A DNA stretch of 64,000 nt from Leptolyngbya sp. CCY15150 (lineage in GTDB: Bacteria; Cyanobacteriota; Cyanobacteriia; RECH01), in contig NZ_JACSWB010000147.1 in assembly GCF_016888135.1 (NCBI RefSeq), forward strand, positions 124,001-188,000, given 5' to 3'. The position numbers were made by a program, and so were the translations under genes. Under the pieces are notes generated by a model. It saw nothing but the letters and a program-made list of their open reading frames with translations. It was not told the origin of the DNA and ran no database searches. Positions 1 to 64,000 of the stretch are shown one piece after another. The stretch's first letter is position 1. Every line of letters begins with the position of its first letter.

Positions 1-1935
1 CTGAATATAAAACTGCGGCGTAATCTGGACGCGAATCAGGGGCTCGTTGAGCACTTCGAAGGTGCGCTCGATAAAGACTCCGTCGCGATCGCGTTCATCA
101 ATACCGATGGAAATGGGCAGGGGGCTACTGCGCTCTTGGTCGTCAATAATGACGCGATCGCGGAGGAGCGGTAGGGAAAATCCTTGGTCGAAGACCATGC
201 GCGGATTGCGGGCCCGAATTTCGCTGCGTGTGGGCGATAGGCGGGTAAAGGTCACCAGGTTGGAGCGAATCTCTAGTTCTGGAGGAGAGAAAGGATCGTT
301 GGTGAGCCGCACGTTGGTGGCTGTCCAACCGCCGGGGTAAAACTCGATCTGCTCGGCTTCAAAGCGAACACGTTCAACGCCTCCACCCGTTTGTTGTCCT
401 ACTATGCTGCTGCCTTCACCGATCGACAAGCTGCTGGTGGAGTTGACGGTGAGGGGTAAGAAGTCTTCAGTGGTTTCTGATTCGGGATCCTCGGCGAGTA
501 GGTCGCCATCAGCCGGTCGAGGGGTTGCCGGGGGATCGTCGGTGGGAGATGTTTGACCGCTGGCATTGAAGACGGTGCCTTCTCGGCGCACGAAGTTATA
601 CTCCATGCGATCGCCCTGGAGCAGTTGACCGGGTTCGATGTAGACTACGTTGCCATCGGCGACGGCTAGCCGATTGACCAAATTAACCCGCAGGCGATCG
701 GCCTGCAGAATCGAATCTTGGTAACGCATTTCCACGTTGCCTTCGGCCACAAAAACCTGCTGGGTTTCATCAAAGTCTTGGCGGTCGGCGGTGAGTTCTA
801 CGATGTCTTGAGCTGGTTCAACCGGGATGGGAGCATCGCTGGGGATGGGGGGCTCGGTTGCTGGAGGCGGGGTGGACGGGTCGGGGATCACCAAGGTGGG
901 GCGATCGCTGTCTTCGGGTGGAAGAACCTCGTCAAGCTCGTCGGTTACCTCCGGGTCTAGCCCAGGAGGCAATGTGGGTAGGGTGGGGCGATCGCTGTCT
1001 TCAAGCTCGGGAAGATCCTCCCGTTCAAACTCAAGATCTGGCGGCAGGCTTGGCAAGGGTGGACGATCATCGTCCGGTATCTCCGGTAGGTCTTCGTTGG
1101 GCAAGTCCTCAATCGCGTCGGGGATCGCGTTGGGGATCGCGTCGGGTTCGTGGGATGGCGTGGAAGGAAAGGGAGCAAAAATTGGATCGGGACGAGTCAG
1201 ATCGGTTTCAGAGGCAGGCGCATCATCGTCCTCTGCTGTCTCTTGCTCTTCAGAAGAGGGCTGAGCTGTAGGTAATTGCGTAAGCTGTCGCTCTAGTTGC
1301 TCCAGCAATGCACTGGGCATGGGTAGAGTGCTGAGCCCATGGACGGGGCTATCCGGCGGCAGTTGATGAGAGGTCAACCCATCGAGTTCTGGCAGAGACG
1401 TTGGGGATGTAACCCTGTCTGGTTCAGGGGTGGCGGACGAGGGCATCGTCGCTAGATCGGAGGTTGATGTGCCGGATGGAGACGCTGTCCCTTGATCTAT
1501 CCCTTGGCTTGGACTGACCGTGGCTGGTTGAGGCGTGAACGGCGCATCTGCATGGGGATAGTCCCATGTGCTTATGGATGGAGTTCCTAGCTCCTCCAAG
1601 GGCGTTAGGCTGACGGTCAGACCAGGATCCGCCTGCCAGGCTGACGGCTGTAGCTCTAACGGTGGCCCTAAAACCGATGGCGGCGCGGTTGGGGCGTTGG
1701 CGATCGCAGGTAGGTCAGGCGTTGTGCTGGCAGGAAGCCGCTCAGCCGTAACGATCAGCTCGGGTGGCGAAGGAGCAGGGATAATCGCTGGATCGATGGC
1801 ATGGAGATAGGCATTGGCAACAGTCGCTGTCGGCGTTTGGCCCGAAGCCGAGTCTGATTCATTGGACTCTGGGGATTCTAAAACCCTGACAATGGGAGGC
1901 GGGGGAGGTGGCTCAACCAGATATGGCATAGACAT
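1..1935 (-). CDS. LptD-like outer-membrane protein, DUF3769 type (partial)
   Basis: Only the first 645 codons are present; the gene continues past the left edge. The ATG is at 1935-1933. Residues 1 to about 375 are low complexity, rich in Pro, Ser, Asp and Glu, and contain near-repeats of the form DSDRPTLPTLPPG. From about residue 380 an OstA/LptA-like beta segment begins (VELTADRQDFDETQQVFVAE and the following GNV and ADGNVVYIEPG stretches). The same organisation is known for cyanobacterial DUF3769 proteins, which are thought to insert lipopolysaccharide into the outer membrane as LptD does; the expected C-terminal beta barrel lies outside the window. It is downstream of psbI on the same strand but a hairpin separates them. 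The family call is good, the precise function inferred. Confidence 0.72.
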   Translation of the reverse strand, partial: MSMPYLVEPPPPPPIVRVLESPESNESDSASGQTPTATVANAYLHAIDPAIIPAPSPPELIVTAERLPASTTPDLPAIANAPTAPPSVLGPPLELQPSAWQADPGLTVSLTPLEELGTPSISTWDYPHADAPFTPQPATVSPSQGIDQGTASPSGTSTSDLATMPSSATPEPDRVTSPTSLPELDGLTSHQLPPDSPVHGLSTLPMPSALLEQLERQLTQLPTAQPSSEEQETAEDDDAPASETDLTRPDPIFAPFPSTPSHEPDAIPNAIPDAIEDLPNEDLPEIPDDDRPPLPSLPPDLEFEREDLPELEDSDRPTLPTLPPGLDPEVTDELDEVLPPEDSDRPTLVIPDPSTPPPATEPPIPSDAPIPVEPAQDIVELTADRQDFDETQQVFVAEGNVEMRYQDSILQADRLRVNLVNRLAVADGNVVYIEPGQLLQGDRMEYNFVRREGTVFNASGQTSPTDDPPATPRPADGDLLAEDPESETTEDFLPLTVNSTSSLSIGEGSSIVGQQTGGGVERVRFEAEQIEFYPGGWTATNVRLTNDPFSPPELEIRSNLVTFTRLSPTRSEIRARNPRMVFDQGFSLPLLRDRVIIDDQERSSPLPISIGIDERDRDGVFIERTFEVLNEPLIRVQITPQFYIQ

Positions 1936-1950
1936 CTTAAGGGCAAACTA

Positions 1951-1985
1951 AAGGGCAGCTCAACAAATCATCACAAGCTGCCCTT
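1951..1985 (-). terminator. hairpin between psbI and the LptD-like gene
   Basis: AAGGGCAGCT at 1951-1960 pairs perfectly with AGCTGCCCTT at 1976-1985 (10 bp stem, 15-base loop). On the minus strand it lies 3' of psbI and is followed by TAGTTTG, a poor T tract. It may end the psbI transcript or stabilise its 3' end. Confidence 0.55.
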
Positions 1986-2031
1986 CTTCAACATCATCTC
2001 GTTCAATCAATTCATGAATTGACTAACGCTC

Positions 2032-2148
2032 TTATTCAAAATCCCGACGGTTAGGGTTCCGAGCCGGGTCATTTGAAAGAAACCCAAAGACAAACAGGGC
2101 GATGAAAAATCCGACTACGACGTAAACAGCGATTTTAAGGGTCAGCAT
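2032..2148 (-). CDS. psbI: photosystem II reaction-centre protein I
   Basis: A 38-residue protein starting [18 protein letters not shown] and ending NPNRRDFE. This is the PsbI pattern: one transmembrane helix (about residues 4-25) and a polar C-terminal tail. PsbI binds next to D1 and CP43 at the photosystem II core in the thylakoid membrane and helps D1 assembly and dimer stability. The length matches the family. It is transcribed alone or with the unknown gene upstream (95 bp away) and is followed by a hairpin. Confidence 0.95.
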
Positions 2149-2243
2149 GGGAATATCTCCAAACAGTTGCCGTCATCAAGCTTTATTATCATACGAAATG
2201 ACGTGGCCTTTTGCCGAGAGTTTCCTGGGTAGCCCAAGTTGCC

Positions 2244-3536
2244 TCAGGGGCGCGATCGCTGCACATGTGTCTGAACCCAGTGCCAAAGGGATGTGGCCCG
2301 TTCTTCTAGCCACACCATACTTAGATCTAGCCATTCCAAGACTTGTTCGAGGGGATGCTTCACATAGCCCATGACCAGAGCATCGGTTTCGATCCAGTCG
2401 GGTTCTCCAGGATCAACGCCGCTAGGCTGGGAATAGATCAAGCTCTCGGCGGGGCTGTCGGGGCTAGCAGGCGCATCGGTGTGCAGCGACGCGGGTTGCT
2501 GGGTTTGCAGGGGGGCGGGAGAGGGCTGGGTTGGCTGAAGTGCTTGATAGGGCGTGATCCAGCCGGGGGCTATCCGGGCGGTCGGCGCTGTTGGCCCATG
2601 GGTTTCCCAGTCTTCATAGCGCAGACCCCACGATGCGGCTGGATCCGGGGTGGGGTTGGTGGGCACGAGGGCAGAGGTCTCGGGATTCCAGAAGGTGCGC
2701 AGGGTCTGCCAGGGCGATCGCTGGGGCCTAGGGATCCGGCGTTCTGGCAGGGCCTGGGCTTCTTGGAATAGATTGGCGGCGATCGCCACTGGCCCAGTCT
2801 GCATCCAGGCGATCGCTTGGTTCATCCAGCGCATGGGCGGCAGGACGCGATCGTCGGTCATGGGTAGAGCTAGACCCTGAGTCGGTGGGGCATAGATGCG
2901 CTGCTGGTGATAATAGTCGGCTAGGGCTAAGACCATGCGGTGCTGGAGGCGAGTCTGTTGCTCCGGCGTCAGGCAGTCCACCACGCTGTTTTCACTGCCA
3001 ACGAGGACAAGGGCTTGGCTCGTCACCTGGCAGGCCAGACCTTGGATGACTTGGGTGGTCTCGCCCTGCTGCAGGTAGAGGCGACCGGCAGGTAGAGCCA
3101 GGGGCGCAGCGGGTTTGAATCGGGATATGAGCGATCGCAGCCAGTTTTGTAGGCGGGGCGGATGGGGTTCAGGAACGGCTGCAGGATCGGGGATCGCTTG
3201 GGCAGGGTCTGACGGCAGCTCTAGGTCATCCTCCCAGATGGCGGGCAGATCTAGCGACGGCAGCGATCGCAGGGTGGCTTGCAGGGGTGTGTCAGCGGTG
3301 GGCGGTGGGGACGAAGTTCCCAGTTGGGGTAAGACCCGCCGCACGGTTTGCCGCAGTTGTCGTCCTAAAACGCGGGTCGTTTGGGTAGCTACATAGAAGG
3401 GATAGAGCAGCACCTGCACCCCCCAAACCATGGCGACCGCACTTTTGCGCCAGTTTAGCTGCAGGTCGTCCCGCAGACGGCGGTAGTTTTGAGTTAATTG
3501 ATTTAAAATGCGGCTTTGATAGGGCCCTGTGGTCAT
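2244..3536 (-). CDS. hypothetical protein, 430 aa
   Basis: I do not recognise a named family. The ATG is at 3536-3534. Residues about 33-52 form a hydrophobic stretch (VAMVWGVQVLLYPFYVATQ) that could be a membrane segment or a re-entrant helix; a basic region follows. The middle is rich in Pro, Gln and Ala, as in many poorly conserved cyanobacterial proteins, and the last 60 residues (about 370-430) form a Trp-rich helical region (HPLEQVLEWLDLSMVWLEER), probably the conserved part. HIP1 sites and codon use match the surrounding core genes, so it looks vertically inherited. It is divergent from the mannosidase gene and 95 bp upstream of psbI on the same strand. Confidence 0.7.
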   Translation of the reverse strand: MTTGPYQSRILNQLTQNYRRLRDDLQLNWRKSAVAMVWGVQVLLYPFYVATQTTRVLGRQLRQTVRRVLPQLGTSSPPPTADTPLQATLRSLPSLDLPAIWEDDLELPSDPAQAIPDPAAVPEPHPPRLQNWLRSLISRFKPAAPLALPAGRLYLQQGETTQVIQGLACQVTSQALVLVGSENSVVDCLTPEQQTRLQHRMVLALADYYHQQRIYAPPTQGLALPMTDDRVLPPMRWMNQAIAWMQTGPVAIAANLFQEAQALPERRIPRPQRSPWQTLRTFWNPETSALVPTNPTPDPAASWGLRYEDWETHGPTAPTARIAPGWITPYQALQPTQPSPAPLQTQQPASLHTDAPASPDSPAESLIYSQPSGVDPGEPDWIETDALVMGYVKHPLEQVLEWLDLSMVWLEERATSLWHWVQTHVQRSRP

Positions 3537-3680
3537 GGTGCGATCGTCCTATCGATGGAGGTGTGGTGCTCGAACCCATACACTGAAACAGAAGGCTGCG
3601 CGGCAAAGTTGCTAATCAGAAGTGGTGAAGAACCGTCCGCTAGCTGTAGCTCAATCCTATCTCGAATCTTGCCCAGACCC

Positions 3681-6600
3681 ATGATTGATTCTGTTGCCGA
3701 TGCGGTCACCTGTATGACCCAAGCGAGCGATCGCCTGCGCGGCCTCACCCAGGCTGTCATCCAATCCACCTGGCAGGCGGTCTACGTGCCCGACCTGACC
3801 CCACCCACCCAGTCGGCTCCCTGGGCGATCGCTCCTGTGAATGAGCGGGGGCATGTGGCCTGGGCGAAGGGGCAGCAGGTGCTGTGGCTACGGCAGGTGA
3901 TCCGAGTGTCAACCGCTCTCGATGGCTATCCCCTGGCGGGATTGACGCTGCGGCTGTCGCTGCTGTGGTGGGCCGAGGTTGCCCAGATTTTTGTGGATGG
4001 TCGCTTGGTGCAGGAAGGGGACTTGTTTGACTGTGCCGTGCGGCTGATGCTCAGCGAGGCGGTGCAGCCAGGGCAGGACTTTGAGGTGGCGCTGCGGTTG
4101 GTGAGTCCGGGGCATGATGACGGAGCCTTGGTGACCTCCATTTGTCTGTACGAAAATCCCCAGGGTGGTCTGGAGCCGGTGCCGGAGCCGGGCTTTGTGG
4201 CGGATGAACTCACGGTAATGCTGCAGTACTATCAATATTTGGCTCCTGAGAAACTAGAGGCGATCGCCCATGTTGTCTATGACATACCTTGGGATGCCCG
4301 TACTCACCGAGCTGCCTTTGATCAAGCCTTGGCGGGATTGCGCGATCGCCTGCGCCCCTTGGGTGACCTGCTCAAGCAGCGGACAATCTCGGCCCTAGGC
4401 CATGCCCATTTGGATCTAGCCTGGCTCTGGCCAATTCCGGAAACCTGGGAAGTGGCAGAACGCACCTTCCAATCGGTGTTGGATCTGCAGGCAGCGTTCC
4501 CTGAACTGCTGTTTGGTCATTCCACCCCGGCTCTCTACGCCTGGCTGGAGGAGCATCGTCCCGAGATGTTCGCCCACATCCAGCAGCAGATTCAGCAGCA
4601 GCGCTGGGAGGTGATTGCTGGCCTGTGGGTGGAGCCGGAGCTGATGATTGTTCAAGGAGAATCAATCGTCCGGCAAGTGCTCTATGGTCAGCGCTACTGC
4701 CGCGATCGCTTTGGTGACTACAGTGCCGTGGCCTGGCTGCCCGACAGCTTTGGCTTTTGTGCCCAACTGCCGCAGATTTTTAGCCAAGGCGGCATTCGCT
4801 ACTTTGCCACCCTGAAGCTGGACTGGAACGACACCACCCAATTTCCCCATCGTTTGTTCCAATGGCGATCGCCCGATGGTAGCCAGATGTTGAGTATGAT
4901 GCTGCCGCCGATTGGTGTGGGTATTGATCCCATCAAAATGAGCCAGGTGGCTGGACATTGGGAACAGCAAACCCAGGTGCAGGAATCGCTGTGGCTGCCC
5001 GGCGTGGGCGACCATGGCGGTGGCCCCAGCCGCGACATGCTAGAGGTGGCACGGCGCTGGCAGCGATCGCCCTTTTTCCCAACCCTGACCTTTGATCGGG
5101 TGCATTCGGTGATGGATCGCCTGGCCGCATCCTCAACGTCTCTCCCCGTTTGGCAAGACGAGCTGTATTTAGAACTCCATCGCGGTTGCTACACCACCCA
5201 CGCCGATCAGAAGTGGTACAATCGCCGCTGTGAAGAGGCTCTTTACCAAGCGGAACTGTGGTCGAGTCTGGCTACCCTAGTGACCGCCTGCGACTATCCG
5301 GCAGCGGACTTGGAAACGGCTTGGAAACAGGTCTTATTTAACCAATTCCACGATATCTTACCCGGCACTTCCATTCCTGAGGTGTTTGTTGATGTCAATC
5401 AGACCTGGCAAGCGGCCCTCGAAACCGGACAGGATCTTCGCGATCGCGCCCTAGAAGCGATCGCCCGCCGGATTGATGCAACGCCTCCTAGATCAGATGC
5501 TCGTCCGGTGCTGTTGGTGAATTCCTTATCTAAAGAGCAATCGGCGGTGGTGGCGTTATCCTTACCCGATGCGAATTGGATGGCCATAGATCACCAAGGT
5601 CAACCCCTACCGGCCCAGCGCAGCGGCACGATAGACGCTCCTAACCTTTTGGTTTCAGTCACGGTGCCCAGTGTGGGCTATTGCCTGGTGTGGCTGGTGC
5701 CGGAAACCTCGATGGCAGTACCAGGAACTAGCGATCGCCCAGACCACTGGTGTTTAGAGAATGACCATCTCCGGGTGCAGATTGATCCCGAAACCGGCAA
5801 TATTGCTAGCCTCTATGATTGCCAGAGCGATCGCTCCGTGCTCAAGGCTCCCGGCAATCAGCTTCAAGCCTTTCGCGATCGCGGTCAATATTGGGATGCC
5901 TGGAACATCGCCCCCGACTATGCCGACCATCCCCTACCGCCCCCAACTCTAGTCTCCATCCAGTGGCAGGAGTGGGGCCCTCTGCGCCAACGGCTGCGGG
6001 TGGTGCGCCATCTGGGGCAGTCTACGATCACCCAGGACTATGTGCTAGATGCGCGATCGCCCCTTCTGCTTATTGAAACCCAGGTGGACTGGCAAGAAGA
6101 GCAGGTGGTCTTGAAAGCTGCCTTTCCTTTAGCGATCGCTGCTGATGTGGCGACCTATGATGCTCCCTTTGCAGCGATTGAGCGATCGACCCGACCCACA
6201 ACGCCAGCGGAGCAGGCCAAGTGGGAAGTGCCGGCGCTGCATTGGGCAGATGTGACCCAGGCGCATGGGGACTACGGCGTCAGTCTGCTCAGCGATACGA
6301 AGCATGGCTACGATAGCCAGCCCAGCCAACTGCGCCTAACGTTGCTGAAGGCTCCCCTCTGGCCAGACCCTCAAGCCGATCGCGGTCATCACCAGTTTAC
6401 CTACGCTATTTATCCTCATTGTGGCAGTTGGCAAGCTGCCCACACGGTTCACCATGGTAAGTATCTGAATCAACCCATCCAAGCGATCGCTCTCCCTGGA
6501 GTTGGAGATACGCCGACTCTGCCACCGGTGGGCAGCTTTTTGGAACTGCCCGATAATTTGATTCTGGCGTCCTTGAAGCGATCGGAGGACTCGCCGAACC

Positions 6601-6794
6601 ATTGGATTATCCGTACCTATGAATGCCATGGACAACCTGCGCCGAGGGTTGATTGGGCAAATCTTGGTCTGCTCTCGGCCTATGTCGATCCTCAGTCGGT
6701 GCGGCCGGTTAATCTATTGGAGGAAGAGCAAGCCCTGGAGGTTCCCTCAGATCGTCCGTGGGCGATCGCGTCTGTAAACCTCCGCGCAATCTAA
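3681..6794 (+). CDS. alpha-mannosidase, glycoside hydrolase family 38
   Basis: A 1037-residue protein, the usual size for GH38, which removes alpha-mannosyl residues from glycans or mannosides. The zinc site motif HAHLDLAWLW is at residues 241-250 (H241, D245), the nucleophile is D355 in WLPDSFG, and a further zinc histidine is H445 in GDHGGG. FNQFHDILPGTS marks the end of the catalytic part; beta domains follow to the C terminus. I chose ATG 3681 because the reading frame upstream (to 3516) overlaps the promoter region of the divergent gene and does not look like protein. No signal peptide, so probably cytoplasmic. The last 35 codons and the following 40 bp occur again, decayed, at 8457-8597. 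Confidence 0.9.
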   Translation: MIDSVADAVTCMTQASDRLRGLTQAVIQSTWQAVYVPDLTPPTQSAPWAIAPVNERGHVAWAKGQQVLWLRQVIRVSTALDGYPLAGLTLRLSLLWWAEVAQIFVDGRLVQEGDLFDCAVRLMLSEAVQPGQDFEVALRLVSPGHDDGALVTSICLYENPQGGLEPVPEPGFVADELTVMLQYYQYLAPEKLEAIAHVVYDIPWDARTHRAAFDQALAGLRDRLRPLGDLLKQRTISALGHAHLDLAWLWPIPETWEVAERTFQSVLDLQAAFPELLFGHSTPALYAWLEEHRPEMFAHIQQQIQQQRWEVIAGLWVEPELMIVQGESIVRQVLYGQRYCRDRFGDYSAVAWLPDSFGFCAQLPQIFSQGGIRYFATLKLDWNDTTQFPHRLFQWRSPDGSQMLSMMLPPIGVGIDPIKMSQVAGHWEQQTQVQESLWLPGVGDHGGGPSRDMLEVARRWQRSPFFPTLTFDRVHSVMDRLAASSTSLPVWQDELYLELHRGCYTTHADQKWYNRRCEEALYQAELWSSLATLVTACDYPAADLETAWKQVLFNQFHDILPGTSIPEVFVDVNQTWQAALETGQDLRDRALEAIARRIDATPPRSDARPVLLVNSLSKEQSAVVALSLPDANWMAIDHQGQPLPAQRSGTIDAPNLLVSVTVPSVGYCLVWLVPETSMAVPGTSDRPDHWCLENDHLRVQIDPETGNIASLYDCQSDRSVLKAPGNQLQAFRDRGQYWDAWNIAPDYADHPLPPPTLVSIQWQEWGPLRQRLRVVRHLGQSTITQDYVLDARSPLLLIETQVDWQEEQVVLKAAFPLAIAADVATYDAPFAAIERSTRPTTPAEQAKWEVPALHWADVTQAHGDYGVSLLSDTKHGYDSQPSQLRLTLLKAPLWPDPQADRGHHQFTYAIYPHCGSWQAAHTVHHGKYLNQPIQAIALPGVGDTPTLPPVGSFLELPDNLILASLKRSEDSPNHWIIRTYECHGQPAPRVDWANLGLLSAYVDPQSVRPVNLLEEEQALEVPSDRPWAIASVNLRAI

Positions 6795-6835
6795 AAGATA
6801 GGCTAGACTTGATATGCCTAGCAGGCGATCGATCA
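6695..6835 (+). repeat. direct repeat copy 1: 3' end of mannosidase gene and flank
   Basis: The segment from the last 33 codons of the mannosidase gene to the downstream GCGATCG matches 8457-8597. The best block is the identical 17-mer GATAGGCTAGACTTGAT at 6797-6813 and 8563-8579. The coding part aligns in protein (VNLLEEEQALE against VNLLEEKQVLD, PWAIA against PWAIA). The two copies bracket the PIN gene and the small gene at 8242. Confidence 0.85.
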
Positions 6836-6881
6836 ACCTACGGATTCTGCATCTCATCCAATTTGATATACAGGACAACCC

Positions 6882-8105
6882 ATGTCTACTAATGATTTTT
6901 TGTTGTTCATTGATGCAAATAAATACTTAGACTTGTATCGTATAGATCAAGGAAAAAAGCTGCTTGCACCCTTAGGAGAGCAGGTAGATTATATTTTCGT
7001 GACACAACAAATTGTTAATGAAGTCCAGCGTAACAAGATCCTAGTAGCAGCCGACTTCTTGAAGGAAAAGGTTAAGGAACTGAAGCTGAAGACTTTTAAC
7101 TTGCCAGATCACTTGTCTGCGAGTATTGATCATCGCACGGAAATTCTCCATCAAATGAGCGAGATTTCTCAAAATATTAAGAAAGTAAATGCTGAGATAG
7201 ATGCTTTGGTATTAAGCATCATGGAGCAAATCAGTCGCTCAGAAGATGAAGTATCAAAGGCACTCTCTCCAATTTTTGCTAATGCTATTCCTCATTCTTC
7301 TGAAGAATTACAAAGAGCGAGAGAACGTAGGGAGCTTGGCAATCCGCCAGGAAAAATTACTAATCCGATAGGTGATCAACTGACTTGGGAGCAGATTCTT
7401 ACTCGTTTTAAAGGTAAAAAACGGCTATGGATTATTTCCAGAGATGGTGACTACGGCACTGTCTACGGTGGTCAAGGCTTCGTGAACCATTTTCTCTATA
7501 ACGAACTATGTAGCATTACACCTGAACCTGAGGTCTATCTCTTTCAAGATATTGTTGAGGGCATCAGTCATTTTGTTGATACAACCAGGGTTAAGGCAGA
7601 CAATCGCTTGACCCCTGAAGAAGTAGAAGAGATTGAGAGGGAAGAAAAGTCTTTGCCCAACCTGACTCAACTAAATAAAAATCTACTACAGGCAATTGAA
7701 AGTGTGAGACAGCTTAGCCATCTAAATGAAAGTGCGCTTAGCCAGCCAAATGGAAGTGTGCTTAGCCAGCTAAGCGAAAGTGTGAGACAGCTTAGCCAGC
7801 CACATAAAAGTGTGCTATGGGCAATCGAAAGTGTAAGACAGTTTAATCAGCCAAGTGAAAGCATGCAGCAGGCAATCGACAGTCTGATTAATCAGCCAAG
7901 TGAAAGTATACAGCAGGCAATCGACAGTCTGACTCAACAAAACGAAGGTTTGTTAAGAGTATTTAGTGAAGCTCAAAAAAATTCGAGCCAGATATATCAA
8001 CCTTTAGAGAACACTCAGGAAGAATTAAAGGAAGAAAACGAAAAGCCTAGAATTTTTCCGCCATCATCCAGAGAAAGTGAGAACGGCGAAGAAGATTTGG
8101 GATGA
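6882..8105 (+). CDS. PIN-like (DUF4935-type) protein with tandem C-terminal repeats
   Basis: A 407-residue protein. The N-terminal FIDANKYLDLYRI (D11, D17), a TQQIVNEVQRN helix around residue 45, and ISRDGDYG around residue 185 fit a PIN-type nuclease fold of the DUF4935 kind, with acidic residues suited to metal-dependent RNA cleavage. Residues about 255-345 are a helical region of degenerate repeats, built on the units SVRQLSQ and NQPSES.QQAIDSL; the last two units are exact 45-bp tandem copies in the DNA. The C-terminal tail is charged. Codon use is AT-richer and lacks HIP1 sites, unlike the mannosidase gene beside it, which suggests recent acquisition. Such proteins are often associated with defence or toxin-antitoxin loci; this role is inference. 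Confidence 0.65.
   Translation: MSTNDFLLFIDANKYLDLYRIDQGKKLLAPLGEQVDYIFVTQQIVNEVQRNKILVAADFLKEKVKELKLKTFNLPDHLSASIDHRTEILHQMSEISQNIKKVNAEIDALVLSIMEQISRSEDEVSKALSPIFANAIPHSSEELQRARERRELGNPPGKITNPIGDQLTWEQILTRFKGKKRLWIISRDGDYGTVYGGQGFVNHFLYNELCSITPEPEVYLFQDIVEGISHFVDTTRVKADNRLTPEEVEEIEREEKSLPNLTQLNKNLLQAIESVRQLSHLNESALSQPNGSVLSQLSESVRQLSQPHKSVLWAIESVRQFNQPSESMQQAIDSLINQPSESIQQAIDSLTQQNEGLLRVFSEAQKNSSQIYQPLENTQEELKEENEKPRIFPPSSRESENGEEDLG
7843..7932 (+). repeat. 45-bp tandem repeat, two copies, inside the PIN gene
   Basis: Copies at 7843-7887 and 7888-7932 differ only in the middle (gcatg against gtata). They encode two 15-residue units NQPSESMQQAIDSLI and NQPSESIQQAIDSLT. Weaker related units lie at about 7690-7840. 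Confidence 0.9.
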
Positions 8106-8241
8106 TTTCAGAACTAGGCAAAAAGTATTAAAAAGGCTTTAAAGCGCCTAATGCAAATCCGTTAAGATATGCTTTCATTTTTCATGCCTTAACCCAATAA
8201 CACTGATTGATTAGGTAAACACGATAGAGGTCTTAAAACCG

Positions 8242-8448
8242 ATGACGTTTAGCGATGTGGTCGAGGTAGTCAAAAGCCTTTCTACAGATGAAAAGCGTGA
8301 AATTCAGTTTTTATTGCAACAATATATCCGCGAGGAACGCCGTGATGAGATGTATGCTAACTTCAAGGCAACTCAAGTTGAACAGCAAAAAGGTGAGTTG
8401 AAGTTTTCCTCCAATATTAAGGAGTTGCAACAATTGATATTGGAGTGA
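8242..8448 (+). CDS. small antitoxin-like protein, 68 aa
   Basis: A 68-residue, highly charged helical protein (MTFSDVVEVVKSLSTDEKRE, then LLQQYIREERRDEMY). The pattern is typical of small cyanobacterial proteins found as upstream partners of type II toxins, but no toxin gene follows: the next 300 bp hold a decayed mannosidase fragment. The gene lies 136 bp after the PIN gene on the same strand and shares its AT-richer composition, so it may have come with it. It could be an antitoxin left over after loss of its toxin, or a partner of the PIN protein. Confidence 0.5.
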   Translation: MTFSDVVEVVKSLSTDEKREIQFLLQQYIREERRDEMYANFKATQVEQQKGELKFSSNIKELQQLILE

Positions 8449-8456
8449 TTGTGGAA

Positions 8457-8597
8457 GTCAGTGTCGCCGGTTGGTTAATCTGTTGGAGGAAAAGCAAGTC
8501 TTGGATGTCTACTTAGCTTGTCCTTGGGCGATCGCTCCTCCCAACCTACACTCAATCTACGGGATAGGCTAGACTTGATGCACCTTGCAAGCGATCG
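8457..8597 (+). pseudogene. decayed second copy of the mannosidase 3' end
   Basis: From 8474 the frame reads VNLLEEKQVLDVYLACPWAI and on to a stop at 8570-8572; it aligns with the true C terminus of the mannosidase (VNLLEEEQALEVPSDRPWAI). Upstream of 8474 a 4-base insertion shifts the frame, and no further mannosidase sequence is recognisable. Beyond the stop the homology continues through GATAGGCTAGACTTGAT to GCGATCG. It is a fragment left by duplication or by insertion of the block 6836-8456. The remaining sequence to 8766 holds two HIP1 sites and no gene that I can support. Confidence 0.8.
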
Positions 8598-8766
8598 CTC
8601 TGCCACAGGAGCTAAATCTGGACGCCTCGTACTTATGGAGGTGCGATCGCGGATTTGGCTTTAGATGGGCTGTACTGAGTTGGCTGAGACGAAGCTCTTA
8701 AGCCTTTATCACGTTAGATTTTGATATAGTTGTATACAGTTTAGCTTTTTGCAAGAGATTGGGGCT

Positions 8767-8997
8767 ATGCGGTCAATTGAGCAACTGACTGAGAAACTAT
8801 TGTCCTTGCCTAGCAAGTCAAGAGCACTCTTGGCAGACAAGTTGGTGGAAAGCTTAGAGTTAGATGCCGACTCAATCATTCAGGTAGTCTGGTTAATCGA
8901 AGCTAGGCTTCGAAGAGACGAGGTGCGAAATGGTTCTATTCAACCCATTTCAGGGGACGATGCTTTGGCGCAAGCTAGACGACGGATTGAGCCATGA
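8767..8997 (+). CDS. addiction-module antitoxin-like protein, 76 aa
   Basis: MRSIEQLTEKLLSLPSKSRA followed by LLADKLVESLELD is the typical start of putative addiction module antitoxins (TIGR02574/PF09720 type), whose partners are RelE/ParE toxins. The ATG at 8767 begins at the family's usual N terminus; the longer TTG start at 8749 adds only six residues. The middle (IIQVVWLIEARLRRDEVRNG) and the C-terminal DALAQARRRI also fit. No RelE/ParE gene follows; the next gene is another small antitoxin-like protein 33 bp away. It is probably an orphan antitoxin. Confidence 0.65.
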   Translation: MRSIEQLTEKLLSLPSKSRALLADKLVESLELDADSIIQVVWLIEARLRRDEVRNGSIQPISGDDALAQARRRIEP

Positions 8998-9030
8998 GAT
9001 ATGTATTTTATCCTGCAAGGAGGAATAAAA

Positions 9031-9237
9031 ATGCCGACTAATGCTTCGTTAGAGGAACGTCTTGCAGCAATAGAAGCTGCGATCGCTCAATTGCAGCAGC
9101 AAACTGAAATCTCTCAACAGGTGAACTGGCTGCAACAAATTACCGGGTCATTCAAGGATGAGCCTGCCTTTGAAGAGGTACTTGCCTATGGACGAGCAAT
9201 CCGCCAAGGGAATGAGTCTCTACTGGCTGAGTACTAG
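9031..9237 (+). CDS. small antitoxin-like protein, 68 aa
   Basis: A 68-residue protein starting MPTNASLEERLAAIEAAIAQ with a short coiled coil to about residue 35, then ITGSFKDEPAFEEVLAYGRA. The second part is a pattern I know from cyanobacterial antitoxins that precede VapC-type PIN toxins. The strong ribosome site AAGGAGG at 9018-9024 places the start at 9031 instead of 9001. No VapC gene follows; 76 bp later brnT begins. It may be an orphan, or its toxin was replaced by the brnT/brnA module. Confidence 0.6.
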   Translation: MPTNASLEERLAAIEAAIAQLQQQTEISQQVNWLQQITGSFKDEPAFEEVLAYGRAIRQGNESLLAEY

Positions 9238-9312
9238 AAATTAAGTCGAATCCAGGCATTTAGCGCTAGCATGTATTTACATCGTCAATACATATTGCCT
9301 ACAATATAGGGC

Positions 9313-9609
9313 ATGGATGTATATTTCGTGCTCAATGGCATTACCTTCGCTTGGAATGACGAGAAGGCTAGGGTTAATCCCCTAAAGCATAATGGAGTTA
9401 CCTTCCAGCAAGCTGCGGAGGCTTTCTTCGATCCATTCCTTATGGTGGTTGATGCAAGTCGCAATGATGAAGCCCGCGATGCTGTCATTGGTTTGGACAG
9501 ACGCTGGAATCTTTTATATGTCGTCTATATCGAGCGTGAAAACGACACCATTAGGATTATTTCGGCACGCAAAGCGACAAGCAAGGAACGTGAGTACTAT
9601 GAAGGTTGA
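9313..9609 (+). CDS. brnT: BrnT-family type II toxin
   Basis: A 98-residue protein with the BrnT pattern: FAWNDEKARVNPLKHNGVTF near the N terminus, FFDPF in the middle, and the C-terminal IRIISARKATSKEREYYE with the conserved Ser-Ala-Arg-Lys and Glu-Arg-x-x-Tyr. BrnT is a RelE-fold ribonuclease that blocks translation when not bound by BrnA. The gene order toxin-antitoxin and an 11-bp overlap with the next gene fit the BrnT/BrnA system. Confidence 0.88.
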   Translation: MDVYFVLNGITFAWNDEKARVNPLKHNGVTFQQAAEAFFDPFLMVVDASRNDEARDAVIGLDRRWNLLYVVYIERENDTIRIISARKATSKEREYYEG

Positions 9610-9883
9610 TGCTTTGAAACAACGCTTGAATAGAGATCGGCCCATGACAGCGATTACGATTCGGATGCCAGACGATGTGATTGAAGATCTGAAGCGTCTA
9701 GCTCCACTATTGGGTTTTTCGGGGTATCAGCCATTGGCACGGGCCTACATTGGTCAAGGGCTGCGTGCCGACCTTGAGCGATTAGAGGGCGATACTGTCT
9801 CTGCGTTGATTGCCAGCTTGAAGCGCCATGGTGTGAGTGATGAAGTCCTTCAGGAAGCACTGGATGAGGCTACGCAGCGCTAG
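9599..9883 (+). CDS. brnA: BrnA-like antitoxin
   Basis: A 94-residue protein. The stretch TAITIRMPDDVIEDLKRLAP with the following GYQPLARAYI is a ribbon-helix-helix (MetJ/Arc-type) DNA-binding unit, as in BrnA, though the spacing differs from the standard BrnA sequence. It should bind BrnT and repress the operon promoter upstream of 9313. The ATG at 9599 lies inside the end of brnT, so the two genes are translationally coupled. A second ATG at 9644, just before the ribbon-helix-helix, is an alternative start. Confidence 0.75.
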   Translation: MKVDALKQRLNRDRPMTAITIRMPDDVIEDLKRLAPLLGFSGYQPLARAYIGQGLRADLERLEGDTVSALIASLKRHGVSDEVLQEALDEATQR

Positions 9884-10118
9884 CTTAGAACTCAATGGTG
9901 CGGACGGAACCATCCATCTGTGGGAATTCGACTGAATTCGACTGCAGGCAACGATCTCTGCTCTACCATGCTCATCGGCTTATGGCAGATGTTTCGTGGC
10001 TAAATCAGGTATCCTATCGGTCACTAGTACTTTGATACAGAAGTAACCCGCCTATTTGCTAAGGCGGAAAACCTTGTGTGTCCTGGATTTTTTCGTTCTT
10101 CTGTTTTGCAGCACGAAC
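9884..10118. other. gap after brnA
   Basis: No gene or RNA seen. A 10-bp sequence (gaattcgact) is tandemly repeated near 9926-9945. The two flanking genes converge here. Confidence 0.5.
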
Positions 10119-10730
10119 CTAGGCGCTGGCGGGCAGTCGGTAGGTGACTTTGCTATCGTTAACTACGATGCTGCCTTGCTTTTCCAGATGTTTCATCAAC
10201 AGATCTAAATCCCGAGGCGCTAGCTTTTTGGCAAATAAAGCGTGAATTGAATTGCTGAGGGTTGTCACCGTTCTAGGGCGAGAGTTCCCTCGTTTGGATA
10301 AGTCCTCAATGATCACCTTGATGCGTTCTTCGGTGCTATCAGGAGACTCTGGCGCTAGTGCTTTTGCCAAGGGAATATCTGTAATCGCTGGATGTCTCTG
10401 AATAAGGATTTGCTTGCTTTTCAGATGCTTGACCAATGGATCATATCCCGTATCCTTGGAAATAATATGGAAGTAGTGATCGGGGGATGCTTGGGAAAGT
10501 TGACCGATGTAGAAGGCAAGATGGAAGTCTAGAGAATTCGATCCGCAGTTTTCAATTTTGATGTAGCGACCGCGATCGCCCATCTGCTGTAAGGAATCGG
10601 CAAACTCAAAGGGTACTTTAGATTGATTGCAGCCAATAAACACCATCGCTCTAAAAATGGGGTCTTGGAGTGCATAAAGGTTGGGCGGTTGAACATTTTC
10701 GTAGTCAACCAGCACATGATTAATCTTCAC
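10119..10730 (-). CDS. NYN/PIN-like domain protein
   Basis: A 203-residue protein. The start INHVLVDYENVQPPNL carries the Asp-Tyr-Glu-Asn typical of the NYN/PIN_11-like nuclease fold; SLDFHLAFYIGQLSQ and HIISKDTGYDPLVKHL supply the further conserved acidic residues (the latter like the SGDxDF motif of NYN proteins). Residues about 130-203 form a separate helical domain, perhaps winged helix (TVTTLSNSIHALFAKKLAPR). Proteins of this architecture are frequent in cyanobacteria and proteobacteria and are expected to cleave or bind RNA; the target is unknown. It stands alone and converges with brnA. Confidence 0.75.
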   Translation of the reverse strand: MKINHVLVDYENVQPPNLYALQDPIFRAMVFIGCNQSKVPFEFADSLQQMGDRGRYIKIENCGSNSLDFHLAFYIGQLSQASPDHYFHIISKDTGYDPLVKHLKSKQILIQRHPAITDIPLAKALAPESPDSTEERIKVIIEDLSKRGNSRPRTVTTLSNSIHALFAKKLAPRDLDLLMKHLEKQGSIVVNDSKVTYRLPASA

Positions 10731-11156
10731 TCGTACTTATCCTGTTGCTGACTATGATATCTCTAAAGGGGCTGGGTGCTTGGTGGTGCCAGTGCAGTGA
10801 GCAAGGTGTTGATGAACAGATAGGGGGCGTTGGTTCCGATACTTCACGGTCAACTGTTTAGGCTAGAAATCCTCATAGCCTTAGACTTCAGATGCGATCG
10901 CTCTATGGGGCATGGCGATGATCGGACTGTAGTTGCATGTATGACATAGAATGCCCAGTCTTGCCATTAAAATCACTCATGGTTTTAACTACGAGATCTG
11001 GGTTGCTTTTTCCAGACAACTAGGGAAATGTGATGGCGCGATCGCCCTATCATCCATTCTGAAAAGTGGCACAGAGAATCGGCAAGACAAGAATCTCCGC
11101 TGCATTCTGGAACTAACGCAATGAATCTATGAGTCGTTTCTCTCCCCAATTGTTCC
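10731..11156. other. divergent promoter gap before the KAS/HDO unit
   Basis: About 430 bp between two genes read outward. It contains two HIP1-type sites and no supported gene or RNA. The promoter of the ketosynthase operon must be here but no clear -35/-10 pair stands out. Confidence 0.5.
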
Positions 11157-13007
11157 ATGCAAAACGCCTACATTACCCAAATTGGCAAATTCCTGCCCGG
11201 TGACCCCATTGGCAATGATCAAATGGAAGACTACCTTGGACGGGTGGGCGATCGCCCCTCGCGGGTGAAGTCGCGCATCCTCAAAAGCAATGGCATTCAG
11301 CAGCGATACTATGCCCTCGATCGCCAGCAGCAGCCCACGGCGACGAATAGCCAGATGGCGGCGGCGGCGGTGCGCGATCTGTTGCAGCGTGCAGACCTTG
11401 AGCCTCAAACCATTGACCTGCTAGCCTGCGGCACCACTTGGCCAGATCTGCTGGTGCCGGGTTTTGCCAGTATGGTGCATGGCGAACTGTCGGAACTGTC
11501 GCCCCTGGAGGCAGTATCCAATCAGGGGGTTTGCTGTGCGGGGGTGGCGTCGTTGAACTATGCTACGGCCCAGGTGCAGTTGGGGAAGCGTCAGAATGCG
11601 ATCGCCGTGGCCTCGGAACTGGCGTCGCGGTTGTTTAAACACAGTCGCTTTGAGGCGGAGGATGCTATTCAAGCGGGGCAGTCGCTATCCTTTGATGTGG
11701 AATTTTTGCGCTGGATGTTATCCGATGGGGCGGGTGCTCTGTTGGTACAGAATCATCCGGCTGCTCAGGGAATAAGTTTATGCATTGATTGGATCGAGTC
11801 GGTATCCCATGCCAATGCTTATCCGGTCTGTATGTATGCTGGGGTGGATAGCCCAGATACGCTAAAGGGCTGGATGGATTATCCCTCCTATGAAGCGGCG
11901 GCTAGGCAAGGGGTGATCAATCTACGGCAAAATATTCGCTTGCTGGATCAGGTCATTCGTTTAGGCATTGAGGGCTGGCTGCGCTTGATTGAACGGGGGC
12001 GGGTGCGTCCAGAGGAGATCGATTGGCTCCTCTGTCACTATTCATCCCACTTTTTCCGGGGTCAGATTGTAGACTTGTTAACCAAAGCCGGCTGTATGAT
12101 TCCGGAGGAAAAGTGGTTTACTAATCTCTATACCCGAGGAAATACGGGGTGTGCCTCTATTTACCTGATGCTGGAGGAACTCTTCCAGTCGGGTAAGCTC
12201 CAGCCGGGGCAAACCATCTTTTGCTTTGTGCCCGAAAGCGGCCGGTTTACCACCGCCTACATGAAGCTGACGGTGGTGGAAGGGGCGGTGCGGGCGGTGA
12301 GTCTACCCACGGCTGCTGCACCGGTTCAGGTGCCTGCAGAAGCTGTAGATGCTTCGACCGTTTCGGCGGATCTTCTGCGACGTCTAGCGCTGGTGTGGCT
12401 GGAGTTTGAGCGCCAGTTGCGATCGCTCCCCATGATTCGCCGCCTGCATCGCGGGGAGTTCACCTTGGATGACTACAAGGCCCTGCTGCGCAATCTGCGT
12501 CCTCAGGTTGTGGAAGGAGCTCGGTGGATTGCTCGGGCGGCATCGAATATGACCGATTTTCGGCTGCGGTCTACATTTATTGGCCATGCCCAGGATGAAC
12601 ATCGAGATTTCCAGATGCTGGAGCGCAATTATGTATCTGTCGGGGGTGACTTAGAGGAGATTGTCAACGCTGAAAAGAATCTTGGTTCCGAGGCGCTATC
12701 GGCCTTTATTTTCCATCAAGCCTCCCGCGAGAATCCTGTGGACTTGGTGGGCAGTATGTTTATGATCGAGGGGCTGGGCAATCAGTTGGCGGGGCAATGG
12801 GCCACCTTGATCCAGCAAACCCTGGGATTGACCAAAGAGCAGGTTTCTTTCCTGGCCTATCACAGTGCCAATGATGAATCCCACATTGCTAAACTTGATG
12901 CCATTCTCAATGCCGAATGGATGACCGCAGCGATCGCTGATCGGATTGTGAAAACTGCCCAAGTCACGGCTCGTTTGTATGTGCTGCAATTGGAGGAAAT
13001 TCGCTAA
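11157..13007 (+). CDS. ketoacyl synthase III fused to haem-oxygenase-like diiron oxidase domain
   Basis: A 616-residue two-domain protein. Residues 1 to about 375 are a thiolase-fold ketoacyl-ACP synthase III with an intact triad: C127 (in GVCCAGV), H294 (in LLCHYSSH) and N329 (in RGNTGCAS), so it should condense an acyl thioester. Residues about 376-405 are a Pro/Ala-rich linker. Residues about 405-616 are helical and resemble the HDO superfamily (UndA, CADD, BesC, SznF): E453, the stretch HAQDEHRD (477-484), E538 in MIEG, and the exact H-x3-D-x2-H motif H569/D573/H576. A natural reading is that the synthase makes a beta-keto or condensed acyl product that the diiron domain then oxidises or decarboxylates. 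It is coupled to the next gene by TAATG. The start at 11157 matches the usual N terminus of KAS III. Confidence 0.8.
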   Translation: MQNAYITQIGKFLPGDPIGNDQMEDYLGRVGDRPSRVKSRILKSNGIQQRYYALDRQQQPTATNSQMAAAAVRDLLQRADLEPQTIDLLACGTTWPDLLVPGFASMVHGELSELSPLEAVSNQGVCCAGVASLNYATAQVQLGKRQNAIAVASELASRLFKHSRFEAEDAIQAGQSLSFDVEFLRWMLSDGAGALLVQNHPAAQGISLCIDWIESVSHANAYPVCMYAGVDSPDTLKGWMDYPSYEAAARQGVINLRQNIRLLDQVIRLGIEGWLRLIERGRVRPEEIDWLLCHYSSHFFRGQIVDLLTKAGCMIPEEKWFTNLYTRGNTGCASIYLMLEELFQSGKLQPGQTIFCFVPESGRFTTAYMKLTVVEGAVRAVSLPTAAAPVQVPAEAVDASTVSADLLRRLALVWLEFERQLRSLPMIRRLHRGEFTLDDYKALLRNLRPQVVEGARWIARAASNMTDFRLRSTFIGHAQDEHRDFQMLERNYVSVGGDLEEIVNAEKNLGSEALSAFIFHQASRENPVDLVGSMFMIEGLGNQLAGQWATLIQQTLGLTKEQVSFLAYHSANDESHIAKLDAILNAEWMTAAIADRIVKTAQVTARLYVLQLEEIR

Positions 13008-13918
13008 TGGTGTGGATACCTGAACAACGCGATCGCCGCGATCCTAGCACCTGGGATACGCTTTATCTTGACCAAGCAATTCCGGTGGATCCCGTCGCTA
13101 AGTCCTACATGGTGAAGGATCTCAAAAGCTGGTCGCGAAATTATTTACTGATTCCAATCAAGGTCATGGCTAATGTGGGGCTGGCCTGCATTATGACCCT
13201 GAAGCGACTGTTACCCTTTCAGTTTCGCGCCTATGGGTTTATGCATAAAATGGCGGCTTGGTTTTTGCAAACCTTTGTGACACCAGAAGCCTGTTATTTA
13301 ATTGTGCGCCATCTATGTATCGGATCCAATATTGTCAATTTCCTCATTGATAATGGCCCTGATCCCACCATAGAGCGATCGCCCCTCTATCCCCGTACGG
13401 TGGCAGATCTGGCAGATCAGGCATTCCTAGAACATGATCTGATTTTGTATAACTTCGTGCTGGATTACCATGAAGCCCAAACTCGTAATCCTGATTGGTT
13501 AGACCAAGTTCGCCGGCGCGGACTCGATTTCAGCAGCGTTCAGCCCGTACATCTAGATATAGACGTGAGCCAACGAGGCTGGCTGCAGGTGCTGGATTTG
13601 GAATGTGCGGTGGAGTTGTTTAAGATTATTTATTCGTTTTGTCTCACCAGCGCTGAGTTCGAACGGGCAGTGATTTCCCTGCAGTTTGATGAAAACTTTG
13701 GGCTATACGTCAGCAAAATCACCGGCGATTATGACTGGAACCACGTCGTGCGCAATCGCCATCCCCTTGCGCCCAACAGTCCTTTTGCCGCAGCCCGCAA
13801 TTTGATGATCCACGGCATCACCTCCGAATATCTTTACCGATATCTGGAGCTAAGTGCTGAGAGCGATCGCGCCTCCCGTCTGTCCGTGGAGATGTCTACA
13901 CAGACCCAGCCAACATGA
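13007..13918 (+). CDS. unrecognised helical protein coupled to the KAS/HDO gene
   Basis: I do not recognise this 303-residue protein. Its ATG overlaps the stop of the previous gene by one base (TAATG), so translation is coupled and a shared pathway is likely. Residues about 45-110 contain amphipathic to hydrophobic helices (YLLIPIKVMANVGLACIMTL, then FMHKMAAWFLQTFVTPEACY), which may bind a membrane or a lipid. Conserved-looking acidic and His residues are spaced along helices (PEACYLIVRHL, FLEHDLILYNFVLDYHEA, LDLECAVELFKIIY), compatible with a metal site but not proof of one. The C-terminal 20 residues are Ser/Thr rich. It could be an acyl carrier partner, a second oxidase or a product-handling protein. 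Confidence 0.7.
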   Translation: MVWIPEQRDRRDPSTWDTLYLDQAIPVDPVAKSYMVKDLKSWSRNYLLIPIKVMANVGLACIMTLKRLLPFQFRAYGFMHKMAAWFLQTFVTPEACYLIVRHLCIGSNIVNFLIDNGPDPTIERSPLYPRTVADLADQAFLEHDLILYNFVLDYHEAQTRNPDWLDQVRRRGLDFSSVQPVHLDIDVSQRGWLQVLDLECAVELFKIIYSFCLTSAEFERAVISLQFDENFGLYVSKITGDYDWNHVVRNRHPLAPNSPFAAARNLMIHGITSEYLYRYLELSAESDRASRLSVEMSTQTQPT

Positions 13919-13928
13919 AGTTCGATAA

Positions 13929-15215
13929 CTAACGCTGGTTCCAGGCCTGTTCTGCATCCGCGATCGCCTGTTCAACGGTCTTCTGGTCAAGCATCGCAGC
14001 CTGCAGATTCTCGTAGACAATTTTCTGCAGTACCTTGATGTCTTCAAGGGGGGGCAGCAACACCTCCGCCTCGCCCATTTGGCTAGCGCTCACCACCCGC
14101 GCCTGATCGGCTGGGGCTGCATCATCAGCGATTTGGGTAAAATACTCGTCTTCCAAGGCGGCTATTGTGGAAGGCAGCACGTTGGCTTCTTTAGCAAAGG
14201 CGAGTTGATTAGCGTCGTTGGTGACGTAGAGGGCAAACTTCACGGCAGCTTCGGGGCTGTCGGTGCTGCGGGGGACGACTAAGTTCATCACGGCAACATT
14301 CTTAGCGCCAGTGGTGCCGGTAATCTGAGGTGTGGCGATGGAGGTGGCAGCGATCGCGGGAGCATTGGTGGCGATCGTCGAGAGAAATTGGGGCCCGGTA
14401 GATAGCAAGGCTACTTCCCCGGATTGGTAAAGTTCAATGGCGCGACGATGTCCTTGGGTCAGGGCTTCACGGGGCAGGAGGCCGTCTTTATAGAGGGTGA
14501 CCCAATAGTCAAAGGCGGCAAGCCCTGCAGGTGTATTGAAGGCCGCTTGCCCTTGCTCATCGACTAATTGCACGCCCATTTTCACAAAAGATTGCAGCAC
14601 TTCGGCAGAGTCTTCTGGCACAAAGGAGACGAAAAAGGCGTACTTACCGGTGCGTTCCCGTATTTGGGCAGCAGCGGCAGCGAGTTCCTCAAAGGTGCTG
14701 GGCGGGGTGGTGATGCCAGCCTCGTCTAGAATGGCCGTATTGCTAATGGTGATACTGGTGGCTAGGTACCAAGGCAGGGCAAAGCTTTGACCATTGAGGC
14801 TATTGGCTTGCCAAATCTTGGATAGATACTGTTGCTGCACCTCAGCAGGCACCTGCTCGTTCAAATCTAGCCAGGCATTGCGACCGGCTAACTGCAGGGC
14901 AAAGTCGGGGTTGAGGTTGACTACGTCTGGGGCTGTACCGGCGGATACGGCCGTGAGGATTTTGCTCTGCATGTCTGACCAAGGCACATCCACCCAACGC
15001 ACGGCCAGGTCGGGATTGTCGGACTCAAATTCGGCGATCAAGGTATTGAAATAGTCTGTGAAGTCGGGCTGGAGCTGCATCGTCCAAAACTCAATTTCTT
15101 GGCGACCATCAGCGGATTGCCCAGACGGCGTGCCGCTACAGCCAAGCAATGCACTGAGCAGGATGCCTAGGACTGCAAATAGGCTGAACCGTTTCCAACT
15201 CTTCCACCGTTTCAT
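13929..15215 (-). CDS. ABC transporter substrate-binding lipoprotein, sugar type
   Basis: A 428-residue extracytoplasmic solute-binding protein (family 1). A signal peptide with lipobox ends at C26 (SALLGC), so it should be anchored in the outer leaflet of the inner membrane. The mature part has the usual motifs: IEFWTMQ, TAPDVVNLNPDFA, LPWYLATS, and a C-terminal Gly-Lys-free region typical of sugar binders. The substrate is not evident; sugars such as glucosylglycerol, maltose or trehalose are common for this family. No permease or ATPase gene is nearby, so the rest of the transporter is encoded elsewhere. It converges with the helical protein gene (10 bp gap). Confidence 0.88.
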   Translation of the reverse strand: MKRWKSWKRFSLFAVLGILLSALLGCSGTPSGQSADGRQEIEFWTMQLQPDFTDYFNTLIAEFESDNPDLAVRWVDVPWSDMQSKILTAVSAGTAPDVVNLNPDFALQLAGRNAWLDLNEQVPAEVQQQYLSKIWQANSLNGQSFALPWYLATSITISNTAILDEAGITTPPSTFEELAAAAAQIRERTGKYAFFVSFVPEDSAEVLQSFVKMGVQLVDEQGQAAFNTPAGLAAFDYWVTLYKDGLLPREALTQGHRRAIELYQSGEVALLSTGPQFLSTIATNAPAIAATSIATPQITGTTGAKNVAVMNLVVPRSTDSPEAAVKFALYVTNDANQLAFAKEANVLPSTIAALEDEYFTQIADDAAPADQARVVSASQMGEAEVLLPPLEDIKVLQKIVYENLQAAMLDQKTVEQAIADAEQAWNQR

Positions 15216-15414
15216 ATGCGATCGCTCTTGTTCTGGACGTGTAATTCTGGACGTGGGACGTAAATGTCATGAATGCAGCCTAAATTATCGCACCTCGTTT
15301 CAGCGATCGCCCTCCGCTGATTGGATTCGATGCCACATTTGCGTAAAGTAATGTAAAGATGCAACTGTGTTCACATTAAGAGCGATCGCCTCTGTTCATC
15401 CTTGGGAGCTTTCT

Positions 15415-15963
15415 ATGGATAACCCCATTTTGCCTTCGACTGCCTTTCTGACTGTCTTACTAGCGATCGGCCTACTGTTTTTCATCCGCGCTTCCACCAA
15501 AGACCGGATTGAGGTGAGTCAACTGCTGGCTGACCAGCCCCAAGAGACCTTGCTGGAATCGCTTCAGAGCTATTTCAGCGATCGCGCCTATGTGATCACG
15601 GCGGTGGATGCGGAGACGGAGCAAGTCACCTATGAAGGTTTTGTCAGTCCCAGCATTTTTCTGGCTGTATTTCTGACGCTCTTGGCAGCAGTCGGGTTTC
15701 TTTGCTTGGCTCTAGTGTTGGCTATGCTGGTGCCAGCGACGGCTGGTTGGGCGATCGGTTTAGTGGCTCTGGCACCCTTGGCGGGGGTGTTCTATTGGAA
15801 AAAGTCGGCGCGTCCGGAAACGGTGTACCTGAAGGTGGAAACCGTCGCGCTAGACGATCCATCCTCCCCAGACCCCCGCAGTTTGGTCACTGTCACCGGG
15901 CATCGGGATGAGCTGGCTGAGTTGCAGCGATCGCTGAAGCTGAAGCTGGTGGAGTCCGACTGA
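15415..15963 (+). CDS. CCB1-type cofactor assembly protein of complex C
   Basis: A 182-residue membrane protein starting MDNPILPSTAFLTVLLAIGL, followed by FFIRASTKDR, a pattern I associate with the cyanobacterial CCB1 homologues (cofactor assembly of complex C, subunit B). CCB proteins attach haem c(n) to cytochrome b6 of the b6f complex. Hydrophobic helices are at about 6-24 and, as a pair, 78-130; the part between and the C-terminal about 50 residues are soluble. The ATG at 15415 gives the usual N terminus; the longer frame from 15367 runs through a HIP1 site and does not look like protein. Confidence 0.7.
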   Translation: MDNPILPSTAFLTVLLAIGLLFFIRASTKDRIEVSQLLADQPQETLLESLQSYFSDRAYVITAVDAETEQVTYEGFVSPSIFLAVFLTLLAAVGFLCLALVLAMLVPATAGWAIGLVALAPLAGVFYWKKSARPETVYLKVETVALDDPSSPDPRSLVTVTGHRDELAELQRSLKLKLVESD

Positions 15964-16034
15964 GAGCTGGGATGAAAGGGTATTGTCCGGACGTGACCCT
16001 CGTTCCTACACATTGACCAACACAACGTTGATGA

Positions 16035-17276
16035 CTAGTCCAGCAGAATGATCCGCACTGAACCGCCGATGGGAATTTGCTTCTGACCGATGGGGATGAT
16101 GGCAAGACTGTTGGTCTGCGCCAAGTTGATCAAGTTACCGGAGCTATGGCTGCCGCCCGCCAGGTTAAATTCATAGGCTCCATTCAGGTAGTAGGTGGAG
16201 CCCCAGAGATAGGTTTCCCGCTTGCCATCCGACTTGAGCAGTTGACTAGGGTGCCCCATAACAAAGGTGGGACGCCAATCCGTTGTGATGCCCGATAGCT
16301 TGCGTAGGGCCGGCTGCACAAAGCGCCAGACGCTCACCAGCGCTGACACTGGATTGCCCGGTAGCCCAAAATATAGATGCGATCGCCCCTCTCGTTCCAA
16401 GGTGGCAACGGTTAGGGGTTTACCAGGTTTGACGGCCACAGCGCGAATGTGGAGGGTGCCGCCCAGGTCTGCCAAAATCCGATCAACATAGTCATAATCT
16501 CCCACGGAAACGCCGCCGGAGGAGAGCACCATATCGCTCTGGGCAACCGCTTGGGCGATCGCTGCCTTGAGCTGATCAGGATCATCAGGCACAATGCCCA
16601 AACAAATCGCCTCTGCGCCGGTGCGCTGCACCAAGGCGGCTAGGGCATATTGGTTGGAATCTACAATCTGACCCGGCTGCAAGGGTTGTTCTGGGGAGAC
16701 CAGCTCGTTGCCGGTGGACAAAATTGCCACCCGCGGCCGCCGATACACCTGCACCTGAGGGCATTGGGCCGCCGCCAGTACGGCAATATCTGCCGCTCCT
16801 AAACGCGTGCCGGCCCGCAGTAAGGTTTGCCCGGCTTTGTAGTACGCGCCCTGCCGCCGCACGAAGTCGCCTCGTTTGGGAGGTTCCATGATAAAGATGC
16901 GATCGCCCTCGCGCTGGGTATGCTCTTGCATAATCACGGTATCGGCCCCCTCGGGGAGCATGCCGCCGGTGAAAATCCTGGCTGCTTGCCCTGCGCCCAC
17001 GGATTGCTGGGGGAGGTAGCCTGCGGGAATTTCTTCGGTAATGGTTAGGGACACGGGCTTGCCCGCGCCCTCTGTCTTGGTATCCATGAACCGTACGGCA
17101 TACCCATCCATGGCCGAATTGTCCCAGTGGGGAAAGTCAAGGGAACTAACGACATCCTCCGCCAAAATGCGCCCATCGGCAGCCAGCAGCGACACAGATT
17201 CGCTGTCCTGCTTAGCATCGAGGGGGGTCATTAAGTCAAGAATTTTGGCTTCGGCTTGGTTAACGGGCATCAGCAT
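16035..17276 (-). CDS. moeA: molybdopterin molybdotransferase
   Basis: A 413-residue protein, the usual MoeA length. It inserts molybdate into adenylated molybdopterin in the last step of molybdenum cofactor synthesis, needed for example by nitrate reductase. Seen are the N-terminal VNQAEAKILDL, LDFPHWDNSAMDGYAVR, PAGYLPQQSVGAGQAARIFT, the MPTb-fold SSGGVSVGDYDYV, and the C-terminal KPGKPL and LPGNPVSA. I chose ATG 17276 (a GAGGAG ribosome site lies 12 bases upstream). The frame stays open to 17450 but the extra part is encoded by short GT-rich repeats and has no family similarity. Confidence 0.92.
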   Translation of the reverse strand: MLMPVNQAEAKILDLMTPLDAKQDSESVSLLAADGRILAEDVVSSLDFPHWDNSAMDGYAVRFMDTKTEGAGKPVSLTITEEIPAGYLPQQSVGAGQAARIFTGGMLPEGADTVIMQEHTQREGDRIFIMEPPKRGDFVRRQGAYYKAGQTLLRAGTRLGAADIAVLAAAQCPQVQVYRRPRVAILSTGNELVSPEQPLQPGQIVDSNQYALAALVQRTGAEAICLGIVPDDPDQLKAAIAQAVAQSDMVLSSGGVSVGDYDYVDRILADLGGTLHIRAVAVKPGKPLTVATLEREGRSHLYFGLPGNPVSALVSVWRFVQPALRKLSGITTDWRPTFVMGHPSQLLKSDGKRETYLWGSTYYLNGAYEFNLAGGSHSSGNLINLAQTNSLAIIPIGQKQIPIGGSVRIILLD

Positions 17277-17299
17277 GGAAATGGGTCGCTCCTCGTGAG

Positions 17300-17375
17300 G
17301 GTAGAACGTGGGGTTGGAATGTTGGTTTGGAATGTGAGGTTGGGATGTGAGGTTGGGACTGGCGAGACAAGCGTT
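17300..17375. repeat. short GT-rich tandem repeat upstream of moeA
   Basis: Degenerate units of the form ggttgg(g)atgtga occur four times between about 17310 and 17360. They lie in the leader of moeA and artificially extend its reading frame. Confidence 0.6.
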
Positions 17376-17617
17376 GGCAGGCTTAGACCCTAGGTCGGGC
17401 GATGCTCCCGCTTGAATAGATGGAGGCTCGCCCGTAGGATGAGAAGGCATCCATCTCCGAGGAACCCCTCAGGGTCATCGGAGATGGTCAAAGAGCTGGT
17501 GATCTCGCGAATTGTGGAGAAAGAGTGCTAGGAATTGCACAGAACCGCCATCGTATGAAATAATTGAAATTTGTGTCTGTAATTATTCTCGTCTCGTAAT
17601 CTCGTTGTCGCAAAACT

Positions 17618-17809
17618 ATGGCTGCTAAAGGCGCTCGTCTCATTATTACGCTGGAATGTACGGAATGTCGCACCAACCCCGACAAGCGATCATCCGGCGT
17701 CTCTCGCTACACCACCTCCAAGAATCGGCGGAACACCACTGCCCGCTTGGAACTGAAGAAATATTGTCCGCACTGTAACAAGCATACGGTTCATAAAGAA
17801 ACCAAGTAA
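17618..17809 (+). CDS. rpmG: 50S ribosomal protein L33
   Basis: A 63-residue protein, [20 protein letters not shown] to [15 protein letters not shown]33 sits at the E site of the large subunit. The two CxxC pairs (C14/C17 and CPHC near residue 49) form the zinc ribbon of the zinc-containing L33 type. It heads the cluster rpmG-rpsR-RNase II that is common in cyanobacteria. Confidence 0.97.
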
Positions 17810-17884
17810 TGCTGGGTCAGCGGCTGACCTATTTTGAACTGATATTTTCTGTGTTGATTGATTGGACTGAGTAATCGTATACCC

Positions 17885-18100
17885 ATGGCATATTATCGTC
17901 GTCGCGTTTCTCCCATTAACCCTAAAGATCCCATTGACTACAAAGATGTAGATCTGCTCCGTAAGTTTGTCACCGAGCGGGGCAAAATTCTGCCTCGTCG
18001 GATCACTGGCCTCACCGCCAAGCAGCAGCGTCAGCTCACCCGCTCGATTAAGCAAGCGCGCATTCTGGCTCTTTTGCCGTTCATCAACCGCGAAGGCTAG
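17885..18100 (+). CDS. rpsR: 30S ribosomal protein S18
   Basis: A 71-residue protein starting [20 protein letters not shown] and containing [18 protein letters not shown], the S18 signature. S18 binds next to S6 on the small-subunit platform. The ATG at 17885 fits the family; the open frame to 17858 does not. It is 75 bp after rpmG and very likely in the same transcript. Confidence 0.97.
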
Positions 18101-18267
18101 GTTAGAGCTAGGCTATGGGGCAATATTGCCCTGTGCTCTAAGGTTAGGAGTCCGGTGAGGTGTACTCTAGGTAAGTCGGCAGCCGTTGCGCAGCCTCCTT
18201 GTTGTTTCTTCATCACGCTTGATGCAGTCAATATCGGTCAATCAGCAATCCCTCGGCAACCTCACCT

Positions 18268-20280
18268 ATGGATAAGGGCACTCTAGTTGAGTTTCGAGTC
18301 AGTGGCGATCGCCGTCTTGGGGTGGTTGACCACGCTGAAGGCAAAAAATGGGTGGTTGTCGATGATCGAGGGCTATCCCATACGCTGCATACTCGCCAAG
18401 TGACCTATGAGGTTACCGGGCAGACCTATAAAGCTGACCAACTGGAAGCATTTTGGGCCGGCATCCAATCCTACCTAGATCCCTCTAGCTTAGAAGTCGC
18501 CTGGGAGTTGCTCGTGGAGGATGGGGAAACAGTCGATCCATCGGAGATGGCCCTGCTGCTTTTTTCTGACCAAACTCCTGAGCTATGCTACGCGGCTCAC
18601 TGCTTGCTGTCCGATGACAAGCTGTACTTTAAGCAAAAGGGCGATCGCTACGAGCCACGCTCCGCTAGCCAAGTGGCAGAACTCAAGCATCAGTTCACCA
18701 TGGCCAGCCAGCGGGCCCAAGAGCGAGAGTCATTTTATGCAAGGATTCAGCAAGCCCTGCAGGGTGAGCCGGTAGAATGGCAAAAGAGCGATCGCCCTCG
18801 GATAGAAAGTCTAGAGCGATTTGCAACCCTAGGGGATGAAGCGATTCACCCAACTGCGGCCTTGGAGATACTAGCAGGGGTGGGCTACGCCGAAACGGCT
18901 GAAGCGGCATTTCAACTTTTGGTTGATCTGCAGCTTTGGGATCCGCACGAAAACCTTTTTGTGCGGCGCAGTCAGCTCCCCACGCAGTTTCCTAGCAAGG
19001 TTGTCGAAATGGCTCATAGCCGTCTGCTATCTCCCCCGCCCGATACGGATCCGGATCGACTCGATCTGACTCATCTAAAGACCTACACCGTTGATGATGA
19101 AAGTACGAGTGAGATTGACGATGGTCTGAGCCTAGAAACGTTAGATACTGGCATTCAGCGTCTTTGGGTTCACATTGCCGATCCCACCCGCTGGCTGTCC
19201 TTAGGCGATGATATTGACTTAGAAGCCCGCCGTCGCTGCACCACGGTCTATCTGCCGACGGGGATGGTGCCCATGTTTCCCTCGGAGCTAGCCACCGGGC
19301 CCATGAGCTTGGTGCAGGGCGAAATTTGTAATGCCCTAAGTTTCGGCGTGATTTTGGATGAAACGGGTGAGGTGATGGACTACACCATTGCCCCCAGTCT
19401 TGTGCGTCCCACCTATCGCCTCACCTACGATGATGTGGATGAGATGTTGGAACTAGGGGTGAAGGCTGAAGCTGAGCTAGAAGCGATCGCCCGTTGGGCA
19501 GATGTCCGTCAGGCTTGGCGCACATCCCAAGGTGCTATCTGCATTCGTATGCCAGAGTCATCCATCAAGGTGCAGGAAGACGAAATTATCATTCAAGTAC
19601 TGGATGATTCCCTGGCCCGTCGCTTGGTGGCTGAGATGATGATTTTGGCGGGGGAGGTGGCTGGCCGCTATGGTCAAGCCCATGGACTGCCCCTACCGTT
19701 TCGTGGGCAGCCCCAGCCTGAACTGCCTTCCGATGATGAGTTGATGCAGTTGCCGCCGGGATTGGTGCGGGAATGTGCCGTGCGGCGCTGTATGCCCCGC
19801 AGTGAAACAAGTATCTCGCCCATCCGCCACGCCAGCCTAGGTTTGGATACCTACACCCAGGTCACCTCTCCAATTCGTCGCTACACAGACCTGATTGCCC
19901 ACTTCCAGATTAAGGCCCACCTACGGGGCGACACACCTCCGATTGCGGCGAAGGAACTGGAAGATATGCTGCTGTCGGTGAGTTCCACCGCCTACGAGTC
20001 TACGCTGGTGGAGCGGCAAACCAATCGCTATTGGGGGCTAGAATACCTGCGTCGTCATCCGAATCAGTCTTGGTCGGCGCTGATCCTGCGATGGCTGCGG
20101 GAGCAGGACAATTTAGGGCTGATCCTCATTGAAGATTTAGGTTTAGAGTTGGCGATGCGCTTTAAGCGAGAGGTGGAGCTGGGGGATCATGTGGAAGTGA
20201 AGGCAAGCTATGTCGATCCTCGTAAAGACATCATCCAGTTTGTGGAGCTGCTGTCTGACCCCGCAACGGTGGCATCCTAG
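18268..20280 (+). CDS. RNase II/R-family 3'-5' exoribonuclease
   Basis: A 670-residue protein with the RNB catalytic domain at about residues 270-560: VDDESTSEIDDGLS (275-288), HIADPTRWL, GEICNALSFGV and the C-terminal TSPIRRYTDLIAHFQIKAHL. By alignment with E. coli RNase II, D201, D209 and D210 correspond to D276, D284 and D285, while D207 is replaced by E282. The N-terminal about 250 residues form an OB-type region with a helical domain, as in other cyanobacterial and plastid RNase II enzymes, and a C-terminal S1-like domain (about 590-665) closes the protein. It degrades single-stranded RNA. It follows rpsR by 167 bp on the same strand. Confidence 0.92.
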   Translation: MDKGTLVEFRVSGDRRLGVVDHAEGKKWVVVDDRGLSHTLHTRQVTYEVTGQTYKADQLEAFWAGIQSYLDPSSLEVAWELLVEDGETVDPSEMALLLFSDQTPELCYAAHCLLSDDKLYFKQKGDRYEPRSASQVAELKHQFTMASQRAQERESFYARIQQALQGEPVEWQKSDRPRIESLERFATLGDEAIHPTAALEILAGVGYAETAEAAFQLLVDLQLWDPHENLFVRRSQLPTQFPSKVVEMAHSRLLSPPPDTDPDRLDLTHLKTYTVDDESTSEIDDGLSLETLDTGIQRLWVHIADPTRWLSLGDDIDLEARRRCTTVYLPTGMVPMFPSELATGPMSLVQGEICNALSFGVILDETGEVMDYTIAPSLVRPTYRLTYDDVDEMLELGVKAEAELEAIARWADVRQAWRTSQGAICIRMPESSIKVQEDEIIIQVLDDSLARRLVAEMMILAGEVAGRYGQAHGLPLPFRGQPQPELPSDDELMQLPPGLVRECAVRRCMPRSETSISPIRHASLGLDTYTQVTSPIRRYTDLIAHFQIKAHLRGDTPPIAAKELEDMLLSVSSTAYESTLVERQTNRYWGLEYLRRHPNQSWSALILRWLREQDNLGLILIEDLGLELAMRFKREVELGDHVEVKASYVDPRKDIIQFVELLSDPATVAS

Positions 20281-20569
20281 CAGGGGCCCTCTATCGTTGA
20301 TGGCTGGTGAGTAAATCACGTAGATGCTAGATACTGCCAGCATTTAAGCTGGATTCGTTACCCGCACACCTGGTTTGCCTTGGTAAACTAGAGGTTAAAA
20401 CTGTAGGGGCGGGTGACGGATCTCTAGAGATCCATCAAGGATCGCTAAAGGATCGCTGCTGAACTTAGCGACTGTAGGGGTTGGGTAACAGCCAGCCGTT
20501 CCCAAACGATACGTTGAGCCGTCACGCACCGTCTGAGATCGTCCACTGCTGTATGACTGAATAAAATTC

Positions 20570-21148
20570 ATGACGCTTGCAGAAAGTTTCTTAGGGCTCC
20601 ATTCATCCATGTTGCTTGGGGTTTTTCCCCTCGATAGCATCCTGTCAACCCAAGGCATCATGGTGATGCTGCTGGTTGCCTATGCCGGAGCGATGTGGGT
20701 GTTTTTAACCAGTGCTCCCAAGGTATACACCGTGATGGTGTCGGATTTGGAGTTGGCCAAGCTGTTCTATGAGGGGATGCTAGACCTGCCGGCTGCCGAT
20801 GTGCCCCTCCAGTATTACTACAATTATGAACAAACTCTAGGGGCTGCCACCGATCCGCTCTACCTCTCAACGGCGAATCTCACCTCTCCAGCCACCACCC
20901 TCAACAACACAGAGGGGCTATGGTATCAGCTTAAGAAAAATACCCAGCTTCATATCATCTCGGGAGCGAGCTTGGGGCATAAAAATCGCCAGCGCCATGT
21001 GTGTTTTGACCATGACTGTCTAGAACAGTTGCTGCTGCGGGTGCAAACCCGTCGGCTCAAACATAAAATTCGCCGCGATGAACCGCTGAACTTCTTGGTG
21101 AAGGATTATGACGGTCGGGTGATTGAAATGGCAGAAATTGCCCGCTAA
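20570..21148 (+). CDS. VOC (glyoxalase-like) protein with N-terminal membrane helix
   Basis: A 192-residue protein. Residues about 27-48 (QGIMVMLLVAYAGAMWVFLT) are a probable membrane helix. The rest resembles one VOC/glyoxalase-like module: VYTVMVSDLELAKLFYEGML, then YYYNYEQTLG and, near the end, KDYDGRVIEMAE, where a metal-binding Glu usually stands. I know this as a conserved cyanobacterial protein annotated glyoxalase-like; the substrate is unknown. The start is uncertain: M14 or M32 would also work, and the family usually begins near the hydrophobic helix. Confidence 0.7.
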   Translation: MTLAESFLGLHSSMLLGVFPLDSILSTQGIMVMLLVAYAGAMWVFLTSAPKVYTVMVSDLELAKLFYEGMLDLPAADVPLQYYYNYEQTLGAATDPLYLSTANLTSPATTLNNTEGLWYQLKKNTQLHIISGASLGHKNRQRHVCFDHDCLEQLLLRVQTRRLKHKIRRDEPLNFLVKDYDGRVIEMAEIAR

Positions 21149-21447
21149 GGCCTAGGGCCGGCAAAGGAATTGGTGCCACTGGCGATGTTGCGCTGTCACG
21201 ACATTGGGAAGCTCCCCTAATAGGCGATCGCCAACGTTTGTTGCAACCAGAGGCGATGCGCAGCCACGATCTTACACATTTTCCGATCTGTGCCGGTGCA
21301 GGCTTGTCTTGAGGGCAAGACGGACGATGGCGAGCACGGGGTAATGGGCCCTCTTGCCGATCGCCCCTGGAGTGATCGGCCCTTGGGTAGAGATCATTGA
21401 GCTAGATGGCGCTGTATGGTGAGTCATCGGCAATCTAACGCGAACAC
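21149..21447. other. gap with no gene
   Basis: About 300 bp between two plus-strand genes with HIP1-like sites. No RNA, repeat or gene could be supported. Confidence 0.5.
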
Positions 21448-22257
21448 ATGAAAGGACTTCGGGATAAAACAGCCTTGGTGACGGGAGCCTCGTCGGGCAT
21501 TGGGCAGGCGATCGCCATTCGTCTAGCAGAGGAGGGCTGCAACATAGCGATCAACTACCGCAGCAGCCCAGGTGGAGCCCAAGATACCCTTGACGAGGCC
21601 ATGAAGCAGGCCTGTGATGATGTAGAAAAGTGCGGTGTGCGAGCCCTGCTGGTGCAGGGGGATGTCTCCAAAGAGGCTGATGTGGTGGCCGTGGTAGACC
21701 AGGTGGTTAAACACTTTGGGCAGCTCGACATCCTTGTCAACAATGCAGGGGTGCAAACCGAAAGTCCTTCCCATGATCTAGATGTAGACAGCTTCGACTG
21801 GGTGCTGAATGTCAACCTGCGGGGTGCTTTTCTATGTGCCCGCGAAACCATCAAGCACCTGCTTCACCACCAGCGCCCTGGCTCTATCATCAATGTTTCT
21901 AGCGTTCATGAAGTGATTCCTCGACCCCACTATCTCAGCTATTCCATCAGTAAAGGGGGCATGGGCAATCTCACCAAAACCCTAGCCCTAGAATATGCAA
22001 ACCAGAACATTCGGATTAATGGCATTGGCCCCGGAGCGACTGCAACTCCCATTAACGATGATTGGACGGAGGATGCAGACAAACGAGCCGTTGTAGAGAG
22101 TCATATTCCCATGGGTCGCGCGGGCACGCCAGAAGAGATGGCGGCAGCGGTGGCCTTTATGGCTTCTGATGAAGCTGCTTACATGACCGGACAAACGCTG
22201 TATATCGATGGAGGGCTGACGCTATACGCAGATTTCCAGGAAGCGTGGTCAGCCTAG
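21448..22257 (+). CDS. short-chain dehydrogenase/reductase
   Basis: A 269-residue classical SDR. The NAD(P) motif TGASSGIG is at 12-19, NNAG at 98-101, the catalytic Ser at 151/152 and the Y165-x3-K169 pair (YSISK). The C-terminal GQTLYIDGGLTLY is typical. Best resemblance is to the glucose 1-dehydrogenase group: the usual NYRSS after beta-2, which favours NADP because of the Arg, and a 269-residue length. Substrate and pathway are not shown by the neighbours; it is a single gene between the VOC gene and the convergent aspartate kinase. Confidence 0.9.
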   Translation: MKGLRDKTALVTGASSGIGQAIAIRLAEEGCNIAINYRSSPGGAQDTLDEAMKQACDDVEKCGVRALLVQGDVSKEADVVAVVDQVVKHFGQLDILVNNAGVQTESPSHDLDVDSFDWVLNVNLRGAFLCARETIKHLLHHQRPGSIINVSSVHEVIPRPHYLSYSISKGGMGNLTKTLALEYANQNIRINGIGPGATATPINDDWTEDADKRAVVESHIPMGRAGTPEEMAAAVAFMASDEAAYMTGQTLYIDGGLTLYADFQEAWSA

Positions 22258-22466
22258 GGGCAGATGCAAGCATGACTGAATGTTGATCTGAAACGGGGCA
22301 TAGTCCACGGCGCGTTCATCGTTGTCGGGCTCACGGTTCCCGTATATGTAGCAGGAGTCAGATGGGCTAGGACATCTAGAGATTAGGATAGGCTGAACCC
22401 GCGAGGCGAGTTTAGTTTCATACGATATCTCATGCCGCGATGTCTCGTCGCCGGGGTGCTGTAATG

Positions 22467-24281
22467 CTAGGCAGGAACCTGGATTCGTTGGCTACCGGAG
22501 AGCCCAAAGGCGGCATGAACCGCTTGCAGAGCCTGGACGCCTTCCTCTTCAGAAACTAGGCAGCTAATCTTGATTTCTGACGTGGCGATCATCTGGATAT
22601 TAATATCCTGCTTGGCCAGCGCTTGAAACATTTTGGCAGCCACGCCAGGACGGTGAACCATGCCCATGCCCACCACACTCACCTTGGCGATCGCTGGATC
22701 AACAAGCACTTCTCCATAGCCTAGCTCCGCCTGATCGGCCCGCAGAACCTGTTGAGCCATCTCGGCATCGGCTTGAGTGACGGTGAAGGCGATGTCGCGG
22801 GTGGTCGTCCCGTCTAGAAGACGACATCGCTGGGACTGAATGATCATGTCTACACTAACGCCATGGGTGGCCAAGCGCGTGAAAATTTGGGCGGCCATGC
22901 CGGGGCGATCGGGGACAGAGCGCACGGCTAAGCGGGCCTGGTTGCGATCGAGGGCAGCCCCGCGTACCGGGGGAAAATCCGCTTCAGGGACGGGGGTGGA
23001 GGAATGGGAGGCTAGGGTCGAACTGGCGATATGGAAGGCATCACAGAGGGCTTCCACGGCGCGATCGCAGTCGTCTCGGGCGATCGCACAGCTCACCTTT
23101 ACTTCCGAGGTGGAAATCATTTGAATGTTCACTCCTGCCTTGGCTAAGGTGGTGAACATCTGCGCCGCCACACCGGGGCGGCCAATCATGCCGGCTCCGG
23201 CAATACTCACCTTCGCCATCTGGGCTTGTACCATCACCTCGGCTTCATCTAAGGCAGCGTCATGACTGCGGAGGGAGGGAGCGATCGCTTCGGCCACCGC
23301 TTCAGCTTGATTCAGGGACGACTGGGTGACGGTAAAGGCAATATCGTTGGTGTTGCCCTCATGGATAGACTGAATGACTAGGTCAACATCCAAATCCTGC
23401 AGGGCAATTTCTCCAAAGAGGCGGGCGGCAATGCCTGGATGATCGGGCACGCGCAGTAAGGCAACCTTGGCTTGGTTGGTATCGAGTTCTACGGCATCGA
23501 CAGGATGGGCGATTTCTAAGCCCTCTAGCGATCGCCCTTCGTTGAACGGTGAGACAACCCTGGTGCCCGGTTCATCCGTCCAGCTAGAGCGCACCACCAG
23601 CATGACCCCATAGTTCCGGGCAATTTCCACGGCCCGAGGATGCAAGACCTTGGCTCCGAGGCTGGCCAGCTCTAGCATTTCATCGCAGGTGATTTCATCC
23701 ATGAGCTGAGCATCGGGCACCAAGCGCGGATCGGTGGTCAAAATGCCCGGCACGTCGGTATAGATCTCGCAAACATCGGCCCGCAGCGCGGCGGCCAGGG
23801 CAACAGCGGAGGTGTCGGATCCGCCCCGCCCTAAGGTAGTAATTTCTAAATCTGTGCTGTTGCTGATGCCTTGAAAGCCGGCAACCACAACGACCTTACC
23901 GTCAAGCAAGCAGCGCTCGACCCGCTCTGGGTCAATGTTGAGAATGCGGGCTCGGGTATGCTCTGCCTCGGTGACAATGCCCACCTGCGCCCCTGTGAGA
24001 GAAATGGCCGGCTGCCCCAATTCCTGAAGCGCCATGCTCAAGAGGGCGATCGAGACCTGCTCGCCTGTGGAGAGCAGCATATCCATTTCGCGGCGGCTGG
24101 GTTGGGCAGAAATATCGTGGGCGAGTTTCACCAATCCATCGGTGGTTTTGCCCATGGCAGAGACCACCACCACCACCGAATGCCCTTGGGCAACGGTTTT
24201 CTGGACACGTTTGGCAACCGCTTGGATCCGTTCGACCGTTCCAACGGATGTCCCACCATATTTCTGCACAATCAGCGACAT
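22467..24281 (-). CDS. lysC: aspartate kinase with four ACT domains
   Basis: A 604-residue protein. It phosphorylates aspartate in the first step of lysine, threonine and methionine synthesis. The kinase domain (about 1-250) begins [20 protein letters not shown] and contains [15 protein letters not shown]. Instead of the usual two, four ACT domains follow (about 255-600), seen as two copies of the pair [17 protein letters not shown] / [19 protein letters not shown] and [18 protein letters not shown] / [19 protein letters not shown]. This duplicated regulatory half is known from cyanobacterial aspartate kinases and responds to Lys and Thr. I chose ATG 24281; the open frame to 24356 is not conserved in character. 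Confidence 0.95.
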
Positions 24282-24424
24282 AGCCTTGCTCACCCCATCC
24301 ACAATCCAAGACCACAATCCAAGAAAAAAAGCATTGAAGGACAAAATCTCCCCCAATGCTAGACAGGAGTTGGGCCAAATTCAAGACATTTGATTCATGA
24401 CCGTAACCTGCAAACGACGATCCA

Positions 24425-24538
24425 TCATGAATCGTTGGATTGCTTACTCGCTGTCTGAATGTAAAGAATTAATAAGAAGACGGTGGGTACTAGCACGAAT
24501 AGAATCGTTGCAATGAACCCAAGATCATTAGTTTCCAT
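24425..24538 (-). CDS. psbM: photosystem II protein M
   Basis: A 37-residue protein: [20 protein letters not shown] continued by [13 protein letters not shown]. This is the PsbM pattern, with one transmembrane helix at about 7-28. PsbM lies at the dimer interface of photosystem II. It is 143 bp upstream of lysC and 184 bp downstream of the ferredoxin gene, all on the minus strand; a terminator separates it from the ferredoxin gene, so it has its own promoter. Confidence 0.95.
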
Positions 24539-24680
24539 TCAATCTAGCCTCTCTAAAGCACAGCTTATTTTATAGACCTAGGGTTAAGAATATCATTCCA
24601 CCTGATCAGAAGTGACCTTGCTCAGCCAGTTTTCTATTAGTTTCCTAGATGTTTTTTGATGAGTTGCCGAAAACGTCGGT

Positions 24681-24711
24681 AAAAGCTGGGCATGGAGATG
24701 CCACACCCAGC
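24681..24711 (-). terminator. intrinsic terminator of the ferredoxin gene
   Basis: On the minus strand GCTGGGTGTGG and CCATGCCCAGC form an 11-bp stem (two G-U pairs) with a CATCT loop, followed by TTTT. It ends 11 bp from the stop of the ferredoxin gene. Confidence 0.8.
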
Positions 24712-24722
24712 ATGATCAACGG

Positions 24723-25019
24723 CTAGGGCTTGGTGCGGATGCTCACGTCACCATTGACCAAGGTTTGGCAGGCTAGGCGATAGCTATCGGGTTTGCGCTT
24801 CAGCTTGCGCTTTTCGGCTTCGGTGCGGGGGGAGAGATTATCCATGCCGTCCACAACTTCTACAATGCAGGTGCCACATTGCCCATAGCCGCCGCAGTTC
24901 AACAGCTTGCCGGTAAATTTATAGAGATCGATATTATTTTCGAGGGTCTTGAGTCTCAAATTTGCGCCATCCGCGACAATTGCTTCCTGTTGTTCGTTGA
25001 CAAACGTAATGGTAGCCAT
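24723..25019 (-). CDS. [2Fe-2S] ferredoxin
   Basis: A 98-residue soluble protein with the 2Fe-2S pattern C42-x5-C48-x2-C51 and C84 ([11 protein letters not shown] and LACQT). The spacing and the basic C-terminal half ([15 protein letters not shown]) differ from PetF, so it belongs to the divergent ferredoxins of cyanobacteria, not to the main photosynthetic electron carrier. The partner is unknown. It has its own terminator and lies upstream of psbM. Confidence 0.88.
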
Positions 25020-25430
25020 AAATCAAATGCTTCCTCTAGAGTAGTCGCCTCAAGCGATTTTATGCTTAAGGAGGGGGGTGATGAATACCCGCTCAATGTA
25101 GTGCCTCATCTGGCTTCATATTTTGCCACACTTTCGTGGGAGGCTCGGGGGCGATCGCCCTCTTGGGGGCTAATCATCACACCGGTGTGGAAGCCCTGCT
25201 CATCGACGGATCCTCGCGGCTATGGGGGTGGTGCCCTAGGGAGCCTGTAACAATTGTCTTGTTTGTGCTGACTATGACGACGGCTGCCATCCTATTCATG
25301 CTCAAATTAAGATGAGACATCTATCACGATCCGTCGCAGTTTTTTCCCAGGGCCGCAGGCTTAGGGGGCGACGGGATCATCGGGTTTCGTTTCAGGGCCA
25401 TCTTCAAGACATCTGCCTCTGTCTCTACCT
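25020..25430. other. gap between ferredoxin and cyclase genes
   Basis: About 410 bp between divergent genes, with a HIP1 site near 25152. No gene or RNA seen; promoters of both genes must lie here. Confidence 0.5.
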
Positions 25431-27536
25431 ATGACTACAACTCAGCAGCGGATTTCGGTCTGGAGTGGGCGCAGTCTAGGTCTGATCCTAGCGCTGGCGA
25501 TCGCCTACTGGGGAGCGGGTCAGTTGGTTTTTCGGTTTATCTCCCTACCGGGTGGTATTACGCCGGTTTGGCCCTCGTCGGGCATTGGGCTAGCGGCGGT
25601 GTTTCTCTTTGGCTGGCGGGTGGCACCGGGGATTGCCTTGGGCGTGATCATGCTCCTCACTCACACCCAGGATGTCAGTCCGCTGGTGATTCTGGTGCAG
25701 GGGGCGATCGCTCTGGGATCATCCCTAGAGGCTGGTTTTGCCGCTCAGGTGATGCGGCGGCTGATTCCTTCCCAAACTCCCCTAACGCGATCGCGGGACG
25801 CGTTTCGGTTTGTGGTGATTGTCTTTGCAGCTCCGGTGATCGGGGCCACCATGGGTACGGCCAGCAGTTGCTTGGCTGGATTGAACCCTTGGTCTGATTT
25901 TTTGGCGATTTGGGGAAGTTGGTGGATCTCCAATGCCTTCGGGATGTTGATTGTGGCTCCCACCTTAATCAGTTGGTATGTCCAGTTTCCCCGCGATCGC
26001 CAGTTGGCCAACCTACCGCCGCTAAGAACCGATCGCCTGCTGGAAGGATTTGCCATGCTGATGATGGCGGCGGCGGTGAGCTACATCGTGTTCCAGTTTT
26101 CTTTGCCCGTGGAATACGTGCTGATCCCCATTTTGATTTGGACGACATTTCGCTTAGGACTGGCGATCGCCACGGGGTTGGTGATCATCATTTCTGGGAT
26201 TGCGATCGCGGGCACGGCGAATGGTCTCGGCCCCTTTGTGCAAGCGTTGCGACCCCAGTGGCTGTCGCTGCTCTTGCTCCAGGCCTTCATCGGTGTGGTC
26301 ACCTTGACGGTGTTGGTGTTGTCGGCGGTGATTGCGGAGCGCCAAGCGGCTAACTACCAACGTATCCAGGCTAATCAGTCTTTGGCCGCGATGGCGGAGG
26401 ATCTGAAGATTGCGAACCAGGCGCTAGCGCAGGCGAATGGTGTGTTGGAACATCGGGTGGAAGAGCGTACCCAAGATTTATATTTTTCAGAAGACAAGTT
26501 TGCCAAGGTGTTTGGTGCCAGCCCCAACCCAATTATCATCAGTCGGCTCATGGATGGCGTAATTTTAGACGTCAACGCCAGTTTTCTAGCTCTATCGGGC
26601 TATGAGCGCGCTCAAATTGTGGGGTGCAGCGCCTTAGATCTGGGCATCTGGGTTGATCCTGAGCTGCGATCGCGCTTGGTGGAGCAGCTTCAGCAGTGGG
26701 GAGCCACCCGTGACTATGAAGCCGAATTTCGCATTGCCTCTGGTGCGGTGCGCTATGGGCTGCTGTCGGCAGAAATTATTACCCTAGATGGGCAAAGCTG
26801 TTTGCTCACCTTGGTGAATGATATTACCGAGCGCAAACAGGCCGAGCTAGACCTGCGGCTAGAGCAGGAAAAATCAGAACGTCTGCTGTTGAATATTCTG
26901 CCCCAGTCCATTGCCGATCGCCTGAAGCAAAACCCGTCCAACAATCGCATCTCTGGAGCGGCGATCGCTGAGCACTACGACGAGGTGACGATCCTGTTTG
27001 CCGATATCGTCGGCTTTACCCAACTATCGTCCCATCTACCGCCGATGGAGTTGGTGAACCTGCTCAACAGTATCTTTTCGACGTTCGACCAGCTTGCAGA
27101 ACAGTTGGGGCTCGAAAAAATCAAAACTATTGGCGATGCCTATATGGTGGCGGCGGGGCTGCCCAATCCTCGGTCTGACCATGCGGAAGCGATCGCCGAT
27201 ATGGCCTTGGAAATGACGGCTGCCATGCAGCGCTTTGAGCAAGACCTGCAGTTTGACCTCAAGCTACGGATTGGCATCAACAGCGGCATTGTGGTCGCCG
27301 GTGTGATTGGGCAAAAGAAGTTTATTTATGACCTTTGGGGCGATGCGGTCAACATTGCCAGCCGCATGGAGTCGTTGGGAGAACCCGGCGGCATTCAAGT
27401 CACCCAAGCGACCCGCGATCGCCTCGCCCCTCTCTATGACCTGCGTGACCGGGGCGCGATCGCTGTGAAAGGCAAGGGCACTATGGAAACCTATTGGCTG
27501 GTGGGTCGAAAAGCGATCGCCCCGGCGACGGTCTAG
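25431..27536 (+). CDS. MASE1-PAS-adenylate cyclase
   Basis: A 701-residue membrane sensor cyclase. Residues about 15-300 form a MASE1-type sensory domain with about eight helices (start SLGLILALAIAYWGAGQLV, then GGITPVWPSSGIGLAAVFLF). A coiled coil (about 305-350) and a PAS domain (about 355-470, FGASPNPIIISRLMDGVILD) lead to a class III cyclase domain (about 515-690): VTILFADIVGFTQLSSH has the first metal Asp, and EKIKTIGDAYM and DLWGDAVNIASRM carry the Lys and Asp that select ATP; so it makes cAMP, not cGMP. The signal for MASE1 and PAS is unknown. The stop codon is part of the left end of the MITE-like element at 27533-27679. Confidence 0.9.
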   Translation: MTTTQQRISVWSGRSLGLILALAIAYWGAGQLVFRFISLPGGITPVWPSSGIGLAAVFLFGWRVAPGIALGVIMLLTHTQDVSPLVILVQGAIALGSSLEAGFAAQVMRRLIPSQTPLTRSRDAFRFVVIVFAAPVIGATMGTASSCLAGLNPWSDFLAIWGSWWISNAFGMLIVAPTLISWYVQFPRDRQLANLPPLRTDRLLEGFAMLMMAAAVSYIVFQFSLPVEYVLIPILIWTTFRLGLAIATGLVIIISGIAIAGTANGLGPFVQALRPQWLSLLLLQAFIGVVTLTVLVLSAVIAERQAANYQRIQANQSLAAMAEDLKIANQALAQANGVLEHRVEERTQDLYFSEDKFAKVFGASPNPIIISRLMDGVILDVNASFLALSGYERAQIVGCSALDLGIWVDPELRSRLVEQLQQWGATRDYEAEFRIASGAVRYGLLSAEIITLDGQSCLLTLVNDITERKQAELDLRLEQEKSERLLLNILPQSIADRLKQNPSNNRISGAAIAEHYDEVTILFADIVGFTQLSSHLPPMELVNLLNSIFSTFDQLAEQLGLEKIKTIGDAYMVAAGLPNPRSDHAEAIADMALEMTAAMQRFEQDLQFDLKLRIGINSGIVVAGVIGQKKFIYDLWGDAVNIASRMESLGEPGGIQVTQATRDRLAPLYDLRDRGAIAVKGKGTMETYWLVGRKAIAPATV

Positions 27537-27679
27537 TATCAAATCCGGTGAGACCTACGATTCATTCAGGGCTTGAGCAGTACCCGCATGTCTGTCGCCC
27601 CCTTGGTAAGGGGGCGGCGAAGCGGGGGATCGAGAGCAGGATGTTGCAGCCATGACCCTTCAACCGAATTTGATACTAG
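27533..27679. mobile_element. MITE-like element with 17-bp inverted ends
   Basis: Ends CTAGTATCAAATCCGGT (27533-27549) and ACCGAATTTGATACTAG (27663-27679) are inverted repeats with one mismatch in 17. The 147-bp interior carries no gene but a hairpin-forming GCCCCCTTGGTAAGGGGGC. The left end contains the stop codon TAG of the cyclase gene. Size and ends fit a miniature element moved in trans, perhaps by an IS630-type transposase that targets TA; this assignment is inference. Confidence 0.65.
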
Positions 27680-27703
27680 CGACGACTGGGGATCATAGAA
27701 CCG

Positions 27704-28093
27704 CTACTCGCCTTCCACCTGGGCGCGGTATTCTTCCACAGACATGGCTTCATCCAAGTCTTCTGGGTTGTCGAGTTTCACCTTGATCAGCCAACCATCG
27801 CCGTAGGGATCATCGGCAATTTGCTCGGGAGCCTCCAGCATGGCTTCATTGCGCTCAATCACTGTGCCGGAAATCGGTGAATGTAGGTCTTCCACAGCCT
27901 TGACCGACTCAATGGTGCCAAAGGTTTCTCCTTTTTCAACGGCGCTGTCCACATCTGGGAGTTCTAAAAAGACAATGTCGCCCATTTGATCAACAGCAAA
28001 GGCGGTGATGCCAATGGTGATCAGGTCATCGTCAACCCGCGCATATTCATGGGTGTCCAGATATTTCAAATCTTCGGGATAGTCCAGCGCCAT
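27704..28093 (-). CDS. gcvH: glycine cleavage system H protein
   Basis: A 129-residue protein, the normal GcvH length. It carries the lipoyl arm between the P, T and L proteins of the glycine cleavage system, used in photorespiration in cyanobacteria. Motifs seen: YLDTHEYARVDDDLITIGIT, VFLELPDVDS, and the lipoylation site ESVKAVEDL with K65. I chose ATG 28093; the open frame to 28276 lies over the hemW 3' end and is not GcvH-like. No gcvP or gcvT is in the window, so the system is scattered. Confidence 0.97.
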   Translation of the reverse strand: MALDYPEDLKYLDTHEYARVDDDLITIGITAFAVDQMGDIVFLELPDVDSAVEKGETFGTIESVKAVEDLHSPISGTVIERNEAMLEAPEQIADDPYGDGWLIKVKLDNPEDLDEAMSVEEYRAQVEGE

Positions 28094-28190
28094 ACCTGTC
28101 CTCTCTATGTTTGCGTTGCCGTTCAAATTACACCACAATCTGCCCGTCACTGGGACGGTTGAGATTACCTTTGTTTCAACCCTCAGGAGT

Positions 28191-29531
28191 TTATACAGCA
28201 GACTCCATCCTCTCCCGGCATGGTGTCTCCACCGGATCGTCACCCAAGGCCTGAAAGATGTCGGATAACACCACATTGGAAAAGAGAAACCCCTCAGGAT
28301 CGCTCAGCCGCACCCGTGGTGATGGTGGATGCCCCTTGTCTTGGTGGCTGTGGTGTTCCGACTCTAGCACAGGTGCCCATTCGATCCATCCTGTGTCCGT
28401 ATAAGTCGTGAGCAATTGCCAGAGATGCTGCACCAATCCTAGACCAAAGACATCCGCCATTGCCTTGAACTCCAAGCCTTCTGCCAGCCGCAGCCCTAGC
28501 ATCACAGTTTCCAGAAAGGTATCTTGAATCGGATCAATGGGCACATCCAACGGCCCTGGGCGGTTAGGTAAATTCTTAACCCAGTCAAAGTAGGCGGCGC
28601 GGGTGCGAGGACGGGTGTAGCGCTGCTGGTGGATATAGCTGGCGGCTCCCATGCCAAAGCCGTAGTAGGGTTGATTGCGCCAATATACGCCATTGTGTTG
28701 GCACCGGTAGCCTAGCTGGGCATAGTTAGAAATTTCGTAATGCTCAAAGCCCGCTGCCGTTAGCCGCTGCTGAGCTAGGCGATAGAGATCGGCGGTCACC
28801 TGATCGCTGGGTAGGGGCGACTCACCCGGCTGATACCAACGGCTAAAGGCGGTCTGCGGTTCGACAATCAGGTCGTAGATCGAAAGATGGGTGGGGGCGA
28901 GGGCGATCGCCCTCTGGAGAGACTCCTCCCAGGTTTCCGGCGTTTGGTGGGGCAGCCCTGAGATTAGATCAAGGCTGATGTTGGTGAACCCGGCCTGGCG
29001 CAGGCTGTCTATGGCTCGGTCAATATCGGCTGGCGTATGGGTGCGGCCGCAGGCCTGCAGCACGTCAAGCTGGAAGGCCTGCGCGCCTAGGCTGACTCGA
29101 TTGATCCCCACGGCTTGGTAGCCCCTAGCTTTGGCTAGATCGACGGTGTCGGGATCCATTTCTATAGAGATTTCCGCACCGGCTGCTATGCCAAACTGCT
29201 GATCCAAAGCGGTTAAAATCTGCTGAACCTGGCCTGGCTCTAGCAAGGAGGGGGTGCCGCCACCGAAGAAAATGCTGGTGAGGGGGCGATCGCCTGGGGT
29301 GTGGGCAATTTCCTGGCAGAGGGGATCCAGGTAGGCCGCGATCGCTCCAAAGCCAGTGTCGGAGCCAGTCTGCCGGGCTAAGGGAGGGCGATCGCCTACA
29401 ATGGATACAGGAAAATCGCAGTAGTAGCAGCGTCGCCGACAAAAGGGAATATGCACGTAGGCCGCCGTTGGATCTGCCCCATCAGATGGGCTGGATAGGC
29501 CAACGTTTAAGCGATCGCCAGTCTTTTGCAT
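28191..29531 (-). CDS. hemW: radical SAM haem chaperone HemW (HemN-like)
   Basis: A 446-residue protein. The iron-sulfur motif is C31-x3-C35-x2-C38 (PFCRRRCYYCDFP), followed by FFGGGTPSLL, EMDPDTVD, RVSLGAQAF and DLISGLPHQTPETW, the standard HemW/HemN core; the C-terminal HemN domain follows. Family HemW proteins transfer haem and are often annotated as oxygen-independent coproporphyrinogen oxidase. I prefer ATG 29531; the nine extra codons to 29558 begin with TTG. It is 97 bp upstream of gcvH on the same strand, possibly in one transcript. Confidence 0.9.
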   Translation of the reverse strand: MQKTGDRLNVGLSSPSDGADPTAAYVHIPFCRRRCYYCDFPVSIVGDRPPLARQTGSDTGFGAIAAYLDPLCQEIAHTPGDRPLTSIFFGGGTPSLLEPGQVQQILTALDQQFGIAAGAEISIEMDPDTVDLAKARGYQAVGINRVSLGAQAFQLDVLQACGRTHTPADIDRAIDSLRQAGFTNISLDLISGLPHQTPETWEESLQRAIALAPTHLSIYDLIVEPQTAFSRWYQPGESPLPSDQVTADLYRLAQQRLTAAGFEHYEISNYAQLGYRCQHNGVYWRNQPYYGFGMGAASYIHQQRYTRPRTRAAYFDWVKNLPNRPGPLDVPIDPIQDTFLETVMLGLRLAEGLEFKAMADVFGLGLVQHLWQLLTTYTDTGWIEWAPVLESEHHSHQDKGHPPSPRVRLSDPEGFLFSNVVLSDIFQALGDDPVETPCRERMESAV

Positions 29532-29840
29532 TCGTACGTCAGTGTGGTAATCCAACAAACGGTTTTGACCCTGAGAGATATAATGAACCTGTAAATGGCA
29601 GCCCTATTGCGCACCTGACCATTTACCCTAACATCCGCGACCTTGGGCAGCCAGGACTGTTTTTGGAACTCCTAGAGCGATCGCCCTTCTGAGGTTTAAC
29701 CTCCCCTATCTGCTGTCTCTGCTCTCCTAGCCCCGCTACAGCTTAGTCGGCACATTCATGACTATGGATTGCCCTAGAGTCTCCTATCCATACATTGTCA
29801 TATATCATCCCATCGACTAGATTCTAGTCTGCTTCTTACT
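29532..29840. other. divergent gap between hemW and the PIN/TRAM gene
   Basis: About 310 bp with a HIP1-like site. No gene or RNA seen. Confidence 0.5.
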
Positions 29841-30920
29841 ATGATTGATGCTGTCATTATCCTATCGTTCATTCTAGCTGGGGTCGGGATCGGGTTTTAT
29901 AGCGTTGATCTTCTACCCGACACGGCCCTGCAGCAAGTCACGAACCTAGAAGGGTTGAGCTTTGTCATTGCTGCCTTCGGTGCAATCATTGGCTTTGCCA
30001 TTGGTTTGGTCACCCAAACAGGATACCGCCGCATTGAGCGCCAAATCCGCGAAATGCCCGTGGATATGCTCATTAGCCGATCCCTGGGGCTCGTGTTAGG
30101 GCTGTTGGTGGCCAACTTAATGCTGGCACCCTTGTTTCTGCTGCCCATTCCCACTGACTTCGCCTTCATTAAACCCCTCACGGCTGTCTTGGCGAGCGTC
30201 ATGTTTGCCTTCTCAGGGGTCAACCTTGCAGATGCCCATGGGCGCACATTACTGCGGTTGATTAATCCCCAAAGTGTTGAAAGCATGTTGGTGGCTGAAG
30301 GCACCCTCAAGCCTGCAACCACCAAGGTTTTAGACACCAGTTGCATCATTGATGGACGGATTGAAGACTTGCTCAGCACGAGTTTTCTAGAAGGGCAACT
30401 GCTTGTACCGCAGTTTGTTTTATTGGAGCTGCAGCAGGTTGCCGATTCGTCGAATGATCAAAAACGGGTACGCGGTAGACGGGGCCTGGATATTCTCAAC
30501 CGCATTCAAGCCAACTACCCAGAGCGGATTGTCATTCATCCTGCAGACTATGACGATGTGGCCACGGTGGATGCTAAGTTGGTGCGCCTGGCCCAGGAAA
30601 TTAACGGCACCCTGCTGACCAACGACTACAACCTGAATAAAGTAGCGAGTCTGCAAAAGGTTGAGGTGCTCAACATCAATGACCTGGCTCAGGCGATGCG
30701 TCCTAACTATCTGCCTGGCGACTACATCGACATTAAGATTCTCAAGCGTGGTAAGGAACCAGAGCAGGGCGTGGGATATCTCAATGATGGCACTATGGTC
30801 GTTGTGGAAGAAGGCAGCGAGTACGTGGGTGATGAACTAACGGTGGTGGTAACCGGTGCGCTGCAAACCTCGGCCGGCCGCATGATCTTCGCCCGTCCTG
30901 AGGCCTCGGTGATCGCTTAG
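29841..30920 (+). CDS. PIN/TRAM-domain membrane protein (YacL-like)
   Basis: A 359-residue protein. Residues 1-145 hold about four membrane helices (MIDAVIILSFILAGVGIGFY, and others at about 42-60, 80-100, 107-125). A PIN ribonuclease domain spans about 155-275, with VLDTSCIIDGRIEDLL (Asp and Ser/Thr of the active site), LLELQQVADSS and TNDYNLNKVA. A TRAM RNA-binding domain spans about 290-350 (GVGYLNDGTMVVVEEGSEYV). The order TM-PIN-TRAM is that of YacL and its cyanobacterial and plastid homologues; an RNA-processing role at the membrane is inferred. Confidence 0.9.
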   Translation: MIDAVIILSFILAGVGIGFYSVDLLPDTALQQVTNLEGLSFVIAAFGAIIGFAIGLVTQTGYRRIERQIREMPVDMLISRSLGLVLGLLVANLMLAPLFLLPIPTDFAFIKPLTAVLASVMFAFSGVNLADAHGRTLLRLINPQSVESMLVAEGTLKPATTKVLDTSCIIDGRIEDLLSTSFLEGQLLVPQFVLLELQQVADSSNDQKRVRGRRGLDILNRIQANYPERIVIHPADYDDVATVDAKLVRLAQEINGTLLTNDYNLNKVASLQKVEVLNINDLAQAMRPNYLPGDYIDIKILKRGKEPEQGVGYLNDGTMVVVEEGSEYVGDELTVVVTGALQTSAGRMIFARPEASVIA

Positions 30921-31005
30921 GATAAAACGCTTGAACCCGCTAACCAGTGGCAAAACACGTCCGGTGGAAGAAGCCCGCACCGTATGCTTGCCTCGGTGTC
31001 GTACG

Positions 31006-31998
31006 TCACTCATGAACGCTGCTGTCGGGCATGGTGGCCCCGGTCAAGATGGCATCGGTGAGGTTGGTGCTGCTCAGTTCTGCCCGCACGAAACTGGCAT
31101 CGGTGAGGTCTGTATTGGTCAAGTCAGCTCGGGCCAAGTAGGCATCGGTTAAGTTAGCATCCCGTAGCGTTGAGCCTCGCAGGTTAGCACGGCTGAGATC
31201 GGCGCGGCTGAGTTTAGCCGCATTCAAGTTGACCTTAGCCATGTGGGCCCGGACAAGTTGGGTGTCGGGCATTAGGGCTCCGCGGGCATCGGCTCCGGCC
31301 ATGTCCACATCGGTGAGGATGGCGCGCTCCAGCTTGGTATTGATCAAGGTGGCTCCGCGCAGGATGGCACTGCTCAGGTTCGCTTCGGTGAGGAAGGCTC
31401 CCTTGAGGTTGGCTCCGGCCAAATCGGTTTCCCGTAGATCGGCACCCCGTAGGGTGGCTTCGCTTAAATCAGCTCCCCGAAGGTCAACCCGGGCCAGGTC
31501 TGCGCCGGTGAGATTGGCTCCTCGTAGGTCTGCTCCCCGAAGATTGGCTCCCCGCAGGTTGGCGCTATAGTGACGGTTTTCTTCCCGTAGGTTGGCACCG
31601 CGCAAGCAAGCACCGCTGAGGTTGGCACCGCTGAGGTTGGCATTGCGCAAATCTGCGTCAATTAAATTGGCGTTGAGAAGATTGGCCAAGGTCAGGTCAG
31701 CACTCCGCAAGTCTGCTCCTTGCAGCAGAGCCCCGTGGAGATCAGCGTCATGAAGATTTGCGCCGACGAAATCGGCTTGGCTGAGGTTGGCTCCACTTAA
31801 ATCAGCACCAGTTAGGTTGCTGCTGGTGAATTTAGCTCGGTTGAGGTAGGCGAAGATCAACAGGGCACTGTGGAGATCAGCGCGGGAGAACTGAATGCCA
31901 ATGAGGTCTGCCCCACTCAAATTCTGCCCGCTGAGGTTCTCGCCGTTAAAGTTTGTTTCGCCTGCTGTGTAGCGAGTAATGAGGTCTTGTCTGTTCAT
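31006..31998 (-). CDS. pentapeptide-repeat protein
   Basis: A 330-residue protein made almost entirely of A(D/N)LXX repeats from about residue 20 to 325 (for example LSGANLSQADFVGANLHDAD). It should form a right-handed quadrilateral beta helix. A short N-terminal lead (MNRQDLITRYTAGETNFNGE) and no signal peptide or membrane helix suggest a cytoplasmic or peripheral protein. Functions of such proteins vary and cannot be read from the sequence. The gene follows the triple-repeat protein gene by 46 bp on the same strand and is probably co-transcribed. Confidence 0.93.
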   Translation of the reverse strand: MNRQDLITRYTAGETNFNGENLSGQNLSGADLIGIQFSRADLHSALLIFAYLNRAKFTSSNLTGADLSGANLSQADFVGANLHDADLHGALLQGADLRSADLTLANLLNANLIDADLRNANLSGANLSGACLRGANLREENRHYSANLRGANLRGADLRGANLTGADLARVDLRGADLSEATLRGADLRETDLAGANLKGAFLTEANLSSAILRGATLINTKLERAILTDVDMAGADARGALMPDTQLVRAHMAKVNLNAAKLSRADLSRANLRGSTLRDANLTDAYLARADLTNTDLTDASFVRAELSSTNLTDAILTGATMPDSSVHE

Positions 31999-32044
31999 AG
32001 GATGTGAGACGGGTCAGGAGGTTGGGCAATGGGTCGGGAGGATG

Positions 32045-33361
32045 TCACTCCCAGCTATCGTCTTGTATGAGGGTCTCGACATAGGAGGTTGGGCTAGCCC
32101 GTAGACCGGTGACGTCGGCTTCGTTGGTATTGACCCCGGTGATTTCATGGGAGGGCGAGCTCATGCGTAAACCGGTGGCATCGGCTTCGTTAGCATTGAC
32201 TTCGGTGACCTCGCTTTCGTAGAGCCCCACTTGTTTCAGAGCGGCGGCACTGTCGGGGAAGCGATCGTAGATGGGTTTAATGGCGCGCAAGATGGCGCTG
32301 GCGGTCTGGGTATAGTGTTGCCCATCGGATTGCTGGCTGGCCATGCCTCGCAACCGTTGGTCGATTTGCTCGAAGGATGGGTAGGACATGATTAATTCTT
32401 TGAGGAGGTTGCCCAGTTCCTGCGATCGCACCATCTGGATCCCTTGACTCAGATCGGCAATGGGTTCGCGTAGGCAAAAGAAAATCAGTAGCTTGGCCCG
32501 CAGGGGGTTGGTGTATTTCATCACCTCCAACCGTAGGTCAAACAGGGCATCGAGGATCTGAGAGGTATCGATGGCCTGGGCTGGTGTTGCTGTATCGGCT
32601 TGGGCTGGGGTGGGGAAGACAATGTGGGTAACCGGCGGGGGCGATCGCTTGGGATCTGGCGACGCCGGTTCGACCATCCGGGTGGTTGGCTGGTGGTCTG
32701 TATAAAGAGGTTGAAAGGCTTCTAGGATAATGTGCAGCACCCGTTGGTAGACGGCTTGGCGATTGAGGGTGTGGACAATGCTGCTGAGAATGGTCGTGAG
32801 GCTGTCGAGATTTGGGGCCAGGCTATGTAAATGTTCTACCAGGTACAGCAGGGAAAACTGGTTGAGCAAGGAGAGGTCATTTTGCCAGGAATTTTTGCAG
32901 GCGCAGAACAGTAGTTTTTTGACCCGCAGGGCATCATCGCTCTGCTCCAAGCTCTGCACGACGGCGTGATACTGAGAGCGGCTGGACGCTGGTTCCTGGG
33001 GCTGCTCAATCAGATATAGCTCATTAAAATGTTTTATGATGGCGTTGGCCACCAAGGTATATTCCGCCTGCTTGTTCAGCGTGCCGACAATTTTATAAAG
33101 ATGCGATCGCAGATGCTCTAAGGTTGGGGCGATCGTCCATAATTGCTCAACCAACTGACGGAGCGATGCCTGATTTAAGCGTTGAGGACTGGTTTCCCAT
33201 GCACCTGTGCAGGCATATACCATCAGCTTTTTAATTCGAGCAGGATCGGGTTCACGCTGTAGCCCTTTCACTGCGTCGTCAATTACTGATAACACAATCA
33301 TGCTAAAGCCTAGCTGAAGGAATCGAGTGGTGGATAGGCGAACAGAGTAGGCGATCGCCAT
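32045..33361 (-). CDS. unrecognised protein with three internal repeats
   Basis: A 438-residue protein that I do not recognise. Three about 90-residue helical repeats can be seen: at about 25-115 (VKGLQREPDPARIKKLMVYA), 130-225 (VVQSLEQSDDALRVKKLLFC) and 275-370 (LRLEVMKYTNPLRAKLLIFF). Each has a hydrophobic ALLIF-like strand or helix, then a polar loop with conserved Leu, a long LxxLxxxAPxxxxLxxxL stretch, and ends near LY/IYD. The C-terminal 55 residues hold two copies of a motif, NANEADATGLRMSSPSH and NTNEADVTGLRASPTSY. The start may also be M21 (33301). Its operon neighbour is the pentapeptide protein, so the two may act together. Confidence 0.7.
   Translation of the reverse strand: MAIAYSVRLSTTRFLQLGFSMIVLSVIDDAVKGLQREPDPARIKKLMVYACTGAWETSPQRLNQASLRQLVEQLWTIAPTLEHLRSHLYKIVGTLNKQAEYTLVANAIIKHFNELYLIEQPQEPASSRSQYHAVVQSLEQSDDALRVKKLLFCACKNSWQNDLSLLNQFSLLYLVEHLHSLAPNLDSLTTILSSIVHTLNRQAVYQRVLHIILEAFQPLYTDHQPTTRMVEPASPDPKRSPPPVTHIVFPTPAQADTATPAQAIDTSQILDALFDLRLEVMKYTNPLRAKLLIFFCLREPIADLSQGIQMVRSQELGNLLKELIMSYPSFEQIDQRLRGMASQQSDGQHYTQTASAILRAIKPIYDRFPDSAAALKQVGLYESEVTEVNANEADATGLRMSSPSHEITGVNTNEADVTGLRASPTSYVETLIQDDSWE
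32063..32215. repeat. coding repeat at the 3' end of the triple-repeat protein gene
   Basis: The DNA coding for NxNEADxTGLR occurs twice (about 32100-32140 and 32165-32205, minus strand) with high identity, shown by ggtgacgtcggcttcgttgg against ggtggcatcggcttcgttag. This suggests a recent tandem duplication of about 66 bp. Confidence 0.7.
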
Positions 33362-33495
33362 GTCACTCTGTCCTAGAGTTCCCCATCCCGTAGCTAGGGC
33401 AACAGGATCGAGGCAACTGGGCGGTAACCTGACGATGTACCTGGTGTGGAAGACCTGGCAAGCAACTACCGATTGAGCCCACCCGATTCCTTAAA

Positions 33496-34791
33496 TCATC
33501 GCATTGCGGCTGCCCCGGTGCCTACAATCGATACGTAGGGTTGCGTAAAGTATCGTTGCGCAGCCTCTTGAGCCATATCGGGGGTGATCGATGCAATGTG
33601 CTGCTGAAACTGTTGATCAAACTCAATCCCTAGCCCTAGGGTTTCATACCAGCCAAAAATTTGCGCAAGTTGGGCATTGGTTTGCTTGCCAAGGGCATAC
33701 TGCCCCAGCAGCTTGTTTTTGGCGGACTGCAGTTCTTCGTCTGATAAGCGGCACTGCATCAGTCGCGTCACTTCTTGCTGTAGACCATCGAGGGCCGTAG
33801 CCGTGTTGACGGGGGCTGTGCCGAGATACACCACAAACTGAGATTGGTTTAAACGGGTGGGATAGAAGGCCGAGACTTCGTAGGCAAGTCCGCGTTTTTC
33901 CCGTAGTTCAACAAAGAGGCGACTGGATAGACCATTACCCAGGTAGGTATTGAGAACTTTGAGGGCTAGGTAGTCGGTAGAATGCACGGAGGGGGTGAGA
34001 TGACCCACCATGACGATGGTTTGTTGCGTTTCTTCCGGGATGATAGATGTCTCACCCATGGGCACCAGTTTGGGCACATCTGGGTGGGTGAGCGGTAGAA
34101 CATCGTCGTGGTCGTGGGGTAGATGCCAGTCGCCGAAATATTTATCGACAAGGGCGATCGCATCATCTGGGGCAATGCGCCCGGTAATGCTCACCACAAT
34201 ATTATCAGGACGGAAGTACGTGTGGTGGTAGTTCTGTAAGTGCTCACGGCTGAGGTTGGCAACGGTGGCTTCGGTTCCCAGAATGGGGTTGGCGTAGGGA
34301 TGCCCTGGATACATCATCTGCCGCAGTTGTCGCTGGGCGACGGCGAAGGGTTGTTCCTGCATGGATCGCAACCCCTGCAGGGCCAGGCGACGTTCTAGCT
34401 CTACTTCGGCTTCAGGAAAACTGGGCGATCGCAGCAGTTCTGAGCCTAGGGCTAGTACTTCTGGAAAGTCGTGGGAAACGGTCTTAAAGCTCAGCAAGCA
34501 ATAGTCGGCGGTGGCATCGGTGCCGAGGCTAGCGCCCACAGACTCCACTCGGTCAGCAATTTCGTGGGCAGAGAAGCGATCGGTGCCCTTGGTCAACACG
34601 GCGGACAGTAGGTGAGAGACGCCGGATTCTTGGGGTGATTCGCATACGCCGCCTGCCCGAATAAAAATACGGCAAGCAATGATATCTGCCGCTGGATTTT
34701 CGACCGCCAGAACCACCATGCGGTTACCGAGTACCGCCCGATTCACCGTGCGGGTATGGAGCGTATGGGCAAATTGTTGCGTAATTGACAT
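33496..34791 (-). CDS. M16 peptidase family protein, non-catalytic subunit
   Basis: A 431-residue M16 family protein. At the place of the zinc motif HxxEH it has H60-L-L-S63-A64, so the catalytic Glu and second His are missing. In the second half the substrate-binding motif (LREKRGLAYEVSAFYPTR) is intact. This is the pattern of the R/Y subunit of two-chain M16B peptidases. The partner with an intact HxxEH lies 295 bp upstream. I chose ATG 34791; the extra codons to 34806 start with TTG. A cytoplasmic or periplasmic location is not clear; no signal peptide is seen. Confidence 0.88.
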   Translation of the reverse strand: MSITQQFAHTLHTRTVNRAVLGNRMVVLAVENPAADIIACRIFIRAGGVCESPQESGVSHLLSAVLTKGTDRFSAHEIADRVESVGASLGTDATADYCLLSFKTVSHDFPEVLALGSELLRSPSFPEAEVELERRLALQGLRSMQEQPFAVAQRQLRQMMYPGHPYANPILGTEATVANLSREHLQNYHHTYFRPDNIVVSITGRIAPDDAIALVDKYFGDWHLPHDHDDVLPLTHPDVPKLVPMGETSIIPEETQQTIVMVGHLTPSVHSTDYLALKVLNTYLGNGLSSRLFVELREKRGLAYEVSAFYPTRLNQSQFVVYLGTAPVNTATALDGLQQEVTRLMQCRLSDEELQSAKNKLLGQYALGKQTNAQLAQIFGWYETLGLGIEFDQQFQQHIASITPDMAQEAAQRYFTQPYVSIVGTGAAAMR

Positions 34792-35086
34792 AAATTTACT
34801 CGGCAAACAGGAAGGAGGCAGGTAGCTAACGGCTACCAGTGGGCTAAGAGTAACCGTTGGCTACCAGTGGGCAGTATGCCATATCTCGAACCCTAAGGAT
34901 TCGCTGGCGGGGGAGTTGTGGTCAACGATAGAGAATCCCCAGTCTCATGTCTAAGGAATGGCTGGGACGGTGGTTGGTGGGCAGTCAACTGAGCGTTGCG
35001 GTGAACCAGGCGATCGCTTCGTTCTACCCTATAAAGAGACCGGATGGTTGTGTCCAGCATGGCAGACACCGGTGTTGGTCTAGACT

Positions 35087-36361
35087 TCAGTCTGGCAGCA
35101 GTACCACGGAGGCGTAGCGATAGGGCGAGAGGTACTGTCCGGCTAGATATTGCAGGTCATGGGGGGTGAGCTGCTTGACTTGGTCAGGATAGGTGACCGA
35201 GAGGGTGGCATCGGCAATGGTGTGGTAGTACCCGTAGAGACCAGCCAACTGGCTGGCGGTTTCTGTGGAGAAGGCGTAGTCGTTGCACATCAGCCGTTTA
35301 CACCGATTTAGCTCTAGGGGTGTAATGGGCATAGATGCTAGTTCTGAGAGGCGATCGCCCAGGGTTGCTTCTACGCGTTCCACCTGATCTGGATCCAGCC
35401 AGGCGGTGATGGTGAATAAACTCGAATCATGCTGCAGTGAAAAACTGCTGTCGATGTCTTGCACCCATTGGCGTTCTTCCCGCAGTTCGCGCACCAGCCG
35501 TGACGATTGGCTGCCTGCCAGCAATGCCGCCAGCAAGTCTAGCCCATAGCTGCTTTGCAGTTGATCGACACCGGGGCCCACCCAGGCCATCATCAGCCGA
35601 GCTTGCTCTAGGCGCGGTAGAGCCAGGCGCTGGCGATATACAGACTCCATGGGTGGATCGGCCTGGATAGTGGGAGCGGCGACGAGCGATCGCTCTGGAA
35701 AGGTCTGGAAGGCGGCATAGACCTGGTCGAGGGCTTCTGCTTGGGATAGGTTACCCACGATCACCACGGTCATGTTCTCGGGCTGGTAGTAGGCACGATG
35801 GAACTGGCGCATGTCTTGGGGCGATCGCGCCATTAGTTCATCGACATCGCCCAAAATTGGTCGCCCGTAGGGATGTTGGGGATAGGCTGCCGCCAGCAGC
35901 GTCTGGAAGCCGATCCAATCTGGATCATCGTAGGCTTGGCGAATTTCTTCTAGCACCACCTGCCGCTCCATCTCAAACTCGCCCTGGGGAATGGTGGCAT
36001 GGAGTAAAAGGTCGGCTAGGAGGGGGAGTGCCTCGGGCAGGTGCTCTGCGGTGGTATTGATGAAAAAGTGAGCATAGTCATGGCTGGTGGCGGCGTTGGT
36101 GATGCCCCCGCAGCGCTCGATGATGGCATCAAACTGTCCTGGCTGGATGCGATCGGTGCCCTTGAAGATCATGTGCTCTAGGAAGTGGGCCATGCCAAAC
36201 CAAGGTGTGGGTTCAGCGATCGCCCCGGCCCGCACCCATACATCGACCGTGACAACAGATGAAGCGGGCAGGTCTTGATGGATAACGGTGAGCCCGTTGG
36301 GTAGTTGATAGATTAAACCGGGAAATGGATGGGAAGTTGATGGTGGAATCGTGACTTGCAA
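35087..36361 (-). CDS. M16 peptidase, catalytic subunit
   Basis: A 424-residue M16 zinc peptidase with H59-x2-E62-H63 (AHFLEHMIFKGTDR) and the downstream Glu in VVLEEIRQAYDD. In the second half the R/Y motif is degenerate (RELREERQWVQDIDSSF has no GLAY), so each of the two M16 proteins in the window lacks what the other has. Together they would make a working heterodimer as known for M16B enzymes. The frame has no ATG near the family N terminus; TTG at 36361 with AGGGG upstream is the likely start. It is divergent from the amidohydrolase gene. Confidence 0.88.
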   Translation of the reverse strand: MQVTIPPSTSHPFPGLIYQLPNGLTVIHQDLPASSVVTVDVWVRAGAIAEPTPWFGMAHFLEHMIFKGTDRIQPGQFDAIIERCGGITNAATSHDYAHFFINTTAEHLPEALPLLADLLLHATIPQGEFEMERQVVLEEIRQAYDDPDWIGFQTLLAAAYPQHPYGRPILGDVDELMARSPQDMRQFHRAYYQPENMTVVIVGNLSQAEALDQVYAAFQTFPERSLVAAPTIQADPPMESVYRQRLALPRLEQARLMMAWVGPGVDQLQSSYGLDLLAALLAGSQSSRLVRELREERQWVQDIDSSFSLQHDSSLFTITAWLDPDQVERVEATLGDRLSELASMPITPLELNRCKRLMCNDYAFSTETASQLAGLYGYYHTIADATLSVTYPDQVKQLTPHDLQYLAGQYLSPYRYASVVLLPD

Positions 36362-36658
36362 CTGAGCCCCTATACTGACGCATTCAACGGTTTATCTATA
36401 CTAGCGCTTCTTGTTCCTTTGGCTTGGCGTCGTTGTTAAAGGTTGCTAAAGCTATGGGGGATGGCTGGTCATCCACCGATGGGGGTGAGGGAAATCTAGG
36501 GATAATCTTCTATGAGGTTGTGATGATCTCTTGTCTATCCTGTTCCAACTTTCTGGGTGAACATCGTACCGTAGAAATAGAAATCCTAGAACTAAAGGCG
36601 ATCGCCCCTTGGCTTGATCCATGCCTAATTTGTCCACCTTACATCCAGCTCGCACTCT
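36362..36658. other. divergent gap before the amidohydrolase gene
   Basis: About 300 bp with a HIP1-like site and no supported gene; an open frame through it continues into the amidohydrolase region in another frame and is not protein-like. Confidence 0.45.
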
Positions 36659-37882
36659 ATGGCCGTTCCATCCCTAACTCCTCTCCCTGTCCATCGCTCT
36701 CGGATTCGTTCATCGATTCAAGCGCTGCAGCCCCAGCTAGTAGACTGGCGGCGTACCCTACACCAGCAGCCTGAACTGGCGTTTCATGAACGGCACACCG
36801 CTCAGGTGATTGCCCAGCAGCTTCAGGCTTGGGGGATCGAGCATCAGACGGAAGTTGCCCAAACGGGGATTTTGGCGGTCATCCAAGGCGATCGCCCCGG
36901 GCCGGTATTGGCCATTCGCGCCGATATGGATGCCCTGCCCATTCAGGAAGCCAATGAGGTGCCCTACCGCTCCCAGCGAGATGGGCTGATGCATGCCTGT
37001 GGCCATGATGGCCACGTGGCGATCGCTCTGGGAACGGCGTTTTACCTGGCCCAGCACCGGGCCCAGTTGGCCGGCACCGTGAAGATCTTGTTTCAACCGG
37101 CGGAGGAGGGCCCCGGCGGAGCCAAGCCGATGATTGAGGCCGGGGCGCTAGAAAACCCGCGTCCTGATGCGATTATTGGCTTGCACTTGTGGAATAATTT
37201 GCCCCTGGGAACGGTGGGGGTGCGCAGCGGTGCCCTGATGGCGGCGGTGGAATTGTTTGACTGCATGATTCAAGGGCGGGGTGGCCATGGAGCCATGCCC
37301 CACCAAACGGTGGATGCACTTGTGGTGGGTGCCCAGGTGGTGAATGCTCTGCAGACGATCGTGGCCCGCAACCTCGATCCCCTCACCTCCGGGGTGGTGA
37401 CGGTGGGTAGCTTCCATGCGGGTAAAGCCCACAACGTCATTGCCCATCGAGCTGAACTGAGCGGTACGGTGCGCTACTTTGATCCGGCTCTGGATGGCTT
37501 TTTTGGCAAACGGATCGATGATGTGATTGCTGGGGTCTGCCAAAGCCATGGCGCGACCTATGATCTGAACTATTGGCAGCTCTACCCAGCGGTGATCAAC
37601 GATGGGGCGATCGCTGACCTAGTGCGATCGGTTGCAGAACAGGTGGTGGAACCGGGGCTGGGGGTGGTGCCCAACTGCCAGACCATGGGCGGTGAAGATA
37701 TGTCCTTTTTCCTACAGCAGGTGCCCGGCTGCTACTTCTTTTTGGGATCGGCAAATCCTAGCCTAGATCTGGCCTATCCTCACCACCATCCCCGCTTTGA
37801 CTTCGACGAAACGGCCCTGAGTATGGGCGTTGAAATCTTTATCCGTTGCGTGGAACGCTTCTGCTCTTCTGCCTTGGGGTAG
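36659..37882 (+). CDS. M20 amidohydrolase (N-acyl-amino-acid type)
   Basis: A 407-residue M20D amidohydrolase. Metal ligands and active site are seen in ADMDALPIQEANEVPYRS, HACGHDGHVAIALG, the catalytic Glu pair in FQPAEEGPGGAKPMIEAGAL, GLHLWNNLPLG, and the C-terminal GGEDMSFFLQQVPG and YPHHHPRFDFDE. The enzyme hydrolyses N-acyl amino acids or related conjugates; the family also contains indole-acetyl-amino-acid hydrolases. A second, different M20 gene lies at 42937-44115. Confidence 0.92.
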   Translation: MAVPSLTPLPVHRSRIRSSIQALQPQLVDWRRTLHQQPELAFHERHTAQVIAQQLQAWGIEHQTEVAQTGILAVIQGDRPGPVLAIRADMDALPIQEANEVPYRSQRDGLMHACGHDGHVAIALGTAFYLAQHRAQLAGTVKILFQPAEEGPGGAKPMIEAGALENPRPDAIIGLHLWNNLPLGTVGVRSGALMAAVELFDCMIQGRGGHGAMPHQTVDALVVGAQVVNALQTIVARNLDPLTSGVVTVGSFHAGKAHNVIAHRAELSGTVRYFDPALDGFFGKRIDDVIAGVCQSHGATYDLNYWQLYPAVINDGAIADLVRSVAEQVVEPGLGVVPNCQTMGGEDMSFFLQQVPGCYFFLGSANPSLDLAYPHHHPRFDFDETALSMGVEIFIRCVERFCSSALG

Positions 37883-37963
37883 GATGATTCTAGGCTACTT
37901 ATGGGCCTACGATATTTTGATTATTCTCCTGGGCGATCGCCCCTCGTTCTTCATATGTGAGCC

Positions 37964-38584
37964 ATGCTGAATCCAGATCCCGAAATTCGTCGGTTGCTCG
38001 ATCTCATGCCAGCCTCTGGGCGCATGGTTACCAAACTGGTCAGCCGCCCGGAGCAGTCAGCGGTGGTGGATGTGACCTTTCCTCTGCCTTGGCACCGCAC
38101 CCGTCCGATCAACGTGAATTTTGATCTATGGGGACAGCTTTCTCGTCCCCAGCGCGATCTTATGCTGTTGCGTACCGTCGCTTGGCTGACGTCCATTCGC
38201 TGGTTCCAGCCCAGCATCTACCAAGGACTCGTGCTGGCGGGCGCAGTGGGTACGTTGATCGAACTGAGCCAGGGAGATGCGATCGGTGCGGTGACGGCCG
38301 GAGGCTTGACTGCCCTGGCCGGCACGCAAATTTGGCGCGGGAGTCGCAGCCCCCAGTTGGAGCTGGAGGCGGATGAAGCGGCCCTGCGGGTGGCCCAGCG
38401 TCGGGGCTATACGGAACCAGAGGCCGCCCGCCATTTGGTGGATGCTATTGAGGTGGTGGCGGCTATCGAACGCCGTCCAGGGTTGGATTTTACCGAGCTG
38501 CTGCGCTGCCAAAATCTGCGGGCGATCGCTGGTAGTTCGTCCATGGGCGTTCCTGACCCCATGCGGCGATCGCTCAACCGTTAA
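37964..38584 (+). CDS. DUF3318-type cyanobacterial protein
   Basis: A 206-residue protein starting MLNPDPEIRRLLDLMPASGR. A conserved basic-hydrophobic core (LPWHRTRPINVNFDLWGQLS, then DLMLLRTVAWLTSIRWFQPS) and one or two hydrophobic stretches (about 90-125) are the features of the DUF3318 family, which is common in cyanobacteria and has no known function. The C-terminal third is helical and charged (LELEADEAALRVAQRRGYTE). The gene overlaps the convergent miaA by 11 bp at its 3' end. Confidence 0.8.
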   Translation: MLNPDPEIRRLLDLMPASGRMVTKLVSRPEQSAVVDVTFPLPWHRTRPINVNFDLWGQLSRPQRDLMLLRTVAWLTSIRWFQPSIYQGLVLAGAVGTLIELSQGDAIGAVTAGGLTALAGTQIWRGSRSPQLELEADEAALRVAQRRGYTEPEAARHLVDAIEVVAAIERRPGLDFTELLRCQNLRAIAGSSSMGVPDPMRRSLNR

Positions 38585-39533
38585 CCGGCTCTAGGTGAAC
38601 CGACTCTAGATCCTTAGCGTGATCAAGAAAGTGAACCTGAAGATCCCGCCAGACCTGATCGATCAGATCCGGTGCATCGCTGTCAAACCAATGAATTCGC
38701 TGATCGGCCCGAAACCAGGTGCGCTGCCGTTTGGCAAACTGACGGGTGTGTAGCGCAATCAGTTGCTCAGCTTCTGGGAGAGAGGTGGTTCCTGCGAGGT
38801 AGTCTTTGATGTCTTGATAGCCCAGGGTGCTGAGCAACGGTAGATCCCTGCCGTAGCGATCGCATAGACCTGCCACTTCCTCTACCAAGCCCTGCTCCAG
38901 CATCTGGGCCGTGCGTTGCTCAATGCGCTGCTGGAGGCGATCGCTGTCGGCGAGGCAATCCAGGCCAATCTGATAAATAGGATAGGTGGGCGGCTGCTCG
39001 CCCTGCTGGGATGAGAGGGGAATGCCCGTGGTGTAGAACACTTCCAGGGCGCGGATGGTGCGGGTTTTATCATGGGCATGGATGCGTTGGCCAGCGATCG
39101 CGTCCACTTGGCGCAACATCGCATAACATTGAGATTGGCCAAGGGCTTGGAGTTGCGATCGCAACTCAGGATTGGGAGCCACTCGGGGAATGAGGAGGCC
39201 ATTAACAATGGCTTTGATGTACAGTCCCGAGCCGCCCACCAGCAAGGGAACTCTTGCCCATCCACGGGTGGAGCGATGGATCTGGTCAATCACGGTGGTC
39301 GCCCGCTCTTGGTAGCCCGCCAAGGTCAGGGTCTCGGTGGGGTCGCAGATATCCAGCAGATGGTGGGGCACCTGCATCTGATCTGCCTTGGATGGTTTCG
39401 CGGTTCCAATGTCCAATTCCCGGTAAACCTGCCGCGAGTCGGCATTGATGATGCAGCTCTGCAGCCGCTGGGCCAGCTCTACCGCCAACCCCGATTTGCC
39501 CGTCGCGGTTGGGCCACACACTACAATTAACAT
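38574..39533 (-). CDS. miaA: tRNA dimethylallyltransferase
   Basis: A 319-residue protein. It adds dimethylallyl to A37 of tRNAs reading UNN codons. The P-loop GPTATGKSGLAVELAQRL is at 7-24, DSRQVYRELDIGTAKP at 36-51, LVGGSGLYIKAIVNGL near 105-120, and the C-terminal HTRQFAKRQRTWFR is typical. Length is standard. It converges with the DUF3318 gene (11 bp overlap) and is divergent from gyrB. Confidence 0.96.
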   Translation of the reverse strand: MLIVVCGPTATGKSGLAVELAQRLQSCIINADSRQVYRELDIGTAKPSKADQMQVPHHLLDICDPTETLTLAGYQERATTVIDQIHRSTRGWARVPLLVGGSGLYIKAIVNGLLIPRVAPNPELRSQLQALGQSQCYAMLRQVDAIAGQRIHAHDKTRTIRALEVFYTTGIPLSSQQGEQPPTYPIYQIGLDCLADSDRLQQRIEQRTAQMLEQGLVEEVAGLCDRYGRDLPLLSTLGYQDIKDYLAGTTSLPEAEQLIALHTRQFAKRQRTWFRADQRIHWFDSDAPDLIDQVWRDLQVHFLDHAKDLESVHLEPVNG

Positions 39534-39749
39534 ATCAGTACAAATGTATTAATTAACCCCATGGGTCGATACAATAGGGTTGGAACACCAGGGTTGAGGC
39601 ACTCGGTTGGGAACCATGATCGTCGTCGCTAAGGGCGATCGCTGCCTCTCCCGTCAACCCCCTTCAGGTAAGCCTTTAACCACCCCCACAGTAAAACTTA
39701 TCTGAAATCCATCTAAAATCGCCCTCAAGCCTTTTGTGTTAGAATTTAG

Positions 39750-41747
<1,998 letters not shown>

Positions 41748-41946
41748 CTATCCAGCGATCTTGCTGGCTATAGCTGGTGGATCCATAAGCGATCGCGTTT
41801 CTGTGGAACCTGTCTATCCTAGGAACGCGATCGCTCTCAGTTAGTGATGAGCGGCAGAATATCTCGACCGCAATATCTCGACCGCAAGATTGGGAAGCCT
41901 ACTATCTACCTTCTAGAGAAAGATTGGCAGGATGTCCCAGACGATC

Positions 41947-42378
41947 TTAGACAGAATTAAAGCGGGGATGGTCTCGTAGGGTACTGGGCTCAAATTCATG
42001 CACCCAGCGCACAAAGGATTGGGATACGCCGCGCAGATCGTTTTGGCGAACCAGCAGGGCGATGTAATTGGCTTTTTGCTTCACCACGATGGCAAAGTAG
42101 CCGCTGCCATGGATGATGGCGTGGCTAAAGCCCTCCAGCCGCAGCGATGACATCAGCAGCGATCGCAGCCCTAGGGCCTGGAAGATGGTTTGAACCCAGC
42201 CAATATCACCACTTTCTGGGGTAGTAAAATACTCTTTCGGCAGCCCGCTGGGGTCAAAAATAGCGGCACCGATCACCGAGTCTGCGTAGGTGTCAGGCGG
42301 GGATGTACCTGGGCTCATAGGGGGTAAGGACATAGTCAACGGGTCATCAGAATTCAGCAACATGGTAGGGTCACCCAT
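41947..42378 (-). CDS. conserved cyanobacterial protein, Roadblock/LC7-like
   Basis: A 143-residue protein. The first about 35 residues are Pro/Ser rich. The rest (SVIGAAIFDPSGLPKEYF, WVQTIFQALGLRSLLMSSLR, GFSHAIIHGSGYFAIVVKQK) is an alternating strand-helix pattern that I associate with small cyanobacterial proteins of the Roadblock/LC7 type, used in GTPase or motility complexes. This fold assignment is tentative. The start could be M1 (42378) or M6 (42363). It is a single gene on the minus strand. Confidence 0.65.
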   Translation of the reverse strand: MGDPTMLLNSDDPLTMSLPPMSPGTSPPDTYADSVIGAAIFDPSGLPKEYFTTPESGDIGWVQTIFQALGLRSLLMSSLRLEGFSHAIIHGSGYFAIVVKQKANYIALLVRQNDLRGVSQSFVRWVHEFEPSTLRDHPRFNSV

Positions 42379-42936
42379 ATCAGCCAGTTATGTACACTAG
42401 AGAAATCATGTGCTTGTCAAACGATACCCGACGCGACACTGATCGCTCTTCTCGAAATACGACCTACCCATATCGACGATGAAGCCGAGTTGCTTCTCCA
42501 TGGCTAGTACTGAGTCGCACAATCTAGTCCTATTGTCTCGTATTTCGATCGGAGTTGTAATCTTTCCATCGGCTAGCTATGGCTAACCTGCGCGTCACAT
42601 CGTTCAAAAAAACGTGTGTAGAGCGCTGTAGCTGTCGCCGTCAGGGTAACGAAATCATCCTAGAAATCTCTGCGACGTGATTATAAATGAATGGCGCAAT
42701 CTGACTGATCCACTAACGGCGGAGTCCAGATCTTACCGATTACACCCTCATTGATGTCCTTGTAGATGGCTCGCTTCGTCGCCATCACTCACCAAAAAGC
42801 TATCTCCCTGACTCTACTAGTCTAGGCAGGGGCGATCGCCTCCGACGACCGTGAAAATGCTTGGTCTAGCATAATGCTCTATAAATCTTTCATAAATATG
42901 CTCTGTGGCTCTATATTCATGGCTGCCTAGGCAAGA
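42379..42936. other. 558-bp gap with an inverted repeat
   Basis: No gene or RNA could be supported. TCGAAATACGA at 42452-42462 and TCGTATTTCGA at 42538-42548 form an exact 11-bp inverted repeat with a 75-base interval. A HIP1 site is near 42832. Confidence 0.5.
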
Positions 42937-44115
42937 TTATGGCTGCTGCTGCCAATACAAATAGGCGCTGTAGGCCAGGGTGACTACGCCAGTGACGATC
43001 GCCATCTCATTCACCTGAAACTGTGGATGATGCAGGGGATAGTTGGGCTGATCGTCGTAGCCTACTCCCAGGCGAAACATGGTGCCGGGAGCATGTTCTA
43101 GGTATAGGGCAAAATCTTCTGCCCCCAGGGATGGTTCATCTAAGCGTTGGATGCGATCGCTGCCCCAGGCCTCCTGAGCGGCAAGTTCAACCACTTGCGT
43201 GAGAGATGGGTCATTTTGCACCGACGGCACCCCGCGCCGATAGTTGACGGTGTAGCGCGCTCCATACATTTGGCAGACACCATCGACAATGGACTCTACC
43301 CACCCCGGCAACTCGGCACTGGTTTCAGGATGGAGCGATCGCACCGTACCCACCAGCCGCACTTGATCGGCGATGACATTGGGAGCCCGACCGCCGCTGA
43401 TTTGCCCAATGGTTAACACCACAGGTCGGAGGGGATTATGGGTGCGGCTAATGGCCTGCTGCAGCGTGGTGACTACCTGGGCCGCAATCCAAATGGCGTC
43501 GATCGCCTCATGGGGACGAGCGCCATGGCCAGACTCTCCCAAAATGACAATTTCTAAATCATCCGCCGCCGCCGTCAGCGCTCCATAGCGAATCCCAACG
43601 CAGCCGCCCAAGATTGATGGAAAGGTATGCACCCCAAGAATGGCGCTCACATGATGCATGGCACCATCCCGGATCATCCAAGAGGCTCCCTGGGCCGTTT
43701 CCTCGGCGGGTTGAAACAAGAAGCGCACGCGTCCGGGTAGCGGATCAATCTGGGAAAGCACCATGGCAGTGCCCAGCCCTACCGTGGTGTGAACATCATG
43801 ACCGCAGGCGTGCATCATGCCTTTAAATCGCGATGTATAGGCTACATTGGTGCGCTCTTGAATGGGCAGGGCATCCATATCGGTGCGAATGGCTAGGAGG
43901 CGATCGTCTTGCCCTAGTCCCTCTAGTTCACCAATCACCCCGGTTTTGCCCACTAGTTCTTGAACGGAGAGCCCGCAGGATGACAAGACCCCGGCCACGT
44001 AGGCCGCTGTTTGATATTCCTGTCCGCTCAGCTCCGGATGGGCATGGATGTGGCGACGAATTTCAATTAACCGAGGAGCCAGTGTTTCTGCAATTTCTTT
44101 GATGCGACTTAACAT
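42937..44115 (-). CDS. M20 amidohydrolase, second copy
   Basis: A 392-residue M20D amidohydrolase, different from the one at 36659 but with the same motif order: IRTDMDALPIQERTNVAYTS, HACGHDVHTTVGLG, FQPAEETAQGASWMIRDGAM, GESGHGARPHE and the C-terminal GAEDFALYLEHAPG and YPLHHPQFQVNE. All metal-binding residues are present. The preferred substrate cannot be read; N-acyl amino acid or a related amide. It is a single gene. Confidence 0.91.
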   Translation of the reverse strand: MLSRIKEIAETLAPRLIEIRRHIHAHPELSGQEYQTAAYVAGVLSSCGLSVQELVGKTGVIGELEGLGQDDRLLAIRTDMDALPIQERTNVAYTSRFKGMMHACGHDVHTTVGLGTAMVLSQIDPLPGRVRFLFQPAEETAQGASWMIRDGAMHHVSAILGVHTFPSILGGCVGIRYGALTAAADDLEIVILGESGHGARPHEAIDAIWIAAQVVTTLQQAISRTHNPLRPVVLTIGQISGGRAPNVIADQVRLVGTVRSLHPETSAELPGWVESIVDGVCQMYGARYTVNYRRGVPSVQNDPSLTQVVELAAQEAWGSDRIQRLDEPSLGAEDFALYLEHAPGTMFRLGVGYDDQPNYPLHHPQFQVNEMAIVTGVVTLAYSAYLYWQQQP

Positions 44116-44434
44116 GAATACCCTTCACTCGTTCACCAGATGTAGCATTTTTCCCGCGATCGCCTCGTTCACAGCGCTCAGTCTTAACGCAGGATGTTTC
44201 TAGTATTCCATTCGCGTTGGAGTTGTGCCATTCAGGGCGATCGCTGCTGCCGACATGGGCGCAATGTAGGGATAGAGAGATCCGCTAGGTATAGACAGCC
44301 CAGATACAGATGAACCTATGCGAATCCTAGGCCTAGTGCCATCATAGAGAAAGACTGCATGGGGCATGTATCCCGGCTGACATGCGATCGCCTACTCATG
44401 TTTCCATCCACCCTGCGTTGGCTGCCGTCAAGTT
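44116..44434. other. divergent gap before the RecB-like gene
   Basis: About 320 bp with HIP1 sites. No supported gene or RNA. Confidence 0.5.
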
Positions 44435-45229
44435 ATGACCTATCCTCTCTCCGCAGCTAAGCTTCAGTGCTACGATCGCTGCCCTAAATCTTACTATTTT
44501 CGCTATGAACGAAAGCTTCCGGGGACGGCCTTCTTTGGTTCGGCTGCGTTGGGAACATCGCTCCATCAAGCCTTGGCGCAAATTTATCGAGATTGGCACT
44601 ATCAAGACGCTCTGCCGGCCCTAGAGTGGATTGAGCATTGTTGGAACCAGCAGAGCAATGGCCTGAGCAGTAAGCAACTGGAAGAGGGACGGGGAATTCT
44701 GCGGCGGTACTACCATGAGTTCATTATGGCGGAAGCAGCCATGCGTCGGCCGCTGGCGGTGGAGGGGCGCATTCAGGGAACGCTGCAGGTGGAGAATCTG
44801 GAATTTTCGCTGTCGGGGCGCTATGACCGGATTGACTACCTGGATGATGGGCTAGAGCTGATTGACTACAAGTCCACCAAAGATGTCAATCTGAGCGAAT
44901 CGGATGAACTTGACCTACAGATTGGACTGTATTACCTAGCCCTAGAGCAACATTATCAGCGGAGTTTGAAGCAACTGAGCCTCATTTACCTGCGCACGGG
45001 CGATAAGGTGAGTTTTGAGGTGACGCCCTTTCACCGAGAGCGGGTGACGGCCTTGATCAGTGAGCTGGCGCTAGAACTGCGTCACGATCGCCGCTGGCAG
45101 CCGTTTGCCGGAGAACAATGCGATCGCTGTGCCTATGCCAAATATTGCTCCGCTGCCTGCGCCTGCCCCGAACCTTTGCCCGATACGGCTAAGCCCGAAC
45201 CCCAACTCCAGCTTGTGCTAGGGCTCTAG
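44435..45229 (+). CDS. PD-(D/E)XK (RecB-like) nuclease with iron-sulfur cysteines
   Basis: A 264-residue protein of the PDDEXK_1/RecB-like type. Active-site residues: E110, D131 (GRYDRIDYL) and D144-x-K146 (LIDYKSTK). Cys at the N terminus (C12, C16 in LQCYDRCPKSYYF) and the C-terminal CDRCAYAKYC fit the [4Fe-4S] clamp of Cas4/AddB-like nucleases. It starts like other RecB-family single-domain proteins (LSAAKLQCYDRCPK). There are no CRISPR genes nearby, so it is more likely a repair nuclease than Cas4. Confidence 0.88.
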   Translation: MTYPLSAAKLQCYDRCPKSYYFRYERKLPGTAFFGSAALGTSLHQALAQIYRDWHYQDALPALEWIEHCWNQQSNGLSSKQLEEGRGILRRYYHEFIMAEAAMRRPLAVEGRIQGTLQVENLEFSLSGRYDRIDYLDDGLELIDYKSTKDVNLSESDELDLQIGLYYLALEQHYQRSLKQLSLIYLRTGDKVSFEVTPFHRERVTALISELALELRHDRRWQPFAGEQCDRCAYAKYCSAACACPEPLPDTAKPEPQLQLVLGL

Positions 45230-45349
45230 GACTCAATCTAGACGGTGATCATTTGGGAGTTCTACGGTATCTCGACTGTAGGTTAAGCTGACGGTAGACT
45301 TGGATGGCGCGCAAGGCTTCAGGATTAACGCAATATCACGATAACCATC

Positions 45350-46162
45350 ATGCAGACTTGGCAGTGGACAACCTGGGGCGATCGCCGTTATCTCACCTGT
45401 AGCCTGTTGGCCCCATGGCGGCATGGATTTTTTACGCAACAGTTTTGGCCCCAGCTCCCCCAGGATCTGGTGCAGGTGTTTCATCCCCATGCCCAGGTGA
45501 ACCGGGTGAAGCAGGTGCATGGCAACCGGGTGCTGACCCCGAGCGAACTCCAACAGCCGCTCGGGGATGGGCAAGATGATACCCTACATGCTGCTGATGG
45601 TTTGGTTTCTGATGGTGATACGCAGTCTCTCTGGGTCTGTAGTGCTGATTGTGTGCCGGTGTTGATCGGCGATCGCCACACGGGACAGGTGGCGGCCATT
45701 CATGCCGGTTGGCGCGGTACGGCGGCGCGGATTGTGCCCCAAGCGATCGCCCGCCTGCAGTCTCAGGGTAGCTGTCTAGCAGATTTGCAGGTGGCTATGG
45801 GGCCAGCGATCGCTGGCGAGGTGTATCAAGTGTCTAAAACCGTGGCGGCGGAACTGGGTGAAAGCTTGACGGATCGGCCCAAGGAAGATTCAGCCACCGC
45901 ATCCCCCGAGTCGATCGAGAGCGTACTCCAGAAACTACAGAACTTACCCAATCCGCCTATTTACCCCGATGAGCATCCGGAGCGGGTGCGGATTGATGTG
46001 CGGCGCATTAACCAACTGCAGTTAGAGCATCTGGGCTTGGAGCCTCAGCAGGTGGCGATCGCTCCCCACTGCACCTATCAAAGCCCCCAAGACTTCTTTT
46101 CCTACCGCCGCACGAAGCAAAAGCAGGTGCAATGGTCGGGGATTCTTAGCGCCTCTACGTAG
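45350..46162 (+). CDS. pgeF: laccase-domain purine nucleoside phosphorylase (PgeF/YfiH family)
   Basis: A 270-residue protein of the Cu-oxidase_4 family. The zinc site is H57 (KQVHGNRV), C101 (CSADCVPVLI) and H118 (AAIHAGWRGT). Family members act on purine nucleosides or, as PgeF, edit peptidoglycan precursors. A stretch at about 180-215 rich in Pro/Glu/Ser is a lineage insertion. The C-terminal SPQDFFSYRRTKQKQVQWSG is typical. It is 120 bp after the nuclease gene on the same strand. Confidence 0.9.
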   Translation: MQTWQWTTWGDRRYLTCSLLAPWRHGFFTQQFWPQLPQDLVQVFHPHAQVNRVKQVHGNRVLTPSELQQPLGDGQDDTLHAADGLVSDGDTQSLWVCSADCVPVLIGDRHTGQVAAIHAGWRGTAARIVPQAIARLQSQGSCLADLQVAMGPAIAGEVYQVSKTVAAELGESLTDRPKEDSATASPESIESVLQKLQNLPNPPIYPDEHPERVRIDVRRINQLQLEHLGLEPQQVAIAPHCTYQSPQDFFSYRRTKQKQVQWSGILSAST

Positions 46163-46301
46163 ATCTGCTGGCCCTATGCCCGGTTTGGGGGAGCGATCGT
46201 AGACATGCACGCTCAAAGCCGCTCAAGACAGTGGTGCGTTACGGCTTCGCCTAACAGCTCCCTACAAGGCGGTTGATGGAGATTTGAGATCTACCGCATG
46301 G

Positions 46302-46868
46302 CTAGGACAGCAATTTTAGGGAGGGTGCCATGTCGTCTAGAGCCTCATCAAAGGGCGCATCATGGTCTAAGGTTTCACGGTGAGCAAAGGGGGATGGTCG
46401 GGCTCCATCGTCTCCCTGGTGTTGCTGAAGATGATTGAGGGTATCGATGAAGTCTTGGATACCTTGAAACTGACGATATACGGAGGCAAACCGAATATAG
46501 GCAACCTCGTTAAAACGCTGCAACCGTTGTAGAACTAGGTCTCCAATTTCAGTGCTTAAGACTTCGCGGGCAGCTTGCAGTTGCAGTTCTGACTCTAGTT
46601 CATCGACGAAATTCTCGATCTGTTCAGCCGAGACGCCAGTTTTCTCGCAGGCATGAACAATCCCCCGCAAGACTTTGGAACGGTCAAAGGATTCGCGATC
46701 GCCATCTCGCTTGACGACCGTAATGGGGACAAATTCAATGCGTTCATAGGTGGTGAAGCGACGACCACAGCGTAAGCACTCCCGACGGCGGCGCACGCTT
46801 TGCCCCGACTCCGCTGCGCGGGACTCTAGCACGCGATTATTTGTAAACTGGCAAAAGGGACACCGCAT
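46302..46868 (-). CDS. nrdR: transcriptional repressor NrdR
   Basis: A 188-residue protein. NrdR represses ribonucleotide reductase genes. The zinc ribbon has C3, C6, C31 and C34 (MRCPFCQ and [13 protein letters not shown]), and an ATP-cone follows ([20 protein letters not shown] to [18 protein letters not shown]). The C-terminal about 35 residues are a charged extension beyond the usual 150-160 residues. It is downstream of psbB-psbT on the same strand. Confidence 0.95.
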
Positions 46869-47338
46869 AGTGAAGGCCTTAGATCAAGGTCAATGAGGTC
46901 GGCGGGCGATCGCCTAGGAGCAACCCTATCAGCAGACGGTCAGCCGAGAGTTATGTCGGAGCTATGGTCGCAAACTTAACCCATTTCTGCAACTTGACTA
47001 CCGAATACAAACCCTGACGAATCACCTCCCTTAAGAATACATCCAAGCTACAAAAAGACTCAAATCTAGCCCTTGCCCACTGCAGCTAGTGCTGATTAGC
47101 TCAGGGATGTAGCAAATCTAGATGGTGTACTGTTTCTGATCGACTTGGGTTGATCGGTGTGGGTACGGCAGTAACAATACTTAACACCTACAGACCTGTT
47201 GCTGATTGCTGAACTAGCAGACGCCTCAAATCTGTCCTACAAAAAAAGAGCCGCACCGGTGTGCAACTCTTGTAGACATGATGATTCATGTTGGACTAGG
47301 AGGCACAACGTTTTGTCAACTCTGTGCCAGGGTCTAGC
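46869..47338. other. 470-bp gap between nrdR and psbT
   Basis: Contains the psbT terminator and probably the nrdR promoter. No gene or RNA seen. Confidence 0.5.
47241..47271 (-). terminator. intrinsic terminator of psbB-psbT
   Basis: On the minus strand AAGAGTTGCAC and GTGCGGCTCTT pair around ACCG, followed by TTTTTTT. The stem is about 11 bp (two G-U). It ends about 70 bp after the psbT stop. Confidence 0.88.
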
Positions 47339-47437
47339 CTAGTCTTTGGTAATACGAGGGGGTTCACGAAAGGCGATCGCAAAGAAAATTGTGCCGAGCG
47401 CCCCAATTAAAACCAGAATGTAAGCAACACTTTCCAT
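47339..47437 (-). CDS. psbT: photosystem II protein T
   Basis: A 32-residue protein [20 protein letters not shown] followed by [12 protein letters not shown]. This is the PsbT pattern with one membrane helix (about 3-23). PsbT lies at the photosystem II dimer interface. It is 110 bp after psbB on the same strand and ends in a strong terminator, so the two form one transcript. Confidence 0.96.
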
Positions 47438-47547
47438 GGCTTGACCTTCTTACTACATCTATCTTTAGTCTACAAACAAATGCAAGAAAGACCCAACCTG
47501 AAAGCCATCGACTGGCGATCGCCCTCGGTTGAGTCCTCTTCACATGC

Positions 47548-49080
47548 TTAGATTGCTTCTTTCCGACGGGTAGATTTGTCACCCACCTTCTGGTAGAAGC
47601 CCCATTCCACTTGCTCTTCCGAGAGCTCAGGGTCAACCCCAGCAAACACATCCCGGAACAGAGTCCGAGAGCCATGCCAGATATGACCGAAGAAGAACAG
47701 TAGCGCAAAGACAGCATGACCGTAGGTAAACCAGCCACGGGTGCTGGTACGGAAGACCCCGTCAGAGTTCAGGGTTTCCCGATCAAAGTCAAAGGGCTCA
47801 CCCAACTGGGCTTTACGCGCATAGCGTTTCACCGTTGCTGGATCGTCAAAGGTTTGACCGTTCAATTCCCCTCCCAAGAAGGAGACGGTTACGCCGGTTT
47901 GCTCGAAGCTATACTTCGACTCTGCCCGACGGAAAGGAATATCAGCCCGAATGACACCATCTTGGTCAATCAAGACCACTGGGAAGGTTTCAAAGAAGTT
48001 AGGCAGGCGGCGCACAGAAAGCACACGACCTTCGCCATCGGTGAACGTCGGGTGACCCAGCCAGGTTTGGGCAATTCCGTCGCCCTTATCCATCGCTCCA
48101 GTACGGAACAAACCACCCTTTGCAGGGCTGTTACCCACGTAGTCATAGAAGGCTAGCTTCTCTGGAATTTGAGCCCAGGCTTGCTCTTCAGTTTGCCCAG
48201 CCGCAACGCCTGCCTGAACGCGACGCTCAATTTCTTGCTGGAAGTATCCGCCATCCCACTGATAGCGAGTTGGCCCATAGAGTTCAATGGGAGTAGCTGC
48301 ACTGCCATACCACATGGTTCCTGCAACCACGAAGGCGGCAAAGAACACGGCGGCAATACTGCTCGACAATACAGTTTCGATGTTCCCCATCCGCAAGGCC
48401 TTAAACAGACGCTCGGGAGGACGCACAGCAATATGAAAGAGTCCAGCGATAATTCCGACTACTCCGGCGGCAATGTGATGGGCCACAATGCCCCCTGGGT
48501 TGAATGGATCAAACCCTTCGGGGCCCCAAGCCGGAGCCACAGGCTGAATGCTGCCCGTCACCCCGTAGGGATCGGACACCCACATTCCAGGGCCAAAGAG
48601 ACCCGTGAGGTGGAATGCACCAAAGCCAAAGCACAGTAGACCAGAAAGGAATAGATGAATCCCAAACATTTTAGGTAAGTCTAGTGCTGCTTCGCCCGTC
48701 CGAGGGTCTCTAAACAGCTCTAGATCCCAAAATACCCAGTGCCAACAGGCAGCTAGGAATAGCAGACCAGAAAGAATGATATGGGCGGCTGCTACCCCTT
48801 CAAATGACCAAAACCCTGGATCAACACCCGTTTCACCGGTGATGCTCCATCCACCCCAAGAACCCGTAACCCCTAGGCGTGCCATGAAGGGCATGACGAA
48901 CATGCCTTGCCGCCACATGGGGTTGAGAACTGGGTCGCTTGGATCAAAGATCGCTAGCTCATATAGAGCCATCGATCCAGCCCAGCCTGCCACAAGAGCC
49001 GTATGCATCAAATGCACAGAAATCAGACGACCTGGATCGTTCAGGACGACTGTATGTACGCGGTACCAAGGTAGTCCCAT
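47548..49080 (-). CDS. psbB: photosystem II CP47 chlorophyll-binding protein
   Basis: A 510-residue protein, CP47, a core antenna of photosystem II in the thylakoid membrane. It starts [20 protein letters not shown] and shows six membrane helices with the histidines that bind chlorophyll ([79 protein letters not shown]). The large luminal loop is at about 265-435. Length and start are standard. Confidence 0.98.
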
Positions 49081-49670
49081 CGACTACGCTCCTCCTAATT
49101 CGTGTTTCAACGCTTCCTTCAGGTTTATCCTAATCGGTTTGCCGATTATGCTCACGCAGTACCCATTGTAGGCATAGTGTGAACGTGCAATCGAGCAGCC
49201 GGCATACTTGCCGGCTAGTTCTTGAAGCGACCTGCCCCAAGCTCTAAACCAGTTTGACAAGACGTTTGTGAAAATGAAAGTGTATAAAGAAGTGTTCCAT
49301 AAATCGCCTCCATATGGCAAGGAGGAACATGTACCAAAGCAGACTTATTCTGGGGTTTTCTCCGATCGCGACGGGGCGATCGCTTCTCTAACTTGCGGTA
49401 GTTCTCTTACCCACCGTAGGGTTGGGTGAGTATCACCCCGCAGTTCCTGCTACCTAATGTAGATTCTACGGGGTTTTCGGGATTCTGACCTTGGTGGCTT
49501 CAGATCGTCTTTGAGATGGCTTGGCGATCGTGAGCATCAGCCAAGGAAGCATATATCACTAGGCGATAGGGTGTATGAGTCGATGGATCCTCGGCAAAAT
49601 CTGAATGAATGTTACTTAACTTAATAAACTGTCGGGCAGGGCTAGACCGATTGATCCAGGAATGGGGCCG
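49081..49670. other. 590-bp gap upstream of psbB
   Basis: On the minus strand this holds the psbB leader and promoter. A short open frame at 49084-49320 has no family similarity and is taken as leader sequence. No gene or RNA seen. Confidence 0.5.
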
Positions 49671-50288
49671 TCAACCATCTTTGGGGGCAGTATCTTTGGG
49701 GGTGACAAAGCGATTGGCGACGGTTTCTGGTTGGATAGCCGATAAAATAACGTGCCCAAAATCCATAACAATCACGGCCCTTGTGCGGCGACCATAGGTG
49801 GCATCGACCAACTGTCCCCGTTCTCGGGCGTCTGTAATTAAGCGTTTAATGGGAGCAGATTCGGGGCTAACGATCGCCACGACTCGATTGGCAGAGACAA
49901 TATTGCCAAATCCGATATTAATGAGCCGAATATCCATAGGGTTAGGTGGCTTGCTAGCCGATAGAGCAGAACGAGGCACCTGCGGGTGCATGATCAGCCG
50001 ATGGGTGATGGTTTCCGCCTGCAGTGCAGACAGGGTCAGATGCCATGTTCCTGGAGCTGGCACGGTGCGATCGCACATCTTGGGTGGGTTGATCGTCCAA
50101 GGATCGAGCAGGTGGCTGATGATCACGGTACGAGGCGATCGCCCCTGGGTGGCATGGGTCAACTGAGCCTGATCACGGGCGTGATGGATGAGTCGTCGAA
50201 TGGGAGCTGAGTCAGCATCGACAATGGCGATCAGTTGCCCTGCTGCCATTGTGTGATCAAATCCTAGGTTGATCAATTGTCCAGTCAT
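49671..50288 (-). CDS. tandem RemA-like (DUF370) regulator, two copies fused
   Basis: A 205-residue protein with two RemA-type domains in one frame. The C-terminal copy (about 118-200, [20 protein letters not shown] to [20 protein letters not shown]) is canonical; RemA-type proteins are normally about 85-90 residues, start there, and bind DNA as oligomeric rings. The N-terminal copy (about 1-98) keeps [40 protein letters not shown] and [15 protein letters not shown], but has diverged and carries a 20-residue insertion. A linker (99-117, Pro-rich) joins them. An internal start at M118 (49937) would give the single-domain form. Whether this is one fused protein or two starts must be tested. Confidence 0.85.
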
Positions 50289-50759
50289 AGAAAAAACATG
50301 GTGGTGCCTAGGGACTAGGGGATGGTGCTAGAGGATGGGGTGACTACTTCACAACGGCTGCTATGTGCATGATCGGTGTGCTGCGTTGCCATCGTAGCAG
50401 TGGGGATATGATCTAGGGGATAGGTCGCTTGAGTCTAAGCTAGCCCTCAACATAACCACATCCTAGGGGTTAAAACGACTTGAGAATCCTAAAAAACAAC
50501 AAAAATCCAGGATTCTCTTAGAAAATCCAGGATCTCATAAACTTTTTATAGATTTCATGGGGCGTGGTCGTTGGGGCCGCAGGGGTGGCGATAGACTGGA
50601 GGCTGGGCGTGATGGTGCAACATACTGGGTTGTGGGCACGAATGCTGGCTGCTCAGCTAGATGGTTGCCCACCCAAGCGTTGAGCCCTAGGTGATGGCTA
50701 GCTGCCGTGCCTCGGTGCGGTGCCCTAGGTGATGGATAGAACTGACGAGGGATAGGGCT
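50289..50759. other. divergent gap with a 9-bp palindrome
   Basis: About 470 bp between the RemA-like gene and rqcH. GAGAATCCT at 50482-50490 pairs with AGGATTCTC at 50509-50517, and a related block (aaaatccaggatctc) follows at about 50522-50536. This could be an operator or leader hairpin. No gene seen. Confidence 0.5.
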
Positions 50760-52505
50760 GTGCAACCGGTAGATTTGACGACATTGACGGCGGTTTGTGC
50801 TGAGTTGCGAGATGGCTGGCTGCCGGCGCGCCTAGAGCAGGTCTATCAACGCGATCGCCATATGGTTTCCCTAGCCCTGCGCACCCTAGAGGGCCGGAGT
50901 TGGCTGAATATTTGCTGGCATCCGCAGGCCGCCCACCTCTGCCTAGGCGGCCCACCGCCGCGGACGCCGGATACTTTTACCTTCAGTCAGCAGCTTAAGC
51001 ATCAATTGGGTGGTTTGGCGTTGGTTGCCGTTGACCTGATTCATCCCTGGGAACGGGTGGTGGATTTTCAGTTTGCCCAGCGTCCGGGGGAGCCGCCTTT
51101 GTGGCATCTCTACGTGGAGATTATGGGCAAATATAGCAATGCAATTTTGACCCATGCCGATCAAACTATTGTCACCGCTGCCCATCAGGTGAGTCGGCAG
51201 CAGTCCAGCGTGCGTCCGATTCAAACCGGACAGCCCTACGAGATGCCGCCTCGCATGTTGGAAGATGCGCCGTCACGGCAGGAATCGCTAGACGACTGGC
51301 GCGATCGCCTTTGTTTGATTCCCGGTCCCCTCAAGCGCAATCTGATGAAGGTCTATTGTGGGCTGAGTTCTAATCTAGTTGTGTCGATGCTGGAGATGGC
51401 GGATCTGTCCCTAGACTGCACCACTGATGACCTGACCCTTGCAGACTGGCAGCGGCTGTATGAGCGATGGCAAGAATGGCTCCAGTCCTTGCACCAGGAA
51501 CGGTTTAAGCCGGGATGGCGATCGCAGGGCTATACGGTGATGGGCTGGGGGGTAGTGCAACCTGCTAGTAGCGTCCAGGCGTTGCTTGATCAGTACTACA
51601 CCGATCAGCGTAATCAGCAGATTTTCGACCAACTGCGCCATCAGATCTCCCAGCGGATCCTCACGCTACAGAAAAAGCTCAATCATAAGGTGCAGGATTT
51701 TCAGAGTCGTCTCGTCCTGTCAGAGGAAGCCGATCGCGATCGCCAATGGGCTGATTTGCTGATGGCCTATGGGCATGAATGGCAACCTGGCATGACCCAG
51801 ATTCTCCTGCCTGATTTTGAAACCCATGAACCGATCGCCATTCCCCTCAATCCTCAGAAAACGGGGGTGCAAAATGCCCAATTGCTCTACAAACGTCATC
51901 AAAAATTGAAGCGATCGCGGGAGGCGATCGCCCCCCTGCTGGCCGAGGCCCAGGGCGACGTGGCCTACCTTGATCAACTGGAGGTAGCGATCGCTCAATT
52001 AGACGCCTACCGGGAGCCTACGGATCTCAGTGCCCTGGAAGATATTTATGAAGAACTGAGCCAGCAAGGCTACATCAAGGATCCTCGCCGTCGCGATCGC
52101 GCTGCCAGTGCCCCTGACCCCGAAAGCTTTCATCGCTACCGCAGCCCCAGCGGCTTTGATGTGTTGGTGGGACGCAATAATCGCCAAAACGATGACCTCA
52201 CCAGCCGTCTTGCTACCGACTATGACCTGTGGTTTCACACCCAGCAAATTCCCGGCAGCCATGTGCTTTTGCGTCTAGATGCGGGCAGAGTTGCCGATGA
52301 TGCCGACCTGCAGTTCACCGCTAACATTGCAGCCTACTATAGCCGCGCTCGCCAGAGTGACCAAGCCCCGGTGGTCTACACGGCTCCCAAGCATGTCTAT
52401 AAGCCCAAAGGTGCCAAGCCCGGTACCGTAATCTACAAACATGAAACGGTGATCTGGGGCTATCCCCAACGGGTATCGTCCTCAGCAATCGTCCGGATGC
52501 CGTGA
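50760..52505 (+). CDS. rqcH: RqcH/NFACT ribosome quality-control protein
   Basis: A 581-residue NFACT family protein (RqcH, also called fibronectin-binding protein A). It extends nascent chains with Ala tails on stalled large subunits. Seen are the NFACT-N part (LTTLTAVCAELRDGWLPARL, EIMGKYSNAIL), a long coiled coil at about 280-400, and the C-terminal NFACT-R part (SPSGFDVLVGRNNRQNDDLT, DYDLWFHTQQIPGSHVLLR). The start is GTG 50760. Confidence 0.92.
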   Translation: MQPVDLTTLTAVCAELRDGWLPARLEQVYQRDRHMVSLALRTLEGRSWLNICWHPQAAHLCLGGPPPRTPDTFTFSQQLKHQLGGLALVAVDLIHPWERVVDFQFAQRPGEPPLWHLYVEIMGKYSNAILTHADQTIVTAAHQVSRQQSSVRPIQTGQPYEMPPRMLEDAPSRQESLDDWRDRLCLIPGPLKRNLMKVYCGLSSNLVVSMLEMADLSLDCTTDDLTLADWQRLYERWQEWLQSLHQERFKPGWRSQGYTVMGWGVVQPASSVQALLDQYYTDQRNQQIFDQLRHQISQRILTLQKKLNHKVQDFQSRLVLSEEADRDRQWADLLMAYGHEWQPGMTQILLPDFETHEPIAIPLNPQKTGVQNAQLLYKRHQKLKRSREAIAPLLAEAQGDVAYLDQLEVAIAQLDAYREPTDLSALEDIYEELSQQGYIKDPRRRDRAASAPDPESFHRYRSPSGFDVLVGRNNRQNDDLTSRLATDYDLWFHTQQIPGSHVLLRLDAGRVADDADLQFTANIAAYYSRARQSDQAPVVYTAPKHVYKPKGAKPGTVIYKHETVIWGYPQRVSSSAIVRMP

Positions 52506-52547
52506 GATGAACGGAACTGTTAAGCTGTTGGGCGACTTAGATCTAAT

Positions 52548-52592
52548 CCGCATCTCATCAAACCGCATTTCATCAGACCGCATCTCATGAGA
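52548..52592. repeat. 15-bp tandem repeat, three copies
   Basis: ccgcatctcatcaaa, ccgcatttcatcaga, ccgcatctcatgaga, directly adjacent. Confidence 0.9.
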
Positions 52593-52745
52593 TCAAAAGA
52601 GTCACGGTGCTGGCTGATGGTTCCACAACCACGGGTTGACGTACCACAACGGCTGAAAAAAATGGTGATTTATGATGGCTTTCTGGGCTGAATTGGGAAT
52701 CCTTTTCCTTGTGCTGTTGACATACGAGGGCTTCTTCCTTGCCTT

Positions 52746-52779
52746 GTTCAAGCAACATCATGGTTCAAGCAACATCATG
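52746..52779. repeat. 17-bp tandem repeat, two copies
   Basis: gttcaagcaacatcatg occurs twice, exact and directly adjacent (52746-52762 and 52763-52779). Confidence 0.9.
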
Positions 52780-53157
52780 GATACACGATGGACGCGATCG
52801 CCCCTGACTAGACCTGCTGGATCATAGTGATAGGTTTCATTCATGCCGCTTTGATAGCCCCTGGCAACGCTGTAACGATCGTTGCCCGTTAAGATAACAA
52901 GCCAGCCAAACTTCTTAGGCTGAAGACCATCAGTGAACTGCAGATGTTCAACCTATGGCGTTGAGGACGTGAGGGGGCGATCGCCCCTATGAGATCAGAC
53001 TTAATGCCGTCTAGTGGATAAACACCCTATCATCTCAATGCAGAGAATATCGATAGGTTGCAGATGAAGCATCCCTGAGTCCAAAACAAAGGCCCCTAGG
53101 GCAAGTACCAGCCAAAGTATTCATTCCCGAGTCTAGCAAGGTTTAGAGGATATATTC

Positions 53158-55947
53158 ATGGCAGACATAGCAGGAAATACCATTCAAACTGCGAATACCA
53201 CCGCTTTTTCCAGCATCGGCCCTCGTCCTACCCGTGTTGTGGATAGGGTGGGGCCAACCGATCGATTTGATTACTACCGTCTTCGTCTGACTGGGCGCAC
53301 AAGCGTAGAAATTACCCTCAACGGCTTGCGAGACGATGCAAATGTGCAGTTGGTGAATCGCCGAGGGGACATATTAGCCCGCTCCATTAATTCGGGAACG
53401 AGCGACGAAGCAGCCGGACGGACGCTCAATCAAGGTATTTTCTACATTCGAGTATTTACACCCAACGCCCGTGCAAATACTCCCTATCGCCTCAACGTCA
53501 GTGGATATGCTGATAATGCTGGAAATACCTTTAACCAAACCCTTGCGATTGATCCTCAAAGTGGCCCTGTTGTTCAATCTGACTACGTCAGCACATCAGC
53601 AGATCGCAGCGACTTTTATGAGTTTGATCTCGCTGATGTGGCTGAGGTTGATCTCTCCCTATTCGGGCTGGCAAGCAATACTCGCCTAGTTCTCTTTGAT
53701 GGCGACAGACGACGGATTGATTTCGCCGCTGGCGGCACTAGCGGTACGGAAGCTGGTATTAATCAGATCCTTGGCCCTGGCACCTACTTTGCCCGTGTCT
53801 TACCCATCGGGCCAGACGCTGCCACCACCTATCGCTTTCGGGCTATTGCAAGTCCTGCCCCGGATGGGGCTGGCGACACGTTCCCTGACGCCAACAACTT
53901 AGGGGTACTGCCTGAACGTAGTGCCACAACTCCTATTCCGACGATCGAGGAGTTGCTGAATGTCAATGATACGGATGTATATCGCTTCAGAACGTCTAAT
54001 CGAGCTGATGCCCTGCTCGACGTCAACTTAAATCTCAGCAACGCCGATCTTGATGTAGATTTAGAAATCTTTGACTCTAACTTCCAATTGGTCACGTCAA
54101 CCGTCGGCAGCAACACGGTTGCCCTCAGTGACGTTTCCTTGGCAGCAGATAGTATCTACTTCATCCGGGTGTCGAAGGTTGATAATGCAGCCTTCAGTTT
54201 CTTCACCCTTGACCTAGAAACAGAGCTTGATATTCTTGACCAAGCTGGTAACACCCCTGCCGCAGCGTTCAATATCAACAATGAAGCATCTTGGGAACCG
54301 GTGAACGGTTCCCGTAGCTTTAACCTTGTCGACTTTGTGGGGGCAGGTATTGATGAGGATGATTACTACACCTTCAATCTTACCGAAGCCAGCTTCATCG
54401 ATCTGAATGTGATTCCATCGAATATCGATTTAGACGCTACTGCGGATATTCAACTGTTCCGGCAAGGCCCCGGTGGTATCGGTGACCTTGAGCTGCTAGA
54501 CACTGTGCGCCAACTGGGTAATGTGCCTGAGCAAGTTGAAGGGGTATTTGATGCTGGCACCTACTTCATTCGTGTTTTTCCAGAGGCACAGTCCTCGTTT
54601 GCTTTCTACGACCTCTCCTTAGAAGCAACCTCTATTTCCCTCACTCCTGCTTTCATTAAGGACATTGCTCCAGGTGCGCAAAGTTCTTCTTCCCTAGCTC
54701 AGCAAATGGCTGGGGTTGGTGGTAGCCTTTTCTTCTCAGCCAATGATGGATCAGGACAGGCCCTCTGGACGACGGATGGTACCTTTGAGGGCACTCAACA
54801 ACTGCGGGAGTTCTCCAACATCGGTGACATGGTTGCGGTGAATGGATTCGTCTATTTCACGGCAGCGGATGCGGGGCTCAACAATGGTCTAGAACTCTGG
54901 CGCACCGATGGGACAGCGGTTGAGTTGGTCAGAGATATTTTTGTTGGCCCAGAGTCATCCAACATTAGCAACTTCACGGTAGTGGGTGATTTGCTCTACT
55001 TCACCGCAACAAATTTTGAAGATGACTTTGACACCAACAATGAAGTGTGGGTTGTGGATACAACCTTCGCTGGGGTTAACCTAGCGAATAGCGCTACCTT
55101 GCTTGACGTCACAGGGGACAACGTAGGATCGACTCCTAGCGGCTTGACGGCAGTTGGAAGCTCTCTATACTTCCTCTCTGAAACCGATGTGGGTCCGCAA
55201 CTCTTCAAGAGTGCTAATGGTGCTGCCCCAGTGGCCATTGATACAGGTAGTGTTAACCCCTTGGGTAGCTTTGCCGAATTTCAGGGCTCGCTTTACTTCA
55301 CGGGCTCTGCTCCAGTTATTGCAGGTGGAACGCCTAACCTATTTACCCTGGATGCAAATGATGCCTTGGTGGAGGTTGATCCCTTACCAACAACGATTCA
55401 GACTGCAAACTTTGGTAATTTGACGGTGGCGGGCGGCAAGCTGTTCTTTACGGCAAGTGCCGCATCGGGTGTTGAGCTCTACGCCTATGACCCAACGCTT
55501 AATGTAGGATTTCGCTCGTATTTGGTGGAGGATATTAATGTCAATCCAAACATCAGCGAAAGTTCTAACCCCTTGCAGCTAACGGCAGTGAATGACCTTC
55601 TATACTTCTCGGCTGATGATAGTACAGGACGTCATCTGTGGGTGAGTGATGGAACGGGAGGAGGAACCGAGAAACTGCTCTTTAATAACGCTCCGGTTGC
55701 AACTCCTACGAACCTGATCGCGGTGGGTACTACGCTTTACTTCACCGCAGATGGGGGGGCTGGATCAGAGTTATGGCGGCTCTTCCCAGACGGTAGCGAT
55801 GTGGAGCTGGTTGACATTGCTGGCGATGTAGCTTCGAATCCGGGCAACCTCACTGTGGTGAACGGACGCCTCTTCTTCCGAGCAGACACGCCGGACGCTG
55901 GTCGTGAACTTTGGGTCGTAGGCTTGCCAGAGGAGGATCTCGCCTAG
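53158..55947 (+). CDS. large extracellular protein with PPC domains and ELWxxDGT repeats
   Basis: A 929-residue protein. Residues about 1-500 are four PPC-type beta-sandwich repeats (for example DRFDYYRLRLTGRTSVEITL, then DRSDFYEFDLADVAEVDLSL, DTDVYRFRTSNRADALLDV and DDYYTFNLTEASFIDLNV), and about 505-925 are ELWxxDGT-type repeats, seen as LWTTDGTFEGTQQL, ELWRTDGT and HLWVSDGTGGGTEKL. This composition is typical of large secreted or surface adhesion-like cyanobacterial proteins. No signal peptide is visible, so export by a type I system or another leaderless route is likely. A strong terminator follows the gene. Confidence 0.88.
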   Translation: MADIAGNTIQTANTTAFSSIGPRPTRVVDRVGPTDRFDYYRLRLTGRTSVEITLNGLRDDANVQLVNRRGDILARSINSGTSDEAAGRTLNQGIFYIRVFTPNARANTPYRLNVSGYADNAGNTFNQTLAIDPQSGPVVQSDYVSTSADRSDFYEFDLADVAEVDLSLFGLASNTRLVLFDGDRRRIDFAAGGTSGTEAGINQILGPGTYFARVLPIGPDAATTYRFRAIASPAPDGAGDTFPDANNLGVLPERSATTPIPTIEELLNVNDTDVYRFRTSNRADALLDVNLNLSNADLDVDLEIFDSNFQLVTSTVGSNTVALSDVSLAADSIYFIRVSKVDNAAFSFFTLDLETELDILDQAGNTPAAAFNINNEASWEPVNGSRSFNLVDFVGAGIDEDDYYTFNLTEASFIDLNVIPSNIDLDATADIQLFRQGPGGIGDLELLDTVRQLGNVPEQVEGVFDAGTYFIRVFPEAQSSFAFYDLSLEATSISLTPAFIKDIAPGAQSSSSLAQQMAGVGGSLFFSANDGSGQALWTTDGTFEGTQQLREFSNIGDMVAVNGFVYFTAADAGLNNGLELWRTDGTAVELVRDIFVGPESSNISNFTVVGDLLYFTATNFEDDFDTNNEVWVVDTTFAGVNLANSATLLDVTGDNVGSTPSGLTAVGSSLYFLSETDVGPQLFKSANGAAPVAIDTGSVNPLGSFAEFQGSLYFTGSAPVIAGGTPNLFTLDANDALVEVDPLPTTIQTANFGNLTVAGGKLFFTASAASGVELYAYDPTLNVGFRSYLVEDINVNPNISESSNPLQLTAVNDLLYFSADDSTGRHLWVSDGTGGGTEKLLFNNAPVATPTNLIAVGTTLYFTADGGAGSELWRLFPDGSDVELVDIAGDVASNPGNLTVVNGRLFFRADTPDAGRELWVVGLPEEDLA

Positions 55948-56002
55948 GGTTTCTCACGCCATCTTATAGATGGGATGCGGGTAGGGGCTTGCTCCTACCC
56001 AG

Positions 56003-56027
56003 ACCGCCAGACTTCTGGCGGTTTTTT
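56003..56027 (+). terminator. intrinsic terminator of the PPC/ELWxxDGT gene
   Basis: ACCGCCAGA (56003-56011) pairs with TCTGGCGGT (56014-56022), followed by a T run. Stem 9 bp with a two-base loop. Confidence 0.9.
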
Positions 56028-56208
56028 GCTGGATGTTGGGTGTTTGCAGGTGCTGGCCACTCGACAGACATGACATTTCACTTCGACGATCGTTGTAGCC
56101 TCAAGCTTGATGATAAGATCAAAGGAGCTGATTCACCCTAATTCCGACCGAATTACCGGGGATAGTTAGCTTTATCGTTTGTGCTCACTGATCTGTCGTT
56201 TGCGTCCC

Positions 56209-58128
56209 ATGGTCACCACTCCCATCCAATCGTCTGCTTCCGTTAAACGTTCGAAGGCTGAAGCGCTCAAAGAACGTAGCCATGCCCTGCGAGAGCCTGT
56301 TGCCACGGAGATTTTGCAAGATACCACTCATTTTTCTGAAGATGGTCTGCAGATTCTCAAGTTCCACGGTTCTTACCAGCAAGATAATCGTGATAACCGG
56401 GTTAAGGGACAGGAGAAGGATTATCAATTTATGCTGCGAACCCGTAATCCTGGCGGGTTTATTTCATCGCAGCTCTACCTCACCCTCGATCGCTTAGCGG
56501 AGGAGTATGGCAATCAGACCCTGCGGGCCACTACTCGTCAAGGTTTCCAGCTTCATGGTGTGTTGAAGCGGAACCTGAAGACCGTGATTGCGGAAATTGT
56601 CCGAAATATGGGGTCTACCCTAGGAGCCTGCGGTGATCTGAACCGGAATGTGATGGCTCCTCCAGCTCCCTACAAGAATCGTCCAGAGTATGTTTATGCT
56701 CAGGAGTATGCCAATCACATTGCTGATTTGCTAACGCCCCACACCGGCGCGTACTACGAAATTTGGCTGGATGGTGAAAAGGCGGTGACCTCGGAGGTGA
56801 ATCCTGCGGTGGTGGCGGCGCTACAGCCCAAGGGCAATGGCACTGTATTTGCTGAGGGAGAGGAGCCGATTTATGGCACCTACTACATGCCTCGTAAGTT
56901 TAAGTGTTGTGTGACGGTGCCGGGGGATAACTCGGTGGATCTCTACTCCCAAGATGTCAGTCTTGTGGTGATCACCAATGACCAGGGTGACCTAGAGGGA
57001 TTCAATGTGTTGGCGGGTGGCGGCATGGGACGCACTCACAACAAGGAAGAGACGTTTGCCCGATTGGCAGATCCGATTTGCTATGTGGACAAGGATGATG
57101 TCTATGACCTGGTGAAGGCGATCGTGGCGACTCAGCGAGACTATGGCGATCGCGTCAATCGTCGCCATGCCCGCATGAAGTATTTGCTGCATGATTGGGG
57201 TGTGGAACGGTTTAGCCAAACCCTAGAGCAATACTTTGGTCAACCGCTCCAGCCGTTCAAGCCTTTACCTGAGTTTGAGTACAAAGACTATCTGGGCTGG
57301 CATGACCAAGGCGATGGCAAGCTATTTTTAGGCATCTCCATCGAGAATGGGCGGGTGCATGATACGCCTACCCTGCAGCTTAGAACGGCGCTGCGGGACA
57401 TTGAGCAACGCTTTGCTCTGCCGATGCTGCTGACAGCCAACCATAACTTGGTGCTGTATGACATTGATCCGGCGGCCAAGTCCGAGATTGATCAAGTTCT
57501 GCAGCGCTGTGGTGTGGTGCCGGTGGAGAACCTGGATCCTCTCACGCGCTATTCGATGGCCTGTCCGGCCTTGCCGACCTGCGGGCTGGCGATTACGGAA
57601 TCGGAGCGGGTGCTGCCCAGCATTAACGATCGCATTCAGGCGGTGCTCAAGCGGGTGGGGTTGCCGAATGAAACCATTGTCATTCGTATGACCGGCTGTC
57701 CCAATGGCTGTGCTCGTCCTTACCTGGCGGAGCTAGGGTTTGTGGGACAGGCGTCGGAGGCCTATCAAATTTGGCTGGGCGCGAGTCCTCACCAAACGCG
57801 TCTGTCTGAACCCTACATGGATCGTATGGCGATCGCCGACCTAGAGAAGACCCTAGAACCGCTGTTCACCCAGTTCAAGCAACAGCGGCAGGTTGGGGAA
57901 AGCTTTGGCGACTTTTGCCATCGGGTTGGCTTTGAGGCGCTGCGGCAGTTTAGCGCTACCTATCAGCCCAAATCATCGCGATCGCCCAACCGCTCTCGCT
58001 ATCGAATTGGTGTGGGGGATGAGATCTACGCCCAGCTCAAAACAGCGGCAGAACAGCAGGGACGCCCGATGACGGAGGTGGCAACAGAAGCGATCGCTGC
58101 CTACCTGAAGACGGTCTCCGATTCCTAA
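56209..58128 (+). CDS. sir: ferredoxin-sulfite reductase with an RHH-like C-terminal tail
   Basis: A 639-residue protein that reduces sulfite to sulfide using ferredoxin electrons in sulfate assimilation. The sirohaem and 4Fe-4S ligands are C452-x5-C458 ([11 protein letters not shown]) and C497-x3-C501 ([10 protein letters not shown]). [20 protein letters not shown] and [13 protein letters not shown] are typical of the first half. The length separates it from nitrite reductase (about 510-530 residues). The C-terminal about 45 residues ([35 protein letters not shown]) read like a ribbon-helix-helix DNA-binding unit. I chose ATG 56209; the frame is open to 56179 without family character. Confidence 0.93.
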
Positions 58129-58204
58129 GCCTCCCTTGACGATCGCGCCAGGGTTCTCCACAATGGAGAAAGACTGTAACGTTTTGTAAACGGTTGTGCT
58201 GCTA

Positions 58205-58375
58205 ATGACTAACCCTCAACCTTCTGTGACTCCCAAGTTGACAGAGCCGAAATTTGGGTTCAACGACTATTCCGAACGCTTGAACGGACGGGCTGCCATG
58301 ATTGGATTTGTCCTGACCTTGGTAATTGAGTACACGACGGGCCAAGGTCTTTTGGCTTGGTTGGGGCTGTATTAA
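58205..58375 (+). CDS. hli: high-light-inducible protein
   Basis: A 56-residue protein MTNPQPSVTPKLTEPKFGFN followed by DYSERLNGRAAMIGFVLTLV. The chlorophyll-binding helix with ERLNGRAAMIGF is the Hlip signature. Hlips dissipate excess light energy and bind pigment during photosystem II assembly. It lies 76 bp after sir and ends at a bidirectional terminator. Confidence 0.95.
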   Translation: MTNPQPSVTPKLTEPKFGFNDYSERLNGRAAMIGFVLTLVIEYTTGQGLLAWLGLY

Positions 58376-58403
58376 GCCAGTTTTAGGCATGAAGTAAAGA
58401 CAC

Positions 58404-58432
58404 AAAAAAACCGCCAACTTGGCGGTTTTTTT
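58404..58432. terminator. bidirectional terminator between hli and psaJ
   Basis: A7, then CCGCCA-ACT-TGGCGG, then T7. It can end hli (plus) and psaF-psaJ (minus). Confidence 0.9.
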
Positions 58433-58499
58433 GTACGTGAGCAAGCATCTAGGGTTTTAACCCTAAGTCTGGCAAACCGTTTGGGCCTGGTTGATAGGG

Positions 58500-58625
58500 T
58501 TAGAACGGTGTAAACAACAGGTCTGGGTAGAACCGGTTGAATTCAATCAAGATACCAGCCGTGACCAGCATCCAGGCTGCTGCCAAAACCGGCGCGGTAG
58601 ACAAATACTTCAAGAGATCCTGCAT
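58500..58625 (-). CDS. psaJ: photosystem I subunit IX
   Basis: A 41-residue protein: [20 protein letters not shown], then [18 protein letters not shown]. This is PsaJ, a single-helix subunit of photosystem I next to PsaF. It follows psaF by 103 bp on the same strand, the usual psaF-psaJ pair, and shares the terminator at 58404-58432. Confidence 0.96.
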
Positions 58626-58690
58626 GAGCTAGACTCCAATCTCAACTTAGGAATAAATCAGTCGTCTCGAAAAAGATGATCCGCTGAGCC

Positions 58691-58706
58691 AGGAGCGATC
58701 GCTCCT
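58691..58706. repeat. extended HIP1 palindrome
   Basis: AGGAGCGATCGCTCCT is a perfect 16-bp palindrome around the HIP1 octamer, between psaF and psaJ. HIP1 octamers are very common throughout this window. Confidence 0.9.
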
Positions 58707-58728
58707 ACCCTTACGGAAACAGATGTGC

Positions 58729-59214
58729 CTAGCGGGGAGAAACCGTAATTTCTGCATCCTTAGCCACGAGTTCACCGCTCGAAAATTCTTTCAGAGCAGC
58801 CAACGGCCAAGCAAAGCCCGTTAGCATCACCTTGGTAGCTAGAGGAACATCGATCACGATTTCCTTCTCTTCGGCATTCTTTTCACCGCGAACGGCAATT
58901 AGGTAGGCACGGCCCACCCAACCAATCCATCCGGCAATGTAGAGGAACATTAGACCTGGAATCATAAATTCGCTGGCATGGCTCCAGCGACCATCAGCCA
59001 CTAGGTGAGGCAACCCATCGGTGCCGCAGAGGAGGCTGGAATCAGCATATTTTACGAAACGGGCTTTGGCTTGAGGCGTTGTAGCGGCAGCAGCGCGTTG
59101 CTGGAAGGCAGCAGACTCACCACAGGGGGTTAGTCCAGCTACATCAGCGGAGGCTGGAGGAACAAAGCCAATCCAAAGACTAATAACTAGAAGTAGAGCA
59201 AACAATCGTCTCAT
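58729..59214 (-). CDS. psaF: photosystem I subunit III
   Basis: A 161-residue protein with a signal peptide ([23 protein letters not shown], about 23 residues, cleaved before DVAGL). PsaF forms the luminal docking site for plastocyanin or cytochrome c6 and holds one or two membrane helices ([20 protein letters not shown]). [13 protein letters not shown] and [11 protein letters not shown] are typical. It is divergent from tsaD and upstream of psaJ. Confidence 0.97.
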
Positions 59215-59901
59215 TGGAATTGCTTCCCTTTATTACGAAAAACAAAGATTTTTGTACAAAAATGAAGTTATGGATGCGTTTAGCAGTTGAACTTCAGAGC
59301 AATCATACTCTTCTGAATGGTCTCAGTAAAGCGCAACATCCCATTCATTTTCATACCCTTTCAAGCATTGAAAATGTTTAGAGGTAACCCATCAGCAATA
59401 TCAATGGATCTATTAGAGAACATCTCCAGATCTATTGCGATGCATCTATCGGTGTGCGATCGCTCAACCCCTTGATTTAATGGGCAAAGCGGTGGCACAG
59501 CTATGTCAACAAAGTCGATCTTGATCAGCCTGTAAGCTGAGTTTCAGGATGGACTAGGCTGGACATAAACCTCAAAATTAGTATCTTCATGAACTGGGAC
59601 AGAGGTGTATGGTTCTTGATATTTGTTAACATTTAGAGCCGGGCGATCGCTACGTTTCGATACCAGTTTGGAATCTGATCGATTCTGTTAATCTCTATTT
59701 CTCTACCAAACAGTGCAGCAAAAGACAAAGTCAAGCTGTAAATCGTTACAGTTATGAAACAGTCATGAGTTTGTGAAGGAGCGATCGCCCCTTGGGTAAC
59801 CGGTTCATCCTGTAGTCTGAAGGGATGTAGTGGGTAGGATGTCCTACTCCGATGATTCTTTCATACCCTGTTCTTCAGCGGCTCTAATTTTCTATCCCCG
59901 T
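59215..59901. other. divergent gap between psaF and tsaD
   Basis: About 690 bp. Contains HIP1 sites and the psaF leader. No gene or RNA seen; the open frame from 59830 upstream of tsaD is not family-like. Confidence 0.5.
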
Positions 59902-60942
59902 ATGGTAACAACCCTCGCTATTGAAACCAGTTGTGATGAAACTGCCGTCGCCATTGTGAGCGATCGCCATGTGTTGAGCAGTGTGGTGTCCTCTCAAATT
60001 GACATTCACCGCCAGTATGGGGGCGTGGTGCCGGAGGTGGCGTCTCGGCAGCATGTGGAAACCGTGAACTGGGCGATCGCTCAAGCGCTGGAGCAAGCGG
60101 ATCTGCCCTGGGATGGCATTGATGGCGTTGCGGCTACGGTGGCACCGGGGCTGGTGGGAGCGCTGCTGGTGGGCCTGAGTGCGGCTAAAACCTTGGCTCT
60201 GCTGCACCAAAAGCCGTTTTTGGGTGTCCACCACCTAGAGGGGCATATCTGCGCTTCTTACCTGACGGAGCCGACCTTGGAGTCGCCCTTTCTCTGTCTT
60301 CTGGTGTCGGGGGGGCATACGAGCCTGCTCCATGTTCAAGGCTGCGGGCATTACACAACCTTGGGGCAAACCCACGATGATGCAGCCGGGGAAGCCTTTG
60401 ATAAAGTTGCTCGCTTACTAGACTTGGGCTATCCAGGCGGCCCGGCGATCGATCGCCTCGCGGCCCAGGGAAATCCCCAGGCCTATGCTTTGCCGGAGGG
60501 AAAAATCTCCCTGCCCCAAGGTGGCTACCATCCCTACGACTCCAGCTTTAGCGGTCTGAAAACGGCTGTCTTGCGGTTGACCCAGTCTCTCCAAGCGCAG
60601 ACTCCGGACTTACCGGTGGCGGATCTAGCAGCTAGCTTTCAAGCCACGGTGGCCCGATCGCTCACCAAACGGGCGATCGCCTGTGCCCTTGATCATCACC
60701 TCAGCACCATCGTGGTGGGGGGCGGTGTGGCGGCTAACAGCGGCCTACGGCAGCATCTGACGGCGGCAGCGTCTGACAAGGGGCTGCGGGTGATTTTTCC
60801 GCCCCTGAAGTTCTGCACCGATAATGCCGCTATGATTGCCTGCGCAGCGGCGGAGCATCTGGCCCACGGACGGCGATCGCCCCTATCTTTGGGGGTGCAG
60901 TCACGCATGGCGGTGGAGGATGTGCTCAAGCTTTATGCATGA
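59902..60942 (+). CDS. tsaD: tRNA N6-adenosine threonylcarbamoyltransferase
   Basis: A 346-residue protein (Kae1/YgjD/TsaD). It transfers threonylcarbamoyl to A37 of ANN-decoding tRNAs with TsaB/TsaE. Seen are [14 protein letters not shown]-like [11 protein letters not shown] at 8-18, the metal histidines H111 and H115 ([11 protein letters not shown]), and VSGGHTSLL, and the C-terminal [14 protein letters not shown] chose ATG 59902; 24 more codons upstream are not conserved. It overlaps the convergent hydrolase gene by 10 bp. Confidence 0.96.
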
Positions 60943-61877
60943 ATGGTCAAAATCTGGCGAATATACTGCGCTACGGCGTCGGGATGTTCGAGCATGGAGA
61001 GATGCCCACAGTTAGGGAGCTGTAGAACATTGTGACCACAGCATTCAAACAGGGAATGGAAACTCGCTAGATGGTTCACATACTTGGGTTCCATGACGTC
61101 ATCTTGCTCTCCCGCTAAGAAGTAGACCGGTTGTGATAACCCTGCTACAAGACGTGGCAGGTCATGAACCTCGGCTTCTGTGGTTGAGTCTAAGAGTGCG
61201 CCTAGGGCCGCGGTTGGATGGGCAGCGACCCAATCCATCAGACGCTGGCGTGCCCACTGACGAGAAATCGGCTGGGCCACATTCATGCGGGCAAAGGGAA
61301 CATCAAGGAGCGGCACGTAGGGCAGCCAGCGAGGGCGTAGCTTGACGAGCTGAGTGCCGGCCATGCGAAACCGCTCAAATTCTTCTTTTAGATAAATGCC
61401 ACCCCCCGAGTTCACGCAAACGACGCCAGCGATCGCACTCGGTGACTGATGGGCAGCCCAAAGGGCAATGCTACCGCCGAGGGAATGCCCCACAAGCCAG
61501 GCATTTTGAATGTTCAGGGTTTGCAGTAATTGCAAGAGGTCTTCGGCGTAGGCGGCAGGTGTATGGGCATACTCCGCCCTAGACGTCGTCACCTCAGTGA
61601 GCGATCGGCTACAACTGGCTCCAACGGCGATCGCTTCTGAGCGCTGCTCTAGGGTTTGGGGATGAATGTTGTAATCGGCTATGGGCTGAGACTGACCAAA
61701 TCCTCGCAGGTCATAGGATAAGCACTGATAGTCAGCCGATAGATGCTGAATGACGGGTTGCCAATAGGCCTGGCTCAGGAGCCATCCATGGACAAAGACC
61801 AGCACTGTCGGCACTGCCGTTTCAGACGTTAAAGAATAGGCGTGGGGGAGGCCACGAATGTCAACGCTTCTAACCAT
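60933..61877 (-). CDS. alpha/beta hydrolase
   Basis: A 314-residue alpha/beta hydrolase. The nucleophile is S132 in GHSLGG, with the preceding oxyanion strand [14 protein letters not shown]. The Asp and His of the triad are probably in [11 protein letters not shown] and [11 protein letters not shown]. Family members hydrolyse esters, lactones or C-C bonds; the substrate cannot be read. The lid region (about 165-245) is Ser/Arg rich. It converges with tsaD (10 bp overlap). Confidence 0.88.
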
Positions 61878-62390
61878 ATCTCTATACTATCCCGAAGTGC
61901 TCCTTCCCCGGGAGCACCTGCTGTGCCTACATCAATGTACCATCCTGGCTCAAGGGTGCCGTGCTCCAGGCACACAGGGGGGGAACGTATCTGCAGGAGC
62001 AAGGGTGTAGGCGACGGGGTCTCCCCGCAAAATGTTGTAACGCCTCCGGCCGTTCCGGGAACGTATCTGCAGGAGCAAGGGTGTAGGCGACAGGCCTTGT
62101 TGAGGCCTGGACGACATTGGATCTAGAAAGCCGGGTTGTCCACCAAGGCCTCCCTGTTGATTGAGGGCTGTTGATTGAGGGCTGTTGATTGAGGGCTGTT
62201 GATTGAGAGCGGAGAGTTGCCAAGAGCTTGGCGTCGGAGGCGAGCTGCAAATCCTCTCGCGACCCGTGGTGCCCATGCCCCTGTCAGCATCACGGGCGAC
62301 GGTCAGTCTGGTTGTGAGGTTAACGAGTGATGACATCAGCTTTGTTTTGATCATAAAAAGAGTTAAAATTTCTGTGTAATTCAATACATT
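61878..62390. repeat. 513-bp gap with two kinds of repeat
   Basis: A 35-bp direct repeat (gggaacgtatctgcaggagc..) is present at 61981-62015 and 62057-62091, exact, with 76 bp between starts. A 14-bp unit (ctgttgattgaggg) is repeated four times at 62154-62209. No gene is supported; such mixtures are typical of interspersed repeats of cyanobacteria. Confidence 0.85.
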
Positions 62391-62579
62391 ATGAGGTTTT
62401 TCCTGATGTTTTTTAATCGCTTAGCCAACACAGTTTTTACTCGTCCCAAGCGATCGGCTCAGATCGATGGGGATGGGCAGGAGAGACAGGATGTAGCTAC
62501 GCCTGAACAAATCCAGACGCAAGCCCATCGCAGTCAGCTTATGAACTGGTTTCGTTGGAATCGCTCATCTGCTAGCTAA
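62391..62579 (+). CDS. small hypothetical protein, 62 aa
   Basis: A 62-residue frame, MRFFLMFFNRLANTVFTRPK and on, hydrophobic at the N terminus and polar after. No family recognised; the start may also be M6 at 62406. An AT-rich stretch with a possible promoter (ttttgatcataaaaagagttaaaat) precedes it. It may be real or a chance frame in a repeat-rich gap. Confidence 0.35.
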   Translation: MRFFLMFFNRLANTVFTRPKRSAQIDGDGQERQDVATPEQIQTQAHRSQLMNWFRWNRSSAS

Positions 62580-62735
62580 GTCCGTTGATGGCTCTGGCAA
62601 GATTGCTCTGGCTGCACGGCGCGTTCTTCCGTGGAGTGGGGCCAGTCTGCTGGAGGTGCCCCTATACTGGCGATAGTAAAATGAGCGGTGGGATCACAGC
62701 CCGATCGCCAGCTCGATCGCCATGGAGCACAAGCA

Positions 62736-64000
62736 ATGACATTACTGTCCATTTTGTATGGCATCTTTCTGCTCAGCGTCCTGGGAGTGTACTGGGCAGT
62801 TGAGGGGCGATCGCTGCGATTGTGGGTCTTGCTGCTAGCTAGCTTGGTGTTCTACAGTTCCCTGCAGCTTCAGTACGTGCCGTTGCTGCTCGTCATTGCC
62901 TTGGTGACCTTCCGCATTGGGCTAGATCTGGGAGCCCCGCTCGACTGGCGCATTGACAATGTGGACTGGGACTTTGCCCAGCAAGACTGGGGCCGCCGCC
63001 GCTTTAGATTGCTGTGGCTAGGCATTGTGGTGAATGTCTTGCTGCTGCTGGGCTTCAAGTATGTACCCTTTGTCCTGTCATCCTTGGGGCTAGCCTTTGC
63101 CTGGCCCGCTGCCCAAGCGTCGGCGAGTTGGGTGGCTACCCAGATTATGGCTCCCTTGGGCATTAGCTTTTTCTGTTTTGAATGTATCGCCTATTTGGTG
63201 GATGTCTATCGAGGCGCGCCTGCCAGCCAAAGTTTTCTCAAATTTGCTACCTATAAGCTGTTTTTTCCTAAGCTCATCTCGGGGCCGATCACCCGTTTTC
63301 ATCCCTTTATGCAAGAGGTGCAGGCGGCTCAGTTTCCCAGCACCGTCAAGATTGTGGATGCTCTATGGCTAATTGCCTGTGGGGCGGTGAAGAAGCTGCT
63401 GTTGGCGGATCACTTGGGCACGTTGGTGGATCTAAGTTTTGCTAACTTGGAGCGGGCGGGGAGTGGCGATCTATGGCTGGCGGCGATCGCCTACGGGTTT
63501 CAGCTCTACCTAGATTTCAGCGGCTATGTGGATGTGGCGCGGGGTACGGCCATGCTCATGGGTTTCTCGCTGCCTCAAAACTTTGACTTTCCCTACTTGA
63601 CGACCAATATTGCCGACTTTTGGCGGCGCTGGCATATGACCCTCGGGGACTGGCTGCGCAACTATCTCTATTTTCCCTTGGGGGGATCGCGCCAGGGTCT
63701 GAGTCGCACCTGCTTGAATTTGCTGATCATTATGCTGATTGCCGGCATTTGGCATGGTGCGGCCTGGGGGTTTGTGGTGTGGGGAGCCGTCCATGGTGTA
63801 GCGCTGGTGGTGCATCGTCTCACCCATGCCCTGTCAGAGCGATCGCCTCAGTTGGCTCAATGGTGGCAAAGTATTCCCGGTACGTTGGTGGCTTGGGGCG
63901 CGACCCAGTCGATGGTGTTTGTGGCCTGGATCTTTTTCCGCCTGCCGAATCTGCGAGATTCCTGGTGGGTGCTCACCCATTTGTGGGGACATCCGGCGGA
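62736..64000 (+). CDS. MBOAT family O-acyltransferase (partial)
   Basis: The first 421 codons; the gene runs past the right edge. The ATG at 62736 has GGAG 9-12 bases upstream. Multiple membrane helices, then the MBOAT motif region FWRRWHMTLGDWLRNYLYFP, and the catalytic-type His in AGIWHGAAWGFVVWG. The family (AlgI, DltB type) transfers acyl groups, often O-acetyl, to polysaccharide or lipid; a cell-wall or extracellular polysaccharide role is inferred. The downstream gene that usually supplies the second half of an acetylation pair is outside the window. Confidence 0.9.
   Translation, partial: MTLLSILYGIFLLSVLGVYWAVEGRSLRLWVLLLASLVFYSSLQLQYVPLLLVIALVTFRIGLDLGAPLDWRIDNVDWDFAQQDWGRRRFRLLWLGIVVNVLLLLGFKYVPFVLSSLGLAFAWPAAQASASWVATQIMAPLGISFFCFECIAYLVDVYRGAPASQSFLKFATYKLFFPKLISGPITRFHPFMQEVQAAQFPSTVKIVDALWLIACGAVKKLLLADHLGTLVDLSFANLERAGSGDLWLAAIAYGFQLYLDFSGYVDVARGTAMLMGFSLPQNFDFPYLTTNIADFWRRWHMTLGDWLRNYLYFPLGGSRQGLSRTCLNLLIIMLIAGIWHGAAWGFVVWGAVHGVALVVHRLTHALSERSPQLAQWWQSIPGTLVAWGATQSMVFVAWIFFRLPNLRDSWWVLTHLWGHPA

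Follow-up and report, generated by a model that had tools for sequence, protein, structure and literature searches.

A conserved StlD/DarB-family ketosynthase fused to a haem-oxygenase-like domain, with a DUF6999 partner, in Leptolyngbya sp. CCY15150

The gene pair and its setting

The window analysed here is a stretch of 64,000 nucleotides from Leptolyngbya sp. CCY15150 (contig NZ_JACSWB010000147.1, positions 124,001 to 188,000 of the forward strand), to which all coordinates of the locus refer. On the plus strand it carries an open reading frame of 616 amino acids (11157-13007), in which a ketosynthase (KS) is fused to a haem-oxygenase-like (HDO) domain, followed by an open reading frame of 303 amino acids (13007-13918) that encodes a helical protein of the DUF6999 family (PF22523; 352.4 bits against a cut-off of 27). 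The two genes are coupled by a TAATG stop/start overlap of one base (13005-13009). A first-pass annotation made from the letters alone had proposed both this coupling and the union of a KAS III-fold ketosynthase with an HDO in one frame; the one-base overlap and the 616-residue frame with its C-terminal PF14518 match bear these proposals out. The flanking genes (10119-10730 and 13929-15215) both lie on the opposite strand, and the fusion and DUF6999 therefore stand alone. Comparison of the neighbourhoods of the loci described below found no conserved third gene around the pair, predicted promoters and terminators were no more numerous than in shuffled sequence, and a PADLOC scan of the two proteins gave no match. 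The fusion is present as a single copy in its own genome.

Both genes bear the marks of function, since synonymous changes far exceed replacement changes relative to a 98%-identical homologue (L003): dN is 0.007 and dS 0.22 in the KS domain (dN/dS ∼0.03), 0.002 and 0.24 in the HDO domain (dN/dS ∼0.01), and 0.029 and 0.34 in DUF6999 (dN/dS ∼0.09). The fusion frame and DUF6999 are under strong purifying selection.

The second protein had been described as unknown; at 352 bits it belongs to a Pfam family, and that family is itself without a known function. Its model is helical, with a pLDDT of 92. Foldseek gave no usable match to PDB folds (best E 0.5) or to viral models, a profile search of PDB sequences found nothing, and no mention of DUF6999 was found in the literature searched, most subscription journals being outside reach. 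The residues that are invariant in the family include R101, H102, N116, H143, D144, D228, H269 and E274, a conserved set that looks like a functional site.

The fused ketosynthase and oxidase-like domains

The ketosynthase domain (residues 1-374; 11157-12278) belongs to the StlD/DarB family: residues 4-374 score 458.1 bits with NF005293 (curated cut-off 450), and FabH-type models give 92 bits at most. With the DarB-specific model NF053539 the score is 406.6 bits against a curated cut-off of 550, which places the domain outside DarB proper. The ketosynthases of the Paenibacillus and Pseudoalteromonas relatives, at 434 and 372 bits, both lie below the family cut-off of 450. StlD of Photorhabdus, an enzyme of stilbene biosynthesis (PDB entries 5gk0 and 5gk2), is the best sequence match (42% identity over the whole KS, E 8e-90) and, among the Foldseek matches listed, also the closest fold (E 2e-30, TM 0.85 on StlD). 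It shares the catalytic triad, Glu154 and the fold with the Leptolyngbya domain and, unlike it, has no attached HDO or DUF6999.

The catalytic residues Cys126 (codon 11532-11534), His294 (12036-12038) and Asn329 (12141-12143) are all present, together with Glu154 (11616-11618), which follows the Ser of an ASE motif. Cys126 and His294 are invariant and Asn329 is found in 54 of 55 sequences; Glu154 occurs in all of the StlD/DarB-type ketosynthases aligned and is not shared by the organism's own FabH. The histidine and asparagine had been assigned correctly in the first-pass annotation; the cysteine had been placed at position 127, where several family members have Ser, Leu, Ala or Gly. In the alignment, Cys126 is the sole cysteine common to StlD, to the DarB-like ketosynthases of Bacteroides, Prevotella and Streptomyces and to the organism's own FabH. 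The label KAS III likewise holds for the fold, and the domain is better described as an StlD/DarB-family ketosynthase which, judging from its relatives, is ring-forming rather than simply chain-extending. DarB produces 4-carboxy-2,5-dialkylcyclohexane-1,3-diones and StlD their styryl analogues (PMC5515871). In a small tree, the DarB and StlD enzymes separate from the module ketosynthases with moderate support; exclusivity of the module group is not established, because a Streptomyces ketosynthase without an HDO nests inside it.

The two domains are joined by a flexible linker (12279-12359) of low pLDDT, the length and sequence of which vary between genomes. In the model of the fusion, residues 378-399 have pLDDT values below 50 and are predicted to be disordered, and the total length of the fusion ranges from 607 to 733 amino acids among homologues. 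Such a disordered and length-variable linker, as modelled, suits the role of a tether. In Leptolyngbya sp. SIOISBB (L047, 11228-11254), the KS and HDO form two reading frames, separated by a linker with in-frame stops and short repeats. Another genome (G170, locus L064) retains a fusion frame of 697 amino acids with a longer linker.

The HDO domain (residues 402-616; 12360-13004) is all-helical in the model and matches PF14518, the family of iron-containing redox enzymes and HDOs, with 37.3 bits (gathering cut-off 28.9); 41 of 42 homologues match the family at E ≤ 0.001. A PDB profile search with this domain found only 3dde, an uncharacterised HO-fold protein. Foldseek on the whole fusion returned only KS structures among the matches listed, and the HDO fold lies outside that test.

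In a published survey (PMC11363339) the HDO ligand motif is E-H-E-H-(D/E)-H, and a single helix supplies its first two residues. The fusion instead reads E-D-E-H-D-H, with Asp484 at the second ligand in all homologues; the remaining ligand positions, Glu481, Glu538, His569, Asp573 and His576, show little or no variation across phyla. The helix that carries the first ligands has the motif H477-x3-E481-H482-x-D484 (HAxDEHRD; 12585-12608), whose four numbered residues are invariant in 42 homologues, the unfused Pseudoalteromonas protein being included for Asp484, and His477, Glu481 and Asp484 (i, i+4, i+7) lie on one helix face. Glu538 (12768-12770) is found in 53 of 54 sequences and aligns with the HDO glutamate, and H569-x3-D573-x2-H576 (12861-12884) is invariant. 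In close relatives from Alteromonas, Citrobacter and Salinivibrio the ligand helix reads EEEMGHQ or similar, with Glu and His three residues apart and 12 residues before a Gly. His482 was considered as the canonical histidine, its spacing of 56 residues to Glu538 being HDO-like, but Asp484 is preferred on the strength of the alignment and of the constant spacing of 12 residues to the Gly. The metal ligands originally proposed stand in the case of Glu538 and the H569-x3-D573-x2-H576 motif, which are conserved and aligned with those of known HDOs. Glu453, also proposed, was rejected as the first ligand: it has no histidine at a spacing of 3, 7 or 10, is Glu or Asp among homologues (42:13) and is on the wrong helix, an auxiliary one; it is at most an extra ligand. 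This pattern of conservation supports a metal site in which one ligand has changed from His to Asp. The site probably persists with a changed set of ligands, either two histidines and four carboxylates or, with His477, three histidines and four carboxylates; altered metal binding is possible, since one canonical ligand is Asp and not His.

Distribution of the module and related systems

A search across 84,980 species genomes gave 53 loci with related proteins, nearly all of them cyanobacterial, with further members in Paenibacillus and Acidobacteria (48-52% identity). As the search patterns were derived from the window protein, this count under-represents distant relatives. With the window included, 49 of 54 loci have DUF6999 directly after the fusion. 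Of the five exceptions, three are cut off by a contig edge and two (L022 and L038) have DUF6999 on another contig of the same genome. A stop/start overlap of 1 or 4 bases recurs in 24 of 48 other loci. Nine of 386 cyanobacterial genomes contain an intact fusion, and DUF6999 is above its cut-off in exactly those nine. In the window's own order, three of four genomes have both the fusion and DUF6999 and the fourth has neither. In a tenth cyanobacterial genome among the 386 (G099) stop codons interrupt the fusion and DUF6999 is missing; the module can thus disappear as a whole. This broken copy (L094, G099:C1, ∼7886-9499, minus strand) has two internal stops and a truncated HDO; its genome, like those of several carriers, belongs to family f11.

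Searching with DUF6999 revealed a further acidobacterium, with the same fusion directly upstream. In Pseudoalteromonas sp. THAF3 the KS, the HDO and DUF6999 are encoded by three separate, consecutive genes, and the module is therefore independent of the fusion. DUF6999 was not found in 248 other genomes of the Paenibacillus phylum; a Caulobacter control genome gave matches to both DUF6999 and PF14518. One seemingly archaeal ('Euryarchaeota') locus (L049, VBMI01000156.1) was not taken as archaeal: its contig, which shares 93-99.9% identity with an Acidobacteria contig of the same study, is probably misbinned. The HDO and DUF6999 are fixed partners, and the fusion with DUF6999 is a compact pathway that travels between bacterial phyla. 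The first-pass annotation had proposed a compact two-gene pathway in which a ketosynthase passes its product straight to a covalently joined oxidase. The nine-for-nine co-occurrence and the unfused Pseudoalteromonas set lend good support to this reading and to the co-conservation of the pair.

Besides StlD, three known systems invite comparison. The DarAB dialkylresorcinol pathway (flexirubin and bartoloside type) likewise combines a ring-forming ketosynthase of the StlD/DarB family with an adjacent oxidising partner; there the partner is the flavodoxin-like DarA, whereas here it is a fused HDO with DUF6999, and the DarB-specific cut-off is missed. Members of the HDO superfamily (UndA, BesC, SznF, CADD, AetD and FlcD) share PF14518, the helical fold and the Glu and H-x3-D-x2-H ligands at the usual spacing, and the module differs from them in the Asp at the second ligand, in an extra invariant His one turn earlier and in the fusion to a ketosynthase. 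On gammaproteobacterial plasmids, too, an HDO stands in one operon with an acyl-handling enzyme or is fused to it, but this enzyme is an AMP-binding ligase and not a ketosynthase, the HDO has the canonical E-x2-H and its identity to the module HDO is only ∼25%. Four such loci (L109-L112), from Alteromonas, Citrobacter, Salinivibrio and Pseudoalteromonas, have a conserved plasmid operon of 'thermostable hemolysin', AMP-binding ligase, HDO and SDR, and in Pseudoalteromonas shioyasakiensis the AMP-binding ligase is fused to the HDO. For the KS-HDO fusion, the analysis found no characterised family and, in the literature searched, of which most subscription journals were not part, no report. The KS-HDO fusion with DUF6999 is a real, conserved and undescribed module.

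A possible route to oxidised ring lipids

The gene beside darB has been named DAR-aromatase in published clusters (PMC3949708). A flavodoxin-like protein of DarA type, so called from its position and the published naming rather than from direct comparison with a characterised DarA, is present in both of the genomes with a lone DarB-like ketosynthase and has no match in any of the 14 module genomes tested; the oxidising slot beside the ring-forming ketosynthase thus appears to be filled by the HDO. The former two cyanobacteria (G076 and G093; loci L092 and L093) have a 315-residue flavodoxin-like gene next to the lone DarB-like ketosynthase, with a UDP-glycosyltransferase and an ABC-transporter-like set, a gene content resembling that of bartoloside-type dialkylresorcinol clusters. 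The Streptomyces ketosynthase is adjoined by a protein 32% identical to this cyanobacterial flavodoxin-like protein; the plasmid locus (L090, 8706-17144) encodes an ACP, an StlD/DarB-like KS, the flavodoxin-like protein, an FAD monooxygenase, SCP2, FabF and a P450.

For the module we infer ring biosynthesis of the StlD/DarB type with a new oxidising partner. Our leading reading, held with slightly less than even confidence, is that it makes an oxidised lipid with a 2,5-dialkyl six-membered ring, the tethered HDO replacing DarA as the oxidising or aromatising partner. The ketosynthase would take 3-oxoacyl and 2-enoyl thioesters from fatty-acid synthesis, the locus having no dedicated ACP, and would cyclise them to a (4-carboxy-)2,5-dialkylcyclohexane-1,3-dione. 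This product would stay near the flexibly tethered HDO, whose putative dimetal site (Glu481, Asp484, Glu538, His569, Asp573, His576 and perhaps His477) would use O2 to oxidise the ring, the step for which dialkylresorcinol clusters rely on the flavin-type DarA; the outcome would be a dialkylresorcinol or a ring oxidised beyond that stage. DUF6999, synthesised in concert with the fusion, may act on or shield the same lipophilic product, and might modify it, carry it or help to extract it. More speculatively, loss of the 4-carboxylate together with a neighbouring hydrogen could aromatise the ring in one two-electron step, much as UndA decarboxylates fatty acids. That the HDO is such an oxidative-decarboxylating aromatase, so that one polypeptide forms and aromatises the ring, we regard as a rather doubtful extension; the reaction would be new among HDOs, as would the ligand set with its change from His to Asp, and DUF6999 would complete the pathway as a new family of enzymes or carriers.

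Several observations speak against the ring-lipid reading, namely the KS score below the DarB cut-off, the scores of the Paenibacillus and Pseudoalteromonas ketosynthases below the family cut-off and the Asp ligand. The ketosynthase might still make a cyclohexanedione or resorcinol while the HDO, instead of aromatising the ring, hydroxylates, oxygenates (for example to a trihydroxybenzene or quinone) or cleaves it. N-oxygenases and enzymes that cleave C-C bonds are known among the HDOs (PMC13108848), and nothing in the sequence separates aromatisation from hydroxylation; the missing DarA step would, however, need another source or a spontaneous reaction, as no DarA-like gene is present, and we consider this rather unlikely.

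In the first-pass annotation, the chemistry suggested was extension of an acyl chain, after which the linear product would be hydroxylated or turned into an alkene. A ketosynthase of ordinary KAS III or OleA-like type, condensing linear chains that the HDO decarboxylates or desaturates to an alkene, ketone or hydroxy acid, would accord with the common Cys-His-Asn triad and with UndA, a characterised HDO that decarboxylates fatty acids (PMC13108848). Membership of the ketosynthase in the StlD/DarB family makes such chemistry less likely than ring formation and ring oxidation: the domain scores 458 bits with the family model against 92 or fewer with FabH-type models, carries the Glu154 common to StlD/DarB enzymes and has StlD as its closest solved structures among the matches listed. 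We hold the linear route to be improbable. An HDO-fold domain that is not catalytic, and binds the product or a partner as metal-free members of the TenA/PqqC type do while the KS and DUF6999 carry out the chemistry, could explain why every homologue has Asp at the second canonical ligand position. The near or complete invariance across phyla of the five other ligand positions and of His477, needless in a scaffold, and the score above the PF14518 gathering cut-off make this very improbable.

About a dozen HDOs have been functionally validated among more than 10,000 members (PMC13108848). The natural fusion points to the likely substrate of a further subgroup, in a form that is directly testable with two genes, and brings together StlD/DarB ketosynthases, HDO oxidases and DUF6999, a link not found in the literature searched. 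DUF6999 thereby gains a pathway context, and the lipid made by the proposed ring-lipid pathway would be one so far overlooked in filamentous cyanobacteria and in scattered soil and marine bacteria.
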